Shown here: positions 1-64,000 of the stretch, in pieces
How the letters are laid out: each line of letters opens with the position of its first letter
Position numbering within the stretch: position 1 is the first letter of the stretch
Origin: Xanthomarina maritima
Lineage (GTDB): Bacteria; Bacteroidota; Bacteroidia; Flavobacteriales; Flavobacteriaceae
Assembly: GCF_008084905.1 (NCBI RefSeq)
Contig: NZ_VSFC01000062.1
Coordinates: 1-64,000, forward strand
Direction: 5' to 3'
Length of the DNA: 64,000 bases
Notes under the pieces: generated by a model
The model's database searches: none
What the model was told of the DNA's origin: nothing
What the model saw: only the letters and a program-made list of their open reading frames with translations
Program-made: the position numbers and the translations under genes

Positions 1-77
1 GATTTATTTAATAACCTGTATAGTTATTTTAGGACGGGTCAGTGTCTTATCATAAAAATAGGTATAGCGTACCAACC

Positions 78-127
78 CTATAGATACTCCATAGATACCC
101 TATGGATACCCTATGGATACCCTATGG
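78..127. repeat. 11-bp tandem repeat array (CTATGGATACC-like)
   Basis: Four and a half copies of an 11-bp unit lie head to tail: CTATAGATACT, CCATAGATACC, CTATGGATACC, CTATGGATACC, then a partial CTATGG. The last copies are identical and the first ones have drifted. The period is close to one helical turn and is not a multiple of three, so coding is unlikely. Function unknown. Confidence 0.85.
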
Positions 128-178
128 AAAATGTATATAAAATAAATTAATAAAAATTGGTTGTTTTTAGTGGTTTTG

Positions 179-258
179 TTCGAGACTTGTTCGAGAAACC
201 TTCGAGAAACCCCCCAAAAAAGACCTTTTTCTCGAACAAGTCTCGAAGGAATCTCGAA
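179..258. repeat. phased TTCGAGA repeats, three direct and three inverted
   Basis: TTCGAGA starts at 179, 190 and 201, each 11 bp apart. Its reverse complement TCTCGAA starts at 230, 241 and 252, again 11 bp apart. The two triplets face each other across about 22 bp, and 181-198 pairs perfectly with 228-245 (18 bp). The symmetry could form a cruciform or RNA hairpin, or offer six phased protein sites. No T-tract follows, so it does not look like a simple terminator. Confidence 0.85.
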
Positions 259-384
259 GAAAAGTACTTAGTTTTAAAAAAAAACATGTGACAAAAAAGC
301 GAAAAAATGGTGATTTTTTTTATGATACAAAGCTTGGAAAAACCATTTCATTTAAGACAACGCTCTTATGCTAATAAAATAGTA

Positions 385-412
385 AAGCCTTTCAAATATT
401 TTGAAAGGCTTT
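385..412. terminator. terminator hairpin
   Basis: AAGCCTTTCAAA and TTTGAAAGGCTT form an 11-12 bp stem with a very short loop, followed on the plus strand by a short T-run. It lies just downstream of the minus-strand gene ending at 432 and could also stop transcription entering from the left. Confidence 0.75.
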
Positions 413-431
413 TTATATTGTTGTAGTACTT

Positions 432-926
432 TTAGTTTAAATTAAAAACAGCCCCAATATTCACCCCAAACTGATTATTTATTTCTTCAGCAGGCTTTAA
501 GTCATCACTATTATATTTAGCAATTGGAAAAAAGGCTTCTGTAAAAATTCCAAATCCAGTTGAGAAGAAATATCTAGCTCCAACATGCCCTCCAAAATTC
601 TTTAATCCAAAGCTTAAACCTGGATATAGATCAAAATTTTCATCAATATTTAAAACGCTACCAATATTAGCATTAAAACGAGCTCTAATATCAAAACGGT
701 CTGTAAAATCTGCGTCAATGTCACCTGATACACCTAAAGCATAGATTGAAGAAGCTCCAATAGAGAAGTTTTCTCCTAAACCATAATCAAAACTCACAAA
801 CATGCCAGTTGCATGATCTTGTAAATTGGCTCCAATTTGCAATTTCTTATCTCCTTTTCCAGTAAATGCTTGTCCATTAACTAAATAAGCAGTAAAAAGA
901 CATGCAATCATCATTATTTTTTTCAT
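432..926 (-). CDS. predicted outer-membrane beta-barrel protein
   Basis: This 164-residue protein begins with a clear signal peptide (MKKIMMIACLFTAYLVNGQ, cleavage about residue 19). The rest alternates short amphipathic strands rich in glycine and aromatics (for example FSIGASSIYALG, GGHVGARYFF) and ends VGVN-type with FNLN, as small outer-membrane barrels do. It resembles the flavobacterial DUF6646-type family, but I cannot confirm that without a search. No substrate or partner can be inferred. It has its own likely promoter at 956-964 and is followed by the hairpin at 385-412, so it is probably a single-gene unit. Confidence 0.75.
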   Translation of the reverse strand: MKKIMMIACLFTAYLVNGQAFTGKGDKKLQIGANLQDHATGMFVSFDYGLGENFSIGASSIYALGVSGDIDADFTDRFDIRARFNANIGSVLNIDENFDLYPGLSFGLKNFGGHVGARYFFSTGFGIFTEAFFPIAKYNSDDLKPAEEINNQFGVNIGAVFNLN

Positions 927-955
927 AAATACAGATTTCTTTTTTTAAAATTTGT

Positions 956-964
956 GCAAATATA
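956..964 (-). promoter_or_regulatory. Bacteroidetes -7 promoter element
   Basis: On the minus strand this reads TATATTTGC, a perfect match to TAnnTTTG(C), placed 29 bases before the ATG at 926. I see no clear TTG at the -33 position. Confidence 0.6.
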
Positions 965-967
965 ATC

Positions 968-1840
968 TTAAGTATTTAAAATACTTCTATTCGTATTTAA
1001 TATAGCTTTTTTATTTTTCCAATCTATCCATTTTTGTCCTTTAACTTTTCTCATAACATTGTCAAAATGCCTCATAACAAATACATTATAAATAGCTTTA
1101 CTTAAATTAACAGGGTGCCTTGGAATAGCTCTTAAACTCATTGAAAAGCCAGTAGTTTTATACTTCATATAATGCCAATAGCCTTCAGGCATATATAAAA
1201 TTTCTCCATGGTTCAATGTTGTTTTATAGCCTTTAGCATTCTTTAAAGCTGGCCATTTTTCAAAATCAGGATTTGAAAAATCAATATCTTCTCGAGTAAT
1301 TAAAGAATGTGGAATTTTGTAGAGGTACTTAGTTTGTTTCTGGTCAAAAAGAATGATTTCTTTTTTACCTGCAAAATGACAATGGAAAATATTAGCTAGA
1401 TCAATATCATAATGCATAAAAGTATGGCTGTCCTTTCCTCCAAAAAACAACATGGGTAGTTTTTTTAAGAGTTTCAAACCTAAATCTGGATATGAATAAT
1501 CTTTTTGTAACTCAGGAATTTCTTTAAGAATATTCCATAAAAAAATACGGTATTTTGTAGAACCATTTTGAAGTAAATAGATATACTCCTTTAATGGCAT
1601 TTTAGCATGAGCTGCATTAAATCCATCGTCGCAAGAAACTGGTCTATCATCATAAAGAGAGACTATTTTTTCTCCTGCAATGGCTTTAAAATACTCTAAA
1701 TTCCATTTTGAAAAAGCAGGCCAATGTTCTATAAAATGCTCAATAACCACGGGTTTTTGTGGTTTATAATAGTGTTTATTAAAATCTTCTTTAGAGATTG
1801 TTTTAACACGTGGAATATCCTGGAGGTTCAATTTCAACAT
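968..1840 (-). CDS. cupin-like (JmjC-related) Fe(II)/2-oxoglutarate-type protein
   Basis: This 290-residue soluble protein matches the Cupin_8/JmjC-like fold. An N-terminal segment (residues 10-40, with KPVVIEHFIEHWPA) is typical of the family. The metal-binding facial triad is visible as H143 and D145 (HYDID) and H223 (GYWHYM). Related proteins hydroxylate protein side chains, tRNA or small molecules; which applies here cannot be told from sequence. It starts 36 bases after bioB and may be the last gene of that transcript. The final 40 residues are basic and could bind nucleic acid or ribosomes, which is only inference. Confidence 0.75.
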   Translation of the reverse strand: MLKLNLQDIPRVKTISKEDFNKHYYKPQKPVVIEHFIEHWPAFSKWNLEYFKAIAGEKIVSLYDDRPVSCDDGFNAAHAKMPLKEYIYLLQNGSTKYRIFLWNILKEIPELQKDYSYPDLGLKLLKKLPMLFFGGKDSHTFMHYDIDLANIFHCHFAGKKEIILFDQKQTKYLYKIPHSLITREDIDFSNPDFEKWPALKNAKGYKTTLNHGEILYMPEGYWHYMKYKTTGFSMSLRAIPRHPVNLSKAIYNVFVMRHFDNVMRKVKGQKWIDWKNKKAILNTNRSILNT

Positions 1841-1876
1841 CTATTATTTAAGAGGTTAAAAATATACAAGCCTTAC

Positions 1877-2971
1877 CTATTTTAAAGTTTTAGCTTTTTC
1901 TTTGGCAGCTTCGTTACGTTCAATTTTATGATCTGGTCTGGTCCATCTAGGCTTTTCACCTAACGATTGATATTCTGACTCTATAGCTTCAACAGTTTGT
2001 GGCTGCACTTTTTTAGTAAACGGTTTTTGTGGATTCATGCCTAAAAGTTCAAACATTTTCATGTCTTCATTGACATCAGGATTTGGTGTAGTAAGCAATT
2101 TATCGCCAGCAAAAATAGAATTAGCTCCAGCAAAAAAGCACATAGCCTGACCTTCACGACTCATTTGTGTTCTTCCAGCACTCAATCTTACTTGTGTTTC
2201 TGGCATGACAATTCTTGTGGTTGCAACCATACGAATCATGTCCCAGATTTCAACTGGTTTTTCATCTTCCAAAGGCGTTCCTTCAACAGCAACTAACGCA
2301 TTTATTGGAGTAGATTCTGGCTGTGGATCTAAGGTTGATAAAGCTACTAACATTCCAGCTCGATCTGCTACATTTTCTCCCATTCCAATAATACCACCAG
2401 AACAAACAGTGACATTGGTTTTGCGAACATTACTAATGGTATCTAATCTATCTTGATACCCACGAGTTGAAATAACTTCTTTATAATATTCTTCTGATGA
2501 ATCTAAATTATGATTGTAAGCATAAAGTCCTGCTTCGGCTAGACGCTTGGCTTGATTTTCAGTCACCATTCCCAACGTACAACACACTTCCATATCTAAT
2601 TTATTGATAGTTCTAACCATTTCTAAAACTTGGTCGAATTCTTCACCGTCTTTTACATTTCTCCATGCTGCTCCCATACAAACTCTAGAACTTCCAGTTT
2701 GCTTTGCACGTAAAGCTTGAGCCTTTACTTGTTGCACAGTCATTAAATCGTTCCCTTCAACATTGGTGTGATAACGAGCTGCCTGAGGACAATACCCACA
2801 ATCTTCTGAACAGCCTCCAGTTTTTATTGAAAGTAAGGTAGAAACCTGAACCACATTAGGATCATGATGCAAACGATGAATGGTTGCTGCTTCGTAAAGC
2901 AATTCCATCATAGGTTTATTATAAATCTCTAAAATCTGTTCTTTAGTCCAGTTGTGTCTTATTTCACTCAT
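1877..2971 (-). CDS. bioB: biotin synthase
   Basis: BioB is the radical-SAM enzyme that inserts sulfur into dethiobiotin, the last step of biotin synthesis. The SAM cluster motif CSEDCGYC gives C54, C58 and C61. The ligands of the sulfur-donating [2Fe-2S] cluster are present: C98 (RVCMGAAWR), C130 (EVCCTLGM), C190 (TVCSGG) and R262 (VRLSAGR), matching the E. coli pattern. Length (364 aa) is normal with a short charged C-terminal tail. It closes the biotin cluster, 32 bases after the exported hydrolase, and may also have its own promoter at 2994-3001. Confidence 0.97.
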   Translation of the reverse strand: MSEIRHNWTKEQILEIYNKPMMELLYEAATIHRLHHDPNVVQVSTLLSIKTGGCSEDCGYCPQAARYHTNVEGNDLMTVQQVKAQALRAKQTGSSRVCMGAAWRNVKDGEEFDQVLEMVRTINKLDMEVCCTLGMVTENQAKRLAEAGLYAYNHNLDSSEEYYKEVISTRGYQDRLDTISNVRKTNVTVCSGGIIGMGENVADRAGMLVALSTLDPQPESTPINALVAVEGTPLEDEKPVEIWDMIRMVATTRIVMPETQVRLSAGRTQMSREGQAMCFFAGANSIFAGDKLLTTPNPDVNEDMKMFELLGMNPQKPFTKKVQPQTVEAIESEYQSLGEKPRWTRPDHKIERNEAAKEKAKTLK

Positions 2972-2993
2972 GTTTTTGATTTCAAGTAAGGTT

Positions 2994-3001
2994 CAAAAAT
3001 A
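2994..3001 (-). promoter_or_regulatory. possible bioB promoter (-7 element)
   Basis: The minus strand reads TATTTTTG here, fitting TAnnTTTG, 22 bases before the bioB ATG. No well-spaced TTG is seen at -33, so this is moderate evidence for a separate bioB transcript inside the cluster. Confidence 0.45.
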
Positions 3002-3003
3002 AC

Positions 3004-3957
3004 TTATTTTATATTGAAAAAGGAGTCAAAAATGGCATAAAATTTTTCAGATTCTTCTAAATACGGATTGTGTCCACTTTGTTCAAACATTTCGAACTGA
3101 GCTTGAGGCATAAATATTTTGTATTGTACCGCAAACTCTGGAGTTGAAACGCCATCATAACGTCCAGCAATAATTAGTGTCTTGGCTTTTACATCTTTTA
3201 ATTGTTGTCTGTAATCTTGATTTATCATACTTCCAGACACATCAAAATCACCATCGCGTCCAATAATTTCAACATATACATCACCTGCCCAACCTCTATA
3301 TTTTTCTTTAGGCGCATTTTGCTTTAAACTCGTGTTATGGTAGTAGATATATTTTGTTGGGAAATTGCCATAAACCGTTTTCAAAGGTTCTTGGCTAGAT
3401 ACATATCCTAAAGCACGGAGTGAATCGACTTGTTTCCATTTTTCTGGGAAATGGGTTTTTGCATAATGATTATAACTATCGCAATTGGCTTGCCACATAG
3501 CGCCAGAATGAAACCCATTAATCAGCACCATTTTATCAACATTGTCAGAATATTTTATAGCATAAGCTTGTGCTGGTACAGTTCCGTAGGAATGACCAAC
3601 AAGTGAAATTTTATTATAGCCTAGTAGCTGTCTAAGTTTTTCAATAAGTTCCACATCGCTTTCTACAGAATATTCTGAAACATTTTTGGCGTCATCACTT
3701 TTTCCTCTTCCTAAGAAGTCGAAAAAAACTACCGTATTTGATTTGTAATATTGACCAAAATTCCCTTGCATATAATCGTGTGAATTTCCTGGTCCACCAG
3801 GTAAAAAGAAAATAGGATCTCCTATTCCTAGAACCTCAACATTGATTTTATAACCATCAATCTCGTAAAATTTAGATTCGAACTTTTCGTAAATGTTTGG
3901 ATCTACTTGCGAAAAACTTAAGATAGGCAAGCACAGAAGTAATAGTAGAAATCTCAT
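3004..3957 (-). CDS. exported alpha/beta-hydrolase (proline iminopeptidase-like)
   Basis: The chosen start (ATG at 3957) gives a 317-residue protein with a classic signal peptide, MRFLLLLLCLPILSFSQ. The longer frame would begin inside the upstream gene and bury this peptide. The oxyanion stretch LPGGPGNSHDY (residues 52-62), nucleophile elbow GHSYGT (S123), the acid in AGRYDG and the histidine in SGHNPYLEE complete a serine hydrolase triad. The HGGPG-like motif points to the prolyl iminopeptidase family. Its position in the biotin cluster suggests the pimeloyl-ester hydrolase BioH, but BioH acts in the cytoplasm and this protein is predicted to be exported. The true substrate is unknown. Confidence 0.8.
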   Translation of the reverse strand: MRFLLLLLCLPILSFSQVDPNIYEKFESKFYEIDGYKINVEVLGIGDPIFFLPGGPGNSHDYMQGNFGQYYKSNTVVFFDFLGRGKSDDAKNVSEYSVESDVELIEKLRQLLGYNKISLVGHSYGTVPAQAYAIKYSDNVDKMVLINGFHSGAMWQANCDSYNHYAKTHFPEKWKQVDSLRALGYVSSQEPLKTVYGNFPTKYIYYHNTSLKQNAPKEKYRGWAGDVYVEIIGRDGDFDVSGSMINQDYRQQLKDVKAKTLIIAGRYDGVSTPEFAVQYKIFMPQAQFEMFEQSGHNPYLEESEKFYAIFDSFFNIK

Positions 3958-3985
3958 ATATGTGTGTTTTATAAAGTAAATATAA

Positions 3986-5134
3986 CTATTTTGAAAGTAA
4001 GATAGAAACGGCATTCCCACCAAATCCAACTGCATTCACCAAGATATTTTTTAATTTTTTAGGAGTAGTCTGTTCCATAAAAGGCAAAGGAATAAACTCT
4101 TGATGTTGCAACATCAAAATCGCCATTTCAATATTAAGCATCCCACTTGTTCCTAAACTATGACCTAGTTTCCATTTATTTGTTGTTAATGCTGGATAAA
4201 TCTCTCCAAAGACGCTTTTAATAGCATTCACTTCTGAAATATCACCTTTTATAGTTCCTGGAGTATGAGTAACAATAACATCTATTTCGTCTGGATTTAA
4301 ATCTCCTAAAGCCATTTTCATGGAACGCTGGAAACAAATAGCATCAGTTGATAAAGAGGCATTGTGTTCTAAAATTTCAGTGGCATAACCAACACCAATT
4401 ATTTTAGCTAAAGCATTTGGTTTTTCTCCTTGTTCTAAACAAGTCATAGAAGCTGCTTCAGCAAGGATCATAGTGTTTTGTTTTTTGTTTAGGTCTAGAG
4501 CTAAACAAGGGAAAGGTTCTTCGCTACGTTCTGAATGAGAATAGATTTTAAGTGCTTGCATTTGAGCAATGGTAAATGCTGTTAAAGGAGCTTCACTTCC
4601 TCCAACTAAAAACTTGTCACACATGCCAGAATTAATCCAAGCAACACCATTTAACAACCCATGTAAAGCTGTAGAACAAGTAATAGAATGTGAGATTTCC
4701 GGACCTTGAGTTTGTAAATCATGTGCTACCCAAGACGAAATATTTCCAAGTGTTGTAGTTGGCGAACTTAAGGGTTTTACTTTGTCTTTATTAATAAAAA
4801 ACTCATGATGATTTTCAAAAAGAGCTGTTGCACCTCGAGACGAACCAATGTTAATTCCGAAATTGTCTGATGGATTCCAACCTGCTTGTTTTACAGCTTG
4901 TCTAGATGTATAAATAGCAAGTAAAACCGTATCATCTAAGGCTTTATATTTTGAATCTGATGCTCTAAGTTTTTTGATTTCCTTTTTTGCTTCTTGAGGA
5001 ATTTCAGCAACTAGATTATCATACTTCGTAGAAAAATAATGCTGATTATTTTTATAAGCTTGCCAAATCTCTTCAGAAGACTTTCCAAGAGGAGAAAGAC
5101 TTGATAAGCTAGTAATGGAAATAGGGTGAATCAC
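3986..5134 (-). CDS. beta-ketoacyl-ACP synthase (FabF/KAS II-like) in the biotin cluster
   Basis: This 382-residue condensing enzyme has the full Cys-His-His triad: C153 (ITCSTALHG), H290 (VTHTPGT) and H325 (KLGHSLGTSG), so it should be catalytically active. It is somewhat shorter than housekeeping FabF. Being between bioA and bioB, it may help build the pimeloyl moiety, which is inference. The start is GTG at 5134; a promoter at 5147-5178 overlaps the bioA stop codon. Residues 199-206 (SHSERSEE) are encoded by a stretch resembling a widespread intergenic repeat of Bacteroidetes (see findings). The C-terminal code ends 28 bases before the hydrolase ATG. Confidence 0.9.
   Translation of the reverse strand: MIHPISITSLSSLSPLGKSSEEIWQAYKNNQHYFSTKYDNLVAEIPQEAKKEIKKLRASDSKYKALDDTVLLAIYTSRQAVKQAGWNPSDNFGINIGSSRGATALFENHHEFFINKDKVKPLSSPTTTLGNISSWVAHDLQTQGPEISHSITCSTALHGLLNGVAWINSGMCDKFLVGGSEAPLTAFTIAQMQALKIYSHSERSEEPFPCLALDLNKKQNTMILAEAASMTCLEQGEKPNALAKIIGVGYATEILEHNASLSTDAICFQRSMKMALGDLNPDEIDVIVTHTPGTIKGDISEVNAIKSVFGEIYPALTTNKWKLGHSLGTSGMLNIEMAILMLQHQEFIPLPFMEQTTPKKLKNILVNAVGFGGNAVSILLSK
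4514..4539 (-). repeat. REP-like element inside the ketoacyl synthase gene
   Basis: The minus strand reads CTCATTCAGAACGTAGCG followed by AAGAACCT. From memory this closely resembles the interspersed CATTCTGAACGTAGCGAAG-type repeat common between genes in Bacteroidetes. Here it is in frame and encodes SHSERSEE. No second copy is visible in this window. Confidence 0.45.
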
Positions 5135-5146
5135 AATTGTATTTTT

Positions 5147-5178
5147 GCAAATTTAAACTATTGAAAGAGCTTCTTCAA
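5147..5178 (-). promoter_or_regulatory. internal promoter for the ketoacyl synthase
   Basis: The minus strand has TTG at 5178-5176, a 20-base spacer and TAAATTTGC at 5155-5147, which fits the flavobacterial -33/-7 consensus. The -7 element overlaps the bioA stop codon and lies 12 bases before the GTG start, implying a leader of only a few bases. Confidence 0.55.
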
Positions 5179-6418
5179 TGGTTTGATAGACTTTTTCCAA
5201 TTGTTTTTCTGTAATCACATAAGGTGCTTGAATGTAAATAGTATTCCCTAAGGGACGAAGAAAAACACCTTGATCCATAAAGAATTGAAACAGTTTGTCT
5301 CTTAAATTTCCATAGCGAGACATTTCCGTATTTAAATCCAAAGCGAAAATGATTCCTATTTGTCTAGTAGATTTTACTTTTGGATGATTCTTAATTCGCA
5401 AATTAAATACTTCGTGTGATGCTTTTATTCTTTGAATATTCTTTTGAATCTCTTCAGACTGTAATAGTTCAATGCCTGCCAAAGCTGCAGTGCAAGCTAA
5501 AGGATTGGCAGAATAGGTGTGTCCATGAAATAGGCCTTTTCCCATATCATCGCTATAAAAAGCGTCATAAATTTCTTGAGAACAAGTAGTGATTGCCATT
5601 GGCATTAAACCAGCTGTTAAAGCTTTACTTAAACACATGATATCTGGTTTGGTTTCCATATAATCTGAAGCGAAATATGTACCAGTTTTTCCAAAACCTG
5701 TCATAACCTCATCTGCTACAGTTACCATGTTATTTTCTTTACAAAATTTTAAAATAAGTTCTAACCCTTCAGCATTGTGCATTTTCATAGCAGCAGCTCC
5801 TTGAACCAATGGCTCGTAAACAAAACCTGCTACGTCATGCGTTTGCGTTATTTCTTTTAATGTTTTTAGAATGGATGCATGATTCTCTCCATTTGGAGTT
5901 GGAATACGCTTCACATCTAAAAAAAACTCTTCAAAAGGACCATTGTAAACAGATAATCCAGACACACTCATAGCTCCAAAAGTATCACCATGAAAACCAT
6001 CTTCGAAGGCGATTAAAGTATTGCGTTTTTCACCTTGATTAAAATGATATTGCAAAGCCATCTTAATGCCTATCTCAACTGAAGTTGAACCATTGTCACT
6101 AAAAAATAATTTATTCTGATTTTCAGGTAGAATCTGAATTAAAGCTTCTGATAATTTGACTGCTGGTTCGTGTGTAAAACCTGTAAAAACTACTTGGTCT
6201 AGTTGCTGCATCTGTTTAAAAACACGACTGATAATATAATCATTACAATGTCCATACATGCAGGTATACCAAGAGGCAATGGCATCTATATATTCTTTTC
6301 CGTTCTCGTCTGTTATCACACAGCCTTTTGCCTTTGTAATGGCAATGGTTTCAGGATGCAATTTATGTTGCGTTAAAGGATGCCACAGATGTTTTTTATC
6401 TCTTTCTTTTAATGTCAT
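5153..6418 (-). CDS. bioA: adenosylmethionine-8-amino-7-oxononanoate aminotransferase
   Basis: BioA is the PLP enzyme that uses SAM as amino donor to turn KAPA into DAPA, the second step of biotin ring assembly. The 421-residue length is normal. Family signatures are WHPLTQH near residue 12, the SAM-site aromatic motif SWYTCMYGH (49-57), GFHGDTFGAMS (141-151), D236 in ADEVMTGFGKTG, and the Schiff-base lysine K265 in LSKALTAG. The start overlaps the end of bioD by four bases, so the two are translationally coupled. Confidence 0.97.
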   Translation of the reverse strand: MTLKERDKKHLWHPLTQHKLHPETIAITKAKGCVITDENGKEYIDAIASWYTCMYGHCNDYIISRVFKQMQQLDQVVFTGFTHEPAVKLSEALIQILPENQNKLFFSDNGSTSVEIGIKMALQYHFNQGEKRNTLIAFEDGFHGDTFGAMSVSGLSVYNGPFEEFFLDVKRIPTPNGENHASILKTLKEITQTHDVAGFVYEPLVQGAAAMKMHNAEGLELILKFCKENNMVTVADEVMTGFGKTGTYFASDYMETKPDIMCLSKALTAGLMPMAITTCSQEIYDAFYSDDMGKGLFHGHTYSANPLACTAALAGIELLQSEEIQKNIQRIKASHEVFNLRIKNHPKVKSTRQIGIIFALDLNTEMSRYGNLRDKLFQFFMDQGVFLRPLGNTIYIQAPYVITEKQLEKVYQTIEEALSIV

Positions 6419-7023
6419 AGCCTATCTTTAAACATTTCTGCATATTCCAAAATCACATTTTTATCGAAATATGGCTCTTCTTCTATACGTCCTATAATTG
6501 GAACATTAGTCATTTTCTTTATAATGTCTTCTGTTGTTTTATGTTCATTTCCACTATATATAATGGACACTTGAAAACCTTTTTCTTTCAACAAATTGAC
6601 GGTTAAAAGCGTGTGATTGATACTTCCTAAATAATGTCTGGAAACCACAACAACATGATGTTCTGGTTTTATAATATCTAAAACCGTTTGCTTACTATTA
6701 ATTGGAACCAACAAACCTCCAGCGCCTTCAATTACTAAATGGTTTTTAGTTTTTGGCTCTTTAATGTCTTTTACATTTATAGATACTTCATCAATATCTG
6801 CTGCTGCATGAGGACTCATTGGTGTTTTTAAAGCAAAACTGTTTGGGTGAAATTTTGACCTTTTATTGGATACCAGTTTTTCAACTTTTTTAGTATCACA
6901 ATTTTCTAATTCTCCAGCTTGAATGGGTTTCCAGTAATCAGCTTGAAGGGCTTCAACCAAAATAGCTGAAGCTATTGTTTTTCCAACGTCTGTTGAGACT
7001 CCTGTTACAAAATAGGTTTTCAT
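6415..7023 (-). CDS. bioD: ATP-dependent dethiobiotin synthetase
   Basis: BioD closes the ureido ring of dethiobiotin from DAPA, CO2 and ATP. The family P-loop GVSTDVGKT is at residues 8-16 (K15), the carbamate-contact lysine is in YWKPIQAG (about K32), and VIEGAGGLLVP carries the second nucleotide/magnesium motif. At 202 residues it is slightly short but complete. It overlaps the DUF2007 gene upstream and bioA downstream by four bases each, so all are in one transcript. Confidence 0.96.
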   Translation of the reverse strand: MKTYFVTGVSTDVGKTIASAILVEALQADYWKPIQAGELENCDTKKVEKLVSNKRSKFHPNSFALKTPMSPHAAADIDEVSINVKDIKEPKTKNHLVIEGAGGLLVPINSKQTVLDIIKPEHHVVVVSRHYLGSINHTLLTVNLLKEKGFQVSIIYSGNEHKTTEDIIKKMTNVPIIGRIEEEPYFDKNVILEYAEMFKDRL

Positions 7024-7433
7024 TTTAAATCGAATTCGGTTTGACAGGCTTCACATCGATACTTATGTCTGGTATAAAATGGAAGCGATGAAAATAAGAC
7101 TCCAAAAATAAACCATATTAATGATTTAGCATCTTTAATGGTGGAAAAGAGTTCTATTTTTTCGCTATTGCAATTGGGACAGTTTATAGAATTTCCTTCG
7201 TCGTCTATAGAGTATTTTCTAATGGAATTTAAAATTTCTAAAGCATCCTCACTCTGTTCTGTTAAAACTTTTAGCTTCACACCTCCAATTGCATTGCTTA
7301 CTAATGGATCTGTATCGATGGTTAAATTATCTGAAAGAAAAACTTCTATCCCTTCTGCTTCCAGACGACCTTTTATAATTTGAGCTTCAGAGGAATACTG
7401 AAATCTGGCAATTGTTTTAAAGATATGGTTCAT
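7020..7433 (-). CDS. DUF2007-like protein with zinc-ribbon and membrane segment
   Basis: This 137-residue protein starts with a DUF2007-type domain (about residues 5-72: FKTIARFQYSSEAQIIKGRL, GGVKLKV). A split zinc ribbon follows, C85/C88 and C127/C130. Between the cysteine pairs lies a hydrophobic segment (about 103-120, LIWFIFGVLFSSLPFY) that may be a membrane anchor or hairpin. DUF2007 proteins have been called putative signal-transducing proteins without firm evidence. It overlaps bioF and bioD by four bases each, which ties its production to biotin synthesis; its role there is unknown. Confidence 0.8.
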   Translation of the reverse strand: MNHIFKTIARFQYSSEAQIIKGRLEAEGIEVFLSDNLTIDTDPLVSNAIGGVKLKVLTEQSEDALEILNSIRKYSIDDEGNSINCPNCNSEKIELFSTIKDAKSLIWFIFGVLFSSLPFYTRHKYRCEACQTEFDLK

Positions 7434-8572
7434 ATTTGGATTAAAGTAACTAATAAGTGTATGACTTCTTTTATGTCTTTTTCAGTATTAAAACTATGAA
7501 TACAAAAGCGCAATCGTTCTTCTCCTTCAGGTACTGTTGGAGATAAAATAGGTTTGACATCAAATCCCTTTTTTAAAAATTGATTGGATATAGCTTTGAC
7601 ATTTTCATTTCCAATAATCAAACAACATTGAATAGCAGAATGGCTATCTATAAAATTTTTATGAAGTTTATTTTTAAAAACTTCTTTTTTAAATATATCA
7701 ATGTTTTTTTGAAGTTTAGAGATTTCGTGAGTTTTAGGTAGCTCAATAAAAACAGATTTTAAAGTCATTAACGTATGTGGTGGAAGTGCAGTGGTATAAA
7801 TAAACGATCGTGCAAAATTTATAAGGTACTGTGTAAGCTCTTGACTTCCTAAAATAGCTGCACCATGACTTCCGAAAGCTTTTCCAAAGGTAATGATTCT
7901 TGCAAAAATCTCTTTTTCTAAATTTAATTGTTGAATAAGGCCACAACCTTGTTCCCCAAAAACACCTATAGCATGAGCTTCATCTATAACTAGATGTGCT
8001 TTGAATTTTTTGCTTACCTGTGACATAGTGACTAAATCTGGTGAATTCCCATCCATAGAAAATACCGATTCTGAAACGATGTATATTTCAGATTCGCTAT
8101 GTTGAATTCTTTTCAACATCGTATCTAGATGAGCCAAATCGTTATGTTTAAATTTATAGGCTTTAGCACGACTCATAGAAATACCATCTCTTATGGAAGC
8201 GTGTATATACTCATCATATAAAATAATGTCGCCACGTTGAGGTACTGAAGCAAAGAATCCTAAATTAGCATCGTAACCAGAGTTGAATATTAAAGCCGAT
8301 TCGGAATAAAAAAATTCGCAAAGAGTGTCTTCAACCTCTTTATATAACTCGTAGTTTCCAGATAATAAACGTGAACCTGTTGCGCCATTTCTAGATAAAT
8401 TATATGCCTCTAAATAGTGATGCGTCATGTCGAAAATTAGTTTAGACTTTGAAAAGCCTAAATAATCATTAGATGAAAAATCTATCAAATGGTGTTGCGT
8501 ACCTAACTGACGTAACAAATTTTGCTCTTTACGTTTGTCAATTTTATCTTGGAGTTTTTTAGGAATCATCAT
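7430..8572 (-). CDS. bioF: 8-amino-7-oxononanoate synthase (KAPA synthase)
   Basis: BioF condenses pimeloyl-ACP or -CoA with L-alanine, the first committed step of biotin ring assembly. The alpha-oxoamine synthase fold is clear: NDYLGF (35-40), GATGSRLLSG (63-72), H124 (DEYIHAS), D198 in VIDEAHAIG, and the PLP lysine K231 in TFGKAFGSHGAA. Length (380 aa) is typical. It is the first gene of the cluster. Two ATG codons are adjacent (MMIPKK); the promoter at 8575-8582 lies only two bases upstream, so the second ATG may be the one used on a leaderless message. Confidence 0.96.
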   Translation of the reverse strand: MMIPKKLQDKIDKRKEQNLLRQLGTQHHLIDFSSNDYLGFSKSKLIFDMTHHYLEAYNLSRNGATGSRLLSGNYELYKEVEDTLCEFFYSESALIFNSGYDANLGFFASVPQRGDIILYDEYIHASIRDGISMSRAKAYKFKHNDLAHLDTMLKRIQHSESEIYIVSESVFSMDGNSPDLVTMSQVSKKFKAHLVIDEAHAIGVFGEQGCGLIQQLNLEKEIFARIITFGKAFGSHGAAILGSQELTQYLINFARSFIYTTALPPHTLMTLKSVFIELPKTHEISKLQKNIDIFKKEVFKNKLHKNFIDSHSAIQCCLIIGNENVKAISNQFLKKGFDVKPILSPTVPEGEERLRFCIHSFNTEKDIKEVIHLLVTLIQI

Positions 8573-8574
8573 GT

Positions 8575-8582
8575 CAAAGATA
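8575..8582 (-). promoter_or_regulatory. bioF promoter -7 element abutting the start codon
   Basis: The minus strand reads TATCTTTG, a perfect TAnnTTTG, ending two bases before the first ATG of bioF. Transcription would then begin at or just inside the start region, giving a leaderless or nearly leaderless mRNA. Confidence 0.55.
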
Positions 8583-8586
8583 CAAA

Positions 8587-8617
8587 AGACCTACAAGGAT
8601 TTTAATCTTACAGGTCT
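8587..8617. repeat. imperfect hairpin between bioF and the M61 gene
   Basis: AGACCT at 8587 pairs with AGGTCT at 8612-8617, with further pairing after two mismatches. It lies in the divergent promoter region, immediately upstream of the bioF -7 element. It could be an operator or one of the hairpin repeats common in flavobacterial intergenic DNA. The half-sites do not match the published BirA box. Confidence 0.5.
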
Positions 8618-8665
8618 AATTTCAGAAATAAAAACATTGTATATTTAAGCCTTAAATTCATTTTC

Positions 8666-10456
8666 ATGCATAAGTTTCAATTATTCCTTTTAGTTTTCCT
8701 GTTTTCAATAATATTAAAAGCTCAAGTATCTTCAAGTTATACTATTTCATTTGAAAATGCTGTGCATCATGAAGCAAACATTCAGGCAACATTTTCCGAT
8801 TTAAAATCAAATACTATAGAATTTAGAATGGCTCGTTCATCTCCTGGTCGTTATGCCATCCATGAATTTGCTAAAAACGTTTATAATGTTAAAGTAACTG
8901 ATAGCAAAGGAAATATTTTAAAAACAACACGACCAAATCCTTATGCCTGGCAAGTTTCTGGTCACGATGGAACTATTCAAGTAAGTTATACCTTGTTTGC
9001 AAATCATGGAGATGGTACTTATGCTCAAGTAGATGAGACGCATGCACATTTAAACATGCCAGCTACGTTTATGTATGTTCCTGAATTATCTAATAAAGAC
9101 ATGGAAATTACTTTTAATGTTCGAGACCATTTAAATTGGAAAGTAGCCACACAATTAAAACATCTGGAAGGAAATACATATTATGCTGAAAATTTGCAAT
9201 ATTTTATGAATAGTCCAACAGAAATTGCCAATTATAGAACACGTTCATTTCAAGTTGATAATCAAACTGTTAAATTGGTACTTCATGACGATGTAGCTTC
9301 AGAGAAAGATTTAGATACTTATTTTAACCATATTAAAAAAGTAGTGCTTCAACAGAAAGCCATTTTTGGTGAATTACCAACTTACGATTATGGCGAATAT
9401 ACCTTTCTTGCTTGTTATATGCCAAATGCCAATGGAGATGGTATGGAACATAGAAATTCCACTTATGTGGTAAGTACCAGAAGTTTGGCAAATGGAGGCA
9501 TCGATGGAAATATTGGAACCGTTTCCCATGAGTTTTTTCATTGTTGGAATGTGGAACGTATTCGTCCACTTGCTTTAGAACCTTTTAATTTTGAAGAAGC
9601 CAATATGAGTGGTGAATTGTGGTTTGCTGAAGGGTTTACAAGTTATTACGATGATTTAACGCTATGTCGTGCAGGCATTATTTCGCAACCAAATTATATA
9701 ACTGGTTTAACAAGCACTTTTAATTATGTGTGGAATTCTCCTGGTCGTGATTATTTTAATCCGATAGAAATGAGTTATCAGGCTCCTTTTGTTGATGCTG
9801 CTAAATCTGTTGATGAAACCAATAGAGAAAACACTTTTATATCATACTATTCTTATGGAAGTATGTTAGGTTTGGCTTTGGATTTATCTTTAAGGGATAA
9901 AGGCTTAAATCTGGACGACTACATGAAACTGGTTTGGCAGACTTATGGGAAAACAAAAACGTACTATACTATTGAAAACTTAAACGAAACGCTAAATACA
10001 TATGCTGGAAAAGACTTCGGAAACCACTTCTTTAACAACTATATATATAAAAGTGAGATGCCAGATTTCAAGCATTTATTTGAAACCGTTGGTGTTGTTT
10101 TGAGTACAGATCCTTCTAAAGTAGATTTTGGCGTTTCTGTAAGACATGGAAAATTAATTAGTAATCCATCAGTGAATTCATCAGCTTATAATGCTGGACT
10201 TCAAAAAGAAGATAAACTTATTAAAATTGGAACTACTGAAATAAAGGAAGATACCGATTTAAATACTTTACTTGATTCATATAAAGTAAACGATAAAGTA
10301 CTAGTTGTTTTTGAACGATTTGGAGAAACCAAAACCACTTCTTTAACGCTTCAAGCTGATACATCTTATACCATTTCTTTAATGGAAGCAGATAAAACAC
10401 CTTTAGTTAAAAATTTAAAAACTAATAGAGAAAACTGGTTGCAGACTAAAAAATAA
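8666..10456 (+). CDS. M61 family metallopeptidase with PDZ domain
   Basis: This 596-residue secreted peptidase has a signal peptide (cleavage about residue 20, after LKAQ) and the M61 zinc site HEFFH (H288, E289, H292) with the third ligand E322 in WFAEGFTSYY. A GMEH motif (259-262) replaces the GAMEN-like substrate loop. A PDZ domain occupies about 470-550 (GLQKEDKLIKIG). Relatives are glycyl aminopeptidases. It probably works in the periplasm. It is divergent from bioF and is followed by a terminator at 10463-10489. Confidence 0.92.
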   Translation: MHKFQLFLLVFLFSIILKAQVSSSYTISFENAVHHEANIQATFSDLKSNTIEFRMARSSPGRYAIHEFAKNVYNVKVTDSKGNILKTTRPNPYAWQVSGHDGTIQVSYTLFANHGDGTYAQVDETHAHLNMPATFMYVPELSNKDMEITFNVRDHLNWKVATQLKHLEGNTYYAENLQYFMNSPTEIANYRTRSFQVDNQTVKLVLHDDVASEKDLDTYFNHIKKVVLQQKAIFGELPTYDYGEYTFLACYMPNANGDGMEHRNSTYVVSTRSLANGGIDGNIGTVSHEFFHCWNVERIRPLALEPFNFEEANMSGELWFAEGFTSYYDDLTLCRAGIISQPNYITGLTSTFNYVWNSPGRDYFNPIEMSYQAPFVDAAKSVDETNRENTFISYYSYGSMLGLALDLSLRDKGLNLDDYMKLVWQTYGKTKTYYTIENLNETLNTYAGKDFGNHFFNNYIYKSEMPDFKHLFETVGVVLSTDPSKVDFGVSVRHGKLISNPSVNSSAYNAGLQKEDKLIKIGTTEIKEDTDLNTLLDSYKVNDKVLVVFERFGETKTTSLTLQADTSYTISLMEADKTPLVKNLKTNRENWLQTKK

Positions 10457-10462
10457 TTAGCT

Positions 10463-10489
10463 ATCTTCTTGTATCAATAAGATTTTTTT
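10463..10489 (+). terminator. terminator of the M61 gene
   Basis: ATCTTCTTG and CAATAAGAT pair with one mismatch around a three-base loop, followed by seven T residues. It reaches into the stop codon of the convergent gene. Confidence 0.65.
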
Positions 10490-11240
10490 AAGAATTAGCA
10501 ATTTCTTTTTCAATTTGTAAAATTATTTTTTCTAATAACCGATTTAGCGTGTTTAATAACTCATTACCAGTGTTTAATGTTTCCAGTTTAAAGGTGGCAA
10601 TGTTCCATAATTCCATACTTTTTATAAGATTTTCATAATTGGTTTTAGGGCCACCTTGTATCAAGCCATTTTTAAAATAATCGATAGCAATTTCGCTATA
10701 GTTTATATTTTTAACAAAATAAGGTTCTATAGTGTTAGTATATTGTGTTTGGTTATAATCTATTTGAATATTGAAAGAATCCCTAAGTTCTTTTAAATAT
10801 TTAAAATACATTTTAAGTGAGTCATTTTTTATTTGAGATTGCAGATTCTGATTGATAAATTCATCTGTAACTGGATAAGAAAGTGTGACAGCCCAAAATG
10901 TAGCCGTATTGCCCAGAAGCTTTTTAAGAGTAGGTATAGAATCTAAGTTTTCACTGTCTAATATGTTTAAAATACGTTTACTGCTTTTTATTTCTGAAGT
11001 GACATTATCTTTATAATATTTTATATCTTCCTTTTGGTTTTTGAGTTCTCCTGAAATACGCACTAAATAATCGATTTTTTTATTTGTGGTGATTCTTTCA
11101 GAATTCCAGTTGTTAATACTTAAGGCAATTAAAATCCCGATAACCACAAGTATAATTTCACCTAATGCATATTTAAAATACTTTGTAGTTCTTCCTTCTG
11201 AAAGCAAATTTTGTCTAATTTTTCTAAAAAACTTTATCAT
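10488..11240 (-). CDS. DUF6090-type membrane-anchored protein
   Basis: The 250-residue protein starts with the conserved flavobacterial DUF6090 N-terminus: a basic patch (MIKFFRKIRQNLLSEGRTTK), then one membrane helix (about 25-45, ALGEIILVVIGILIALSINN) ending in NWNSER. The rest is predicted helical and charged, and probably lies in the periplasm. No enzymatic motif is visible and the function of the family is unknown. It stands alone between dinB and the convergent M61 gene. Confidence 0.75.
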   Translation of the reverse strand: MIKFFRKIRQNLLSEGRTTKYFKYALGEIILVVIGILIALSINNWNSERITTNKKIDYLVRISGELKNQKEDIKYYKDNVTSEIKSSKRILNILDSENLDSIPTLKKLLGNTATFWAVTLSYPVTDEFINQNLQSQIKNDSLKMYFKYLKELRDSFNIQIDYNQTQYTNTIEPYFVKNINYSEIAIDYFKNGLIQGGPKTNYENLIKSMELWNIATFKLETLNTGNELLNTLNRLLEKIILQIEKEIANS

Positions 11241-11327
11241 TGTTTGGTTTTTAAATCTGCATTAATTTAAGGTTTGGCTATTTAGTAGATGTCGAAGTTC
11301 GCCTTTTTAATTTAAAAATTCAATTCC

Positions 11328-12440
11328 CTAAAAATCAAACTGTAATTGCACGCTTACCGTTTTAGTTTCTGGTTTATTTATTTTTTTGCTTTTAGATTCT
11401 GTATTCAAATTAGACATGGAGATTCCTAAAAGCCTCACAGAGTTGTTAAGTTTTTCTTGATACAACAGGTTTTTGGCTGTTTCAAGAATAATGTCTTTAT
11501 CGTTTATAAAGTAAGGCAATGTTTTACTTCTTGTTTGAAGTGTGAAATCGCTATACTTAATTTTTAATGTAACTGTTTTTCCAGAGACTTTACTTTTTAT
11601 TAATCGTTTTGAAACTTCTTTAGCTATATGGTCCAGTTTTTCGAGCATGAAGATTTCACTCGATAAATTTTCATGAAAGGTGCGCTCTGCTGCTAACGAT
11701 TTTCTAGTTCTTTGTGGCTTGACTTCAGAGGTATGAATGCCACGAACAATGTAATAATAGAATCTACCAGATTTCCCAAAATGTGCATCTAAATATTCTA
11801 GTGTTTTAGATTTTAAATCTTTTCCTGTAAAGATTCCTAACTGATACATTTTTTCAGCAGTCACTTTACCTACTCCATAAAACTTTCGAATATCTAAAGA
11901 TTCTAAAAAAGGAATCACTTCTTCAGGATTAACTGTTTTTTGTCCGTTGGGTTTGTTGTAATCGCTTGCCACTTTAGCTACAAACTTATTAATTGATATT
12001 CCTGCTGAAGCTGTTAAACCAACTTCATTAAAAATGCGCTCTCTAATTTCTTTGGCAATTAAACTAGCACTTGGATTTCCTTTTTTGTTTTCAGTAACAT
12101 CTAAATAAGCTTCATCTAAAGAAAGTGGTTCAACTATATCTGTATAATCGTGAAAAATTTTCCGAATCTGTTTAGAAATTTCATGATATCTATCAAAACG
12201 TGGTTTTACAAAAATAAGATCTGGACAATTTCGTCTGGCTTGTGCACCACTTAAAGCAGATCTTACTCCAAATTTTCTAGCTTCGTAACTAGCAGCACTT
12301 ACAACTCCTCGTGTACCTCCTCCACCTACTGCAATGGGTTTACCTTTTAATTCCGGATTATCCATTTGTTCTACAGACGCATAAAATGCATCCATATCCA
12401 CATGAATAATTTTTCGAATTGGTAAATTGTCTGGCATCAT
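11328..12440 (-). CDS. dinB: DNA polymerase IV (Y-family translesion polymerase)
   Basis: Pol IV copies past damaged template bases. The 370-residue protein has the catalytic carboxylates D15 (HVDMDAFYASVEQ) and D109/E110 (SLDEAYLDVT), the steric region YEARKFGVRS, and the thumb and little-finger domains to about residue 345. The extreme C-terminus QLQFDF looks like a beta-clamp binding motif. Two adjacent ATG codons begin it. It is divergent from the Rossmann protein at 12480; no LexA-type operator was recognised. Confidence 0.95.
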   Translation of the reverse strand: MMPDNLPIRKIIHVDMDAFYASVEQMDNPELKGKPIAVGGGGTRGVVSAASYEARKFGVRSALSGAQARRNCPDLIFVKPRFDRYHEISKQIRKIFHDYTDIVEPLSLDEAYLDVTENKKGNPSASLIAKEIRERIFNEVGLTASAGISINKFVAKVASDYNKPNGQKTVNPEEVIPFLESLDIRKFYGVGKVTAEKMYQLGIFTGKDLKSKTLEYLDAHFGKSGRFYYYIVRGIHTSEVKPQRTRKSLAAERTFHENLSSEIFMLEKLDHIAKEVSKRLIKSKVSGKTVTLKIKYSDFTLQTRSKTLPYFINDKDIILETAKNLLYQEKLNNSVRLLGISMSNLNTESKSKKINKPETKTVSVQLQFDF

Positions 12441-12479
12441 GTAAATTTATAATATCTTTATCAAAAATGACATGTCAAA

Positions 12480-13145
12480 ATGAGTAAAACAGCAATCATT
12501 TTAGGAGCTACTGGATTAACTGGAAGTTTATTATTAGAACAACTACTTTTAGATAGCAGATATAGTAAAATAACCCTCTTTTCAAGAACGTCATGTAATA
12601 TAAAACATGTTAAAATTGAAGAACATCTAGTTGATTTATTAGATTTATTATCACAAAAAAATAAGTTTTTTGCTGATGAAGTTTTCTGTTGTATTGGAAC
12701 CACAAAAGCTAAAACCCCAAACGAAGAACAGTACCTTCAAATAGATTTTGGGATTCCTGTAATGGCAGCACAACTTTGTAAGGAGAACAATATCCAGACG
12801 TTTATTGTGGTTTCAGCTTTAGGAGCAGATAAACATAGTGGTATTTTTTACAATCGAACAAAAGGAAGAATGGAAGAAGCTGTTTTGGTAGAACATATAA
12901 AAAACACGTACATTTTACAACCTTCCTTAATTGGTGGCGATCGCGAAGAGAAAAGATATGGAGAATCTATTGCAAAAGTTTTAATGAAACTTATTAATCC
13001 TTTTTTACTTGGTACGCTTTCAAAATACAAATCCATACATCCAATAACCATTGCAAAAAGTATGGTTGTTTTAGCAAATAGCTCTCATCCATCTGGAAGA
13101 GTTCCTTCTAACGAGATTAAAAATATAGTAACTAATAAAAAATGA
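12480..13145 (+). CDS. NAD(P)H-binding Rossmann-fold protein
   Basis: This 221-residue protein opens with the nucleotide-binding motif ILGATGLTG (residues 8-16) and a CCIGTTKAKTP loop near residue 71, like the atypical short-chain dehydrogenase family that includes the HTATIP2/TIP30-type proteins. A FIVVSALGAD strand and YNRTKGRME segment supply the usual S and YxxxK-like positions. Substrate unknown. It starts 39 bases from the divergent dinB start and is followed 24 bases later by the CYTH gene, suggesting a three-gene transcript to 14166. Confidence 0.85.
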   Translation: MSKTAIILGATGLTGSLLLEQLLLDSRYSKITLFSRTSCNIKHVKIEEHLVDLLDLLSQKNKFFADEVFCCIGTTKAKTPNEEQYLQIDFGIPVMAAQLCKENNIQTFIVVSALGADKHSGIFYNRTKGRMEEAVLVEHIKNTYILQPSLIGGDREEKRYGESIAKVLMKLINPFLLGTLSKYKSIHPITIAKSMVVLANSSHPSGRVPSNEIKNIVTNKK

Positions 13146-13169
13146 AATACCCACTTTTTGGGCATTGTT

Positions 13170-13637
13170 ATGATTGAAATAGAACGTAAATTTTTAGTAA
13201 AAAATGAAACTTTTAAAAATGAAGTCTTCAAAAAAACAACAATTAAACAAGGCTTTTTAAATTCGAATAAAAAAAGAACGGTTCGGGTGAGACTCACTGA
13301 CGAGCAAGGTTTTATAACAGTTAAAGGAATTTCATCAAAAGATGGTTTATCTAGATTTGAATGGGAAAAAGAAATTTCTAAAAACGAAGCTGAAGCACTT
13401 TTTAATTTATGTGAAAAAGGCATGATTGAAAAAACCAGATATTTAATTAAAGTAGAAAATCATACCTTTGAAGTTGATGAGTTTTATGGAGAAAATGAAG
13501 GTTTAATCATTGCTGAAATTGAATTAAATCATGCCACAGAACTTTTCGCAAAACCTATTTGGTTAGGCGAAGAAGTTACAGGAAACATCAAATATTATAA
13601 TTCACAATTAAGTAAACACCCTTTTAAAACTTGGTAA
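13170..13637 (+). CDS. CYTH-domain protein (triphosphate tunnel metalloenzyme)
   Basis: The ATG at 13170 gives MIEIERKF, which places the family signature ExExK (EIERK) at the very N-terminus as expected; a TTG codon four residues earlier is unlikely. The 155-residue protein has the eight-strand tunnel pattern of basic and acidic residues (RTVRVRLTD, GFITVKG, FEVDEF, LIIAEIEL). Bacterial relatives hydrolyse inorganic triphosphate or nucleoside triphosphates. The short length and single domain suggest a triphosphatase rather than the class IV adenylate cyclase, but this is inference. Confidence 0.9.
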   Translation: MIEIERKFLVKNETFKNEVFKKTTIKQGFLNSNKKRTVRVRLTDEQGFITVKGISSKDGLSRFEWEKEISKNEAEALFNLCEKGMIEKTRYLIKVENHTFEVDEFYGENEGLIIAEIELNHATELFAKPIWLGEEVTGNIKYYNSQLSKHPFKTW

Positions 13638-13638
13638 T

Positions 13639-14166
13639 ATGAAAAATCTAATTTTTACACTTTTTTGTTTCATTGCTTTTTCAGCATGTAAACAAGAGAC
13701 TAATGAAGTTGCAAATAAAACTCTTGATAAAGAATCAGACACATTAGTTGAAAAAGTTGAACCTATTTCAACAGTAAAAACAGCAAAAGAAATTAAAGAA
13801 GAATTGACTGCAAAAGGCTTTCAAACTTTCGATTATATAAATGCTAAAACCCAAGACACTATTTTAATGCAACAATATTTTATGGCCTTTCTTAAAAGTG
13901 GTCCCATTCGTTCTCAAAACGAGGAAGAAGCAGCTTTGCTACAAGAAGCGCATTTAGCTCATTTAGGACGCATGTATGAAGAAGGATTTGCCGATTTAAT
14001 AGGCCCTTTTGGAGATAATGGAGATATTCGTGGCATTACGGTTTACAATGTTCCTACTCAAAAAATGGCAGACAGTTTAGCCAATTTAGATCCAATGGTA
14101 AAAGCTGGAAGGTTAGAAATTGAAGTACATCCTTGGTGGTGTGCCAAAGGACAATCGTTACGTTAA
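13639..14166 (+). CDS. lipoprotein with YCII-like domain
   Basis: The 175-residue protein has a lipoprotein signal peptide with lipobox FSAC (C17), then a short linker, then a domain from about residue 65 to the end that looks like the YCII/ferredoxin-like fold (MAFLKSGPIR, HLAHLGRMYEEG, ADLIGPFGDNG, VHPWW). YciI-type domains are suspected enzymes; a lipidated version is less usual. It begins two bases after the CYTH gene, so they are almost certainly co-transcribed. A strong terminator follows. Confidence 0.75.
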   Translation: MKNLIFTLFCFIAFSACKQETNEVANKTLDKESDTLVEKVEPISTVKTAKEIKEELTAKGFQTFDYINAKTQDTILMQQYFMAFLKSGPIRSQNEEEAALLQEAHLAHLGRMYEEGFADLIGPFGDNGDIRGITVYNVPTQKMADSLANLDPMVKAGRLEIEVHPWWCAKGQSLR

Positions 14167-14190
14167 TTTAATATCTCTTAAATAGATAAA

Positions 14191-14230
14191 AGGCTCAGAC
14201 TAAAAGCTTATTATCCTTTAGTCTGAGCCT
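14191..14230. terminator. bidirectional terminator
   Basis: AGGCTCAGACTAAA pairs perfectly over 14 bp with TTTAGTCTGAGCCT around a 12-base loop. It separates the plus-strand lipoprotein gene from the convergent large protease gene and has T-rich flanks on both sides. Confidence 0.9.
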
Positions 14231-14256
14231 CATTTTTATAAGCATTTAAGCTTAAT

Positions 14257-17200
14257 TTATCTTTTCATTATTTTAAATGCAGATCTTTTCCCTTTATGCT
14301 GATAAATGAAAAATAATATTCCAGAACTAAAATCAGAGACATCAACTTGAATGTTTGATGATTCGTTTAATGAATAATCTTGTTCGAACAATATCCTTCC
14401 TGTTTGATCTAAAATCTGAAGGCTAGCTATCCCAGTTTTTTCAGCAATTTTAAGATTAACAAAATCACTAGTTGGATTTGGATACAATCTAATTTTCTCG
14501 TCATTTTGTTGGTTATTTAATTGAGTTTCTGTTATAGATTCAGTTGAAATTGAACGCAAAATCTCAGTACATGGATCAGCATTAGATCCATTTGCAGATT
14601 TAGAAGCACTGTTGCATCCCTGAGTGATAACTTCCCATTGTAATCTGCCACCATTTGTATAAATATCAAAAGTATGTGTGCCTGGTAAAAAGAGTTCAGG
14701 TGGAGATCCAATATATTGTGCATTCCCCTTTAATAGGTTATCAGGACCATTAGGAATATATATTGGCACATCTAACCTATTTGTATATTCAAAACGTAAT
14801 AGACTTACTACATTTGGGTTATTAGGTAATGTTGCTGGACTTTGACAAATACCTGAAGCAGTAATACGATCATTACATCCAACTAAAGGATTAACATACA
14901 ACAATCCGGGAGTTTGTGTTATTGTATAATTATCGTAACCCGATATACTGGTTAAATCTGCAATCACATCATATGTTCCACTTTCTAAATTACCTGTTTG
15001 TACGACACCGTTTTGATCTCTAACAATAAAATTAGTTACCGTTGGAGACATATCATTGCAGACAAGCCCATTTGCTATAATGTTAAAATTAGTAGGCACC
15101 ATATTTCCTTCAGAAATATAGGAAGACTCTACTTCTATAAAAAGATCAATATCTTCTATTGTTAAATTACCAGGCAGATAGGTTATATCGTAATTATTAT
15201 TTTCTAACTCTGGACTTACGGAAATATTCGTATCGTTAGTACATCCATCATTAGGAGTAAATATTAACTCTCCTAAAATTTCAGTCAATGATTCACCATA
15301 AGGTAATACCTCTTCACTTGCACTTATGCTAAAAGGTATATCTGTCTGGCCATATGTAATTGTTGCATCATCTACTGTAATGGTGAGTTCAAACGGATTG
15401 ACTGTTAGTTCACCCGAATTAATAAAAGAAATGTTGTAATTTGGTGAACTATTAGTTGCAGAAGCTTGAAAAGGATATGGACTTCCAGAAACGTCACATT
15501 GGGTACAGTCCACACTGTAAATTATTCCATTTGGGAAAACATCTTCTAATGTGTCACTATATTGTAACCCATCAATTATTCCAGTAGGAGTAATTTGCTC
15601 ATCTCCATAAGTTACTGTAGCATCTCCAGTAGTAACAGTTAGATTGGCTGGTAAAATCTCCAGAGATGTAGGTTGATACCTAATTTCAAAATTTGAATCT
15701 ATAACACCACCTGGAATGATATATTGCGTACCTGCATCAATTCCTGTTATGACATTAATTGGCTTGATTTCGATAGGTGTTTCACTATTTGAATCTTCAC
15801 CATTTAAAATAACAATGATGTTCTCGAAGGCATTCAAGATTGGAGTACTTTCACTGTTCACTAAAGGAACACCATTAACTAGAACCAACCCATTAACTAA
15901 TGAAACGCCATTGACTAACGAAACGCCATTGACTAACGAAACGCCATTGACCAATGAAATGCCATTGACAAGTGGAACACCATTAACTAGAGCTATACCA
16001 TTTACTAAGGATAGGCCATTAACTAATGCTATACCATTAGTAATATTAGAGTAATTACCATTGTCAATGGTATCTTCTGAAAATATATCAGCACCAAAGT
16101 TTACTAATTTTTCAACACCAGTTCCATTTACTAATGATAAGCCGTTTTGTTCAACGGTATCAGATTGATCCACTGTGCTCTGAGACACAAAAAAGGTTTT
16201 ATTAACTAAGGAAAGTCCGTTAATGGTTGGCTCGTTATTTACTAACGAAATCCCATTCACTAAAGAAAGCCCATTGACCAAGGAAAGACCATTGACCAAG
16301 GAAAGCGCATTTACATGATTTGTTGCAAAAGTATTAGCGACGTCTACATCTACTTCTAAATCCGTTTCGTCTGTATTACCATATACATAATCAAAACTTA
16401 TTTCTGGAAGAGCATCACCATACGTTATGTCTTCCAAAGTTTGTGGCTTAATAGTGACTTGCATTGGAGTTATATTAAGCACACCTTGTTCAATAATAAA
16501 ATTATATAATTCAGATAAGCCAATGTCTACATTTTCTAAATTCAATTCTATAGCATAGATGCCTACATTAGAGTTTGAAACTGCAGCAGTAGTTATTGAA
16601 ATGGATGGCAATAGGAGATCTATTTCTTCCTGTAAAAGAGAGGCTTCAGTGTCTCCTATACTTGTTGTAAAGGAAAAAAGAGGATTAGCTTCTCCATATC
16701 TTCTTGTTGCGTCATTAGGTTGTAAAATGACATCAGTAATAACTAGATCCTCAAAAGTTAAAACTTCTGAACTACCTCCATCAGTTCCATTTGTTAATGG
16801 CCCAGGTTCTGTATAAACATAAATAGGTGGATTTCCTATAAACTCTGGGATTGTAACTAACAACGTATTTTCATCAATAAATGTGGTTTCTAATGCCTCA
16901 CCACGAAATATAACCACAGATGATTCATCAAAAGAGTTTCCTTCAAGGATAAGCTCAAAGGCTATATCACCAGGCGAGTAAGTTGATGTGTCAAGATTTT
17001 CTAGATTGAACCTAATAAGATTAGGTGATGGATTTGAAAATACTCCGATGGAGTTATCTGCTGATAAGAAACCATAACCTGTTTTATTATCAAATCCTGG
17101 TAAATCCATATCTATGGCATTATTAGTAAGCAAACTACGAACACTTAAACTTGGATCTGAATTTGAAACATCAACTTCAAATTTTGTTTTAGCCTCAATA

Positions 17201-19437
17201 ATTAAGGCTGCTACACCAGCTGCATGTGGTGCTGATGCAGAAGTACCAAAGAAATTAGGTAAATTATTACCTTCAAAATCAGGAGCGCCTAAATTTACAG
17301 AAGTATCTCCTCCTGTTGGTGCCATTATATCTGGTTTGCTTCTTAAAAGTCCATTAGTTGTAGTTCCTCCTAGAGAAGATGATTGTTGAGCAGAAAGCAC
17401 ACCTCCATAACTTGGTGTATTATCATAACGGACTGCACCAACTGTAATTGCTCCATCTGCATTTGCATGACCAACAACAGTTGAGCTATTGGCGGCTGGA
17501 ACAGCAACAAAATTACCATCGTCTCCTGCTCTGAAAACAACATATTTGAACATTGGTGCTGGTCCAGATCCAGATGCTCTTTCAATAACAATATTGGTAG
17601 TTGTTGGATTAATAACAGTAAAAGGCATTATTTCTACAGGGTCTGCACCCATATTATTCCTATTAAATCCATATTGAATACTGTTATTATCACCAGCAAG
17701 ATAGATATCCATATCATTCATTGAACCTGTATTAGATCCAAAGGAATAAAAATCATCATCCCATTGAAGTACAACAATATATGAGCCAACATCTAAAGTA
17801 AGGTTTTGCAGAGAGTTGTTTCCTCCAAAATCATGTCGTAATGGGTTTGATGATGATGGAGTAAAAGTAGCTTGATAAGATCTTGATCCAAAATTACCAG
17901 CAGAAGTAAAATAGCTCACACCATTAGCTTCAGCTTCATTAATTGCATCAGCTACAATACCATCTCTAAAGAAAGGGGCTTTCATATAAGTAAGGTCGTC
18001 TACAATAACATCACAGTCCAATGCTACTAGTTCGGCAATTCCAGCTGCCATGTTTCCTTCAGAGATAAATCCAGTTCTAAAGAATAATTCTGCATCTGGA
18101 GCCACGTCATGTATAATCTGCATCATTGCTCGTCCTTCGTCACTTGCTAGACCAAAAGGATAGTCTTGTACAACAGTCACGGGATTTTCAGCTCCTGGAA
18201 GGTCTCCATTTGCAACATCTGTTTGAACAGCAGAACTTACACCTGTAATGACACCAGATTTTCTGTCGTAACTATCTGATATCACCCCAATTTTAATGCC
18301 TTCGCCACTTAAATTCCAACCTAATCTAGCAATATTGGACTTTTGAGCAGCATCACCTTGGCTTTCTATGAGTCCTGTATTTGGTATTGGAGGAGATACC
18401 TCATAAACTTGATTAATGATGTCTGATCTTGGATTAAGATCCTCTAAATTTGCTATAGGAAAAAACACAGTAATGACTCTTTCATCATCTAAAGGATCAT
18501 AAACATCAGAAATATAATCACTTGTATTTATTCCAAAGGAGTCACTCAAGAATGTTGATACAGCGTTGAATTGATTATTATAAGCAACAATTTCAATCAG
18601 AACCTCATCATTCTCATTAATAATATATATAAATTGATTAGTTGGTTCATTAGGATCATAATTACTAAATAATGAAGTCAAAGCTGAACCAATAATTTCA
18701 TTAACCTTCGAATTTGGTGGATAACCAGGTAGGATATCACAATTTATCAATATACATTCACACACTGCTGCTACTACCGCTTCAGTACTAGGAGATCCAG
18801 GAAGTCCGCTTCCACCCTGACTGTAAAAATAAATTACATTAGTATCCCAAGTACCAGAATTATTGATATTTCCATTTTCTGTCTTTATACTTCCAAGACC
18901 TGTTAAGGTACCACTATTTAAAAAATTGCCACTTGAAAGTCGAACACATGCGTTTGATAATACTAATTGAGTATCATTAACAATATTGCCATGTTTAACC
19001 ATCTGTGCATTGGTTAGTTGGATGGTGCCTTGATTTTTTAGCACTCCAGGACCAATTTCAATTTCACCTTGATCTACCACTAATAACCCTCCAGAGTTTA
19101 CATTGATGTTACTTGTAGTTGTAAATTTAGCATTATTGAGTACATGCAGTTCGGCATTGTTTTTCAACTTAATAGGATTACTAGAACTGTAAACAATATC
19201 ATGATTGATTATAATTGTTGTATTACCAACTTCGTAGTTAGGATATGGATTATTGTTACAGGGTCCACCTGAACAATTCCATGCATTAGGGTCTTCCCAA
19301 TTGTTGGACAAACCTGTTGTAGTATAATTTTGTCCAATTACTAAACTGGTAGTAAACAGATAAAATAAACTTAATAAAACAATGTTACTGATTCGTTTTG
19401 TGGTAAAGATATTACCACTTGCTTGTGTAGATTTCAT
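14257..19437 (-). CDS. giant T9SS-secreted S8/S53-like protease with MBG domains and LVNG repeats
   Basis: With the ATG at 19437 the protein has 1726 residues and starts with a signal peptide (cleavage about residue 36, VIGQ). A short strand-rich region and a linker lead to a protease domain (about 370-800). D388 (GVISDSYD) and S733 (GTSASAP) fit the S8/S53 clan, but the usual HGTxVA is replaced by DEGRAM with E434, as in S53-like enzymes. Several MBG (YGD) domains follow. An insertion of LVNG hexapeptides spans about 1040-1194, and the last 80 residues form a type A T9SS sorting domain (YPNPTSDF). It is exported to the cell surface or medium. A longer GTG start would lie in the hairpin at 19473-19489. 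Confidence 0.9.
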   Translation of the reverse strand: MKSTQASGNIFTTKRISNIVLLSLFYLFTTSLVIGQNYTTTGLSNNWEDPNAWNCSGGPCNNNPYPNYEVGNTTIIINHDIVYSSSNPIKLKNNAELHVLNNAKFTTTSNINVNSGGLLVVDQGEIEIGPGVLKNQGTIQLTNAQMVKHGNIVNDTQLVLSNACVRLSSGNFLNSGTLTGLGSIKTENGNINNSGTWDTNVIYFYSQGGSGLPGSPSTEAVVAAVCECILINCDILPGYPPNSKVNEIIGSALTSLFSNYDPNEPTNQFIYIINENDEVLIEIVAYNNQFNAVSTFLSDSFGINTSDYISDVYDPLDDERVITVFFPIANLEDLNPRSDIINQVYEVSPPIPNTGLIESQGDAAQKSNIARLGWNLSGEGIKIGVISDSYDRKSGVITGVSSAVQTDVANGDLPGAENPVTVVQDYPFGLASDEGRAMMQIIHDVAPDAELFFRTGFISEGNMAAGIAELVALDCDVIVDDLTYMKAPFFRDGIVADAINEAEANGVSYFTSAGNFGSRSYQATFTPSSSNPLRHDFGGNNSLQNLTLDVGSYIVVLQWDDDFYSFGSNTGSMNDMDIYLAGDNNSIQYGFNRNNMGADPVEIMPFTVINPTTTNIVIERASGSGPAPMFKYVVFRAGDDGNFVAVPAANSSTVVGHANADGAITVGAVRYDNTPSYGGVLSAQQSSSLGGTTTNGLLRSKPDIMAPTGGDTSVNLGAPDFEGNNLPNFFGTSASAPHAAGVAALIIEAKTKFEVDVSNSDPSLSVRSLLTNNAIDMDLPGFDNKTGYGFLSADNSIGVFSNPSPNLIRFNLENLDTSTYSPGDIAFELILEGNSFDESSVVIFRGEALETTFIDENTLLVTIPEFIGNPPIYVYTEPGPLTNGTDGGSSEVLTFEDLVITDVILQPNDATRRYGEANPLFSFTTSIGDTEASLLQEEIDLLLPSISITTAAVSNSNVGIYAIELNLENVDIGLSELYNFIIEQGVLNITPMQVTIKPQTLEDITYGDALPEISFDYVYGNTDETDLEVDVDVANTFATNHVNALSLVNGLSLVNGLSLVNGISLVNNEPTINGLSLVNKTFFVSQSTVDQSDTVEQNGLSLVNGTGVEKLVNFGADIFSEDTIDNGNYSNITNGIALVNGLSLVNGIALVNGVPLVNGISLVNGVSLVNGVSLVNGVSLVNGLVLVNGVPLVNSESTPILNAFENIIVILNGEDSNSETPIEIKPINVITGIDAGTQYIIPGGVIDSNFEIRYQPTSLEILPANLTVTTGDATVTYGDEQITPTGIIDGLQYSDTLEDVFPNGIIYSVDCTQCDVSGSPYPFQASATNSSPNYNISFINSGELTVNPFELTITVDDATITYGQTDIPFSISASEEVLPYGESLTEILGELIFTPNDGCTNDTNISVSPELENNNYDITYLPGNLTIEDIDLFIEVESSYISEGNMVPTNFNIIANGLVCNDMSPTVTNFIVRDQNGVVQTGNLESGTYDVIADLTSISGYDNYTITQTPGLLYVNPLVGCNDRITASGICQSPATLPNNPNVVSLLRFEYTNRLDVPIYIPNGPDNLLKGNAQYIGSPPELFLPGTHTFDIYTNGGRLQWEVITQGCNSASKSANGSNADPCTEILRSISTESITETQLNNQQNDEKIRLYPNPTSDFVNLKIAEKTGIASLQILDQTGRILFEQDYSLNESSNIQVDVSDFSSGILFFIYQHKGKRSAFKIMKR
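15853..16318 (-). repeat. 18-bp coding repeats encoding (L/I/V)SLVNG hexapeptides
   Basis: About 16 copies of an 18-bp unit encode variants of LSLVNG. One cluster of four (near 16236-16318) is followed by two isolated copies near 16210 and 16130. A block of ten then covers about 15853-16047, with units ISLVNG, VSLVNG, IALVNG, VPLVNG and LVLVNG. Adjacent copies are nearly identical at DNA level, which suggests recent slippage or recombination. Confidence 0.9.
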
Positions 19438-19472
19438 ATTACTCAACTTAAAATAACCACATAAGTTATACA

Positions 19473-19489
19473 CCAACGATTATCGTTGG
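19473..19489. repeat. palindrome upstream of the giant protease
   Basis: CCAACGA-TTA-TCGTTGG is a perfect inverted repeat with 7-bp arms. It lies 36 bases upstream of the chosen ATG, so it could be an operator or a 5' UTR hairpin. Confidence 0.6.
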
Positions 19490-19716
19490 CTTTTATAAGT
19501 CATTTTAGAATTGGGTGAGTCGCTATGAATCCGCAATTAGGTGCGTTAAATTACTACTAATCTGTTGAATAAAAAAATATAAAATTTATAAATATTTGTT
19601 TTAACATTTAATTAACAAGTATAATGTTCCTTTTCTTACAAATATCTTTAACTAACTATAACTGTTAAAAAAAGATTTAACAGCTTTGTAAGCTTCACAA
19701 AGTAGTTTTTCGAAAA

Positions 19717-20304
19717 TTATTTTGTCTTTAGTTCTTTTAGTTTTTTCAATTTTAATTTTCGTCGATTCCATTTCGCAAATAGCGTGTGATACTTGTGATT
19801 TTCAAGAAACTTAATTTGCAAATCTAACCACTCGCGTTCTGTTTTAATAACTCCAAAATAGAGAAACTCTTGATGCAGGTTTTCACTAAGCTTATCATAA
19901 TCATTTCTTCCTAAATAGTCTAAATCGGCATCAGCTAAGATCTTATCATAAAAAGTTTTTGGTTGCTGTGGGATTTTTGTAGCTCTAATCATCCCAGATA
20001 CAATGTCTATTTCTTCTTGAGTAAGAATAGGTCTGAGTTTTGGTTCTATTAACGTGATGCTACGTTCTTCATGATCAATAGGTGAAACTGTATAACCAAA
20101 ATCATGGCAAATAGCAGCAATTCTAATCAGTTTAGCCATATCATCATCTATCTTATATAGCTTAATATAATTATTACACACATTGGCTACATCAATAATA
20201 TGATTATAAGAATGATAGCTAAGATATGGAGCTAGTTTCCTTTTTAATTCATCTAGAATTTGGAAACAGATATCTGGATATGTCTTTTCGTTATCAAGAG
20301 TCAT
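19717..20304 (-). CDS. HD-domain phosphohydrolase
   Basis: The 195-residue protein shows the HD metal-binding pattern: H35 (YHSYNHIIDVAN), H67-D68 (AAICHDFGY) and a later aspartate in ILADADLDYLG. HD proteins hydrolyse phosphate esters, nucleotides or cyclic nucleotides. The substrate here is not evident. It is followed at a distance by the adenylate cyclase gene on the same strand (134 bases upstream), so a phosphodiesterase role is possible but purely inferential. Confidence 0.85.
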   Translation of the reverse strand: MTLDNEKTYPDICFQILDELKRKLAPYLSYHSYNHIIDVANVCNNYIKLYKIDDDMAKLIRIAAICHDFGYTVSPIDHEERSITLIEPKLRPILTQEEIDIVSGMIRATKIPQQPKTFYDKILADADLDYLGRNDYDKLSENLHQEFLYFGVIKTEREWLDLQIKFLENHKYHTLFAKWNRRKLKLKKLKELKTK

Positions 20305-20437
20305 ATTTCTGCGATTATAAGAATGAAATACTTTTAATTATCATGATTATTTATTTCGATCATCCCCAAAATCGATTTGAATTAATACTAAATTATAATA
20401 ATTTATATTTAAAATACTTTTTTATTAAATTTTCTCA

Positions 20438-22378
20438 CTATTTTTTTTCTTCAGCATAGTACATATTAAGGAATTGTTCGTTTTTTGCTTTAATTTTTCC
20501 TCTATAGGTAAAATCATATTTGTCCTTTAAATGTTGATAGGTGTTTTCGGAAACATTAATTTTTCCTGGTACCGAATTATTCTCCATGCGAGCTGCTATA
20601 TTAACTGTACTTCCCCAAATATCGTACTGAAATTTTTTGATGCCAACTACTCCAGCTATTACAGGACCAGTGTTGATACCAATACGAACCTCAAATGGAT
20701 ATATTCCTTCTGGTGGATTATTTTTTGTATCCTTTACAAATTCTAATATTTCTAAAGCTGCTAAAAAAGCATTCTCTGCATGCGTTTTATTTTCAGTAGG
20801 AAGTCCTCCAGCACACATATATGCATCTCCAATGGTCTTGATTTTCTCTAAACTATGTTTTTCTGTAATAATATCGAATTTCTTGAAAAAATAATCCAAA
20901 CTTTTAACAAGATCCTCAGCTGGAATTTCTTCTGCAACTAAAGAGAATTGCTTAAAATCTGTGAAAAGTACAGATACTTCTTTAAAATACTTAGCTTTAA
21001 TAAATCCTTGTTCTTTTAATTCTTCTGCTGTTTCTTTAGGTAGAATGTTTAATAGAATACTTTCACTTTTATTACGTTCTTTTGCTAAAATTGCATTAGA
21101 CTTCTGTATATATCTGTATCGAAAATAAGAACCTCCTACTAGTGCTAAAAGTAGGATTGCAAGAGCATAAAGCAATCTTTTTGAAGCAGTGCTACGTTCA
21201 ATTTGAGTTTGCTTAAGCTCATTATCAACATTGAGAAGTTTTATTTCGCGATCTTTATTTTCTAGATCATATTGAAATCGCATTTTGCTTATAGATTCAT
21301 CATATGTCGCATTCCTAATGGTATCACTTATGGCAGTAAAAAGTTGTTGATAGCCATAAGCATTTTTATAATCATTCATGCCAGAATAGGCTTTGGATAG
21401 TCCTTCGTAAGCGTCTTTTTTATCTCGATAAACTCCTGTTATCTCTGTTAATTTAAGGCCTTCCTTAAAATTATCGACAGCATCCAAGTACTCCTTTTGT
21501 TCATTAAGAAGTTCTCCCAAGCTAATAAGAGCTTTAGTTTTTTCTAATTTAGCATCATTGATGTCTGCTTCTTCAATAGCTTTTAATTGATATTCTTTTG
21601 CTAGCTCATACTGGTTTAAGTCTTTATAAGCCTCTCCTATATAATTATAAGTATGAGACACACTACTTCCTGCTTTTGAATACGCTTCTAAGGCATCATT
21701 AAGAAGTGGCAATGCTGCTTGAGGGTTGCCATTCATTAAGTATAATTCAGCCATATTAACAGCCACAAAACCAACACCTTCGTCATAACCAATATTGCTA
21801 AATATTATCTTAGATTTATTGTAGGATTCAATCGCTTCGTTGTGGGTTTTTTCTTCATTAGAATATACAGCTCCCATATTTAAATAAACCGTTCCCATTC
21901 TAAGAGAATCTTGAATCTTTTCTGCAATTTTAACAGATGTTATAAAATAATCTAAAGCTTTAGGATCATTTCCCTTAGTTTGATAAACAGCGCCAATATT
22001 GCTTAGCAAATTACTTACTCCTGCTTCATCGTTGAGTTCTTTAAAAATGGCTAAGGAGATTTCCCAATGATTGAGAACATCAACAAACTCTCCCTTGGAA
22101 TAATATGCAAGTCCCAAGTTTTTATTAGCGTAAGCTAGCCCTTTCTTGAAATTAATTTCAGTAGCTAGATCTATTGCTTTGCTAGAATATACTATGGATG
22201 AGTCTGGTTGTGTTCTATAAAGTTGAAAAGAGATATCTAGTAACGTGTTGACTTTTGTACTATCATCAGCTTGTTCAGCAATAAGTTGCTTAAGATTTTC
22301 AATACTTTGGTCGCTTTGACCAAAAGAATTTAGCACAAAACAAATAAAAAAGATAAAATGAAGGGGATTTCGATTCAT
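20438..22378 (-). CDS. TPR-containing membrane adenylate cyclase (class III)
   Basis: The 646-residue protein has a signal peptide (cleavage about residue 20), about seven TPR repeats (60-345) predicted to be periplasmic, a short coiled coil (365-398), one membrane helix (401-418) and a cytoplasmic class III cyclase domain (465-640). Metal ligands D474 and D518, purine-selecting K514 and D586, and transition-state N593 and R597 are all present. Lysine plus aspartate at the purine sites favours ATP over GTP. It thus looks like an active receptor-type enzyme making cAMP in response to an unknown periplasmic signal. Confidence 0.92.
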   Translation of the reverse strand: MNRNPLHFIFFICFVLNSFGQSDQSIENLKQLIAEQADDSTKVNTLLDISFQLYRTQPDSSIVYSSKAIDLATEINFKKGLAYANKNLGLAYYSKGEFVDVLNHWEISLAIFKELNDEAGVSNLLSNIGAVYQTKGNDPKALDYFITSVKIAEKIQDSLRMGTVYLNMGAVYSNEEKTHNEAIESYNKSKIIFSNIGYDEGVGFVAVNMAELYLMNGNPQAALPLLNDALEAYSKAGSSVSHTYNYIGEAYKDLNQYELAKEYQLKAIEEADINDAKLEKTKALISLGELLNEQKEYLDAVDNFKEGLKLTEITGVYRDKKDAYEGLSKAYSGMNDYKNAYGYQQLFTAISDTIRNATYDESISKMRFQYDLENKDREIKLLNVDNELKQTQIERSTASKRLLYALAILLLALVGGSYFRYRYIQKSNAILAKERNKSESILLNILPKETAEELKEQGFIKAKYFKEVSVLFTDFKQFSLVAEEIPAEDLVKSLDYFFKKFDIITEKHSLEKIKTIGDAYMCAGGLPTENKTHAENAFLAALEILEFVKDTKNNPPEGIYPFEVRIGINTGPVIAGVVGIKKFQYDIWGSTVNIAARMENNSVPGKINVSENTYQHLKDKYDFTYRGKIKAKNEQFLNMYYAEEKK

Positions 22379-22676
22379 TAAAATTGGACATCAAAAAATT
22401 CTTGTGATAGTTAAAATTAGGAATTAAATTTTGATAAACCTATTTATTTATTTATTTTCAACAGATAATCAGTTACTTAATTAATGTTTTGGCTAGAATT
22501 TGTCTGCTATAAAACATACTTAAACTAATATTTGCAACACTTCTAAAGCCATACAATCTTTGATATTGACCTACTATTTGGCAACTAACTTTTTTAGTTA
22601 AATTAAATTAAAAACATAACATAGTTTTTTATAACAATAGCTACAGGTTTTTTAAAAAGAGATTAAAGTGTATTTG
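22379..22676. other. intergenic stretch without a gene
   Basis: About 300 AT-rich bases lie between the cyclase and the ABM gene. They contain a short TTTA run near 22440-22458. I see no gene, no RNA and no convincing terminator; a cyclase promoter is expected but not clear. Confidence 0.5.
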
Positions 22677-22988
22677 TTACTTTGATTTAAAATCATATTC
22701 TCGTTCTACTTTACAAATTCGTACATGATACCAATTGTACCATTGGGTTCTCCCATTCTGTTGTGCTAATAGATGTTCGGAATCTTGTTTCCAACTTTTT
22801 ATAGCTTCAAGACTTTCCCAGTAACTTACAGTAATTCCTACGTTGTTTCTTGCAGATTCTATTCCTAAAAACCCTTTTTGTTGTTTGGCAAGAGTTTCCA
22901 TTTTATTTGCCATATCTTCATAACCTGAAAGATCTTCATTTTGTGTAGAAGTGAAAATTACAGCGTAATAAGGCGTTAATCTAGTCAT
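22677..22988 (-). CDS. antibiotic-biosynthesis-monooxygenase (ABM) domain protein
   Basis: This 103-residue protein fits the small dimeric ferredoxin-like ABM fold: a first strand (YYAVIFTSTQ), helix (YEDMANKMETLAKQ), GFLGIESAR, and VSYWESLEAIKSWKQDSEH. Relatives include quinone monooxygenases and haem-degrading enzymes, so the name does not mean antibiotic production. Its start overlaps the end of the isoaspartyl peptidase gene by eight bases, so the two are co-transcribed. Their functional link is not obvious. Confidence 0.85.
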   Translation of the reverse strand: MTRLTPYYAVIFTSTQNEDLSGYEDMANKMETLAKQQKGFLGIESARNNVGITVSYWESLEAIKSWKQDSEHLLAQQNGRTQWYNWYHVRICKVEREYDFKSK

Positions 22989-24054
22989 TATAAATACCTA
23001 TTAATAATTCACCTTTATCATTCATTGTAGCTCGATACATGCCAGACGTATTAAACTCCATGACCATATTGCCATTTTTATCAACAGCAATAATACCTCC
23101 ATCTCCACCAAGATCAGGTACTTTTTTCTGAATGACTTCCTTGGCTGCTGCTTCTAAACTCATGCCTTTATAATCCATTAATGCAGAAATATCATAAGCT
23201 ACCATAGCGCGAATAAAAAACTCTCCCCAACCAGTGCTTGAAACTGCACAAGTATTATTATTCGCATAAGTTCCTGCTCCAATAATTGGAGCGTCTCCAA
23301 CGCGTCCCCAGCGTTTGTTTGTCATTCCTCCTGTAGATGTTCCTGCTGCCAAATTACCATTCTTATCTAATGCAGCACAACCTACTGTTCCATATTTAGA
23401 ATTCTTGATTGTTGAATCATAAAATGCTGTTTTGTTGTTGCCTTTCTTTTTTGCCTCATAGTCTTTAACGTGTTCTAAAGATTTCAACCTATCTACAGTA
23501 TAAAAATATGTTGAATCTACAATCTCTAAACCTTGTTCTTGAGCAAATATATCTGCTCCATGTCCAGCTAACATAACATGTGGCGAGTTCTCCATGACTA
23601 CTCTAGCTAAATTAATCGGATTTTTAACAGTTCGTGTACCAGCTGATGATCCTGCATTTAATGTTTTTCCATCCATAATAGAAGCATCTAATTCATTAGT
23701 TTCTGCATTGGTAAAGACAGCTCCTTTTCCAGCATTAAATAAAGGTGAGTCTTCTAATACATTTATTGTTTTTTCTACAGCATCCAAACTACTTCCTCCG
23801 CTTTTTAAAATTTCATATCCTACACGAATAGCTTCTTCAAGTTTTAATGTGTATGCCTCTTCAGCTTCTGCAGACATATTTTCCCTTAAAATAGTTCCAG
23901 CTCCGCCATGAATTACAATGGCAAATTCATTGGTTTTAATTTCAGAGCTATCAATAACAGTTTCTCTATTATTAGATAAAGCTTTTAGTTCTTCTTCATT
24001 TTTACAACTTGTAAAAATTACAAATAAACACAAAACATAAACAAAGTTTTTCAT
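22981..24054 (-). CDS. isoaspartyl peptidase / type 2 L-asparaginase, lipoprotein
   Basis: This Ntn-hydrolase removes isoaspartyl residues from peptides or hydrolyses asparagine. The 357-residue precursor has lipobox TSC (C17). Its family motifs are IHGGAGT (48-54) and DSPLFNAGKGAVF (102-114). The autoprocessing site precedes T223 (YG|TVGCAALD), which becomes the N-terminal nucleophile, and GTSTGGMTNKRWGRVGDAP binds substrate. The lipobox predicts anchoring outside the cytoplasm, presumably to clear damaged or dietary peptides. Confidence 0.95.
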   Translation of the reverse strand: MKNFVYVLCLFVIFTSCKNEEELKALSNNRETVIDSSEIKTNEFAIVIHGGAGTILRENMSAEAEEAYTLKLEEAIRVGYEILKSGGSSLDAVEKTINVLEDSPLFNAGKGAVFTNAETNELDASIMDGKTLNAGSSAGTRTVKNPINLARVVMENSPHVMLAGHGADIFAQEQGLEIVDSTYFYTVDRLKSLEHVKDYEAKKKGNNKTAFYDSTIKNSKYGTVGCAALDKNGNLAAGTSTGGMTNKRWGRVGDAPIIGAGTYANNNTCAVSSTGWGEFFIRAMVAYDISALMDYKGMSLEAAAKEVIQKKVPDLGGDGGIIAVDKNGNMVMEFNTSGMYRATMNDKGELLIGIYND

Positions 24055-24134
24055 AATTAAGCATGATATAAATAAGAGCTTTAAAGTTACATTTTTACTA
24101 ATTAGGTCTCAATAAAAAACCAACTAATTATTCC

Positions 24135-24143
24135 TATCTTTGC
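24135..24143 (+). promoter_or_regulatory. promoter -7 element of the aldehyde dehydrogenase gene
   Basis: TATCTTTGC matches TAnnTTTGC exactly, 36 bases before the ATG at 24180. No clear -33 TTG is visible. Confidence 0.55.
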
Positions 24144-24179
24144 TATTAAATTTAATAATTCATAAAAAAATAAACAAAT

Positions 24180-25733
24180 ATGGAAGCTATTGCTACCGAT
24201 TTCGGAATTGAAAAAGCCCTAAAACAATTAGGAGTAAAAGATATAAATGAAGGAACTTCTACTGGTTCGAACAACTTTTCTAGTGGAGACCTTATTGAAA
24301 GTTATTCTCCAGTAGATGGAAAGTTAATCGGAAAAGTAAAAACAACTACTAAAGAAGATTACGAAAAAGTCATGGAGGCTGCTACTTCTGCTTTTAAAAC
24401 TTGGAGAAATATACCAGCTCCACAACGTGGTGAAATTGTACGACAGTTTGGAAATAAATTAAGAGATTTAAAAGAACCTCTAGGAAAATTAGTGTCTTAT
24501 GAGATGGGTAAATCTCTCCAAGAAGGTTATGGTGAAGTTCAAGAAATGATTGACATTTGCGATTTTGCAGTGGGATTATCTCGTCAATTAAACGGACAAA
24601 CCATTCCATCTGAACGTCCAGGACATGTTATGAGAGAACAATGGCATCCAATTGGAGTTGTTGGTATAATTTCAGCATTTAACTTTCCTGTTGCTGTTTG
24701 GGCTTGGAATACGGCTTTAGCATGGATTTGTGGTGATGTTTGTGTGTGGAAAGCTTCAGAAAAAGCACCTTTGTGCTCAATTGCATGTCAAAATATTATT
24801 GCTAGTATTTTAAAAGAAAATAACTTGCCAGAAGGAATTTCATGTATTATAAATGGGGATTACAAAGTGGGTGAAATGATGACAACAGACGCTCGAATTC
24901 CTTTAATTTCTGCTACAGGATCTACAAGAATGGGACGAATCGTTGGAACAACAGTAGCTAAACGTTTTGGGAAGTCTTTATTAGAATTAGGTGGAAACAA
25001 TGCCATTATTATTACACCAACTGCCGATTTAAAAGTGGTTGTCCCAGGTGCTGTTTTTGGTGCTGTTGGAACATGTGGACAACGTTGTACATCTACACGT
25101 CGTTTAATTATTCACGAATCGGTTTACGATAAAGTAAGAGATGCCATTGTTGGTGCATATGGTCAATTAACTATTGGTAACCCTTTAGATGAAAGAAATC
25201 ATATTGGTCCATTAATCGACAAAGATTCTGTAAACACCTATTTAACAGCTATTGAAAAAGCGAAAGCTGAAGGTGGAAACGTATTGGTTGAAGGTGGAGT
25301 TTTAGAAGGTGAAGGATATGAAAGTGGCTGCTATGTTAAGCCAGCAATTATTGAAGCTGAAAATCATTTTGAAATTGTTCAACACGAAACATTTGCGCCA
25401 ATTTTATATTTAATGAAATATTCTGGAGAGGTTGAAAATGCCATTGACAAACAAAATGGTGTGGCTCAAGGATTATCTTCAGCTATTATGACTAATGAAA
25501 TGAAAGAAGCAGAAAAATTCTTATCTTACGCTGGTTCAGATTGTGGAATTGCTAATGTGAATATTGGAACTTCTGGTGCTGAAATTGGTGGTGCTTTTGG
25601 TGGTGAAAAAGAAACTGGTGGTGGACGTGAGTCTGGTTCTGATGCTTGGAAAGTATACATGAGAAGACAAACAAATACTATTAATTATTCAGACGAATTA
25701 CCTTTAGCACAAGGCATTAAATTTGATTTATAA
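24180..25733 (+). CDS. ALDH7-type aldehyde dehydrogenase (probable aminoadipate semialdehyde dehydrogenase)
   Basis: The 517-residue NAD(P)-dependent enzyme belongs to the ALDH7 (antiquitin) group, judged by the long N-terminus, the CVWKASEKAPL cofactor segment and the active site GTCGQRCTSTRR. The nucleophile is C303 and the general base is the glutamate of LELGGNNA. The C-terminal GAFGGEKETGGGRESGSD is also typical. ALDH7 oxidises alpha-aminoadipic semialdehyde in lysine breakdown; substrate assignment here is by family only. It has its own promoter and terminator, so it is monocistronic. Confidence 0.93.
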   Translation: MEAIATDFGIEKALKQLGVKDINEGTSTGSNNFSSGDLIESYSPVDGKLIGKVKTTTKEDYEKVMEAATSAFKTWRNIPAPQRGEIVRQFGNKLRDLKEPLGKLVSYEMGKSLQEGYGEVQEMIDICDFAVGLSRQLNGQTIPSERPGHVMREQWHPIGVVGIISAFNFPVAVWAWNTALAWICGDVCVWKASEKAPLCSIACQNIIASILKENNLPEGISCIINGDYKVGEMMTTDARIPLISATGSTRMGRIVGTTVAKRFGKSLLELGGNNAIIITPTADLKVVVPGAVFGAVGTCGQRCTSTRRLIIHESVYDKVRDAIVGAYGQLTIGNPLDERNHIGPLIDKDSVNTYLTAIEKAKAEGGNVLVEGGVLEGEGYESGCYVKPAIIEAENHFEIVQHETFAPILYLMKYSGEVENAIDKQNGVAQGLSSAIMTNEMKEAEKFLSYAGSDCGIANVNIGTSGAEIGGAFGGEKETGGGRESGSDAWKVYMRRQTNTINYSDELPLAQGIKFDL

Positions 25734-25758
25734 TAATAACCTTTTTAAATAATTTATA

Positions 25759-25804
25759 AAATCTGTTTCTATCCTGATACTTTTGGGATAAAACGGATTT
25801 TTTT
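25759..25804 (+). terminator. terminator of the aldehyde dehydrogenase gene
   Basis: AAATCTGTTTCTATCC pairs with GGATAAAACGGATTT over 15 bp with one bulged C, around an 11-base loop, followed by a run of T. Confidence 0.85.
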
Positions 25805-25819
25805 CTAATAACCAATAAC

Positions 25820-26740
25820 ATGCTTCAAGTAATAAACATTTTGTTTAGCTATGAAAAAACTCCTGTTTTAAAAGACATTAGTTTTTCTGTAGAGGCTGGA
25901 GAACATGTGTCCATCATTGGTGAAAGTGGTTCAGGAAAAAGCACCTTGCTAAAATTACTTTACGGTGAATTAGATGCAAACGAAGGGCAACTTTTTTGGA
26001 AAAATACCGAAATTCTTGGACCTAAGCACAATCTGGTTGTTGGATACGATTTTATGAAATACGTCTCTCAAGAATTCGATTTAATGCCATTTATTTCAGT
26101 AGCTGAAAATATTGGAAAACACTTATCAAACTTCTATCCTGATGAAAAACAACTACGAATAAAAGAACTTCTTGAAGTTGTAGAACTTAATGATTTTGCT
26201 CCCACCAAAGTAAAACTTTTAAGTGGTGGACAAAAACAACGTGTGGCCTTGGCTAGAGCTATAGCTAAAGAACCTGAAATTCTATTACTGGATGAACCTT
26301 TTAGTCATATCGACAACTTTAAAAAACAGAGTTTAAGACGAAACCTCTTCAATTATTTAAAAGAGAGAAACATTGCATGTATTGTGGCTTCACACGATAA
26401 AGAGGATGTCTTATCATATTCAGATAAAATGATAGTTTTAAATAACCATAAAATTGAAGCAATCAACACACCAGAACATTTGTTTAAACAACCTAAAACA
26501 CCTTTAATTGCATCTTTTTTTGGAGAATTTAATGTCATTGATAATACAATTGTTTATGCACATCAAGTTCAATTGGTTGAAAAATCCAACATAAAGGCAA
26601 CAGTAAAAAAGTGTTATTTTAAAGGAACTTTTTTTTTGATTGAGGCTGAATTAAATGGAGATTTAATATTGTTTAAACACCATAAAGAAGTTGAAAAAAA
26701 CAAAAAAGTTTGTTTAATTATCGAACCTCAACAATCTTAA
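25820..26740 (+). CDS. orphan ABC transporter ATP-binding protein
   Basis: The 306-residue ATPase has all nucleotide-binding motifs: Walker A GESGSGKST (34-42, K40), Q-loop SQEF, signature LSGGQKQR (134-141), Walker B ILLLDEP with E159, and H-loop SHDKED. Residues from about 230 on form a TOBE-like extension, as in import-type ATPases of the PotA/CysA class. No permease or binding protein lies next to it, so the substrate is unknown. It ends 23 bases inside the convergent Gre-like gene. Confidence 0.9.
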   Translation: MLQVINILFSYEKTPVLKDISFSVEAGEHVSIIGESGSGKSTLLKLLYGELDANEGQLFWKNTEILGPKHNLVVGYDFMKYVSQEFDLMPFISVAENIGKHLSNFYPDEKQLRIKELLEVVELNDFAPTKVKLLSGGQKQRVALARAIAKEPEILLLDEPFSHIDNFKKQSLRRNLFNYLKERNIACIVASHDKEDVLSYSDKMIVLNNHKIEAINTPEHLFKQPKTPLIASFFGEFNVIDNTIVYAHQVQLVEKSNIKATVKKCYFKGTFFLIEAELNGDLILFKHHKEVEKNKKVCLIIEPQQS

Positions 26741-27191
26741 ATTTCTGCTCTCTAAAACTAACAAAATTTCCAGCTTTTTTCCCAACTAACAATTTTCCAA
26801 TAGGTGTATTTGGTGAAATGGCAAAGAATATTTCGTCGTTTATTTTTATTTCTCCTGCACTTATAGCAATAAAATAATTAGCTTCAGAAGTGATAACTAC
26901 AGAACCTAAACAAACTATTTTAGTCGATTTAGAAATGTCTATCTTAGATAAAGATTCTTGAGTTTTTTGAATTTCAGCTAGTTGATTTCCTGCTTTTTCA
27001 CGTTCTAACTGAAGCATCGCTCTTCCGGTTTCATGTTTATCTCCAGCCGAGCTTTTAGTTTCAGACACCAAAGAATCTTGAATTTCTTCAATTGTTTTTT
27101 GAATGTTTAAAAGTCGGTTGTTACAAAACTGTATACATTGAAAGTAGAGCTGTTCTTTTAATTTTAATTTATTCTCCATGAGATTTATCAT
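26718..27191 (-). CDS. GreA/GreB C-terminal-like protein
   Basis: The 157-residue protein has a helical coiled-coil N-terminal half, including the motif SSAGDKHETGRAM (about 48-60), and a C-terminal FKBP-like domain as in Gre factors (ISPNTPIGKLLVGKKAGNFV). Gre factors rescue backtracked RNA polymerase using acidic residues at the coiled-coil tip; this is a short flavobacterial variant often misnamed 3-oxoacyl-ACP synthase. An ATG at 27179 (MENKLK) is an equally good start. It overlaps mtgA by 23 bases. Confidence 0.75.
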   Translation of the reverse strand: MINLMENKLKLKEQLYFQCIQFCNNRLLNIQKTIEEIQDSLVSETKSSAGDKHETGRAMLQLEREKAGNQLAEIQKTQESLSKIDISKSTKIVCLGSVVITSEANYFIAISAGEIKINDEIFFAISPNTPIGKLLVGKKAGNFVSFREQKFKIVEVR

Positions 27192-27867
27192 AATCTAACT
27201 TACCAAAATAACCCATTTGTCTTACAATCCAGATTTTTCTTCGCTCGATATAATTTGAAGCTGGATTAGCTTTATATTTTAACGGATTTGGCAAAATAGC
27301 TGCAATTGAAGCAGCTTCGTACTGAGATAATTTTGAAGCAGGCTTTTTGTACCAATAATAAGCCGCAGCTTCGGCTCCATAAATTCCATTACCCATTTCA
27401 ATACTATTTAAATAGACTTCTATAATGCGTTCTTTGCTCCAAATAGTTTCAATTAAAAAGGTAAAATACACCTCAAAACCTTTTCTCATCCAACTACGTT
27501 TTGGCCAAAGAAATACATTTTTTGCAGTCTGCTGACTGATGGTACTTGCTCCTTTAACAGGTTTTCCTTTTTTATTGTCTTGATACGCTTTTTCAATAGC
27601 TTTTACATCAAATCCATTGTGAGCTAAAAAATTCTGGTCTTCACTACAAATAACTGCTAATTGCAAGTTTTTTGAAATTTTATCTAAAGAAACCCAATTG
27701 TGTTCCCAGATAAATGGTTTGTCTTCTTTAAAATTCTCAACAGACCTGATCATCATTAAAGGTGTTGCTGGGACAGGAACCCATTTGTATAAAAATACTA
27801 TAGCTATGGACAGGATAAATATTCCAACAATAAGCTTAAATATAAATTTGAAGAATTTTTTAATCAT
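27169..27867 (-). CDS. mtgA: monofunctional peptidoglycan glycosyltransferase
   Basis: MtgA polymerises lipid II into glycan strands. The 232-residue protein has one N-terminal membrane helix (10-28) and the GT51 domain with catalytic E76 (CSEDQNF), KGASTISQQTAKN (105-117) and E157 (VYLNSIEMGNGIYG). The penicillin-binding domain is absent, which defines the monofunctional class. It starts one base after the FAD oxidoreductase stop codon and overlaps the Gre-like gene downstream. Confidence 0.95.
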   Translation of the reverse strand: MIKKFFKFIFKLIVGIFILSIAIVFLYKWVPVPATPLMMIRSVENFKEDKPFIWEHNWVSLDKISKNLQLAVICSEDQNFLAHNGFDVKAIEKAYQDNKKGKPVKGASTISQQTAKNVFLWPKRSWMRKGFEVYFTFLIETIWSKERIIEVYLNSIEMGNGIYGAEAAAYYWYKKPASKLSQYEAASIAAILPNPLKYKANPASNYIERRKIWIVRQMGYFGKLDYDKSHGE

Positions 27868-27868
27868 C

Positions 27869-28984
27869 TTATTCGATTAAATCTACAATGTCTCTTCCAA
27901 TTAAACTTCCAATGGCAACTCCCATGCCTCCAAGTCTTACACCACAATACACATGATTTGATAGTTGCTTTATAATAGGTTTTTTGGTGGTACCAACTCC
28001 CATAATTCCAGACCAACTATAATCTATTTCAAAATCTGTTTCAGGCAAAATTACTGTTTTTAAAAGCTCGTTTAATTTATTTTGAATGAGTTCAGTTTGG
28101 GCTAATTCAGTGGTTTCTTCAGTTTTAAAATCGAGATTTCTACCTCCTCCAAATAAAATCCTATTGTCTATATTTCTGAAATAATAATAACCTTTATCTA
28201 AATGAAATGTGCCTTTAATATGAAGGTTTTCAATAGGTTTTGTAATAAGAACTTGTGCTCTAGCTGGTCTTACAGTTTCTGAAATATGTTGTGAAGCAAA
28301 CCCATTAGTTGTAAAAATGAGGTTTTTTGTTGTAAAATCAAACTGATTGGTTTTTACTTGAACATGATTTGCTAGGTCAGTATAACTTTCAACCAAAATG
28401 TTGTTCAGTATTTTAATGCCATCTAATTGGACTTTTTGAAGCAAAGACTCCATCATTTTCCCTGTGTCTATTTGCCCTTCAAACTTATTAAACACATAAG
28501 TTTTTTGAATATTTCTAAAGTTGAACACATTTTCTTTTAACTTAAAAACATCATCATTAAAAACGGGTTTTAGAAGCTTATTTATAGTATCTCTTTTTGA
28601 TAAACAAGCTTCAAAAAGCTTAGAGTCTTCTTTTGTAAATAGTTCGTAGCCTCCTAATTGCTGATAATAAATAGCTTGATCTGAAAGGGTTTGTCTTAAT
28701 AGTAATAAACCATCTAATCTCTTTTTTATCAAATTGACCACCTCTTCTTCTGAATGTGATTTTAAATCGTCAAGGATTTCACCTAAGCTTCCAAAACAAG
28801 CAAATCCAGCATTTTTGGTGCTTGCTCCTTGTGGTAGCATGCCCTTTTCTAAGATGAGAATACTAGCTTTAGGAAATCGTTGTTTTAATTGTAAAGCGCA
28901 ATTTAACCCTACAATACCACTACCAACTATGGTATAGTCGATATTGGTAAACCACGATTTTATTTCCCAGTAAGAAAGGTTCAT
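27869..28984 (-). CDS. FAD-dependent oxidoreductase (DAO family)
   Basis: The 371-residue flavoprotein has the dinucleotide motif IVGSGIVGLNCA (19-30), an adjacent acidic strand end (ILILEKG), the ASTKNAGFACFGS loop typical of glycine/D-amino-acid oxidase-like enzymes, and a C-terminal YCGVRLGGMGVAIGSLIG FAD-closing motif. The substrate is probably an amine or amino acid, otherwise unknown. It heads a minus-strand transcript with mtgA and the Gre-like gene, which may simply be a convenient grouping. Confidence 0.88.
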   Translation of the reverse strand: MNLSYWEIKSWFTNIDYTIVGSGIVGLNCALQLKQRFPKASILILEKGMLPQGASTKNAGFACFGSLGEILDDLKSHSEEEVVNLIKKRLDGLLLLRQTLSDQAIYYQQLGGYELFTKEDSKLFEACLSKRDTINKLLKPVFNDDVFKLKENVFNFRNIQKTYVFNKFEGQIDTGKMMESLLQKVQLDGIKILNNILVESYTDLANHVQVKTNQFDFTTKNLIFTTNGFASQHISETVRPARAQVLITKPIENLHIKGTFHLDKGYYYFRNIDNRILFGGGRNLDFKTEETTELAQTELIQNKLNELLKTVILPETDFEIDYSWSGIMGVGTTKKPIIKQLSNHVYCGVRLGGMGVAIGSLIGRDIVDLIE

Positions 28985-29088
28985 TTTTGGTTGGTTGCTA
29001 AAAAAGTAAAAATAGTGTTTTTGTGTTAAGGATTAAGCAATTGTTGGAGCTCTTTTTTACTTCAAAAAAACAACTTGCTAAAGCCTGA

Positions 29089-29110
29089 CTTTTACTTTTA
29101 AAAGTAAAAG
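29089..29110. repeat. perfect 22-bp palindrome
   Basis: CTTTTACTTTT is followed directly by its reverse complement AAAAGTAAAAG with no loop. It lies between accC and the FAD oxidoreductase and may be an operator or a cruciform site. Confidence 0.6.
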
Positions 29111-29118
29111 AACACCTA

Positions 29119-29147
29119 AATAAAAAAAGCTCCTAATTAGGAGCTTT
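29119..29147 (-). terminator. terminator of the fabH-accB-accC transcript
   Basis: AAAGCTCCTA-AT-TAGGAGCTTT is a strong stem and on the minus strand it is followed by seven T residues. It starts just after the accC stop codon. Confidence 0.88.
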
Positions 29148-29152
29148 CAATT

Positions 29153-30505
29153 TTAATCTTCAATTGGTTTTTCTATTACGAAATCTTCCATGAATTTTGT
29201 GGTATAATTCCCAGCCAAATAATCTGGATGATCCATTAATTGTCTATGGAAAGGAATAGTAGTTTTAATCCCTTCAATTACGAATTCATCTAAAGCACGT
29301 TTCATTTTATTGATAGCCTCTTCTCTGGTTTGAGCCGTTGTAATTAGCTTAGCAATCATTGAATCGTAATTTGGAGGAATTGTATATCCTGCATAAACAT
29401 GTGTGTCTAACCGTACACCATGACCTCCTGGAGCATGTAAGGTTGTTATTTTTCCTGGAGAAGGTCTAAAATCGTTAAAAGGATCTTCTGCATTAATTCT
29501 ACATTCAATAGAATGTAAATTTGGTGTATAGTTTTTACCCGAAATTGGCACACCAGCTGCTACAAGAATTTGTTCACGAATTAAATCGAAATCGATAACT
29601 TGTTCTGTAATTGGATGCTCCACTTGAATACGAGTATTCATTTCCATGAAGTAGAAATTTCTGTGTTTATCTACAAGAAATTCTACCGTTCCAGCTCCTT
29701 CGTATTTAATAAATTCAGCAGCTTTTACAGCAGCATCTCCCATTTTTTTACGCAAAGCAGCTGTCATAAATGGAGAAGGCACTTCTTCTGTTAATTTTTG
29801 ATGTCTTCTTTGAACAGAACAATCTCTTTCTGAAAGATGACATGCTTTTCCGTTAGAATCACCAACAATTTGTATTTCAATATGTCTTGGTTCTTCAATA
29901 AGTTTTTCCATGTACATATCGTCATTCCCAAAAGCTGCTTTAGATTCTTGTCTTGCAGAATCCCAAGCGTCTTTAAGTTTTTCAGGTTTCCAAACAGCTC
30001 TCATACCTTTTCCTCCACCTCCTGCAGTTGCTTTTAGCATTACAGGATACCCAGTTTCTTTGGCTATCTTTTCACATTCTTCAAAGCTTTCAATTATACC
30101 ATCGCTTCCTGGTACACAAGGTACTCCTGCAGCTTTCATAGTAGCTTTTGCCGAAGCTTTGTCTCCCATTCGGTTAATCATTTCAGCAGAAGCTCCAATG
30201 AACTTTATTTTATGCTCTTCACATATTTTAGAAAACTTAGCATTTTCTGATAAGAATCCATATCCTGGATGAATGGCATCTGCATTAGTGATTTCTGCAG
30301 CTGCAATAACATTCGACATTTTTAGATAAGACAGATTACTTGGTGGTGGACCAATACAAACAGCCTCGTCTGCAAACTTAACATGTAAGCTTTCGGCATC
30401 TGCTGTAGAATAGATGGCTACCGTTTTTATGCCCATTTCTTTACAGGTTCTAATAACACGTAGTGCTATTTCTCCTCTATTGGCAACTAGTATTTTTTTA
30501 AACAT
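29153..30505 (-). CDS. accC: biotin carboxylase subunit of acetyl-CoA carboxylase
   Basis: AccC carboxylates biotin on AccB using ATP and bicarbonate, the first half of malonyl-CoA formation. The ATG at 30505 gives [16 protein letters not shown], the universal AccC N-terminus; the 15 residues upstream come from an intergenic repeat. The 450-residue protein has the glycine-rich ATP-grasp loop [23 protein letters not shown], and the catalytic [13 protein letters not shown]. It lies 86 bases after accB on the same transcript. Confidence 0.97.
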
Positions 30506-30514
30506 AACTTTAAG

Positions 30515-30585
30515 TATTAAAAATTTCAAATTCCAAGCTCCAAATTCCAAATATTGGATTTTGAGATTTGCGTATTGGAATTTTT
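30515..30585. repeat. AATTCCAA-type interspersed repeat between accB and accC
   Basis: AAATTCCAA occurs twice in direct orientation, with its inverted copy TTGGAATTT nearby, so this gap can fold on itself. Translated, it yields the EFGAWNLKF-like peptide that falsely extends accC. Confidence 0.6.
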
Positions 30586-30591
30586 AAATTG

Positions 30592-31074
30592 TTATGATGG
30601 ATCAACTAAAAATAATGGTTGATCGAATTCAACAGGCGAAGAATCGTCAACAAGTACTTTTACTATTTTTCCAGAAACTTCAGATTCTATTTCGTTAAAT
30701 AGTTTCATTGCTTCAATAATACACAATACATCTCCTTCTTTAATTGTTTGACCTACCTCAACAAAAACTGGTTTGTCTGGTGAAGGTTTACGATATAAAG
30801 TTCCTATAATTGGTGATTTTATAGTTATGTATTTTGAATCTTCTGCAGGTTGAGCTGCTGCTTGAGTTTCTACTGGTGCAGCCTGAGCAGCTGGAGCAGC
30901 TGCTTGCGCAACTGGTGTACTAACAGGAATTTGTTGTACATAAGTTGTCGTTTCTTGTTTATCATCACTTCCGGTTTTGATAGTGATTTTTACATCTTCT
31001 GTTTCTAATTTAACCTCACTTGCTCCTGATTTAGCAACAAATTTAATTAAGTTTTGAATGTCCTTTAAATCCAT
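30592..31074 (-). CDS. accB: biotin carboxyl carrier protein of acetyl-CoA carboxylase
   Basis: AccB carries the biotin that shuttles CO2 between AccC and the carboxyltransferase. The 160-residue protein has an N-terminal part (1-40), an Ala/Pro/Gln-rich flexible linker (50-80) and the biotinyl domain with K124 in the EAMKL motif. It lies 33 bases downstream of fabH, so fabH-accB-accC form one unit. The biotin it needs is made by the cluster at 1.9-8.6 kb. Confidence 0.97.
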   Translation of the reverse strand: MDLKDIQNLIKFVAKSGASEVKLETEDVKITIKTGSDDKQETTTYVQQIPVSTPVAQAAAPAAQAAPVETQAAAQPAEDSKYITIKSPIIGTLYRKPSPDKPVFVEVGQTIKEGDVLCIIEAMKLFNEIESEVSGKIVKVLVDDSSPVEFDQPLFLVDPS

Positions 31075-31107
31075 AATTTTAGATATTAAATTTTATTTAG
31101 TAGTTAG

Positions 31108-32103
31108 TTAGGAGTTATAAGCCCATTTTAAATAAATAGAGCCCCAAGTAAATCCACCTCCAAAAGCAGCAAAAATTAAGTTATCTCCTTTTTTAAGTTT
31201 GGATTCGTAATCGCTTAATAATAAAGGAAGTGTTGCTGATGTAGTATTTCCATATCTTTCAATATTCATCATTACTTTTTCTTCCTCTAATTCTATTCTA
31301 TTAGCTGTTGCATCAATAATGCGTTTATTTGCTTGATGAGCAACTAACCATGATATATCTTTAGTAGTTAGATTGTTTCGGTCTAAAATTTTTACTGCAA
31401 CATCTGCCATATTAAAAACAGCATTTTTAAATACGGTTTTTCCATCTTGAAAAACTTGATGTTTATGTTCTTTTATAGCATCTGGAGTTGATGGATATGA
31501 TGAACCTCCATAAGTTGCTTGTAAAAACTCTCTTCCTGAACCATCGCTTCTTAGAAATTCGTCTTGTAATCCAAAGCCTTCTTCATTAGGTTCAAAAAGT
31601 ACAGCTCCTCCTCCATCTCCAAAAATAATGCAGGTTGCTCTGTCTTCATAATTAATCATAGAGGAGTTTTTATCAGCTCCTACTAAAAGTACCTTTTTGT
31701 ATTTTCCTGATTCGATATATCTTGCCGCTACTGACATGCCATATAAAAAACTTGAACATGCAGCTTCTAAATCGAAAGAAAAGGCATTAGTAGCTCCAAT
31801 ATGAGTTGCTGTATAAGCAGAAGTTGAAGCAGCTTTCATATCTGGAGTTGCTGTTGCAACTATGACCAGTTCAATATCTTTAGGATTAATACCACTTTTA
31901 TCTATAAGATTTTGAGCAGCTTTAATGGCTAAATAAGAAGTGCCTTTACCATCTTCTTTTAGAATTCTTCTTTCTTTAATACCTGTTCGCGTAGTAATCC
32001 ATTCATCATTAGTGTCAACCATGTCTTCTAACATCTTGTTGGTTAACACGAAATCTGGCACATAACCACCTACAGCTGTGATTGCTGCTGAGATTTTACT
32101 CAT
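31108..32103 (-). CDS. fabH: beta-ketoacyl-ACP synthase III
   Basis: FabH starts fatty-acid synthesis by condensing acyl-CoA with malonyl-ACP. The 331-residue protein has the Cys-His-Asn triad C116 (LEAACSSFLYG), H256 (VAHQANKR) and N286 (RYGNTTSA). The acyl-CoA-binding segment DEWITTRTGIKERR (33-46) is typical. Location beside accB/accC fits its role. It has a likely promoter at 32126-32133 after the rpmF terminator. Confidence 0.96.
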   Translation of the reverse strand: MSKISAAITAVGGYVPDFVLTNKMLEDMVDTNDEWITTRTGIKERRILKEDGKGTSYLAIKAAQNLIDKSGINPKDIELVIVATATPDMKAASTSAYTATHIGATNAFSFDLEAACSSFLYGMSVAARYIESGKYKKVLLVGADKNSSMINYEDRATCIIFGDGGGAVLFEPNEEGFGLQDEFLRSDGSGREFLQATYGGSSYPSTPDAIKEHKHQVFQDGKTVFKNAVFNMADVAVKILDRNNLTTKDISWLVAHQANKRIIDATANRIELEEEKVMMNIERYGNTTSATLPLLLSDYESKLKKGDNLIFAAFGGGFTWGSIYLKWAYNS

Positions 32104-32125
32104 AATATATAAAGTTAATTTGACT

Positions 32126-32133
32126 CAAATTTA
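32126..32133 (-). promoter_or_regulatory. fabH promoter -7 element
   Basis: The minus strand reads TAAATTTG, a match to TAnnTTTG, about 22 bases before the fabH ATG and downstream of the rpmF terminator. The -33 element is not clear. Confidence 0.5.
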
Positions 32134-32241
32134 TTACAAAATCAATCAAATAATTATGAAATGTATAAAAAACAATTCATTTTGGTTTAATTTAATGCAA
32201 ATTAAGTCGTTTTTGACTTCTATAAAAATTTAAAAACAAAA

Positions 32242-32265
32242 AAAACGCTCACAAGTGAGCGTTTT
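32242..32265 (-). terminator. terminator after rpmF
   Basis: AAAACGCTCAC-AA-GTGAGCGTTTT forms a strong stem, followed on the minus strand by further T residues. It separates the pdxA/YceD/rpmF genes from fabH-accB-accC. Confidence 0.88.
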
Positions 32266-32285
32266 ATTATATGCATGCATAATAC

Positions 32286-32489
32286 TTATGCTAAATTTTC
32301 TTCTACTTCAGAGTTATCTATAAGAACTTGTCCTCTATAATATAACTTACCTTCGTGCCAATGAGCTCTATGGTATAAGTGTGCTTCTCCTGTTGTAGGA
32401 CACGTAGCAATTTGCGGTGCAGTTGCTTTATAATGTGTTCTTCTTTTGTCTCTTCTTGTTTTCGAGATTTTTCTTTTAGGATGTGCCAT
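32286..32489 (-). CDS. rpmF: 50S ribosomal protein L32
   Basis: The 67-residue protein starts [20 protein letters not shown], the L32 signature. Only one cysteine (ATCPTTGE) remains, so it is the zinc-independent type and lacks the usual four-cysteine ribbon. It begins nine bases after the YceD-like gene, the standard rpmF partner in bacteria. Confidence 0.97.
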
Positions 32490-32498
32490 TTTCTATAT

Positions 32499-33038
32499 TT
32501 ATTTATCCGTTAATAGTTTCTTTAATGTATTCCAACGAGGATCTATTTCCTCTTCAGTTTCTTTATTTTCTTTTAGCTTTGGGCTTAACTCTTCTAATTT
32601 TTTAAGTATGTCTGAATTTAATGTTCCATCTTTTACGCCTGGATGAATTCTTTTTGTTGGTACAGAAAGAACAATTAATTCGTAAATATATTGTTGAATA
32701 TTTATTTCATATTCGCCATGTGGAATAATTAATAAATCGATTTCTTCGTCATTAAATTCTTCTCCAAAATTAACGACTAGGTTGAATTGGTTTGAAATTT
32801 CTTGATTGTAAGCTTCATTTGTTAAATCGCAATTGATGTTTACAGTTCCAGAAATTTCGAAATCTAATTCAAGTAAAGTTGTCTTTTTTTCCAAAACTAA
32901 ATCAACTTTAACTGAAGCATCGTTAAACTCTTCATACTCAAAATGTTCAAAGAACTCATTATCAATTTGATATTCAAAATGATGCTTTCCTTGTTTTAGT
33001 CCTACAAATGGAATTGTAAACTCTTTCAGTAGCTTCAT
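32499..33038 (-). CDS. YceD/DUF177 family protein
   Basis: YceD-family proteins are conserved upstream of rpmF and have been implicated in 23S rRNA accumulation. The 179-residue product starts MKLLKEFTIPFVGLKQ with the ATG at 33038; the longer ATG at 33059 directly touches the -7 element at 33060-33068 and would not be on the transcript. The conserved region has the NCDLTNE segment (one cysteine instead of two), and the acidic C-terminus (ELSPKLKENKETEEE) is typical. Confidence 0.88.
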   Translation of the reverse strand: MKLLKEFTIPFVGLKQGKHHFEYQIDNEFFEHFEYEEFNDASVKVDLVLEKKTTLLELDFEISGTVNINCDLTNEAYNQEISNQFNLVVNFGEEFNDEEIDLLIIPHGEYEINIQQYIYELIVLSVPTKRIHPGVKDGTLNSDILKKLEELSPKLKENKETEEEIDPRWNTLKKLLTDK

Positions 33039-33059
33039 TATCACATCTAATTTGAGCAT

Positions 33060-33068
33060 GCAAATATA
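33060..33068 (-). promoter_or_regulatory. promoter -7 element of the YceD-rpmF unit
   Basis: The minus strand reads TATATTTGC, a perfect consensus, with a TTG 22 bases upstream. It ends immediately before the ATG at 33059, which argues that translation starts at 33038. Confidence 0.6.
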
Positions 33069-33111
33069 GTAAAATATTCTTTAGATAAAACAACTTATAA
33101 ACATTTTTTGT

Positions 33112-34158
33112 TTATATCTTTTTAGGTCTGTTTTTTAAAGGATTTTTAATCAATTCTTCAAATTCATTTCTGTTTTTAAATATCTGGATAGCAGTAAAAA
33201 CAGCTTCTTTAAAAGAACTTTCGTCTGCTTCTCCTTTACCAGCAATTTCAAAGGCTGTGCCATGATCTGGAGACGTTCTGATTCTATTTAAACCTGCAGT
33301 AAAATTAACACCTTTTCCAAAAGCTAGAGTTTTAAAAGGTATTAATCCTTGGTCGTGATATGATGCAATAATGGCATCGAAATTTTTATAATTTTTAGAT
33401 CCAAAAAAACTATCTGCTGCGTAAGGACCATAAACTAATCTTCCTTTATTTCTAATTTCACTTAAGGTTGGTCTTAAAACTTCGTCATCTTCTTTTCCTA
33501 TTACACCATTATCTCCAGTATGAGGATTGATTCCTAAAACTGCAACTTTCGGTTTTCTTATTTTAAAATCTTTTTCGAGAGATTGATAAATAATGTCTAA
33601 TTTCTCTTTAATTAATTTTTTGGTTATATGTTTAGAAATATCTTTAACTGGAACATGGTCTGTTAGTAAACCAATTCTAAGATCATTAGACACCATAAAC
33701 ATTAAACTGTTACCTTCTAATTCTTTAGCTAAATAATCTGTATGACCAGGGAAATTAAATGTTTCAGATTGGATATTATGTTTATTAATAGGAGCTGTCA
33801 CAAGTACGTCTATGTTATTATCCTTCAAAGCTTTAGTAGCTGATTGTAGAGACTTAATTGCATACTCTCCAATTTTAGCATCTTCTTTACCAAACTCAAT
33901 GTTGAATTTATCATTCCAAACATTAAATACATTTAGCTTTCCATGTATTATTTGATTGAAATGGTTAATACCATTAAAATTGAGTTTAAAATCGAAATGT
34001 TTATTTAAAAATGTAATAGTTTTAACTGAAGCAAAAATTACAGGTGTACAAAATTCTAGCATTCTAACATCTTCAAAAGTTTTAAGCACAACTTCTCCTC
34101 CAATTCCATTTAAGTCTCCAATAGATATACCTACAATTATATTTTCTTCGTTTTTCAT
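33112..34158 (-). CDS. pdxA: 4-hydroxythreonine-4-phosphate dehydrogenase
   Basis: PdxA oxidises 4-phosphohydroxythreonine in de novo pyridoxal-phosphate synthesis. The 348-residue protein shows the family motifs IGDLNGIGGEV (13-23), TAPINKHNI (121-129), the metal-ligand region PGHTDYLA with H139, GINPHTGDNG and SYHDQGLIPFK. It precedes the YceD-rpmF genes but these have their own promoter. PLP made by this pathway serves bioA and bioF. Confidence 0.95.
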   Translation of the reverse strand: MKNEENIIVGISIGDLNGIGGEVVLKTFEDVRMLEFCTPVIFASVKTITFLNKHFDFKLNFNGINHFNQIIHGKLNVFNVWNDKFNIEFGKEDAKIGEYAIKSLQSATKALKDNNIDVLVTAPINKHNIQSETFNFPGHTDYLAKELEGNSLMFMVSNDLRIGLLTDHVPVKDISKHITKKLIKEKLDIIYQSLEKDFKIRKPKVAVLGINPHTGDNGVIGKEDDEVLRPTLSEIRNKGRLVYGPYAADSFFGSKNYKNFDAIIASYHDQGLIPFKTLAFGKGVNFTAGLNRIRTSPDHGTAFEIAGKGEADESSFKEAVFTAIQIFKNRNEFEELIKNPLKNRPKKI

Positions 34159-34221
34159 TAAGTAAGGTAACTTTTTGTTTGTAATTTTACACTTGCAAAT
34201 TTAACCAAATATTCGACATAT

Positions 34222-34809
34222 ATGTTTACTGGAATTATTGAAAGTGTTGGTAAAGTAAAAGAATTAAAAAAAGAGCTTAATAATCTTCATATTACTCTTG
34301 AATGTACTTTTACAAATGATTTAAAAATAGATCAAAGTGTCGCACATAATGGTGTTTGTTTAACCGTAGTTAATATTTCTGGAAATGAATATACGGTTAC
34401 TGCAATAGCAGAAACATTAAAAAAAACAAATTTAGAATCTCTTAAAAAATATGACAATGTAAATCTTGAACGCGCTATGAAACTTGGTGATAGACTAGAT
34501 GGCCATATTGTTCAAGGTCATGTTGACCAAATAGCAATTTGTACTAAAATTGAACAAATATCAGGAAGCTGGAAATTTACTTTTCAATATGATTCTACCT
34601 TAAATAACATAACTATAGAAAAAGGTTCTATAACAGTTAATGGTGTAAGCTTAACAGTTGTAGACTCAAAGAAAGACACTTTTAGTGTAGCTATTATACC
34701 TTACACCTTTGAACATACCAACTTTAAAAACTTAATTAAAGGTACTGAAGTGAATTTAGAATTTGATGTAATTGGAAAATATGTAACTCGATTAATGAGT
34801 TTAGATTAG
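34222..34809 (+). CDS. ribE: riboflavin synthase, alpha subunit
   Basis: Riboflavin synthase dismutates two lumazines into riboflavin. The 195-residue protein starts MFTGIIESVG and has two homologous lumazine-binding barrels (about 1-95 and 96-190), the first with the N-terminal MFTG used in catalysis and the second opening LDGHIVQGHVDQ. It has a weak promoter (TACACTTGC at 34188-34196). No FMN riboswitch is visible. Its last four bases overlap the convergent PID-CTERM gene. Confidence 0.96.
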   Translation: MFTGIIESVGKVKELKKELNNLHITLECTFTNDLKIDQSVAHNGVCLTVVNISGNEYTVTAIAETLKKTNLESLKKYDNVNLERAMKLGDRLDGHIVQGHVDQIAICTKIEQISGSWKFTFQYDSTLNNITIEKGSITVNGVSLTVVDSKKDTFSVAIIPYTFEHTNFKNLIKGTEVNLEFDVIGKYVTRLMSLD

Positions 34810-34994
34810 CGCTTTAATAATTTTCTTACACCTATAAAAACACCCAAAAACAATCCAGCTAGAACCCCTCCATCTATTGGAAGTCCTGGTGGAGGTGGTG
34901 GCATTGGTGGAGGTGGTGTACTTTGAGCTACACAAACAAAGCTTATTAATACAAATAAGATTGAGGCAAACATTTTTTTGTTTTGTATTTTCAT
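34806..34994 (-). CDS. PID-CTERM sorting-signal microprotein
   Basis: With the ATG at 34994 the product is 62 residues: a signal peptide (MKIQNKKMFASILFVLISF, cleavage after VAQ), then TPPPPMPPPPPGLPIDGG, a hydrophobic segment (GVLAGLFLGVFIG) and a basic end RKLLKR. This is the tripartite PID-CTERM arrangement known from flavobacteria, and it makes up almost the entire mature protein. Function unknown. A -7-like TACATTTAC lies at 35001-35009, inside the longer reading frame. Confidence 0.75.
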   Translation of the reverse strand: MKIQNKKMFASILFVLISFVCVAQSTPPPPMPPPPPGLPIDGGVLAGLFLGVFIGVRKLLKR

Positions 34995-35306
34995 TTGCTT
35001 GTAAATGTATAAAAAAAAGCTAATCTTCAAAATAATTTAGACAAAAAATCTCCTTAAAGTGCAAAAAACTTCGGTGAATTGCACAAAAAGAAAATTAGTA
35101 ACAATATATTTAATAAATCAAATATATGTTTTTTTATAATATATAAAACATATTTACTTTATTAAATTGTTATATAAGTCTTTAAGTCTATATTCCATTA
35201 AAATTTTACAGCAACTAAAAAGTGTAATAATAAATAACGAAAATTAAATTACTATATTTTAATAAATAATTTTATTTTGTTTAACCTAAGTTCTACCCAT
35301 ACAAAA
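34995..35306. other. AT-rich intergenic stretch
   Basis: About 310 very AT-rich bases between the PID-CTERM gene and the tRNA terminator. A short stem GTGCAA/TTGCAC (35059-35084) encloses a CTTCGG loop but has no terminator tail. I see no gene. Confidence 0.5.
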
Positions 35307-35311
35307 TAAAA

Positions 35312-35335
35312 AAGCCTTACGTCTCCGTAAGGCTT
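35312..35335 (-). terminator. terminator of the tRNA gene
   Basis: AAGCCTTACG-TCTC-CGTAAGGCTT is a perfect 10-bp stem, followed on the minus strand by six T residues, 12 bases after the tRNA. Confidence 0.9.
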
Positions 35336-35346
35336 GATTTTAAAAG

Positions 35347-35420
35347 TGGTCCCACTTGGGCTCGAACCAAGGACCACCTGATTATGAGTCAGGTGCTCTA
35401 ACCAACTGAGCTATGGGACC
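35347..35420 (-). tRNA. tRNA with CAU anticodon (Met, or possibly Ile2)
   Basis: A complete 74-base cloverleaf: acceptor GGTCCCA/TGGGACC with discriminator A, D-stem GCTC/GAGC, anticodon stem CCTGA/TCAGG around CTCATAA (anticodon CAU), variable TGGTC and T-arm CTTGG/CCAAG with TTCGAGC. CCA is not encoded. It lacks initiator features. CAU can be elongator Met or lysidine-modified Ile2, and sequence alone does not settle which. Confidence 0.92.
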
Positions 35421-35500
35421 AATTAACATTGTTGTTAATTTTTCTCTTATTTAAAAGAGTGTGCAATATTACTACATATTTTCAAAGGCTGCAAGATTTT

Positions 35501-35905
35501 TTATTTCTTTATATCTTGGCACAACTCAATTAACACACCATTTGTAGATTTAGGATGTAAAAATGCGACTAATTTATTATCTGCTCCTTTTTTTGGTGTT
35601 TCGTTTAGAACTATAAAGCCCTCTTCTTTTAATCTGCTTATTTCAGCTTCAATATCTGTAACATCAAAAGCAATATGATGAATGCCTTCGCCTTTTTTTT
35701 CTATAAATTTAGCAATAGGACTATCTGGTTTTGTAGCTTCAAGCAATTCTATTTTATTTTCTCCTACTTTAAAAAAAGAAGTGTTAACTCCTTCGCTAGC
35801 TACTTTTTCTATTTTATAATGTGGTTTACCAAATAACTTGGAAAATAAATCGTTAGATTCATTTAAGTTTTTAACTGCAATCCCTATGTGTTCAATCTTA
35901 TTCAT
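35501..35905 (-). CDS. mce: methylmalonyl-CoA epimerase
   Basis: This vicinal-oxygen-chelate enzyme interconverts (R)- and (S)-methylmalonyl-CoA in propionate metabolism. The 134-residue length is normal. The metal ligands expected for the family are visible: H7 in IEHIGIAV, the acidic KIELLE strand, H in GIHHIAFDV and the C-terminal VLIELCQ. Methylmalonyl-CoA mutase genes are not in this window. Confidence 0.93.
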   Translation of the reverse strand: MNKIEHIGIAVKNLNESNDLFSKLFGKPHYKIEKVASEGVNTSFFKVGENKIELLEATKPDSPIAKFIEKKGEGIHHIAFDVTDIEAEISRLKEEGFIVLNETPKKGADNKLVAFLHPKSTNGVLIELCQDIKK

Positions 35906-36008
35906 TAAAATTTATATTTTCATTCCCTTGAAAAGGGAATCTAAATTAATACATTTATAGTAAGTTACGAATTTTCAACTCAAAAGTAATATAATCTTTA
36001 AATATCAC

Positions 36009-36017
36009 TATTTTTGC
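36009..36017 (+). promoter_or_regulatory. rbfA promoter -7 element
   Basis: TATTTTTGC matches TAnnTTTGC exactly and ends three bases before the rbfA ATG. Transcription should start at or next to the A of ATG, so the message is probably leaderless. Confidence 0.6.
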
Positions 36018-36020
36018 ATT

Positions 36021-36419
36021 ATGGAAGAAGAAAGTCAAAGACAAAAAAAGATAGGTTCGGTTTTACAACGAGATTTGGTAGATGTACTTCAAAAAGCAGC
36101 TACACAAGGAGGTATGCAAGGTATTCTTATTTCGGTTTCAAAAGTAAAGGTAACTGTAGATTTATCTGTTGCTAAAGTATTTTTAAGTATTTTTCCTAAT
36201 GACAAAGGCAAGGAACTTATTGAAGGTATTAAATCTAACTCGCCTTTAATTAAGCACGAATTAGCACAACGTACCAAAAATCAATTGAGACGAATGCCTG
36301 CTCTTCAGTTTTATTTAGACGATTCTCTCGAGTATATAGATAAAATTGACAAGTCTTTAAAAGGGGAGGATAATCCATTAATAAAACCAGATCTTTTAGA
36401 TAAACGTAAAAAATCTTAA
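36021..36419 (+). CDS. rbfA: 30S ribosome-binding factor A
   Basis: RbfA binds the maturing 30S subunit near helix 1 of 16S rRNA. The 132-residue KH-like protein has SQRQKKIGSVLQRDLVDVL at the N-terminus, VTVDLSVAKVFLSIFP and the RTKNQLRRMPALQFYLDDSLEY core. It is joined directly to the permease gene: the permease TTG follows the rbfA stop codon without a gap. Confidence 0.95.
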   Translation: MEEESQRQKKIGSVLQRDLVDVLQKAATQGGMQGILISVSKVKVTVDLSVAKVFLSIFPNDKGKELIEGIKSNSPLIKHELAQRTKNQLRRMPALQFYLDDSLEYIDKIDKSLKGEDNPLIKPDLLDKRKKS

Positions 36420-37625
36420 TTGAATTTTTCGTTATACATAGCCAAACGTTATTTGCTTTCTAAAAGCTCTAACAATGCTATAAACTTTATTACCATTATT
36501 GCTGCCATAGGTGTTATTCTAGGTTCAGCATCTCTTTTTATTGTACTTTCTGGTTTTGCTGGTTTAAAAGATTTTACACTTCAATTTACTTCTATTATAG
36601 ATCCAGATTTGAAAGCTGAAACATCTGTAGGTAAAACTTTTTTAATTTCTGAAAATGAATTTTCTAAGTTAAATCAGTTAGAAAGTGTTGCATCATATTC
36701 CAAAATAATTGAAGAAAGGGTTTTTATTACTTTTGAAGATAAAAGCTATCCAAACGCATATATTAAAGGTGTTGACGAGAATTTTGAAATTGTAAATAGT
36801 ATTGATTCTGTTTTAGTTTTAGGTAGTTGGATTACTCAAAAAACCAATCAGATAGTTTCCGGATGGGGAATTGCAAATAACTTATCTTTTGGTGTTTTAA
36901 ATTATGGGAAACGTATCAACCTATATGTTCCTAAACCTGGAAAAGGACAAATAACTTCTGCAAAACAAGCTTTCAATACATTCGATGCTGTAAATGTTGG
37001 TGTGTTTGATGTGAATGAAAACTTAAATGATAAATACATTTATGCTCCTTTTGATATGGCAAGAGTACTTCTAAACTACAAAGAAAATGAAGTGACTGCC
37101 ATCGAATTCAAACTGAAGGAAAACGCAACTGAAGAACAAGCTAGAAAAGAAATTACTTCGGTATTAGGTAATAAAATTAAATTGAAAAATAGCACTCAAT
37201 TAAACGATGCACTTTACAAAATGCTAAATACAGAAAATTTAGCAGTCTATTTAATCTTTACACTTGTAATAATTATTGCTTTATTTAATGTAATTGGTTC
37301 TATTATTATGATGATTTTAGACAAAAAGAAAACATTAAAAACACTCTTTAATCTTGGAGCAACCATTTCAAACATTCGAAATATTTTCTTTCTTCAAGGA
37401 AGTTTAATGACCATTGTTGGAGGGTTGATTGGTTTGGTTTTAGGTTGCCTAATCGTTTGGTTACAAAAAACGTTTTCTTTGATTATGATTACGCAATCTT
37501 TACCATATCCTGTAACTTTAAAAGTCGAAAACCTAATTATAGTGTTTGTTACCATTTCTATATTAGGCGTTTTAGCCTCAAAAATAGCTTCAGTTAGAAT
37601 CTCTAAAAATCTGGTTGAAAATTAA
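36420..37625 (+). CDS. Lol-type ABC transporter permease (FtsX/MacB-like)
   Basis: The 401-residue membrane protein starts with the family N-terminus NFSLYIAKRYLLSKSSNNA. It has a first helix (22-47), a large periplasmic domain (about 50-270) and three further helices (275-300, 325-350, 368-392), the layout of LolC/LolE and FtsX-domain permeases that move lipoproteins from the inner membrane. The start is TTG, directly after the rbfA stop codon, implying translational coupling. The ATPase and partner subunit are not adjacent. It overlaps dusB convergently by four bases. Confidence 0.88.
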   Translation: MNFSLYIAKRYLLSKSSNNAINFITIIAAIGVILGSASLFIVLSGFAGLKDFTLQFTSIIDPDLKAETSVGKTFLISENEFSKLNQLESVASYSKIIEERVFITFEDKSYPNAYIKGVDENFEIVNSIDSVLVLGSWITQKTNQIVSGWGIANNLSFGVLNYGKRINLYVPKPGKGQITSAKQAFNTFDAVNVGVFDVNENLNDKYIYAPFDMARVLLNYKENEVTAIEFKLKENATEEQARKEITSVLGNKIKLKNSTQLNDALYKMLNTENLAVYLIFTLVIIIALFNVIGSIIMMILDKKKTLKTLFNLGATISNIRNIFFLQGSLMTIVGGLIGLVLGCLIVWLQKTFSLIMITQSLPYPVTLKVENLIIVFVTISILGVLASKIASVRISKNLVEN

Positions 37626-38614
37626 ACAAATTGGTAATCAGAAAAAGCGTCTAAAACTTCATCAAAGGCATCAAAAACATCTTTAGATTCGTCGCTAGTA
37701 ACCATTTTCATTCTATATTCCTTAAAATTAGGAATGCCTTTAAAATAATTGGTATAATGTCTTCTGGTTTCAAACACACCAAGAGTTTCTCCTTTCCAGT
37801 CAATAGCCATTTGTAAATGTCTTCTGGCAGCTTCTACTCTCTCTTCTAAAGTAACTGACTCTAAATGTTCGCCTGTTTTAAAAAAGTGTTTTACTTGCTT
37901 AAAAAACCAAGGGTTTCCAATAGTTGCACGACCAATCATACAGCCATCCAAACCATAAACATCTCGCATTTCCATAGCGCGTTTTGGAGAATCTACATCA
38001 CCATTTCCAAACACAGGAATATGCATTCTTGGGTTATTTTTTACTTCTGCAATAGGTTTCCAATCGGCTTCTCCTTTATACATTTGTGCTCTTGTACGAC
38101 CATGAATTGAAATAGCAGCACAACCAACATCTTGAAGTCTTTCGGCTACCTCAACAATTCTAATAGAATCGTGATCCCAGCCCAAACGGGTTTTTACAGT
38201 CACTGGCAAATTGGTGCGTTTTACCATTTCTGCAGTTAGTTGCTCCATTAAGCAAACATCTTTTAAAATACCTGCTCCTGCTCCTTTACTAACCACCTTT
38301 TTTACTGGACACCCAAAATTGATATCGATAATGTCTGGATTCGACTTTTCAACAATATCAATGGTTTGAAGCATGCTTTCTAAATTAGCTCCAAAAATTT
38401 GAATGCCAACTGGACGTTCTTTTTCATAGATATCCAGTTTCATGACGCTTTTTGCTGCATCACGAATTAAACCTTCGCTGGAAATAAATTCAGTGTAAAC
38501 CACATCTGCACCTTGTTCCTTGCACAAAGCACGAAAAGGTGGATCGCTAACATCTTCCATTGGAGCTAAAAGCAATGGAAAATCTGGAAGTTCTATGTTA
38601 CCTATTTTTACCAA
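37622..38614 (-). CDS. dusB: tRNA-dihydrouridine synthase
   Basis: This FMN enzyme reduces uridines in the tRNA D-loop. The 330-residue TIM-barrel protein has LLAPMEDVSDPPFR (15-28), TEFISSEG, the catalytic C102 in INFGCPVKKVV, KTRLGWD, IHGRTRAQMYKGEADW and GNGDVDSP. It resembles the DusB group that is often linked with fis in proteobacteria. Four bases separate it from the M28 peptidase gene upstream. Confidence 0.93.
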   Translation of the reverse strand: MVKIGNIELPDFPLLLAPMEDVSDPPFRALCKEQGADVVYTEFISSEGLIRDAAKSVMKLDIYEKERPVGIQIFGANLESMLQTIDIVEKSNPDIIDINFGCPVKKVVSKGAGAGILKDVCLMEQLTAEMVKRTNLPVTVKTRLGWDHDSIRIVEVAERLQDVGCAAISIHGRTRAQMYKGEADWKPIAEVKNNPRMHIPVFGNGDVDSPKRAMEMRDVYGLDGCMIGRATIGNPWFFKQVKHFFKTGEHLESVTLEERVEAARRHLQMAIDWKGETLGVFETRRHYTNYFKGIPNFKEYRMKMVTSDESKDVFDAFDEVLDAFSDYQFV

Positions 38615-38617
38615 ATC

Positions 38618-39841
38618 TTAAAAGTTGATGTTTGCTTGAATATCTTTTCCGTTTCTTTTAACAACTACTTGTGTAGAATCTCCAACCTTGAAAACAGATA
38701 ATGCTCTCATATAACTCATCATGTCAACAATTGTACTATCTCCAAGTTTAACAACAATATCTCCTTTTTGTAACCCTGCTTTTTGTGCTGGTTTGTCTTC
38801 GCTTATGCCATCAACTCGCATACCTTCACCATCAAATAAATAATCTGGAACAACGCCTAAACCAACTTTAAAACGAGGTGTTTCTTCGCTTTCATTCTTT
38901 GTTTTTCTGAATGCTAGCTTTCCACTTTTATCCAGTTCTGTTATGATATCAAAAATATAGTTTGAAATAGCATCCATGCCTTCATAATTCAGCTTTTCTG
39001 TATCGTCTCCAGGTTTGTGGTAATCGTCATGTTGACCAGTAAAAAAGTGCAACACAGGAATGTCTTGTAAATAAAAAGACGTGTGGTCACTTGGTCCAAC
39101 ACCTGATTCTTGTTCTACCAATTTAAAACCAGGATTTGTAGCAGATAATGTTTGTTTCCAACGTGGTGATGTTCCAACGCCATAGACAGCTAATGTGCTG
39201 TCTTGTTTTAATCGCCCAACCATGTCCATATTAATCATGTAATTGGCTTTGCTTAAATCTAAAGTCGCATTTTTAGTAAAATAATTAGACCCTAATAAGC
39301 CCATTTCTTCACCAGAAAAAGCCATAAACAAATAGTTATTAGACGTGTTTGCCTTTTTTAGTTTTCCAGCTAAATCTAACATCACTGCTACTCCACTTGC
39401 GTTATCGTCTGCACCATTATGGATTTCCTTTTCACCCCTATGTAACGAACCATCACTTCCAAAACCTAAATGATCGTAATGAGCTCCTATAATAATGGTG
39501 TTTTCGGCTTGATTATCTATATATGCCAAGACGTTTGTTCCTGTAATAGTTGAATCTTCAGCTATAGTTACATATTTAACTTCAGCATGTGGTTCGGTTT
39601 TAGGCTTAAAGCTAAACGTTTGGTAAAAACCATTCGTGCCTTTTGGTTGTAGTCCCATTTCATTAAAACGTTCTACTAGATAGGCTGCAGCTTCCTGCTC
39701 TCCTTTAGTTCCTGTTTCTCTACCTTCTAGTTTATCATCTGCAAGAAAAGTAACATCTTCTTTTATTCTATTTTCATGTTTATATTCTTGTTTACACCCT
39801 AAAAACGATATAAAAAGAACTAGTAACGATATTTTCTTCAT
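38618..39841 (-). CDS. M28 family zinc aminopeptidase with PDZ domain, lipoprotein
   Basis: The 407-residue precursor has lipobox FLGC (C16). The M28 di-zinc site is complete: H121 (GAHYDHLG), D145 (HNGADDNASG), E178/E179 (FSGEEMGLLG), D206 (INMDMVGR) and the histidine in SDHTSFYL. A PDZ domain covers about 320-400 (GISEDKPAQKAGLQKGD). It probably trims peptides in the periplasm. The M61 protein at 8.7 kb and the S41 protease at 57.8 kb also carry PDZ domains. Confidence 0.93.
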   Translation of the reverse strand: MKKISLLVLFISFLGCKQEYKHENRIKEDVTFLADDKLEGRETGTKGEQEAAAYLVERFNEMGLQPKGTNGFYQTFSFKPKTEPHAEVKYVTIAEDSTITGTNVLAYIDNQAENTIIIGAHYDHLGFGSDGSLHRGEKEIHNGADDNASGVAVMLDLAGKLKKANTSNNYLFMAFSGEEMGLLGSNYFTKNATLDLSKANYMINMDMVGRLKQDSTLAVYGVGTSPRWKQTLSATNPGFKLVEQESGVGPSDHTSFYLQDIPVLHFFTGQHDDYHKPGDDTEKLNYEGMDAISNYIFDIITELDKSGKLAFRKTKNESEETPRFKVGLGVVPDYLFDGEGMRVDGISEDKPAQKAGLQKGDIVVKLGDSTIVDMMSYMRALSVFKVGDSTQVVVKRNGKDIQANINF

Positions 39842-39902
39842 ATTATTAATCTTATTTTTGGCAAAATTATGGAATAATTGCCATTTAATTAAACTTTAAT
39901 CT

Positions 39903-41012
39903 ATGTCTATGTTTTTTAGATTTTTATATAGCTTGTTATTTTTACTTTTAATTATATCGTGTAAAAACGATAAGACATCTTCTGCTGATGCCAAATCTGG
40001 TGCCACAAAATGGGTGGATACTTTAATTTATTCAGATGAAACTCATTTTAAATCTTTAAAACAAATTACGTTTGGTGGTGATAATGCTGAAGCTTACTGG
40101 AGTTTTGATGATAAGCAATTGGTATTTCAATCTAATAATAAAGGTTGGAATGTTAATTGTGACCAGATGTTTTTAATGAATGTTGATGAAACTTTTAAAG
40201 ATAATATGCCTCCAATGGTTAGTACAGGAAAAGGAAGAACTACATGTGCTTATTTCTTACCAGATAATGAACATATAATTTATGCATCGACACATTTAGG
40301 TGGTGAAGATTGTCCGGAAACTCCATTACGCAAAAACGGAAAATATATTTGGCCTATTTATGATACCTACGATATTTTTGTAGCAGATTTAGAAGGGAAT
40401 ATTGTAAACCAGCTTACAAACGAGCCAGGTTATGATGCTGAACCAACAGTCTCTCCAAAAGGGGATAAAATTGTGTTTACTTCAGATAGAAGTGGTGATA
40501 TTGAATTATACACGATGAATCTAGATGGTAGCGATGTCAAACAAATTACCTTCGAATTAGGTTATGATGGTGGTGCATTCTTTTCGCCAGATGGTACTAA
40601 AATCATTTTCCGTTCTTCTAGACCTAAAACCGAAGAAGACATTAAAGAATATAAAGATTTGTTAGCTGAAGGCTTGGTACAACCAACTGAAATGGAATTA
40701 TATATTTGTAATGCAGATGGTAGCGATTTACGCCAGCTAACCGATTTAGGAAATGCCAACTGGAGTCCGTTTTTTCATCCTTCTGGTGAAAAGATTTTAT
40801 TCTCTTCGAATTTTGAGTCCGAACGTGGTTTTCCGTTTAATTTATATATGATTGATTTGGATGGTAAAAACTTAGAGCGAGTAACACATAGCGATACATT
40901 TGATGCGTTTCCAGTGTTTTCTAATGATGGTAAAAAATTGATTTTCTCATCTAACAGAAATAATGGTGGTGGACACGATACGAATTTGTTTATTGCTGAG
41001 TGGCAGGATTAA
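39903..41012 (+). CDS. TolB-like beta-propeller lipoprotein (PD40 repeats)
   Basis: The 369-residue protein has a lipoprotein signal with IISC (C20) and at least five PD40/WD40-like blades, each with the pattern FSPDGTKIIF or SNDGKKLIFSSNR. The blades pair with LDGSDVKQIT-type strands. It resembles TolB and related propellers but lacks the TolB N-terminal domain. Function unknown. The coding 3' end and stop are repeated in degenerate form at 41030-41112. Confidence 0.85.
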   Translation: MSMFFRFLYSLLFLLLIISCKNDKTSSADAKSGATKWVDTLIYSDETHFKSLKQITFGGDNAEAYWSFDDKQLVFQSNNKGWNVNCDQMFLMNVDETFKDNMPPMVSTGKGRTTCAYFLPDNEHIIYASTHLGGEDCPETPLRKNGKYIWPIYDTYDIFVADLEGNIVNQLTNEPGYDAEPTVSPKGDKIVFTSDRSGDIELYTMNLDGSDVKQITFELGYDGGAFFSPDGTKIIFRSSRPKTEEDIKEYKDLLAEGLVQPTEMELYICNADGSDLRQLTDLGNANWSPFFHPSGEKILFSSNFESERGFPFNLYMIDLDGKNLERVTHSDTFDAFPVFSNDGKKLIFSSNRNNGGGHDTNLFIAEWQD

Positions 41013-41112
41013 AAAGACTGACATTCTGAAATATATAACTCCTGATACCATTATTGCGGAATGGCAAGACTAGAAAGGATTGACTGTCTGAAATAAATCA
41101 CGATACGAATTT
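40974..41112. repeat. decayed tandem duplication of the propeller gene's 3' end
   Basis: The end of the gene (TATTGCTGAGTGGCAGGATTAA) is followed by a degenerate copy at 41050-41072 with the same reading, IIAEWQD and stop. The 14-mer CACGATACGAATTT recurs exactly at 40974 and 41099, 125 bases apart, consistent with two units of about 62 bases. Confidence 0.75.
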
Positions 41113-41133
41113 CAGAATAGTGAGATTAAAAAA

Positions 41134-43596
41134 TTAATCTCTTTCTTTAATACGTTCTCTTTCTTTAACAGCTTTTTGGCGTTCGTTTGTTTTTAATATG
41201 GTATTACCAAACTTGTACCTAAATCCAAGTTTAACGAATCTGTTATCTAAATCTGTATGATTATAACTTCGTTGGTTTAAATAGTCTGTTGTTGTTTCAA
41301 AATCGGCTAAATTAAATAGGTCTGCAGCACTTAAAGAAATAACCGCCTTTTTCTTAAGGATGGTTTTTGAGATGGATAATTCAGATTCTAATCTTCCTGC
41401 AACATTTCTAAAGCCTTGTAAATTTTCAGATAGAAAAATAAAAGTAATATTAGCAGACAAACTACGGTCTTTTAAAAATGAAAAATCATTCATCAACACG
41501 CTATAATTAGACCATTGATTGGATTCTATAAAGCTATTCTCAGTGTTTTTTTCTTCAATGGCATTATAAAAAGAGGTTACTGCGTAAACAAACCATGATT
41601 CTGTAATATTAAAATATGAAACAATATCAAAACCATACTCTATCGATTTGTCTATATTAACTGGAGCGTAAACTAATTGGTTGGTTACATTGTCTTGAAG
41701 TGGAAGTTCAATAATAAAATCCTTTTCGTTAATATAATAAGCTTCAAGTGTTAAAAAAGACGTTACTGAAGAGCCTATTACATAATGGTCCTTATAGGTT
41801 GGTTTTAAATTGGGGTTACCAACAACCAATGTATTATCATTTAAGAAAAAAGTAAATGGATTTAAATCTTTATAATTAGGTCTTACAATACTTCGCTTAT
41901 AAGTTGTATAGAAACTACTTACGCCTTCTGTTTGGTATTTAATACTCGCTGTTGGAAACCAATCTAAATAACTTTGTTTATTCGTTTGATTATAAGTTAT
42001 TGAAGTACCTTTTATGTCTGTTTGCTCCATGCGCAAGCCTGCATTTAGACTCCATTTCCCAAAGGTTTTATCATAGTTAGAATATAAAGCAAAGACATTT
42101 TCATTATATTCAAAAGCACTTGAGTTTGCCAAATTTAAAACCTCTTCATTCGTGTTAAAATCATAATCATAACGAGTTATATCGCTATCAGATTGAATAC
42201 TTGAATATTTAGAACCAGCATCAAAATTCGATGTGTCGTTAATTGGAAGTTTATAATCTAATTGAACCGTAAATATTTGTGTTTTTTGGTTGGCGTCTGT
42301 GTTAAAGGCTGTTGGTGCAATAAAATTATTATTCTGGTCGTAATAGTTGCTTGAAGATTCTTGAAACCTGCTGTAATCGTAAATGGTAAAATGACTATTA
42401 AAAGCCAAGCTGCTTTTTGAGAATTGATGAAGGTAATCTAAGTCGAATCCTAAATTATATTTATCATCGTTAGTTAAATTATCGGCTTCAAATCGAGATT
42501 GAAACTCATTATTGGCATTAAAAATATTGGTGTTATTATCAAGCTTATACTTAAAATAAGGTGTCCATAACATGTTTGAGGACACGCTTAACGTATTGTT
42601 CTCGTTTAAAAGAAAATCGAGGTTGAAATTCAAGCTATGAGACTTGGTCCAAGTATTTCTATTTGTTGAAGATTTCCATACTTCATCAATTTGATTATTA
42701 GTATCGAAGTAATAAACACCATCGTCGTTATCTCTATTTATTTTTTCACTTGTATAACTATAATTAGCAAATAAGTTGATTTTATCGGTTTTAAAATAAT
42801 TAATCATTCCAAAGTTGTATCTAGGAAAAACACCTTGCGTATAGTTTCCAGAAACACTTCCTCTGTATCCTGTTACCAAGTTTTTACTCATAATAATGTT
42901 TATTACCACACCACTTTCTGCATCGTAACTAGCAGAAGGGTTGGTAATAACCTCAACAGATTTAATAGCATTTGCAGGAGAACTTTCTAAGAGTTGCAAT
43001 AATTCTTCAGTAGATAATTGTACTTTTCTATTATTTATATAAACAGAAGGCGATGATCCTTTTACCATTATATGTCCATCTAAAACCAAAACGCCAGGTG
43101 TACTTTTTACAACTTGAAGCAAGGTACCTTCAGAAAGTGCTGTATTTTCAACTCCGAAAACTAATTTATCTGCCTCCTTTTTAATGGTTGGTTTGTTTGC
43201 TATAATGTTTACTTCGTCTAAAGCTTCGGTATTTTCATTTAAAATAAGGTCTCCAAGATGGATATCTTCAGTAGAAACCGTAATCGGTTTACTAAAATCG
43301 GTATAACCTATAAAACTAATTTTAATTAAATAATTGCCCTGTTTGGTGTTCTTTAGTTCAAAAAAGCCATTGTCATTGGTTGAAGTTCCTTTAATTGCAG
43401 TAGAATCTTTAGAAGATAACAAAACAGCATTTGCAAAGTAAATAGGATTGTTTTCTGAGTCTTTAACGTTTCCTGTAATAGATATATCCTGACTTATTAT
43501 TGTAAAAGGCAGTAGAAAGATAAATAAAAGTAATATGTTTTCTAATTTCAAACTCAAAAGCTTATTTGGGGCTACAAGATAAAAATAGTTTTGCAC
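41134..43596 (-). CDS. TonB-dependent-receptor-like outer-membrane protein
   Basis: The 820-residue protein has a signal peptide ending TIISQ. A carboxypeptidase-regulatory-like domain follows (about 38-115, ISITGNVKDSENNPIYFANAV), then a plug domain (about 130-230, SVYINNRKVQL, PSASYDAESGVVINI) and a long beta-barrel of the outer-membrane OMP_b-brl_3 type. It should take up an unknown ligand with TonB energy. The listed start is GTG; a TTG at 43551 (KLENILLLF) gives a more usual signal peptide and may be the true start. The barrel ends with the charged tail KERERIKERD instead of the usual terminal F. Confidence 0.88.
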   Translation of the reverse strand: MQNYFYLVAPNKLLSLKLENILLLFIFLLPFTIISQDISITGNVKDSENNPIYFANAVLLSSKDSTAIKGTSTNDNGFFELKNTKQGNYLIKISFIGYTDFSKPITVSTEDIHLGDLILNENTEALDEVNIIANKPTIKKEADKLVFGVENTALSEGTLLQVVKSTPGVLVLDGHIMVKGSSPSVYINNRKVQLSTEELLQLLESSPANAIKSVEVITNPSASYDAESGVVINIIMSKNLVTGYRGSVSGNYTQGVFPRYNFGMINYFKTDKINLFANYSYTSEKINRDNDDGVYYFDTNNQIDEVWKSSTNRNTWTKSHSLNFNLDFLLNENNTLSVSSNMLWTPYFKYKLDNNTNIFNANNEFQSRFEADNLTNDDKYNLGFDLDYLHQFSKSSLAFNSHFTIYDYSRFQESSSNYYDQNNNFIAPTAFNTDANQKTQIFTVQLDYKLPINDTSNFDAGSKYSSIQSDSDITRYDYDFNTNEEVLNLANSSAFEYNENVFALYSNYDKTFGKWSLNAGLRMEQTDIKGTSITYNQTNKQSYLDWFPTASIKYQTEGVSSFYTTYKRSIVRPNYKDLNPFTFFLNDNTLVVGNPNLKPTYKDHYVIGSSVTSFLTLEAYYINEKDFIIELPLQDNVTNQLVYAPVNIDKSIEYGFDIVSYFNITESWFVYAVTSFYNAIEEKNTENSFIESNQWSNYSVLMNDFSFLKDRSLSANITFIFLSENLQGFRNVAGRLESELSISKTILKKKAVISLSAADLFNLADFETTTDYLNQRSYNHTDLDNRFVKLGFRYKFGNTILKTNERQKAVKERERIKERD

Positions 43597-43672
43597 TTAT
43601 TTTTACGGAAAAACCATAAATAAATAATTTCATTTAGTTATCCTTTAATATTTAAAGCTATTTTAAAACAAT

Positions 43673-43681
43673 TATATTTGC
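43673..43681 (+). promoter_or_regulatory. lepA promoter -7 element
   Basis: TATATTTGC is a perfect TAnnTTTGC, 26 bases before the lepA ATG. No -33 TTG is obvious. Confidence 0.55.
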
Positions 43682-43707
43682 AAATTAGTTTTGGCTAGAA
43701 TAGAATT

Positions 43708-45504
43708 ATGAAGCACATTAGAAACTTTTGCATTATAGCACACATTGACCATGGTAAAAGCACCTTGGCAGATAGATTATTGGATTATACTGGAGCTGTT
43801 ACCGAAAGGGAGAAAAAAGAACAGCTTTTAGATAGCATGGATTTGGAACGTGAACGTGGTATTACTATTAAGTCTCACGCCATTCAAATGGAATATACCT
43901 ATAAAGGGGAACAATACGTTTTAAATTTAATAGATACGCCTGGTCACGTAGATTTTAGTTACGAAGTATCTAGATCAATTGCTGCTTGCGAAGGCGCTTT
44001 GTTAATTGTAGATGCAGCCCAAAGTATTCAAGCGCAAACCATATCTAATTTATATTTAGCTTTAGAAAACGATCTTGAAATTATTCCAGTTCTTAATAAA
44101 GTCGATTTACCTAGCGCTAATCCAGAAGAAGTAACCGACGATATTGTAGATTTATTAGGCTGTAAGCCAGAAGAAGTTATCCATGCTAGTGGTAAAACCG
44201 GATTTGGCGTTGACGATATCTTAGCAGCAATTATAGAGCGTGTTCCTGCTCCAAAAGGTAATCCTGATGAACCCTTACAGGCTCTAATTTTTGATTCTGT
44301 TTATAACCCATTTCGTGGTGTTGAAACTTACTTTAGAGTTCTTAATGGAACTATTAAAAAAGGGCAAAACATTAAATTTATTGCAACAGGGAAAAATTAT
44401 TTTGCTGATGAAATTGGGACTTTAAAATTGAAACAATTTCCTAGACAAGAAATTAAAGCAGGAGATGTTGGTTATGTTATAACTGGAATAAAAGAAGCAA
44501 AAGAAGTGAAAGTTGGAGATACACTTACTGATGCTAAAAATCCTACAACAAATATTATAGAAGGTTTTGAAGATGTAAAACCAATGGTATTTGCTGGTAT
44601 TTATCCAGTAGATACTGAAGATTATGAAGAACTTCGTGCTTCAATGGAAAAACTACAACTTAATGATGCCTCATTAGTTTTTACACCTGAAAGTTCAGCA
44701 GCTTTAGGGTTTGGTTTCCGTTGTGGTTTTTTAGGAATGCTGCATATGGAAATTATCCAAGAGCGTTTAGAACGTGAATTCGATATGACTGTTATTACAA
44801 CTGTACCTAACGTTAGCTATCATGCATTTACTAAAAAGTATCCTGAAACTCCTATTATTGTTAATAATCCTACCGATTTACCAGATCCTTCTGGTTTAGA
44901 TCGTGTTGAAGAACCATATATTAAAGCAACCATTATAACAAAAGCTGATTTTGTTGGAAACGTGATGTCTTTGTGTATTGAAAAACGAGGCATGATAACC
45001 AATCAAACCTATTTAACAACTGAACGTGTTGAAATGACTTTCGATATGCCTTTAGCTGAAATTGTTTTTGACTTTTACGATCGTTTAAAGACGGTTTCAA
45101 AAGGATATGCTTCTTTCGATTATCATCCAATTGGAATGAAAACATCCAAATTAGTTCGTGTTGATATTTTATTAAATGCACAACCTGTTGATGCACTTTC
45201 GGCTTTAATTCATGCTGATAACGCGCACAATATTGGTAAAAAAATGTGTGAAAAACTAAAAGAGTTAATACCAAGACAACAATTCGATATTCCTATTCAA
45301 GCTGCAATTGGAGCTAAAATAATTGCTCGTGAAACAATTAAAGCACTTCGTAAAGATGTAACTGCAAAATGTTATGGTGGAGATATTTCAAGAAAACGTA
45401 AACTTCTTGAAAAACAGAAAAAAGGTAAAAAACGTATGCGTCAAGTTGGTAATGTTGAAATACCTCAACAAGCATTTATGGCAGTATTAAAACTGAATGA
45501 TTAA
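43708..45504 (+). CDS. lepA: elongation factor 4 (LepA), back-translocating GTPase
   Basis: The 598-residue GTPase has G1 AHIDHGKST (11-19), G2 RGITIKS, G3 DTPGHVDF, G4 NKVDLP and the four LepA domains, with the unique C-terminal domain rich in lysine ([17 protein letters not shown]) at the end. It remobilises stalled ribosomes. It converges on the antiporter gene with only ten bases between them. Confidence 0.97.
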
Positions 45505-45514
45505 GTTTTAATAA

Positions 45515-47341
45515 TTAAACTGATAATAGTTTTCCTAAATATACTAAGGCAGAACCTTTGCTAACATCTTTATCACTAATATTGTGTGATGAGATAATTT
45601 CTAGATTTCCATTTAAGTCTTTAACAAATAAAGGGATAATGTTTTTGTCATTGTTTGTTTTTTCTATAAGACTATCATAATGAGATCTATCTTTTATTAT
45701 TATTTCATGAATTGAAGGGTATTCTCTTGCTACTTCAGTAAGAGAAACAAAATCATCAGTATGAGAAAACAATCCTTCTTTTGGGTTGTTTTTAAAGTCC
45801 TTTATTTCATCTGGAGTAACTAATCTAAAGGAGCCATTTTCTCCAAATTGCTTACTGAATTTATTAATAGCATATTTATTAATATCTGTACTTCCAGTTA
45901 AAGCCATTAAATAACCTACATCATTCAATTCAATATTATCTAATAACGTGTCAGAATAAATATCTGTGTTTAAAGCCTCTAAGCCTAATTCTTTTGCTTG
46001 TTTTATATTGGTTTGATTACTGTCAATTAACACTACATGTCTTCCATTAGATTCTAAATAATGTCCTATTAGTCTCGATACTTTAGAGGCGCCTATAATT
46101 AAAATTCCTTCAGATTTATCTAAAAATACACCAACCATTTTTGCAAACATTCTAGCTGTTGTTGCATTTAATAAAACAGTTCCTAGAACAATCATAAAGA
46201 CTAACGGTGTAATATATTCAGCTCCTGGAACTCCTTCTTTTGCAAGTTTTAATCCAAATAAAGAAGCAATACCTGCAGCCACAATTCCTCGAGGTCCAAC
46301 CCAACTAATAAAAAGTTTTTCATTCAATTTTAAATTAGAACCCTGAGCACTTAAAAACACTCCAATTGGTCTTAAAACAAAAACGACTATAGCAAATAAA
46401 ATGGCTGTATTCCAATTATATATTAGTAGTAAGTCATCAAAATTAATATTGGCAGCAAGTAGAATAAATAAAATTGATATTAATAAAACACTTAAAGACT
46501 CTTTAAAATAAAGTAATTCCTTTAAATATGGAGATTTTGAATTACCTAGAACCATTCCCATAACAACTACCGCTAATAATCCTGACTCATGCGCAAACAC
46601 ATCAGATAATATAAAAACCCCTAAAACAGCAGCAAGAGCAAAAACATTCATTAAATAGTGTGGCACCCATTTTTTATTAATAATAAAGTTAAGTGCATGA
46701 GCAAACGTAAAGCCAAAGGTAGATCCAAATAGCACAATTTTACCAAACTCTATAAAAGCTGTTTTTGTGTATTCTCCACCAGCATCTACACTAATAAATT
46801 CAAAAACTAATACAGCAACTAAAGCACCAATGGGATCTATTAAAATACCTTCCCATTTTAAAACTGCAGATACATCTTTTTTAAGTGGTATATTCCTGAG
46901 GATTGGAGTAATTACAGTTGGTCCTGTAACAATAATTAAGGCAGAAAATAAAAATGACATCTTCCAACTTAAGTAAAAAATATAATGAGCAGCTATGGCA
47001 GCTCCAAAAAACGTAACAATAGAACCAATAGTTATTAATTTAGTAATTGTTGGTCCTACATTTTTTACTTCACCCATTTTTAGAGTTAAACCACCTTCAA
47101 AAAGAATAATACTTATAGCTAATGAAACAAAGAAAAATAAGCTTTCACCAGGAAATAATCCTTCTTCTCCATTCCAAATAGGTTCAATCCACTTAGTACC
47201 ATCTGAACTTAAAAATTCTGCAGCTATTGGTCCAACTAAAAGACCTATAAGAATTAAAGGCAAAATAGCTGGTATTTTAAGTTTCCATGCAACCCATTGT
47301 GCTAATATGCCAAGTATAATAATGCCTGCTAATTCTATCAT
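45515..47341 (-). CDS. CPA-type cation:proton antiporter with TrkA-N domain
   Basis: The 608-residue protein has about 12 membrane helices (1-400) in the CPA1/NhaP-like pattern, with a transport-region DPIGALVAV (about 168-176) and GPRGIVAAG, and a C-terminal cytosolic domain (about 415-540) that starts like a Rossmann fold (ILIIGASKVSRLIG, then VVLIDSN). That domain resembles TrkA-N/KTN and could gate transport through NAD(H) binding, although the glycine motif is not canonical. Substrate is Na+ or K+, not determined. Confidence 0.9.
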   Translation of the reverse strand: MIELAGIIILGILAQWVAWKLKIPAILPLILIGLLVGPIAAEFLSSDGTKWIEPIWNGEEGLFPGESLFFFVSLAISIILFEGGLTLKMGEVKNVGPTITKLITIGSIVTFFGAAIAAHYIFYLSWKMSFLFSALIIVTGPTVITPILRNIPLKKDVSAVLKWEGILIDPIGALVAVLVFEFISVDAGGEYTKTAFIEFGKIVLFGSTFGFTFAHALNFIINKKWVPHYLMNVFALAAVLGVFILSDVFAHESGLLAVVVMGMVLGNSKSPYLKELLYFKESLSVLLISILFILLAANINFDDLLLIYNWNTAILFAIVVFVLRPIGVFLSAQGSNLKLNEKLFISWVGPRGIVAAGIASLFGLKLAKEGVPGAEYITPLVFMIVLGTVLLNATTARMFAKMVGVFLDKSEGILIIGASKVSRLIGHYLESNGRHVVLIDSNQTNIKQAKELGLEALNTDIYSDTLLDNIELNDVGYLMALTGSTDINKYAINKFSKQFGENGSFRLVTPDEIKDFKNNPKEGLFSHTDDFVSLTEVAREYPSIHEIIIKDRSHYDSLIEKTNNDKNIIPLFVKDLNGNLEIISSHNISDKDVSKGSALVYLGKLLSV

Positions 47342-47477
47342 ATTAAAGTTTCAATTACTTAAATAAAATACTTATTTTAAATTTCTGTTCTTAGTAAACC
47401 TTAGCAAAATAAGGCATTTTATTTTACAATTGTAAATTTCATTTTAATAACTGAATATTTCTATAAACATTTAACAT

Positions 47478-49256
47478 CTACTTATAGAATGGAAAGAAGT
47501 ATGGGATTATAAAGGAAGCTGCTACCCAAATAATTAAATTTAATGGTGTTCCAACCCTTAAAAAATCATTAAACTTATAGTTTCCAGGAGCATAAACCAT
47601 TGTGTTTGTAGGATAACTCATTGGAGTCATAAATGTTAAAGAGCATGCAAACATAACTGCTACTAAAAAAGGTCGTTCACTAACTTCCATTATAGAAGCT
47701 AAACTAATAACAACTGGTGTCATTAAAGCTGCTGTAGCTTTACTTGAAATTAAGTTTGTAGATATAAAGGTTATTAAGTATAGTAAGCTTAGTGTAATAT
47801 GTGCATCATATTGCCTAAAAGTCTTTTGAATAAAATCTGCAATCGTAATAGCTCCTCCTGTTTTTTCTAAAGCTGTTCCCATTGAAAGAACACCAGCCAT
47901 CATAAAAATCACTTTCCATTCAACTGCTTTGTAGGCTTCTTTTGGTTTAAGAATTCCTGTTAAAATCATTAATAAAGCACCTATCATTGCGCTTATTAAA
48001 ATTGATGTAATGTTTAATGAAGCTGCTAGAACAACACCAATTCCAATTAAAACAGCTGGTATTGCTTTCTTAAAATTGGTTTTTTTCTTTTGATATTCAG
48101 ATAATGTAACTATCAGTTTTTGATTTTCTAAATTTTGTAGTTCTTCTTTTTTTCCTAGAACTAATAGCATATCGCCTTCCATTAATTTTACAGAAGTTAA
48201 CTTATCTACAAATAATTCTCCACGTTGATGAATTGCTAAAACAGACATGTTATATGTGCGTTTAAACTGTAGTGATTTTAATGAACCTTCAGCCAAGGAA
48301 GATCCAAAAGGAATAATTACTTCATAGACTTTATATGTCTTGGTTGTGGCTTCAGCGTATTTCATAAGTTGACTGCCTTTAACCTGATAACCCTTTAAAT
48401 TTAGAAGCCTTGTTAAGGTTTTTGGAGGCAATAAGACTTTTAAAATATCGCCAGATAAAATTTTTGTGTCTGACCTAATATCTTGAATTAAATAAGAATC
48501 TCTAAGGATAGAAATGATATTCGTATTATAATCTCTAACTAATTGAGATTCTTGTATTGTTTTGTTGATATCATTACAATTAGATTCTGCAGTTAATTCT
48601 GTTAGATATTGTTTAGTAATCTTAGTCATTTCATTGTTGTCTTTATTTTTTGGAAGGAGATAAGGACTTATAAAAAACATATAAAAAAAACCGATTACTA
48701 ATAAACATAACGCAGCTAAACTAAATTCAAACATTCCAAATTCCTCTAACCCATAATGTTTAGCATAACTACTAATTAAAATGTTAGTTGAAGTGCCTAT
48801 AAGCGTGCAAGTACCACCAAAAAGAGCGGCAAATGAAATAGGCATTAACAATTTTCCTGGACTAATATTAGTCTCTCTACAAACTGTAAGTGCTATTGGT
48901 AACATAAGCGCAACAACAGCAGTATCGTTGATAAATGCTGAAAAAAAAGCTGTTATTACAAAAAATACAACAAGGGCTACTAAATAATGAATTTTAGCTA
49001 ATTTAATAATCTTATAACTCAACCCTTCTAAAATTCCTGAATTAAAAATGCCTCCACTTACAACAAATATACAGCCTAAAGTAATGGTTGCAGGATGGTT
49101 AAATCCAGAAAAACCTTCTTCAGGATTTAATATTCCAGACACAATAAATAATGCCATTATAAGTATTGAAGTAGTGTCAATTGAAAAGTAATCTTTAACA
49201 AAAAGAAAAACACCAATAATAATGATGACAAATGTTAAGATAAGGTCAATACTCAT
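47478..49256 (-). CDS. SLC13-family permease with two TrkA-C domains
   Basis: The 592-residue protein has membrane helices in two groups (about 1-195 and 385-592) with NDTAVVALMLP and SSKATAALMTPV repeats, the SLC13/DASS architecture. Between them (about 205-380) are two TrkA-C (RCK-C) domains. Family members carry dicarboxylates, sulfate or other anions. It belongs to a minus-strand set with DUF202 upstream and the antiporter downstream, suggesting a link to ion or membrane-potential homeostasis. Confidence 0.9.
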   Translation of the reverse strand: MSIDLILTFVIIIIGVFLFVKDYFSIDTTSILIMALFIVSGILNPEEGFSGFNHPATITLGCIFVVSGGIFNSGILEGLSYKIIKLAKIHYLVALVVFFVITAFFSAFINDTAVVALMLPIALTVCRETNISPGKLLMPISFAALFGGTCTLIGTSTNILISSYAKHYGLEEFGMFEFSLAALCLLVIGFFYMFFISPYLLPKNKDNNEMTKITKQYLTELTAESNCNDINKTIQESQLVRDYNTNIISILRDSYLIQDIRSDTKILSGDILKVLLPPKTLTRLLNLKGYQVKGSQLMKYAEATTKTYKVYEVIIPFGSSLAEGSLKSLQFKRTYNMSVLAIHQRGELFVDKLTSVKLMEGDMLLVLGKKEELQNLENQKLIVTLSEYQKKKTNFKKAIPAVLIGIGVVLAASLNITSILISAMIGALLMILTGILKPKEAYKAVEWKVIFMMAGVLSMGTALEKTGGAITIADFIQKTFRQYDAHITLSLLYLITFISTNLISSKATAALMTPVVISLASIMEVSERPFLVAVMFACSLTFMTPMSYPTNTMVYAPGNYKFNDFLRVGTPLNLIIWVAASFIIPYFFPFYK

Positions 49257-49288
49257 AAAACAACTTTTTAAAAGTTACTTATTAAAAT

Positions 49289-49633
49289 CTAATCATCGTT
49301 TTTAGATTCAGATGTGTAATACAAGCGTTTCAAACTTTTTTTAAGTAATACAAACCTGTACAGTCCAATTATAAAAAAGAGAGCTGAAAACAACAGCGAG
49401 AGCAAACCTAAAACTTGGAAATTCGCAAATTCTTTAAGCTGAAAAAAAGCAATTCCACCCAATAACAAATATAAAGACGACCTGACATAAGACAGTAAAG
49501 TACGTTCGTTTGCTAGCCTAGTTCTTTCAATGGCTAAATAATCTCTTAATATTACTTCTTCGTCTGGTTTAAAGTCTCTACCAAACCGAAGTAATTTCAT
49601 TTTTTTTAATGGGTTTGGGTTAGGTGTTTTCAT
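49289..49633 (-). CDS. DUF202 (YidH-like) small membrane protein
   Basis: The 114-residue protein has the DUF202 signature LAIERTRLANERTLLSYVR (residues 30-48) followed by two membrane helices (about 49-66 and 73-94). It may start at the internal ATG giving MKLLRFGRD. Function unknown. It lies 33 bases upstream of the SLC13 gene and may be the first gene of that transcript. Confidence 0.85.
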   Translation of the reverse strand: MKTPNPNPLKKMKLLRFGRDFKPDEEVILRDYLAIERTRLANERTLLSYVRSSLYLLLGGIAFFQLKEFANFQVLGLLSLLFSALFFIIGLYRFVLLKKSLKRLYYTSESKNDD

Positions 49634-49778
49634 CTAAGGTTTTTTATAAAATTATGATTAATATTAATTAGCAACAAATAAAATATCTTTCTTCATTCAA
49701 ATTTTAAATGTTAAAAAACAACTAATTATATTATTTATTAATAACTTATATTACCTGTTTTATTAATTTGCAGTCCTT

Positions 49779-50639
49779 ATGAAACTATTTCCTATTGAAT
49801 CTGGTAATTTTAAATTAGATGGTGGAGCCATGTTTGGTGTGGTACCAAAATCTTTGTGGCAAAAAACAAATCCTGCAGACAATAATAACATGATAGATAT
49901 TGCTGCAAGATGCTTACTCATTGAAGATGGTAAAAAACTAATTTTAATAGATACAGGAATGGGAAACAAACAAAGCGATAAGTTTTTTAGTTATTATTAC
50001 CTATGGGGAAATGATTCTATAGATAAATCCTTAAAAAAATATGGCTTTCTTAGAGATGATATTACAGATGTGTTTATGACGCATTTACATTTTGACCATT
50101 GTGGTGGAAGTGTGCAATGGAATAAAGATAAAACGGGTTACGAGCCAGCATTTAAAAATGCCCATTTTTGGTCTAATCAAGACCATTGGAAATGGGCGAC
50201 ACAGCCAAATAATAGAGAAAAAGCTTCATTTTTAAAAGAAAACATACTCCCAATGGAAGAAAGTGGACAATTAAAATTTACGTCGCTTCCAGAAATTGAT
50301 TTATTAAAAAATTCAGATTTAGGATTTGATGTTTTCTTTGCAAATGGCCATACAGATAAACAAATGATTCCTATGATTAATTATAAAGGTAAAACCATTT
50401 GTTTTATGGCAGATTTATTACCTACAGCTGGACATTTACCAATCCCTTTTGTTATGGGTTACGACACAAGACCTTTATTAACATTAGACGAAAAAGAAAA
50501 ATTCCTGAATTTAGCAGCAGATAATAATTATTACTTATTTTTGGAGCACGATGCACATAACGAGATTATTACAGTAAAACAAACAGAAAAAGGCGTGCGA
50601 TTAAATAATGTTTATACTTGTAATGAAATATTTAACTAA
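49779..50639 (+). CDS. metallo-beta-lactamase-fold hydrolase
   Basis: The 286-residue protein has the MBL zinc motif THLHFDHCGG, giving H102, H104, D106 and H107. Further ligands are the histidine in FFANGHTDKQ, the aspartate in FMADLLPT and the histidine in LEHDAHNE. The layout resembles N-acyl-homoserine-lactonase-like and related hydrolases, but no substrate can be assigned. A weak -7 element (TTAATTTGC, 49763-49771) precedes it. The S8 protease gene follows after 15 bases. Confidence 0.88.
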   Translation: MKLFPIESGNFKLDGGAMFGVVPKSLWQKTNPADNNNMIDIAARCLLIEDGKKLILIDTGMGNKQSDKFFSYYYLWGNDSIDKSLKKYGFLRDDITDVFMTHLHFDHCGGSVQWNKDKTGYEPAFKNAHFWSNQDHWKWATQPNNREKASFLKENILPMEESGQLKFTSLPEIDLLKNSDLGFDVFFANGHTDKQMIPMINYKGKTICFMADLLPTAGHLPIPFVMGYDTRPLLTLDEKEKFLNLAADNNYYLFLEHDAHNEIITVKQTEKGVRLNNVYTCNEIFN

Positions 50640-50654
50640 TACTTAAAAATTAAA

Positions 50655-52265
50655 ATGAAATTAATTAAACCTTTATTTCTTTCAGTTCTTATAGCGACTA
50701 CTTTAGCTAGTTGTGGTGGTGGAGCTGAAATAGTATCAACTCCTGTTGAAAACATCGACTCTGTTCCATTAAAAGTTTCAGAGTTAACAGAAAAAGAAAA
50801 ACACACTTGGGGACATTTAGATCTTGTTAAAGATACAATTCCTGGAATGAGTGTTGAAAAAGCTTATGCAGACGTATTAAAAACTCAAAAAGGACAAACA
50901 GTAATTGTTGCAGTTATCGATTCTGGAATTGATATAGAACATGAAGATTTAAATGATGTTGTTTGGGTAAATGAAGATGAAATTGCTGGAAATGGAATTG
51001 ATGACGACAAAAATGGGTATGTAGATGATATTCATGGTTGGAATTTTCTAGGTGATGCTTATGATGAACAATTAGAATATGTTAGAATTCTTGCAAGTGG
51101 AGATACTAGCAATCCTGATTATGCTAGAGCTCAAGCTGAATACGATAAAGAATATGAAGAAACTACCGCAAGAAAAGCACAATACGATCAAATTTACGAT
51201 CAAGTAAAAGGCGCTAATGAAGTTATTTCTGAATTTTTAGGTAAAGAAGATTATACAGCAGATGAAGTAAACGCAATTGAATCTGATGATGAATCTGTAA
51301 CAAAAGCTGTTGGTGTATTGAACTTTATGTATGGAAACGGATTCGATTCTACAGAAGCTGCTTTATCATCTATAAAAGGAGGTGTTGATTATTTTACAGA
51401 CAAATTAAACGCAAACATTAATATAGAGTTTAATGGTAGAACCACTGGAGATGATCCAAACGATTTATCTGATGTAGGATATGGAAATAATAACGTGCTT
51501 CCTTCAGAAAAAGGAGAAAGTCATGGAACTCACGTAGCTGGTATTATTGCTGCAGAACGTGGTAATGGATTAGGTGTAGATGGTGTGGCAAATAATGTAA
51601 GAATTATGAGCTTAAGAGCAGTTCCAAATGGAGATGAATACGATAAAGATATTGCTTTAGCTATAAGATACGCAGTAGACAATGGCGCAAAAGTAATTAA
51701 TGGAAGTTTTGGTAAATACTACTCACCTCATAGCGACTGGGTAAGAGACGCTATTGCTTACGCAAGTAAAAAAGATGTGGTATTTGTAAATGCTGCTGGT
51801 AATGAAGGTTTAGATTTAGATCAAAAAGAATGTTATCCAAACGATCAAGTAAATAGTGGTCCAGAAGTATCTGAAACATTTATTACTGTTGGTGCTTTAG
51901 AGCCTAAATATGGTTCTGGAATGGTTGCAGGTTTTTCTAACTATGGGAAAATTAATGTAGATGTTTTTGCTCCTGGAGCAAAAATTTACTCTACAACTCC
52001 AGAAAATGAGTACGATACTAAAGGTGGAACTTCTATGGCTGCTCCTGCTGTTGCTGGTGTAGTTGCATTAATTCGTTCTTACTATCCAAAATTATCTGCT
52101 GCTCAAGTAAAACAAATTATCATGGATTCTGGTTTAGCTTTAACAACTAAAGTAGTTGTTGGAGGAGATTCTGAAGATATCAAACCAATTGGTGACTTAT
52201 CTAAATCTGGTAAAATAATGAATGCATATAATGCCTTAATTATGGCGCAGCAAATGTCAAAATAA
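50655..52265 (+). CDS. S8 subtilisin-like protease, lipoprotein
   Basis: The 536-residue precursor has a lipobox LASC (C20). The catalytic triad is D89 (VAVIDSGIDIEHEDL), H290 (SHGTHVAGIIAA) and S460 (GGTSMAAPAVAG). Asp and His are about 200 residues apart because of a charged insertion (about 125-275), in contrast to the much shorter spacing of most subtilisins. This may shape the substrate site or hold a prodomain-like segment. It is probably active at the outer-membrane or periplasmic face. A terminator follows at 52280-52312. Confidence 0.93.
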   Translation: MKLIKPLFLSVLIATTLASCGGGAEIVSTPVENIDSVPLKVSELTEKEKHTWGHLDLVKDTIPGMSVEKAYADVLKTQKGQTVIVAVIDSGIDIEHEDLNDVVWVNEDEIAGNGIDDDKNGYVDDIHGWNFLGDAYDEQLEYVRILASGDTSNPDYARAQAEYDKEYEETTARKAQYDQIYDQVKGANEVISEFLGKEDYTADEVNAIESDDESVTKAVGVLNFMYGNGFDSTEAALSSIKGGVDYFTDKLNANINIEFNGRTTGDDPNDLSDVGYGNNNVLPSEKGESHGTHVAGIIAAERGNGLGVDGVANNVRIMSLRAVPNGDEYDKDIALAIRYAVDNGAKVINGSFGKYYSPHSDWVRDAIAYASKKDVVFVNAAGNEGLDLDQKECYPNDQVNSGPEVSETFITVGALEPKYGSGMVAGFSNYGKINVDVFAPGAKIYSTTPENEYDTKGGTSMAAPAVAGVVALIRSYYPKLSAAQVKQIIMDSGLALTTKVVVGGDSEDIKPIGDLSKSGKIMNAYNALIMAQQMSK

Positions 52266-52279
52266 ATTAAAAACTCAAA

Positions 52280-52312
52280 AAAACCTCATCTATCAAAAGT
52301 TGGGGTTTTTTT
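52280..52312 (+). terminator. terminator of the S8 protease gene
   Basis: AAAACCTCA pairs with TTGGGGTTTT with one G-T pair, and a T-run follows, 15 bases after the stop codon and just upstream of the M1 gene. Confidence 0.75.
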
Positions 52313-52326
52313 AAATCAAATTAACA

Positions 52327-54153
52327 ATGAAAAAAATCTTTTTATTCTTTTTTAGTTTAAGCTTTCTTTTAACTACAGCTTATTCTAAAGAAATAGAACC
52401 AAATAAAACATCAAGTAATACTGGTTATTGGCAGCAACATGTAGATTACAAAATGGACGTAACTATGGATGTGACTAATTACAGATATACTGGAACACAA
52501 AAATTAGTTTATACTAATAATTCTCCAGATGTGTTAACTAGAGTTTATTATCACTTATACTTTAATGCCTTTCAACCTGGTAGCGAAATGGATGTGAGAT
52601 CTCAAAATATTGCAGATCCAGATGGACGTGTTGCAGATAGAATAGGTAAATTAACACCTGATGAAATTGGTTACTTAAAAGTAACTTCTTTAAAGCAAGA
52701 TGGCATTATTGTAAATTACGATGTAGTTGGAACTGTTTTAGTTGTACAATTAAACAAATCTATTCAACCTGGAGAAAAAGTAACTTTCGATATGGTTTTT
52801 AATGGACAGGTGCCTGTACAAATACGTCGTTCTGGAAGAAACAATGCTGAAGGTGTGGCCTTATCTATGACACAATGGTACCCAAAATTAGCAGAATACG
52901 ATTTTGAAGGTTGGCATGCAGATCCATATATAGGTAGAGAGTTTCATGGTGTTTGGGGTGATTTTGATGTAACCATAAACATCGATAAAAACTATGTAAT
53001 TGGTGGAACTGGATACTTACAAAACCCAAACGAGATTGGTCATGGTTACGAAACTGGAGAAGTAATGCGTCCTAAAGGCAATATGCTATCCTGGCATTTT
53101 AAAGCACCAAATGTGCACGATTTTACTTGGGCTGCAGACCCTGAATATAATCACGATACCATGCAAGTCCCAAATGGACCAATGCTACACTTCTTTTATA
53201 AAAAGACTCTTGGTGCCGAACAATTAGAAAATTGGAAAAAGCTACAACCTAAAACGGTTGCACTTATGGAGTATTTTAGTGAAAATATTGGCACGTATCC
53301 TTACAATCAATATTCAGTGATTCAAGGTGGAGATGGAGGTATGGAATATGCTATGTGTACTTTAATTACTGGAGAACGTAAATTAGGTAGTTTAATAGGC
53401 GTAACTGCACACGAATTAGCACATACATGGTTTCAGTTTTTATTAGCTACAAACGAGGCTAAACACTACTGGATGGACGAAGGTTTTACTAGTTATATTA
53501 GCGATTTTGCTATGGATGCTGTAATGGAAACCAATAATGAAAATCCAACAGCTAATGCTTACAGAGGTTATATCTATCTGGCAACTTCTGGAAAAGAACA
53601 ACCATTAACTACTCAAGCAGACCGTTTTGAATACAATCAAGCGTATAGTATTTCGGCTTATAGTAAAGGCGAAGTGTTTATGGCGCAATTAGGTTATGTT
53701 ATTGGAGAAGACAATTTAAAAGCCACTATAAAAAAGTATTATAACGATTTTGCTTTTAAGCATCCTACACCTAATGATTTTATTCGTTCGGCTGAAAAAA
53801 TTACAAACTTCGAGTTAGATTGGTATTTAATAGATTTTGCTCAAACCACTAATACCATAGATTATGGTGTAAAAGCTGTTAGCGATAATACTGTTACATT
53901 AGAACGTATTGGACTTATGCCAATGCCTATAGATTTAACAGTTACTTATACAGATGGAACCACAGAAGATTATTACATTCCATTACGTATGATGCATGGT
54001 AAAAAACCAACAACAGCTAAAACCATATCTAATTGGGCTTGGGCTTACCCAACCTATACTTTTGAAGCGTCTAAAACCGTTAAATCGGTACAAATTGACC
54101 CTAAAGAAGGTATGGCAGATATTAATAAAGAAAATAATAAATTTGAAATGTAA
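52327..54153 (+). CDS. M1 family metallopeptidase
   Basis: The 608-residue peptidase has a signal peptide (cleavage about residue 20), the zinc site HELAH (H362, E363, H366) with E385 as third ligand 19 residues on (WMDEGF), and a GGMEYAM exopeptidase motif replacing GAMEN. It lacks the long C-terminal helical domain of full-length M1 enzymes. It probably acts in the periplasm as an aminopeptidase. A strong bidirectional terminator follows. Confidence 0.92.
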   Translation: MKKIFLFFFSLSFLLTTAYSKEIEPNKTSSNTGYWQQHVDYKMDVTMDVTNYRYTGTQKLVYTNNSPDVLTRVYYHLYFNAFQPGSEMDVRSQNIADPDGRVADRIGKLTPDEIGYLKVTSLKQDGIIVNYDVVGTVLVVQLNKSIQPGEKVTFDMVFNGQVPVQIRRSGRNNAEGVALSMTQWYPKLAEYDFEGWHADPYIGREFHGVWGDFDVTINIDKNYVIGGTGYLQNPNEIGHGYETGEVMRPKGNMLSWHFKAPNVHDFTWAADPEYNHDTMQVPNGPMLHFFYKKTLGAEQLENWKKLQPKTVALMEYFSENIGTYPYNQYSVIQGGDGGMEYAMCTLITGERKLGSLIGVTAHELAHTWFQFLLATNEAKHYWMDEGFTSYISDFAMDAVMETNNENPTANAYRGYIYLATSGKEQPLTTQADRFEYNQAYSISAYSKGEVFMAQLGYVIGEDNLKATIKKYYNDFAFKHPTPNDFIRSAEKITNFELDWYLIDFAQTTNTIDYGVKAVSDNTVTLERIGLMPMPIDLTVTYTDGTTEDYYIPLRMMHGKKPTTAKTISNWAWAYPTYTFEASKTVKSVQIDPKEGMADINKENNKFEM

Positions 54154-54173
54154 AAATTTAAATAAATAGAAAT

Positions 54174-54207
54174 AAAAAAACCACTTGATAAATCAAGTGG
54201 TTTTTTT
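54174..54207. terminator. bidirectional terminator
   Basis: CCACTTGA-TAAA-TCAAGTGG flanked by seven A before and seven T after forms a strong terminator for both the M1 gene and the convergent hydrolase gene, overlapping the stop of the latter. Confidence 0.92.
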
Positions 54208-55405
54208 ATTTCCTTTTAAACCAAGTTTCATTTTTATATAAATCTACTCTAGAAACACGTTCTCTATTATAAAGTAACATGCGTGTTTTATCCAATTGTT
54301 GACTCCTAAAACCAAAAACATGAAAGATTTGTTTGGCTAGATATTTGGTGACTTTTAAATTAACAGATAAGATACCTTTTTTTCTATCGTGCCATGAAAT
54401 TCCTGGTAATAACACCAATAAATTATCTCCTTTATATCTTCTTAATAATTCTGATATTTTCAAGAAAACAGGTTTAATGCTCTTAATAATAAAAAAGCCT
54501 TCTTCTCCTTGTGTTTGATATAATGGCATAAATATTCTTGCATTATATTTTGAATAAATGTCTTTAGAATTACTAGTAGCTAATTGTTTTCCTTTGACTA
54601 TTTTTTGAAAGCTTTTAAAACCATTTATCATTTTAAAGTTTTCATTTTGTTTTATTTTATGAAGATATGTTACTTCAAAAACGTAGTTTAAATTTTGAGA
54701 TTGATGTTTTAGTCTGTTATAATGAATTTCAAAATCTAGAACATTATTTATGTCTAGTACTTTTGTATAAACCAAGGTTAAATAAATAAAAGATAAGCAG
54801 TTTAAAACAGCATCAACTTCGTCGTGTTGTCCAGACTCAAAACCAAGAGATAGATAGCCTAATTGATTGATATAACTTAATAAAGGACCTGATAAGTATT
54901 CTTCAATTCCTAAAACAATTGGTACTGGAAATTGTTGCGAAAATTTTCTATTAATAAGTGCATCATTAATAGTGATAAAAGGCAATGTTTTACTAGACGT
55001 TGTGTGCAAATCTATAAAGTATATAGGTCCAGAATGTTTGTCTTTTATTTCTTTTAAAATATTAAACAAGTCTAGTTGTTCAAGGTCTTCGGCTTGTAAA
55101 TTAGTATTAGATTTTAAATTTTCTAAATTATCTTGAGTCCAAAGCCTGTTTAAGTCTTGTTCAATAAATCTTTTATTAACAGAAAGTGCCTTTAAATTTC
55201 CTGCTATAGCATAAACATTTCCTTGCAAATTTTCAAACCCATCACTTTTTAAAAATTCGTTTAAAGCAAAAACACCTGCAGTTTCATTACCATGTATTCC
55301 TGCAAAAAAAACTACAGTAGGTCTATTTAAAGAGGTGGAAAATTTTGTAATAATCCGTTCTATTTCAATTTGTTTATTAAGTGCTTTACTGATAACTTTT
55401 ACCAT
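54206..55405 (-). CDS. succinylglutamate desuccinylase/aspartoacylase-like hydrolase
   Basis: This 399-residue M14-like metal hydrolase has GIHGNETAG (zinc ligands H and E, residues 38-46), DLHTTSS (H) and a glutamate in the GFESGQHDE segment that fits the general base. The first 230 residues form the AspA/AstE domain; the C-terminal 150 residues match no family I recognise. It overlaps the upstream GCS2-CBS gene by one base, so the two are co-transcribed. The hydrolysed amide is unknown and may be the product of the neighbour. Confidence 0.85.
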   Translation of the reverse strand: MVKVISKALNKQIEIERIITKFSTSLNRPTVVFFAGIHGNETAGVFALNEFLKSDGFENLQGNVYAIAGNLKALSVNKRFIEQDLNRLWTQDNLENLKSNTNLQAEDLEQLDLFNILKEIKDKHSGPIYFIDLHTTSSKTLPFITINDALINRKFSQQFPVPIVLGIEEYLSGPLLSYINQLGYLSLGFESGQHDEVDAVLNCLSFIYLTLVYTKVLDINNVLDFEIHYNRLKHQSQNLNYVFEVTYLHKIKQNENFKMINGFKSFQKIVKGKQLATSNSKDIYSKYNARIFMPLYQTQGEEGFFIIKSIKPVFLKISELLRRYKGDNLLVLLPGISWHDRKKGILSVNLKVTKYLAKQIFHVFGFRSQQLDKTRMLLYNRERVSRVDLYKNETWFKRK

Positions 55406-57261
55406 TAATCTAAAAAATCTTTTGAAGTTAATAAGCCAATTAGTTTTCCTTTTTCTACAACTGGTAGACAGTTTATTTGATTTTTAATCATCAGGTTTTT
55501 TGCAGTCTCTAGAGGTTCGTATTGTCCGATTGTTATAATCTTTTTAGTCATTATATCTTCAACAGCAACTCCTTTACCTAAATAATAATATGAAAGTTCT
55601 TTAATATCTGTAGTTGTTATTAACCCAACAAGTTTTTTGTTTCCATCAATTACAGGCATATGTCTAATTTTTTTCCATTTCATAATATTTACTACAAGTT
55701 GTAAGCTATCTTCTTTAACAACAGAAAATATATCTGTACTCATGGCGTGTTTTACTACATGTCTTTCATTTTGTTCTAAAATCTCACTTTTATTAATCAT
55801 ACTCCAAGATCCTACAGGATAATTGAGCTCTTGTTTATCGTATAATTGAGATGTTAATATTTGAGCAGATTCAAACTTTTTTCTTTCTTTAGTTAAGTTT
55901 CTATAGTTTTTAATAAGCCATTGAGAACCATTGTTAGATTTTACACGATTTTCAATAATGGTTAAATATTTTTCAACATCAGCAGGATCGATTCCAACAC
56001 TATACAAACCTCTATAAGCCATCGGCAACAATTCGTCTAGAATTAATTGATGACTAGAAATATATTTTCCATCCCATAAAAATTGTGTTGCCATACCATA
56101 ACGTGCTGCACTAAAAAAGTTAGACTTTACATCTTTAAAATCCCATTTCTTATGAATACTATCATATTTTGAAGGTTTTCCAAGCATGAGTCCAACCCAA
56201 AACATCATGTTAGCAATTTCATCTATAGTCGTTGGTCCAGAAGCTATATATCTATTTTCAATTCTTAAATGTGGTTTGCCTTCGCCTACTCCATAGCACA
56301 CTCTATTCCATTTATAAACCGTTCCACTGTGTAAGCTTAAAGCTTTAAGTTTAGGTATTTCACCTCGTTCAATCATATCAACACTATCTGTAATATATTC
56401 TGAGGTTACCAAACTTCTAAACCTAGAAATATTATCTCTAAAAATATCTGTAACGGTTCCTGTTTCCCAGTTATTTCCAAAACTAACTCTAGATTGATTT
56501 TCATTTAACAACATAGAATTTGCTCTGGTATCGACACTTTGAGTGAATAAAGCTATTCTAGATTCTGCCCAAAGCTCTTTACCAAATAATAAAGGTGAGT
56601 TTGCACAAACACTTAATACTGGTCCAGAAATTGCTTGAGCCCAATTATAACTATCTATAAAATTATCTGGTTGGATTTGTAAGTGCATTTGAAAGCTAGT
56701 GTTGCAACCTTCTAACATCACAGAATCGTGATGAAAACTAAGCTCATCGACACCTTTTATATGAATATTAAAATCTTGATTTCTAGATTCTTTTATAGCT
56801 TCATTCAACACATAATATCTTTGCATTGGTGTCATATTATCTAAAGTAATATGCTTTAATGATAAGGTTGGCAGCATGCCTGTTAATATAATTTTAGAGT
56901 GATATTTATTAGCAGAGGCTTTAGCTTTCTCTAAAAGAATAGTTAATTGTTCTTCAAGTTTAGAGAAACAATCGGACTTAAGTTCTTGAGGATCTAAATT
57001 AATTTCTAAATTAAAATTCCCTATTTCGGTTGTAAAATGATTGTCGTTGATATCTTTAAGAATTTCAAGCGCATTATTGTTAGGAAAAAATGATTCGTCT
57101 GTAATAAAAAACTCTTGTTCTGCGCCAATTCTTATAGGTTCTTTTTCTATTAAATCCTGTTGAAGCATCAAATCTAAAGCTTCAATATCATTCATTAAAT
57201 GATGTATATAATTAGCGTGTTCTTTCTTGTTCTGAAGTTTTGTAACATTTAAATTTCCCAT
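55405..57261 (-). CDS. GCS2-type carboxylate-amine ligase fused to two CBS domains
   Basis: This 618-residue protein has an N-terminal glutamate-cysteine-ligase-2-like domain (about 20-470): GAEQEFF (46-52) supplies metal-binding glutamates, with IGNFNLEINLDP, MLPTLSL, CNTSFQMHLQI and NSPLLFGKELWAESR downstream. Residues 500-618 form a tandem CBS pair (VNIMKWKKIRHMPVIDG, NLMIKNQINCLPVVEKG), which typically senses adenine nucleotides. The reaction should be ATP-dependent amide formation, perhaps glutamate-based, but the product is unknown. The fusion suggests energy-state control. Confidence 0.88.
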   Translation of the reverse strand: MGNLNVTKLQNKKEHANYIHHLMNDIEALDLMLQQDLIEKEPIRIGAEQEFFITDESFFPNNNALEILKDINDNHFTTEIGNFNLEINLDPQELKSDCFSKLEEQLTILLEKAKASANKYHSKIILTGMLPTLSLKHITLDNMTPMQRYYVLNEAIKESRNQDFNIHIKGVDELSFHHDSVMLEGCNTSFQMHLQIQPDNFIDSYNWAQAISGPVLSVCANSPLLFGKELWAESRIALFTQSVDTRANSMLLNENQSRVSFGNNWETGTVTDIFRDNISRFRSLVTSEYITDSVDMIERGEIPKLKALSLHSGTVYKWNRVCYGVGEGKPHLRIENRYIASGPTTIDEIANMMFWVGLMLGKPSKYDSIHKKWDFKDVKSNFFSAARYGMATQFLWDGKYISSHQLILDELLPMAYRGLYSVGIDPADVEKYLTIIENRVKSNNGSQWLIKNYRNLTKERKKFESAQILTSQLYDKQELNYPVGSWSMINKSEILEQNERHVVKHAMSTDIFSVVKEDSLQLVVNIMKWKKIRHMPVIDGNKKLVGLITTTDIKELSYYYLGKGVAVEDIMTKKIITIGQYEPLETAKNLMIKNQINCLPVVEKGKLIGLLTSKDFLD

Positions 57262-57348
57262 TGGTAAAGTCGTTTAATTATAAACAATTAAATTACTGCA
57301 ATTCAATAGAATAAAATATGATTTATGTCATATAGGTAAAAGGATAGC

Positions 57349-57378
57349 TTGAAGATTGCTGGTATTTGTTACTTTTGC
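57349..57378 (+). promoter_or_regulatory. rnpA promoter
   Basis: TTG at 57349-57351, an 18-base spacer and TACTTTTGC at 57370-57378 fit the consensus -33/-7 pair. It lies downstream of any upstream in-frame start, so translation must begin at 57393. Confidence 0.65.
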
Positions 57379-57392
57379 TTTATCTGTTGTCT

Positions 57393-57770
57393 ATGAAACA
57401 AACCTATCCACATAAAGAAAAACTTAAAAGCGAAAAGCTCATCTCTCAATTGTTTGAGGAAGGAAAATCGGTTTCGGCTTATCCCCTAAGAATAGTTTAT
57501 TTAAAAACCCATTTTGATGATGGAGTGGTATTTAAAGCTGGTGTTTCTGTTTCAAAAAGACATTTTAAAAAAGCTGTCGACAGAAACAGAATCAAACGTT
57601 TACTTCGTGAAGCTTATAGATTGCAAAAAAGGGCTTTTTTTAACAACATGACAACACAATATGCGTTTATGATTTTGTACATTGGGAAAGAAAAACCAAC
57701 TTACATAGAAGTTGAAACTAAAATGAAGCAACTGTTGCAAAAATTTATTGAAAACAGTTCTAAAGAATAA
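57393..57770 (+). CDS. rnpA: ribonuclease P protein component
   Basis: RnpA assists the RNA subunit in trimming tRNA 5' ends. The ATG at 57393 gives a 125-residue protein starting MKQTYPHKEKLKSEKLI; upstream in-frame codons precede the promoter. The RNP signature SVSKRHFKKAVDRNRIKRLL (20 residues) is complete. The RNA subunit gene is not seen here. The S41 protease gene follows after six bases. Confidence 0.95.
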   Translation: MKQTYPHKEKLKSEKLISQLFEEGKSVSAYPLRIVYLKTHFDDGVVFKAGVSVSKRHFKKAVDRNRIKRLLREAYRLQKRAFFNNMTTQYAFMILYIGKEKPTYIEVETKMKQLLQKFIENSSKE

Positions 57771-57776
57771 TCAAAC

Positions 57777-59414
57777 ATGAAAAACAGACTAAAAAGAAAT
57801 ATCATTATTCCTGTATTAGCTGTAACTATCTTTTTTACAGGATCTGCCTTTCAAAACGATTTCTTCGAAATAGCTAAGCAAATAGAGATTTTCACAACCT
57901 TATTCAAAGAAATTAATATGAATTATGTTGATGAAACCAATCCTGCAGATTTAATGGATACTGCTATAAAAAGCATGTTAAAAGATCTAGACCCTTACAC
58001 CAATTTCTACAACGAACAAGATGTTGAATCAGAACGCATTAGAAGAACAGGAGATTATACTGGAATTGGAGCTAAAGTTAGAACCTTGAAAGACAGGCTT
58101 GTAATTGTAGAACCTTATAAAGAATATCCAGCAGATAAAGCTGGATTAAAAGCTGGAGATGAAATTATTAAAATTGGAGATATTGTTATCGATAATTATG
58201 AAGAAGATGCAGGCGATTTACTAAAAGGAACACCAAATACAGCTGTAGAAGTTACCTATTTACGTCAAGGAAAAGAATATAATACCTCTATAACTAGAAC
58301 TGAAGTTGAAATTGATGCAGTTCCTCATTTCTCAATGATAGACGATAAAACAGGCTATATTGTTTTAAGTACATTTAATGGGAAAGCTTCTACTCAAACA
58401 GGTTACGCACTTAAAGATTTAAAAGCTCAAGGAGCCAAAAGCATCATATTAGACTTAAGAAATAATCCTGGAGGCTTGCTTCACGAAGCTGTTAATGTGG
58501 TAAATTTATTTGTACCTAAAGGACAATTAGTAGTAACAACAAAATCTAAAGTAAAAAAATATAATAGAACCTATTACACTCAAAAAGATGCTATTGACAC
58601 AGAAATACCAGTTGTTGTTTTAATTAATGGAAGTAGTGCTTCTGCTAGCGAAATTGTATCTGGTTCTTTACAAGATTTAGATAGAGCTGTTATTGTAGGT
58701 TCACGTAGTTTTGGAAAAGGTTTGGTGCAACGCCCAAAGCCTTTAACTTATGGAACGCAACTAAAAATAACTATCTCTAGATATTATACGCCTTCTGGTA
58801 GATGCATTCAGTCTTTAGATTATTGGAATAGAGACGAAGAAGGTAATGCTGTTAGAATTGAAAGCGAAAAATACCACGAATTTAAAACAAAAAATGGTCG
58901 TCCAGTTTTTGATGGAGGAGGTGTTTTGCCTGACGAATCTTTAGAAATATCTAAAAATTCTGCCATAACAAATGCTATTTTAGACGATTTTTTAATTTTC
59001 GATTTCGCAACAGAATATTACTATAAACATAATGGTTTAACAGATATTAATCAGTTTCAACTAACTAATACAGATTTTAAAAACTTTAATAATTATTTAT
59101 CAACTAATAATTTTTCTTTTGTAACCGAAACTGAAAAAGCCTTAAATAAAGTACTTGAAAACGCTGAAAAAGAAGAGTTAGACGATAATATAAAAACTGA
59201 CTATAACACCTTATTAACTAATTTAAATAATTCGAAAGAATTGGCTATTTCAGAAAATAAAGATCAAATTCTATACTTATTAACAGACGAAATTGTAAAA
59301 CGTTATGTGTATAGAGAAGGGTTGTATGATTATTATAAAATTCACAATCCTGAAATTAAAAAAGCCACTGAAATTCTTTCAAATCCTTCAAAATATAATA
59401 GTTATTTAAGATAA
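57777..59414 (+). CDS. S41 family C-terminal processing protease
   Basis: The 545-residue protease has an N-terminal signal or anchor (8-25), a PDZ domain (about 92-165, TGIGAKV, DEIIKIGD) and the S41 core with S289 (NGSSASASEIVSG) and K314 (SFGKGLVQ) as the Ser-Lys dyad. GGLLHEAVNVVNLF is the family core strand. The extended C-terminus (420-545) is typical of the large CtpA-like enzymes of Bacteroidetes. It is co-transcribed with rnpA. Confidence 0.94.
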   Translation: MKNRLKRNIIIPVLAVTIFFTGSAFQNDFFEIAKQIEIFTTLFKEINMNYVDETNPADLMDTAIKSMLKDLDPYTNFYNEQDVESERIRRTGDYTGIGAKVRTLKDRLVIVEPYKEYPADKAGLKAGDEIIKIGDIVIDNYEEDAGDLLKGTPNTAVEVTYLRQGKEYNTSITRTEVEIDAVPHFSMIDDKTGYIVLSTFNGKASTQTGYALKDLKAQGAKSIILDLRNNPGGLLHEAVNVVNLFVPKGQLVVTTKSKVKKYNRTYYTQKDAIDTEIPVVVLINGSSASASEIVSGSLQDLDRAVIVGSRSFGKGLVQRPKPLTYGTQLKITISRYYTPSGRCIQSLDYWNRDEEGNAVRIESEKYHEFKTKNGRPVFDGGGVLPDESLEISKNSAITNAILDDFLIFDFATEYYYKHNGLTDINQFQLTNTDFKNFNNYLSTNNFSFVTETEKALNKVLENAEKEELDDNIKTDYNTLLTNLNNSKELAISENKDQILYLLTDEIVKRYVYREGLYDYYKIHNPEIKKATEILSNPSKYNSYLR

Positions 59415-59424
59415 TTTAGTATTA

Positions 59425-59456
59425 TTGAAATATTGTTTGTAATTATCTATATTTAC
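59425..59456 (+). promoter_or_regulatory. promoter of the OmpA-like gene
   Basis: TTG at 59425-59427, a 20-base spacer and TATATTTAC at 59448-59456 (one mismatch to consensus) lie about 20 bases before the ATG at 59477. Confidence 0.5.
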
Positions 59457-59476
59457 TTACATTTTCATGTCCTACT

Positions 59477-60328
59477 ATGAAAAATTTAATATGCATATTA
59501 TGTTTTCTGTCCGGTTTTAATATAACTGTACAAGCACAATTAACTCACGTTGTGTATTTTGAAACAGATCAATTTGAGGTTCCGGAAACAGAACATAATA
59601 GACTTTTAATGTTTCTTTCAGAAATTGAAGGTTTAGATATTCAAAAAATTTCTATTTACGGTTTTACAGATGATAGAGGAAGTGATTCTTATAACTTAGT
59701 GCTTTCTCAAGAAAGAGCAGATGCTATAAAAACCATTTTTTCTAATAATGAATTCGACGAAACCATCATCACAAATGTTGATGGTAAAGGTGAAATTTTA
59801 ATCAAGCTAATAAAAGAAGAAGATCTTAATAAAATAAGAGGATTAAACAGAAAAGTAGAAATTATTATTCAACCTTACAATCCACCAAGAGACTTAACTG
59901 TAATACCAGAAAAGAAAAACACAACAGAATCTATACTAGATGAGAATTTAAAAGCAGGTGATAAAATTCTTTTAGAAAACATCCTGTTTAAAACAGGTTA
60001 TAGTACGTTATTGCCTGAATCTAAAAAAACATTGGAAGATATTGCTACAGTATTAGTAGATAGAAAAGATATTTACTTTACCATACAAGGTCATGTATGT
60101 TGTACTCAAAACAGTAGAGATGCAATAGATAGAAAAACCAAACAACGTAACTTATCTTTAGCTAGAGCTAAATATATATACGATTATTTAGCAAAAAAAG
60201 GGGTTGATAAAAGACGTATGAAATATGTTGGAATGCGTAGAAAATTCCCTCTTGGAGGTGAACCAAAATTCGATAGACGTGTGGAAATTTTAATTACTTA
60301 TGTTGGTGAAACTACACAAAGAAATTAG
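59477..60328 (+). CDS. double OmpA-domain protein
   Basis: The 283-residue protein has a signal peptide (cleavage about residue 20, VQAQ) and two OmpA-like peptidoglycan-binding domains in tandem, about 22-137 and 165-280. Signatures are IYGFTDDRGSDSYNLVLSQERA in the first, and ILFKTGYSTLLPESKKTL, GHVCCTQNSRD and RNLSLARAKYI in the second. The CxC of the second is unusual. It probably anchors something to the wall. It ends inside the ElaA gene by four bases. Confidence 0.85.
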   Translation: MKNLICILCFLSGFNITVQAQLTHVVYFETDQFEVPETEHNRLLMFLSEIEGLDIQKISIYGFTDDRGSDSYNLVLSQERADAIKTIFSNNEFDETIITNVDGKGEILIKLIKEEDLNKIRGLNRKVEIIIQPYNPPRDLTVIPEKKNTTESILDENLKAGDKILLENILFKTGYSTLLPESKKTLEDIATVLVDRKDIYFTIQGHVCCTQNSRDAIDRKTKQRNLSLARAKYIYDYLAKKGVDKRRMKYVGMRRKFPLGGEPKFDRRVEILITYVGETTQRN

Positions 60329-60768
60329 TTTTTAATCATTGCCATGTGTGGAATACCATCTTCTAAATATTCTTCACCAGTTTCTTTAAATCCTAAATAA
60401 TTATAAAACCTTTTTAAATAACATTGTGCTGAAATTTTAATTAAGGTTTCATTAAACTGCTTTTTAATAACTTGTATGGAAGCTTCCATAATATCATAAC
60501 CATATTTATGTTGCCTTTGGTTTTCTGCAACCACAACGCGTCCAATACTGGCTTCTTTAAAATAATCTCCTGGTTTAAATACACGTGTATAAGCTACTAA
60601 AATATTGTTTTTATATCCTAAAACATGCCAAGCTTTCTGGTCTTTTCCATCAACATCTTGATATACACAATCTTGTTCTACAACAAACACTTCAGCTCTT
60701 AATTGTAATAGGTCATAAAGTTCTTGTGTTGTTAATTCATTAAAAATCTTTATACGAATGTCAAGCAT
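60325..60768 (-). CDS. ElaA-like GNAT acetyltransferase
   Basis: The 147-residue protein has the ElaA start (LYDLLQLRAEVFVVEQ), VYQDVDGKDQKAWHVLGY and the acetyl-CoA-binding IGRVVVAENQRQHKYGYDIM, followed by QCYLKRFYNYLGF. ElaA-type enzymes acetylate small amines or proteins; the substrate is unknown. It lies two bases after the small lipoprotein gene. Confidence 0.88.
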   Translation of the reverse strand: MLDIRIKIFNELTTQELYDLLQLRAEVFVVEQDCVYQDVDGKDQKAWHVLGYKNNILVAYTRVFKPGDYFKEASIGRVVVAENQRQHKYGYDIMEASIQVIKKQFNETLIKISAQCYLKRFYNYLGFKETGEEYLEDGIPHMAMIKN

Positions 60769-60770
60769 GT

Positions 60771-61163
60771 TTAAAACTTTTTTCTGGTTAAAGAGACTGT
60801 TTCGTTGTTAGAAATGTTTACTTCAAAGTAATACAATCCTTTAGTTACTTTAGTATCTTCTATATAATGTGATGGTGTAAAAGAAAAATATCCATTGTTA
60901 GTTTGAATTTTAATTTCTACTTCTGAATAAATATAGGCCATTTCAAAAAATTCAGAATAAGATTCTTGTTCAACTATTTGATACACATAAGTACTATTAT
61001 TTGTAATAATCTCTGTTCTTGTAAATCTATAATTAGTATTGTTTTTTATACCTACTTCTAAAGTTTCAGGATCAGGAATAGCATTCTCTATTATGTTTTC
61101 TGTGACATCAGAACAAGAAAAAAATAGTAAAGTAATTATTAATAAAAGTCCATTAAACTTCAT
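60771..61163 (-). CDS. small lipoprotein of unknown function
   Basis: The ATG at 61163 gives 130 residues with a lipoprotein signal (MKFNGLLLIITLLFFSC, lipobox FFSC, C17). The mature part is strand-rich with many N and T residues and no known domain. A longer start at 61187 would overlap the CDF gene and bury the signal. Function unknown. Confidence 0.65.
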   Translation of the reverse strand: MKFNGLLLIITLLFFSCSDVTENIIENAIPDPETLEVGIKNNTNYRFTRTEIITNNSTYVYQIVEQESYSEFFEMAYIYSEVEIKIQTNNGYFSFTPSHYIEDTKVTKGLYYFEVNISNNETVSLTRKKF

Positions 61164-61173
61164 AAGCTTTATT

Positions 61174-62088
61174 TTAATCTTGGACAATAACTTCTTTTGG
61201 ATCTTCCTTTTTATATTCAGGTTGAATGGTTACATGATTGATGTTAAACTCATCGTGCAACACTTTTTCAATTTCTAATAACAACTCGTTAAAATCTCTG
61301 GTACTTATGTTTTCTTCTAAATCTAAATGGGCTTCTAAGTGCAATTCGTCATCACTTAAATTCCAAATATGCACGTGATGTAATTTTTTTACTTTTGGCA
61401 ACTGATTCACCATACGAACCACTTCTTTAATATTTATATGATCTGGCGTAAAGAGCATCAACATTTTTGTGGATGTTTTTAACAAATCGTAACCTACATA
61501 AATTAAATATAAAGCAATTAAAAAGGTTAATAAACTGTCTACCCAAAAAATTTGATAGAATTTCATTAAAATACCTCCAATCAAAACAGCTACACTTGCT
61601 AACATATCTGTTAATAAATGTAAATATGCTGAACGTATGTTGATGTTGCTTTTTGAATCTTTTTTAAGCAATAGCACACTAAAACCATTTGCTAAAATTG
61701 CTATCAATGCTAGCCAAATAACTAGATTAGATTCAATTTCCTGTGGATTTTTAAAACGTTTAACAGCTTCTATAATTAATAAAATTGCCACAACAACTAA
61801 GGTTGCAGCATTTACAAAAGCAGCCAAAATTTCTGCTCGTTTATAACCAAAAGTTCTATTTATAGATGCTTTTTGTTTAGATAACTTAGAGGCTACAAAA
61901 CTTACTATTAATGAGAGTACATCGCTAAAATTATGAAGGGCATCACTTAACAAAGCCAAACTACCAGATACAAGTCCTCCAATAATTTGAGCTGCAGTAA
62001 TAAGCACATTTAGAAAGATGGAAATTAGCAGGTTTCTATCTTTGACATCTTTATAAGAGTGCGTATGGTTGTGATGCGCATGACTCAT
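61174..62088 (-). CDS. cation diffusion facilitator transporter
   Basis: The 304-residue protein starts with a histidine-rich end (MSHAHHNHTHS). It has six predicted helices and the CDF zinc site in two HxxxD pairs (LLSDALHNFSD near residue 50 and YLHLLTDM near 155). A cytosolic C-terminal domain follows from about 208 (KLHHVHIWNLSDDELHLEAH). It should export zinc or a related divalent metal in exchange for protons. It begins directly at the end of rpiB, with no gap. Confidence 0.93.
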   Translation of the reverse strand: MSHAHHNHTHSYKDVKDRNLLISIFLNVLITAAQIIGGLVSGSLALLSDALHNFSDVLSLIVSFVASKLSKQKASINRTFGYKRAEILAAFVNAATLVVVAILLIIEAVKRFKNPQEIESNLVIWLALIAILANGFSVLLLKKDSKSNINIRSAYLHLLTDMLASVAVLIGGILMKFYQIFWVDSLLTFLIALYLIYVGYDLLKTSTKMLMLFTPDHINIKEVVRMVNQLPKVKKLHHVHIWNLSDDELHLEAHLDLEENISTRDFNELLLEIEKVLHDEFNINHVTIQPEYKKEDPKEVIVQD

Positions 62089-62526
62089 TTAGCAAGAGAC
62101 AGGTATTTTATGTACACGTTTTTCATGTCGTCCACCTTCAAAAGCAGTATCTAAAAATGTATCTACCATCTCAATAGCTTGTGGTAAAGCTGTAAAACGA
62201 GCTGGAATACTCAATACATTAGCATTATTATGTTGTCTTGCAAGAGCAACAATTTCTTTAGTCCAGCATAAAGCAGAACGTACTCCTTGATGTTTATTAG
62301 CTGTCATATTGGCTCCATTGCCACTACCACAAATAATTATACCAAAATCGGTATTATTGGTTTCTACATCTTGTGCCACAGGATGTACAAAATCTGGATA
62401 ATCAACACTATCAGAAGCATCTGTTCCATAATTTTTAACCGTAATTCCTTTCGCTTCTAAATGCTTAATAATAGCAAATTTATATTCTGTTCCAGCGTGA
62501 TCGTTACCTATAGAAATTTTCATCAA
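62089..62526 (-). CDS. rpiB: ribose-5-phosphate isomerase B
   Basis: RpiB interconverts ribose-5-phosphate and ribulose-5-phosphate in the pentose pathway. The 145-residue protein has GNDHAGTEYKF at residues 7-17, YPDFVHPVAQ, GIIICGSGNGANMTANKHQGVRSA with the catalytic cysteine, LARQHNNANVLSIPAR and FEGGRHEKRVHKI. It ends directly before the CDF gene. Two adjacent ATG codons begin it. Confidence 0.95.
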   Translation of the reverse strand: MMKISIGNDHAGTEYKFAIIKHLEAKGITVKNYGTDASDSVDYPDFVHPVAQDVETNNTDFGIIICGSGNGANMTANKHQGVRSALCWTKEIVALARQHNNANVLSIPARFTALPQAIEMVDTFLDTAFEGGRHEKRVHKIPVSC

Positions 62527-63146
62527 TTAATATTTTAATTAGTTTCCGTGAAGACGGAAATCTTGTGTTTTTATTACTGTAAAGGTACAAAATGTAGTTG
62601 TATGGCTTATATTTTTTTATAGCTTTAGTAAGTTAAGAAATAACTAATGTTAATAGCTTAACAAAACAAATCTCATAACCTGTTAATAACTGTTTATAAT
62701 TATTTAAAAGTAAAATATGGTTTATTTAATAATTTTTTCAAACAAAAATAGAGTCGACATCACCAAAATATAACTCAATATTTTTTGGATAAGTTTTCAG
62801 CTATGAATTGTTGGTTATAAACATAAAATATTTAAAAATTTATGAGTCATTCACTTTAAAAATCACTTATTAACAACTACTAAAAAATGTTAATAGCATT
62901 TAAGTTAAGTATGAAAATGAAGTATTTAAATATTTATCTATTGTTAATTACATATTAATAGAACGTAAACAAGATAACATCAAAATAAAAACTAAAAAAG
63001 TTATACCTGCTATTAACAACCCATTATAATCATTACTATTTTTTTTAAATTTTAAAAGAAAAAGATAATTATATATATAAATGTGGATAACTAATTCTTA
63101 TATAAAATTAATTTATATTTTTAACAGAGCCTAAATTTACTTACTT
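62527..63146. other. AT-rich gap with DnaA-box-like 9-mers (candidate origin)
   Basis: No gene is seen in these 620 bases. TGTGGATAA at 63082-63090 is a perfect DnaA box. About nine relatives lie within 450 bases: TTTGGATAA (62784), TGTTAATAG (62648, 62888), TGTTAATAA (62681), TTATTAACA (62867), TGTTTATAA (62691), TTATAAACA (62816), TGTTAATTA (62942) and CTATTAACA (63010). The flanking genes point away from each other. AT-richness alone gives some such matches, so this is a candidate only. Confidence 0.35.
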
Positions 63147-64000
63147 ATGAAACATACTTTACTTTTATTGCTATTTCCTTTTTTAATGTTTACTCAAACT
63201 CAAATTAGTCAAGATATTACTGGAGAATTTGCAGGAGATAATTTTGGATATGATACTACATTATCTTTAACTGGTAATAGATTAGCAGTAAGTGGAAAAT
63301 TTTACGATGGTATAAATGGTGAAGATTCAGGCTATGTTAAAGTTTATGAAATTATTAATAATAGTTTCATTCAAATAGGAAATGATATTGTTGGAGAAGG
63401 AGCAGGTGATAAATTTGGACATAAAGTTGTTTTATCTTCAAATGGAAATAGATTAGCTATAAGTGCTCCAAATAATTCTGGTGAAAATGGAGTTGGTTCT
63501 GGACATGTTAGAATTTATGAATTTATTAATAATAACTGGGTTCAAATTGGTCAAGATATTGATGGTGAAGTTGCTGGTGATCAATCTGGATATGGAATGG
63601 CTTTCTCCAAAAATGGTAATATTGTTTCAATTTGTTCTTATAGAAATAGTACAATTGTAAATGATGGTGGTCAAGTAAGGGTTTTCCAATTTAATGGTAC
63701 AAATTGGATACAATTAGGATCTTCTTTTTACGGTAATCAAAATAGTGATTATTTAGGTAGGTATATGGAGTTATCTTATAATGGTTTAATTATTGCATTT
63801 AGTTATAAACCTTTTAATTCACCTGGTTTTGTGAAAGTGTATGAATTTACAAATAATAATTGGGTACAAATAGGTAACGAATTAGCAGGAGATGCTTTTA
63901 ATGATAATTTTGGTATAAGTTTAGATTTATCAAACAATGGAAATATATTAGCTATTGGTGCTAATAAAAATGATAATAATGGAATTAATTCTGGTCAAGT
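63147..64000 (+). CDS. partial secreted beta-propeller (FG-GAP-like) protein
   Basis: An open frame starts ATG at 63147 and runs off the window after about 284 codons with no stop. It begins with a signal peptide (MKHTLLLLLFPFLMFTQ). About 60-residue repeats follow, each with a conserved W-QIG core (WVQIGQDI), a DxFG turn (AGDKFGHKV) and SxNGNRLAIS, resembling FG-GAP or integrin-type propeller blades. T9SS cargo often has this architecture, but the C-terminus is outside the window. A -7-like TAAATTTAC precedes the ATG by eight bases. Confidence 0.8.
   Translation, partial: MKHTLLLLLFPFLMFTQTQISQDITGEFAGDNFGYDTTLSLTGNRLAVSGKFYDGINGEDSGYVKVYEIINNSFIQIGNDIVGEGAGDKFGHKVVLSSNGNRLAISAPNNSGENGVGSGHVRIYEFINNNWVQIGQDIDGEVAGDQSGYGMAFSKNGNIVSICSYRNSTIVNDGGQVRVFQFNGTNWIQLGSSFYGNQNSDYLGRYMELSYNGLIIAFSYKPFNSPGFVKVYEFTNNNWVQIGNELAGDAFNDNFGISLDLSNNGNILAIGANKNDNNGINSGQ

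Follow-up and report, generated by a model that had tools for sequence, protein, structure and literature searches.

Why should one domain of a large bacterial protein hold many copies of a six-residue peptide, and does anything encoded nearby correspond to those copies? The question is raised by a locus of Xanthomarina maritima, a member of the Flavobacteriaceae, which lies in a stretch of 64,000 nucleotides that is called the window here. The repeats are encoded by a minus-strand gene (14257..19476) with a listed TTG start and a possible alternative ATG at 19437. According to its ORF, Pfam and TIGR04183, the product of 1739 aa is a subtilase (S8)-like, MBG and T9SS sorting-domain protein, with Peptidase_S8 at residues 646-802, three MBG_2 stretches and Por_Secre_tail at residues 1664-1732. 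On the minus strand, the C-terminal part of the S8-like domain corresponds to 17071..17541 (PF00082, E=1.5e-18) and the T9SS C-terminal sorting domain, recognized by both Pfam and TIGR04183, to 14260..14487. Across the S8 domain (17008-18369), a DEGRAM block is invariant near the expected His, where the PDB alignment is ambiguous; in 21 sequences neither the GTSA block nor a G-N pair varies, and the Asp motif SDS becomes SNS (Asn for Asp) in some homologues. Judging by these motifs, the subtilase-like domain may be a non-canonical or inactive protease.

The repeats are located in a split domain. Three uninterrupted MBG_2 domains (PF18676; 16480-16722, 15403-15642 and 15160-15387, thus within 15160..16722 of the minus strand) pass the curated profile cut-off, account for every MBG_2 match of the genome at E<=0.001, and flank an MBG domain whose first half occupies residues 1004-1053 (16318..16467, minus strand; model strands 2-8 and 25-29) and whose second half occupies residues 1225-1277 (15646..15804, minus strand; model strands 246-251, 260-264 and 267-272). 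An earlier note on this DNA had proposed that the repeats interrupt an MBG domain, and the homologues agree: their YGD half before the insert and their (V/L)(I/L)TG..AG half after it can be aligned as a single MBG-type domain. The AlphaFold model has strands on either side of the insert, with a block-mean pLDDT of 52-67 in these flanks. A Pfam scan of either half alone gave no match.

Between the halves, 16 hexads of the form x[LIVFT][SAPV]LVN span residues 1057-1207 (15856-16308, minus strand), in agreement with the roughly sixteen LVNG-type units counted earlier. The strict pattern [LIV]SLVNG occurs nine times, far above the shuffled window tracts, which contain a mean of 0.10 and a maximum of 2 such units in 10,000 trials. 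The span of the supposed single tract of about 155 residues stands, but its continuity does not, since the hexads form blocks of 4, 1, 1 and 10 with non-repeat spacers between them. Read along the protein, all on the minus strand, these are block 1 with four hexads (residues 1057-1080, 16237..16308; pattern match and comparison with a congener), an isolated GLSLVN (residues 1087-1092, 16201..16218), the spacer KTFFVSQSTVDQSDTVEQN (16144..16200), a further isolated GLSLVN (residues 1112-1117, 16126..16143), a spacer with the motif EKLVNFGADIFS (16036..16125) and block 3 with ten hexads (residues 1148-1207, 15856..16035; pattern match and DNA-level repeat search). The isolated hexads come from pattern matching, and both spacers come from alignments in which the homologues are similar. 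Elsewhere in the window, at 75-128, there is a tandem array of an 11-bp unit, ACCCTATGGAT, in 4.9 copies.

What kind of sequence is this? The earlier statement that no described domain fits it holds, as Pfam, NCBIfam and PDB searches returned nothing convincing. The Pfam family Pam3_gp18 (cyanophage baseplate plug) exceeds its cut-off over 15805-16317 with E=2.9e-6; its best stretch covers only 23 residues, and as an identity for the tract it was set aside as probably a match of repeat composition. In the PDB, the profile matched only copalyl diphosphate synthase (E=0.0013); the alignment falls on an Asn-Gly-rich stretch, and this match was likewise rejected. MBG domains have a GLVNGD-like motif, which was considered as an idea for the origin of the tract.

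The six-residue period had suggested a beta-helix or another solenoid. No solenoid family, left-handed beta-helix hexapeptide or other, matched in Pfam and NCBIfam, the PDB offered no convincing solved relative, and no confident model emerged; what speaks for the suggestion is a short strand on the block 3 hexads, seen with AlphaFold2 in single-sequence mode at pLDDT 41-49. For perfect repeats, AlphaFold2 reportedly predicts beta-solenoids too often (PMC11795689). The same strand would suit an account in which the repeats are stacking strands of a surface beta-solenoid or beta-sheet module: identical strands would be needed to stack, and a change in one would favour the same change in all, producing differences between lineages. 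Homotypic (kin-selective) adhesion is a variant of this account. It is consistent with the invariant columns of the LVN-like group, which include Asn, mostly followed by Gly, every six residues, and with the occurrence of MBG_2 in surface proteins such as CdrA (PMC8201768). We regard it as unlikely, given that with an alignment the block-mean pLDDT of the insert is 21-39, that unit length among homologues varies from 5 to 8, and that it leaves unexplained the covariation and the paired swap with a TPR sensor presented below.

The earlier note had also taken the repeats for near-identical 18-bp units that had recently changed in number, and neither part of that claim is supported. Units of the window differ from one another at a mean of 5.2 of 18 bases; when each is compared with its positional orthologue in the congener Xanthomarina spongicola (L051), the mean is 4.3 of 18, and the positional signal is significant (p=0.00025, permutation of positions). 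Over a 274-aa segment the two species show no indel, and of the codons at conserved residues 50% have changed within the insert and 43% outside it in the flanks. Seven aligned proteins, the window's included, share the arrangement of 4, 1, 1 and 10 hexads; one extra unit is present in L046 and in L048, and several in Robiginitalea-type homologues. Family-wide, pairs of identical 6-mers differ silently at a median of 0.82 of the random-codon expectation (IQR 0.75-0.93, range 0.54-1.14), where the expectation draws codons at random from the rest of the gene. This ratio was scored in 61 of 65 genes; L094, L105, L181 and L039 have too few exact copies, and ten genes (L202-L211) lie outside the set. 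Identical peptides written in near-random codons indicate that the tract is no recent microsatellite, and that the peptide is kept while its codons drift. An 18-bp repeat of no particular function that had recently slipped or expanded would account for tandem repeats being detectable at the DNA level and for two adjacent window units being identical in DNA. At the level of species, recent slippage is contradicted by the equal unit number and unbroken alignment of the congener, by codon change like that of the flanks and by near-random codons throughout the family; with conserved spacers in addition, we consider this explanation to be hardly credible.

Beyond the window, the same insertion site turned out to hold a family of peptides. 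The LVNG tract matched in 13 of 397 Flavobacteriaceae genomes (one of these matches, L043, sits at a contig edge and was left out), and the insert profile in 6 of 395 sampled genomes of the phylum (E<=1e-5). The N-terminal 1003 residues, that is, the S8 part, matched in 22 of the 397. Twelve of these 22 genomes, the window's included, carry LVN-like hexads (such as GLSLVN, GFSFVN, GLSVIN and GFSLRN, with a degenerate tract in L039); the other 10 carry different repeated peptides in the same insertion site, among them NKFQAVV, NKFRAVV, NRFKAVV, NRFRTVL, NGFKALV, NRARALV, NAFKGLA and NGQALGII, with L094 variable. In two other families the S8 profile has relatives in 19 of 150 genomes and in 17 of 147, and the regions read there add GYALVN x16, NGQTLTLS, NGQLQALV, NGQAVTIV, NGVPVAIV, GKAIVA, SKAVAN, IKSVVN, LALVDG x30 and others; in those families the regions of 13 of 23 and 14 of 20 places were fetched, and in a further search 7 of 8. 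The following were left out: L063 (a short cyanobacterial match), L043, L107 (a weak match) and L173 (an interrupted frame, dropped from all counts). Duplicate regions were counted once (L032-L036, L038 and L040 repeat L051, L049, L050, L044, L045, L052 and L058).

These peptides have 5-8 residues, are near-uniform within a protein and differ between lineages, so that each can be called private to its lineage. In one genus the gene is present in 12 of 15 species with three peptide types (SLRGIV; GVPF(I/V)N; GVVRAN/GTVRSN/GGVTRAN), and six of the species all have LRGIVS x7, with gene identity between them falling to about 62% or less at the extreme. The tree of the S8 domains comprised 72 of them, and its bootstrap had not settled. 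L055, L057 and L174 hold 30-33 exact 6-mer copies in proteins of 3200-4000 aa, with imperfect hexads in the spacers. At L039, residues 1060-1240 form a degenerate tract in which Asn at period six is kept and the other positions vary freely; it might be a specificity cassette in decay. A search for a second protein bearing the same private peptide, made in the rest of the window's genome (next match E=0.14) and in six KF-type genomes (next match E=0.88), found none.

Copies within one protein can change together. In the KF clade (six species, seven copies at fixed places) the mismatch is 0.007 within a protein and 0.252 between orthologous copies; in the xF clade (eight species, five copies) the corresponding values are 0.057 and 0.335. 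In L099, Arg replaces the Gln of its relatives in six of seven copies, through four different Arg codons. The LVN clade (seven proteins, window included) gives 0.192 within a protein against 0.177 for orthologues, which indicates that copies drift independently there, mainly among L, I, V and F. Coordinated change in every clade is thus ruled out by the window's own clade, which shows the private-peptide pattern weakly.

The neighbour that accompanies these peptides is a sensor gene. In the window it lies on the minus strand at 20438..22378 and encodes 646 aa that Pfam and hydrophobicity resolve into an N-terminal signal-like stretch, TPR repeats (TPR_12, E=6.5e-29), a membrane-helix-like stretch near residue 400 and a class III nucleotidyl cyclase (Guanylate_cyc, E=2e-52). 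The TPR sensor region covers about residues 30-380 (21239..22291, minus strand) and, in sequence comparisons, varies with the private peptide among homologues; the cyclase catalytic domain covers residues 461-641 (20456..20998, minus strand). Between the sensor and the private-peptide gene stands a gene for an HD-domain protein of 195 aa (19717..20304, minus strand; Pfam PF01966, E=3.6e-5). When eight neighbours of the window gene were traced at 22 loci, which include both L032 and L051 from one genome, a relative of the cyclase gene was present at 21 and of the HD gene at 17, while the other six had relatives only in that congener.

Apart from the window, 66 of 70 private-peptide loci have a relative of the sensor, always at most 1.8 kb from the private-peptide ORF; 47 of the 66 are within 400 bp and 62 are on the same strand. 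None was found in the DNA examined at L059, L170, L183 and L184; at L175 only the cyclase part was seen, and a few other sensors are cut by contig ends. The twenty upstream flanks contained one cyclase match (L229, the divergent sensor of L171) and one HD match (L232). L170 and L171 are paralogues in one genome (G823) with the peptides GLALVN and GIALVN, and in the DNA examined only L171 has a TPR neighbour, on the opposite strand. TPR_12 and other TPR families were found in all eight sensors scanned with Pfam, joined to different outputs: Guanylate_cyc in the window, L163 and L188, HATPase in L178, L180, L182 and L186, and SpoIIE in L061. Most other sensors align with the window cyclase over its catalytic part. 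In all 63 sensors of at least 600 aa the N-terminus is hydrophobic and a further hydrophobic stretch lies inside the protein (median position 405), a profile from which export and a membrane-spanning topology are predicted.

Do peptide and sensor vary together? In the xF/KF clade (n=14), peptide distance correlates with TPR distance after control for the S8 and catalytic domains (partial Mantel r=0.49, p=0.0006), and in the LVN clade (n=19) it does so at r=0.34, p=0.039, phylogeny being incompletely removed in both cases. With five other regions controlled, the value in the xF/KF clade is again r=0.49 (p=0.001). The catalytic domain shows no significant correlation with the peptide given S8 (0.14 in xF/KF, 0.05 in LVN). 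Host region M does when S8 alone is controlled (r=0.27, p=0.021), and regions N and C do not; once S8, the catalytic domain and TPR are controlled, none of the three correlates. Among 68 close pairs (S8 identity >=0.70), the mean deficit of TPR relative to S8 identity is 0.193 where the peptide changed and 0.163 where it changed little; the rank correlation of this deficit with peptide distance is 0.44, and the S8-catalytic deficit also correlates (0.29, p=0.018). Peptide and sensor covary beyond the rest of the locus, as is expected of a pherotype locus, and an island pattern is seen in one close pair.

Individual pairs do not all follow this trend. L203 and L205, a same-peptide control, share 0.97 of TPR and 0.99 of S8 residues, but L100 and L164 have the same peptide with TPR at 0.72 against S8 at 0.85, and the window and L048 have the same consensus with TPR at 0.47 against 0.74. 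Such rapid TPR divergence at an unchanged peptide would be expected if the locus were a signalling unit whose TPR domain senses some other cue, such as stress on T9SS export or the S8/MBG part itself, with insert and TPR evolving fast independently of each other. This explanation seems quite unlikely to us: the host regions N, M and C do not track the peptide after control for S8, catalytic domain and TPR, while the TPR domain does, and insert and TPR stand out from everything else in the pair L163/L164.

The two members of that pair belong to one genus, and their genes show 96% identity and a codon change of 8%. Over about 6.6 kb, comprising the gene and the cyclase, the insert and the TPR region differ at 19.5% and 27.2% of nucleotides, respectively, and the remainder at 2.6%; the compared flanks show 0-9%. 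Within the TPR region the identity is 68%, and 36% of the codons for conserved residues have changed; in the rest of the cyclase, 359 of 360 residues are identical and 6% of codons changed. One locus carries KFQAVVN x7 and the other KFQALVS x7. The elevated silent change of the two islands suggests that they were imported from a diverged donor rather than shaped by selection alone. The paired swap was seen in this close pair only. Its cassette-like peak of divergence, together with the strong divergence between lineages, might also recall an arms race, in which the insert would be a surface target of a phage, a predator or a host factor under diversifying selection and the sensor would adapt for other reasons. 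LRGIVS x7, kept across six species, is unlike escape variation, the copies within a KF-clade protein are alike, and the linkage of the TPR sensor would have no explanation; an arms race is therefore very improbable.

We lean towards the reading that the repeats are a multi-copy, lineage-private peptide ligand and the linked TPR sensor its receptor, the locus working like a pherotype locus. On this proposal, an exported T9SS protein would carry the private peptide in many copies, and it would be received by the adjoining sensor, whose TPR domain would be exported and joined through a membrane helix to an output in the cytoplasm. The output would usually be a class III nucleotidyl cyclase, with a histidine kinase or a SpoIIE phosphatase in some lineages. 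By analogy with known systems, the TPR domain may bind the peptide, which may be cut free or presented in place, and binding may be passed on as a cyclic nucleotide. The copies would be held alike as peptide while their codons drift because every copy has to match one receptor, and in a shift of specificity the copies and the TPR domain would shift together or be imported together. A ligand exported to the surface and a receptor in the periplasm need a step at which they meet, which counts against the ligand-receptor proposal; the meeting place could be the periplasm during export, or ligand could re-enter. Signalling between cells or among kin is the presumed purpose.

More tentatively, the family may represent a form of private peptide signalling in Bacteroidota that is unrelated to known families, with T9SS carriers, linked exported TPR receptors, interchangeable cyclase, histidine kinase and SpoIIE outputs, and pherotype-like co-diversification and recombination. 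Such a system was not found described in the open PMC literature as judged by titles and abstract openings, a scope outside which most subscription papers and all of bioRxiv lie. If the ligand-receptor proposal is true, a peptide-receptor language exists in another phylum with a ligand that can be read from the genome, because at those 66 of 70 other loci the gene beside that of the sensor encodes several copies of the candidate ligand. One could then use short synthetic peptides directly to deorphan receptors and to test for kin-specific signalling in Bacteroidota. Repeats kept as peptide and near random in codons are moreover a signature usable to find other multi-copy ligands. None of this is visible from the window alone, where neither the different private peptides of homologues nor a TPR sensor gene varying with them can be seen.

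How does the locus compare with systems already described? The RRNPP regulators (Rgg, Rap, NprR, PlcR, PrgX) bind unmodified secreted peptides of fewer than 10 residues through TPR domains (PMC4873490), and some RRNPPA propeptides are reported to carry several putative pheromones (PMC11343458). The present locus is similar in having a TPR domain in the sensor and a short peptide as candidate ligand, known here from sequence. It differs from the cytoplasmic receptors of Firmicutes described for RRNPP (PMC4873490) in belonging to Bacteroidota, in having a membrane helix and a TPR domain that is predicted to be exported, and in its cyclase, kinase or phosphatase outputs. The carrier also differs: it is about 1500-4000 aa long and repeats a 6-mer exactly, in up to 33 copies. 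All 63 sensors of at least 600 aa have a hydrophobicity profile at odds with a cytoplasmic receptor, and the locus was therefore not filed as RRNPP.

In the pherotype loci comQXP of Bacillus and agr of Staphylococcus, the signal and the sensor half of the receptor vary together as islands. The present locus is like them in that adjacent ligand and sensor genes vary together inside a conserved locus, and unlike them in that a large T9SS protein would carry the signal as a repeated peptide; we know of no relation between it and comQXP or agr. Tandem peptide copies in one precursor, with a lineage-specific sequence, are also found in map2, the precursor of the fungal mating pheromone P-factor (PMC6342294). 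The tandem lineage-specific copies are shared with our family, but the fungal system is eukaryotic and its receptor is a GPCR. To our knowledge, fungal pheromone precursors do not combine the peptide with an MBG or subtilase-like domain in one chain.

Two further comparisons concern the repeats themselves. In the rotifer mate recognition protein MMR-B, which has a recognition function, repeats are more alike within a gene than between lineages (PMC3495898); synonymous differences are reported to be low there and concerted evolution was inferred, in contrast to the near-random silent sites found here. Periscope proteins, including CdrA, are MBG_2-bearing surface proteins with whole-domain repeats of variable number (PMC8201768), unlike the short peptides embedded here in one split domain. 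As a kind, the locus resembles known peptide-receptor systems while standing outside RRNPP.
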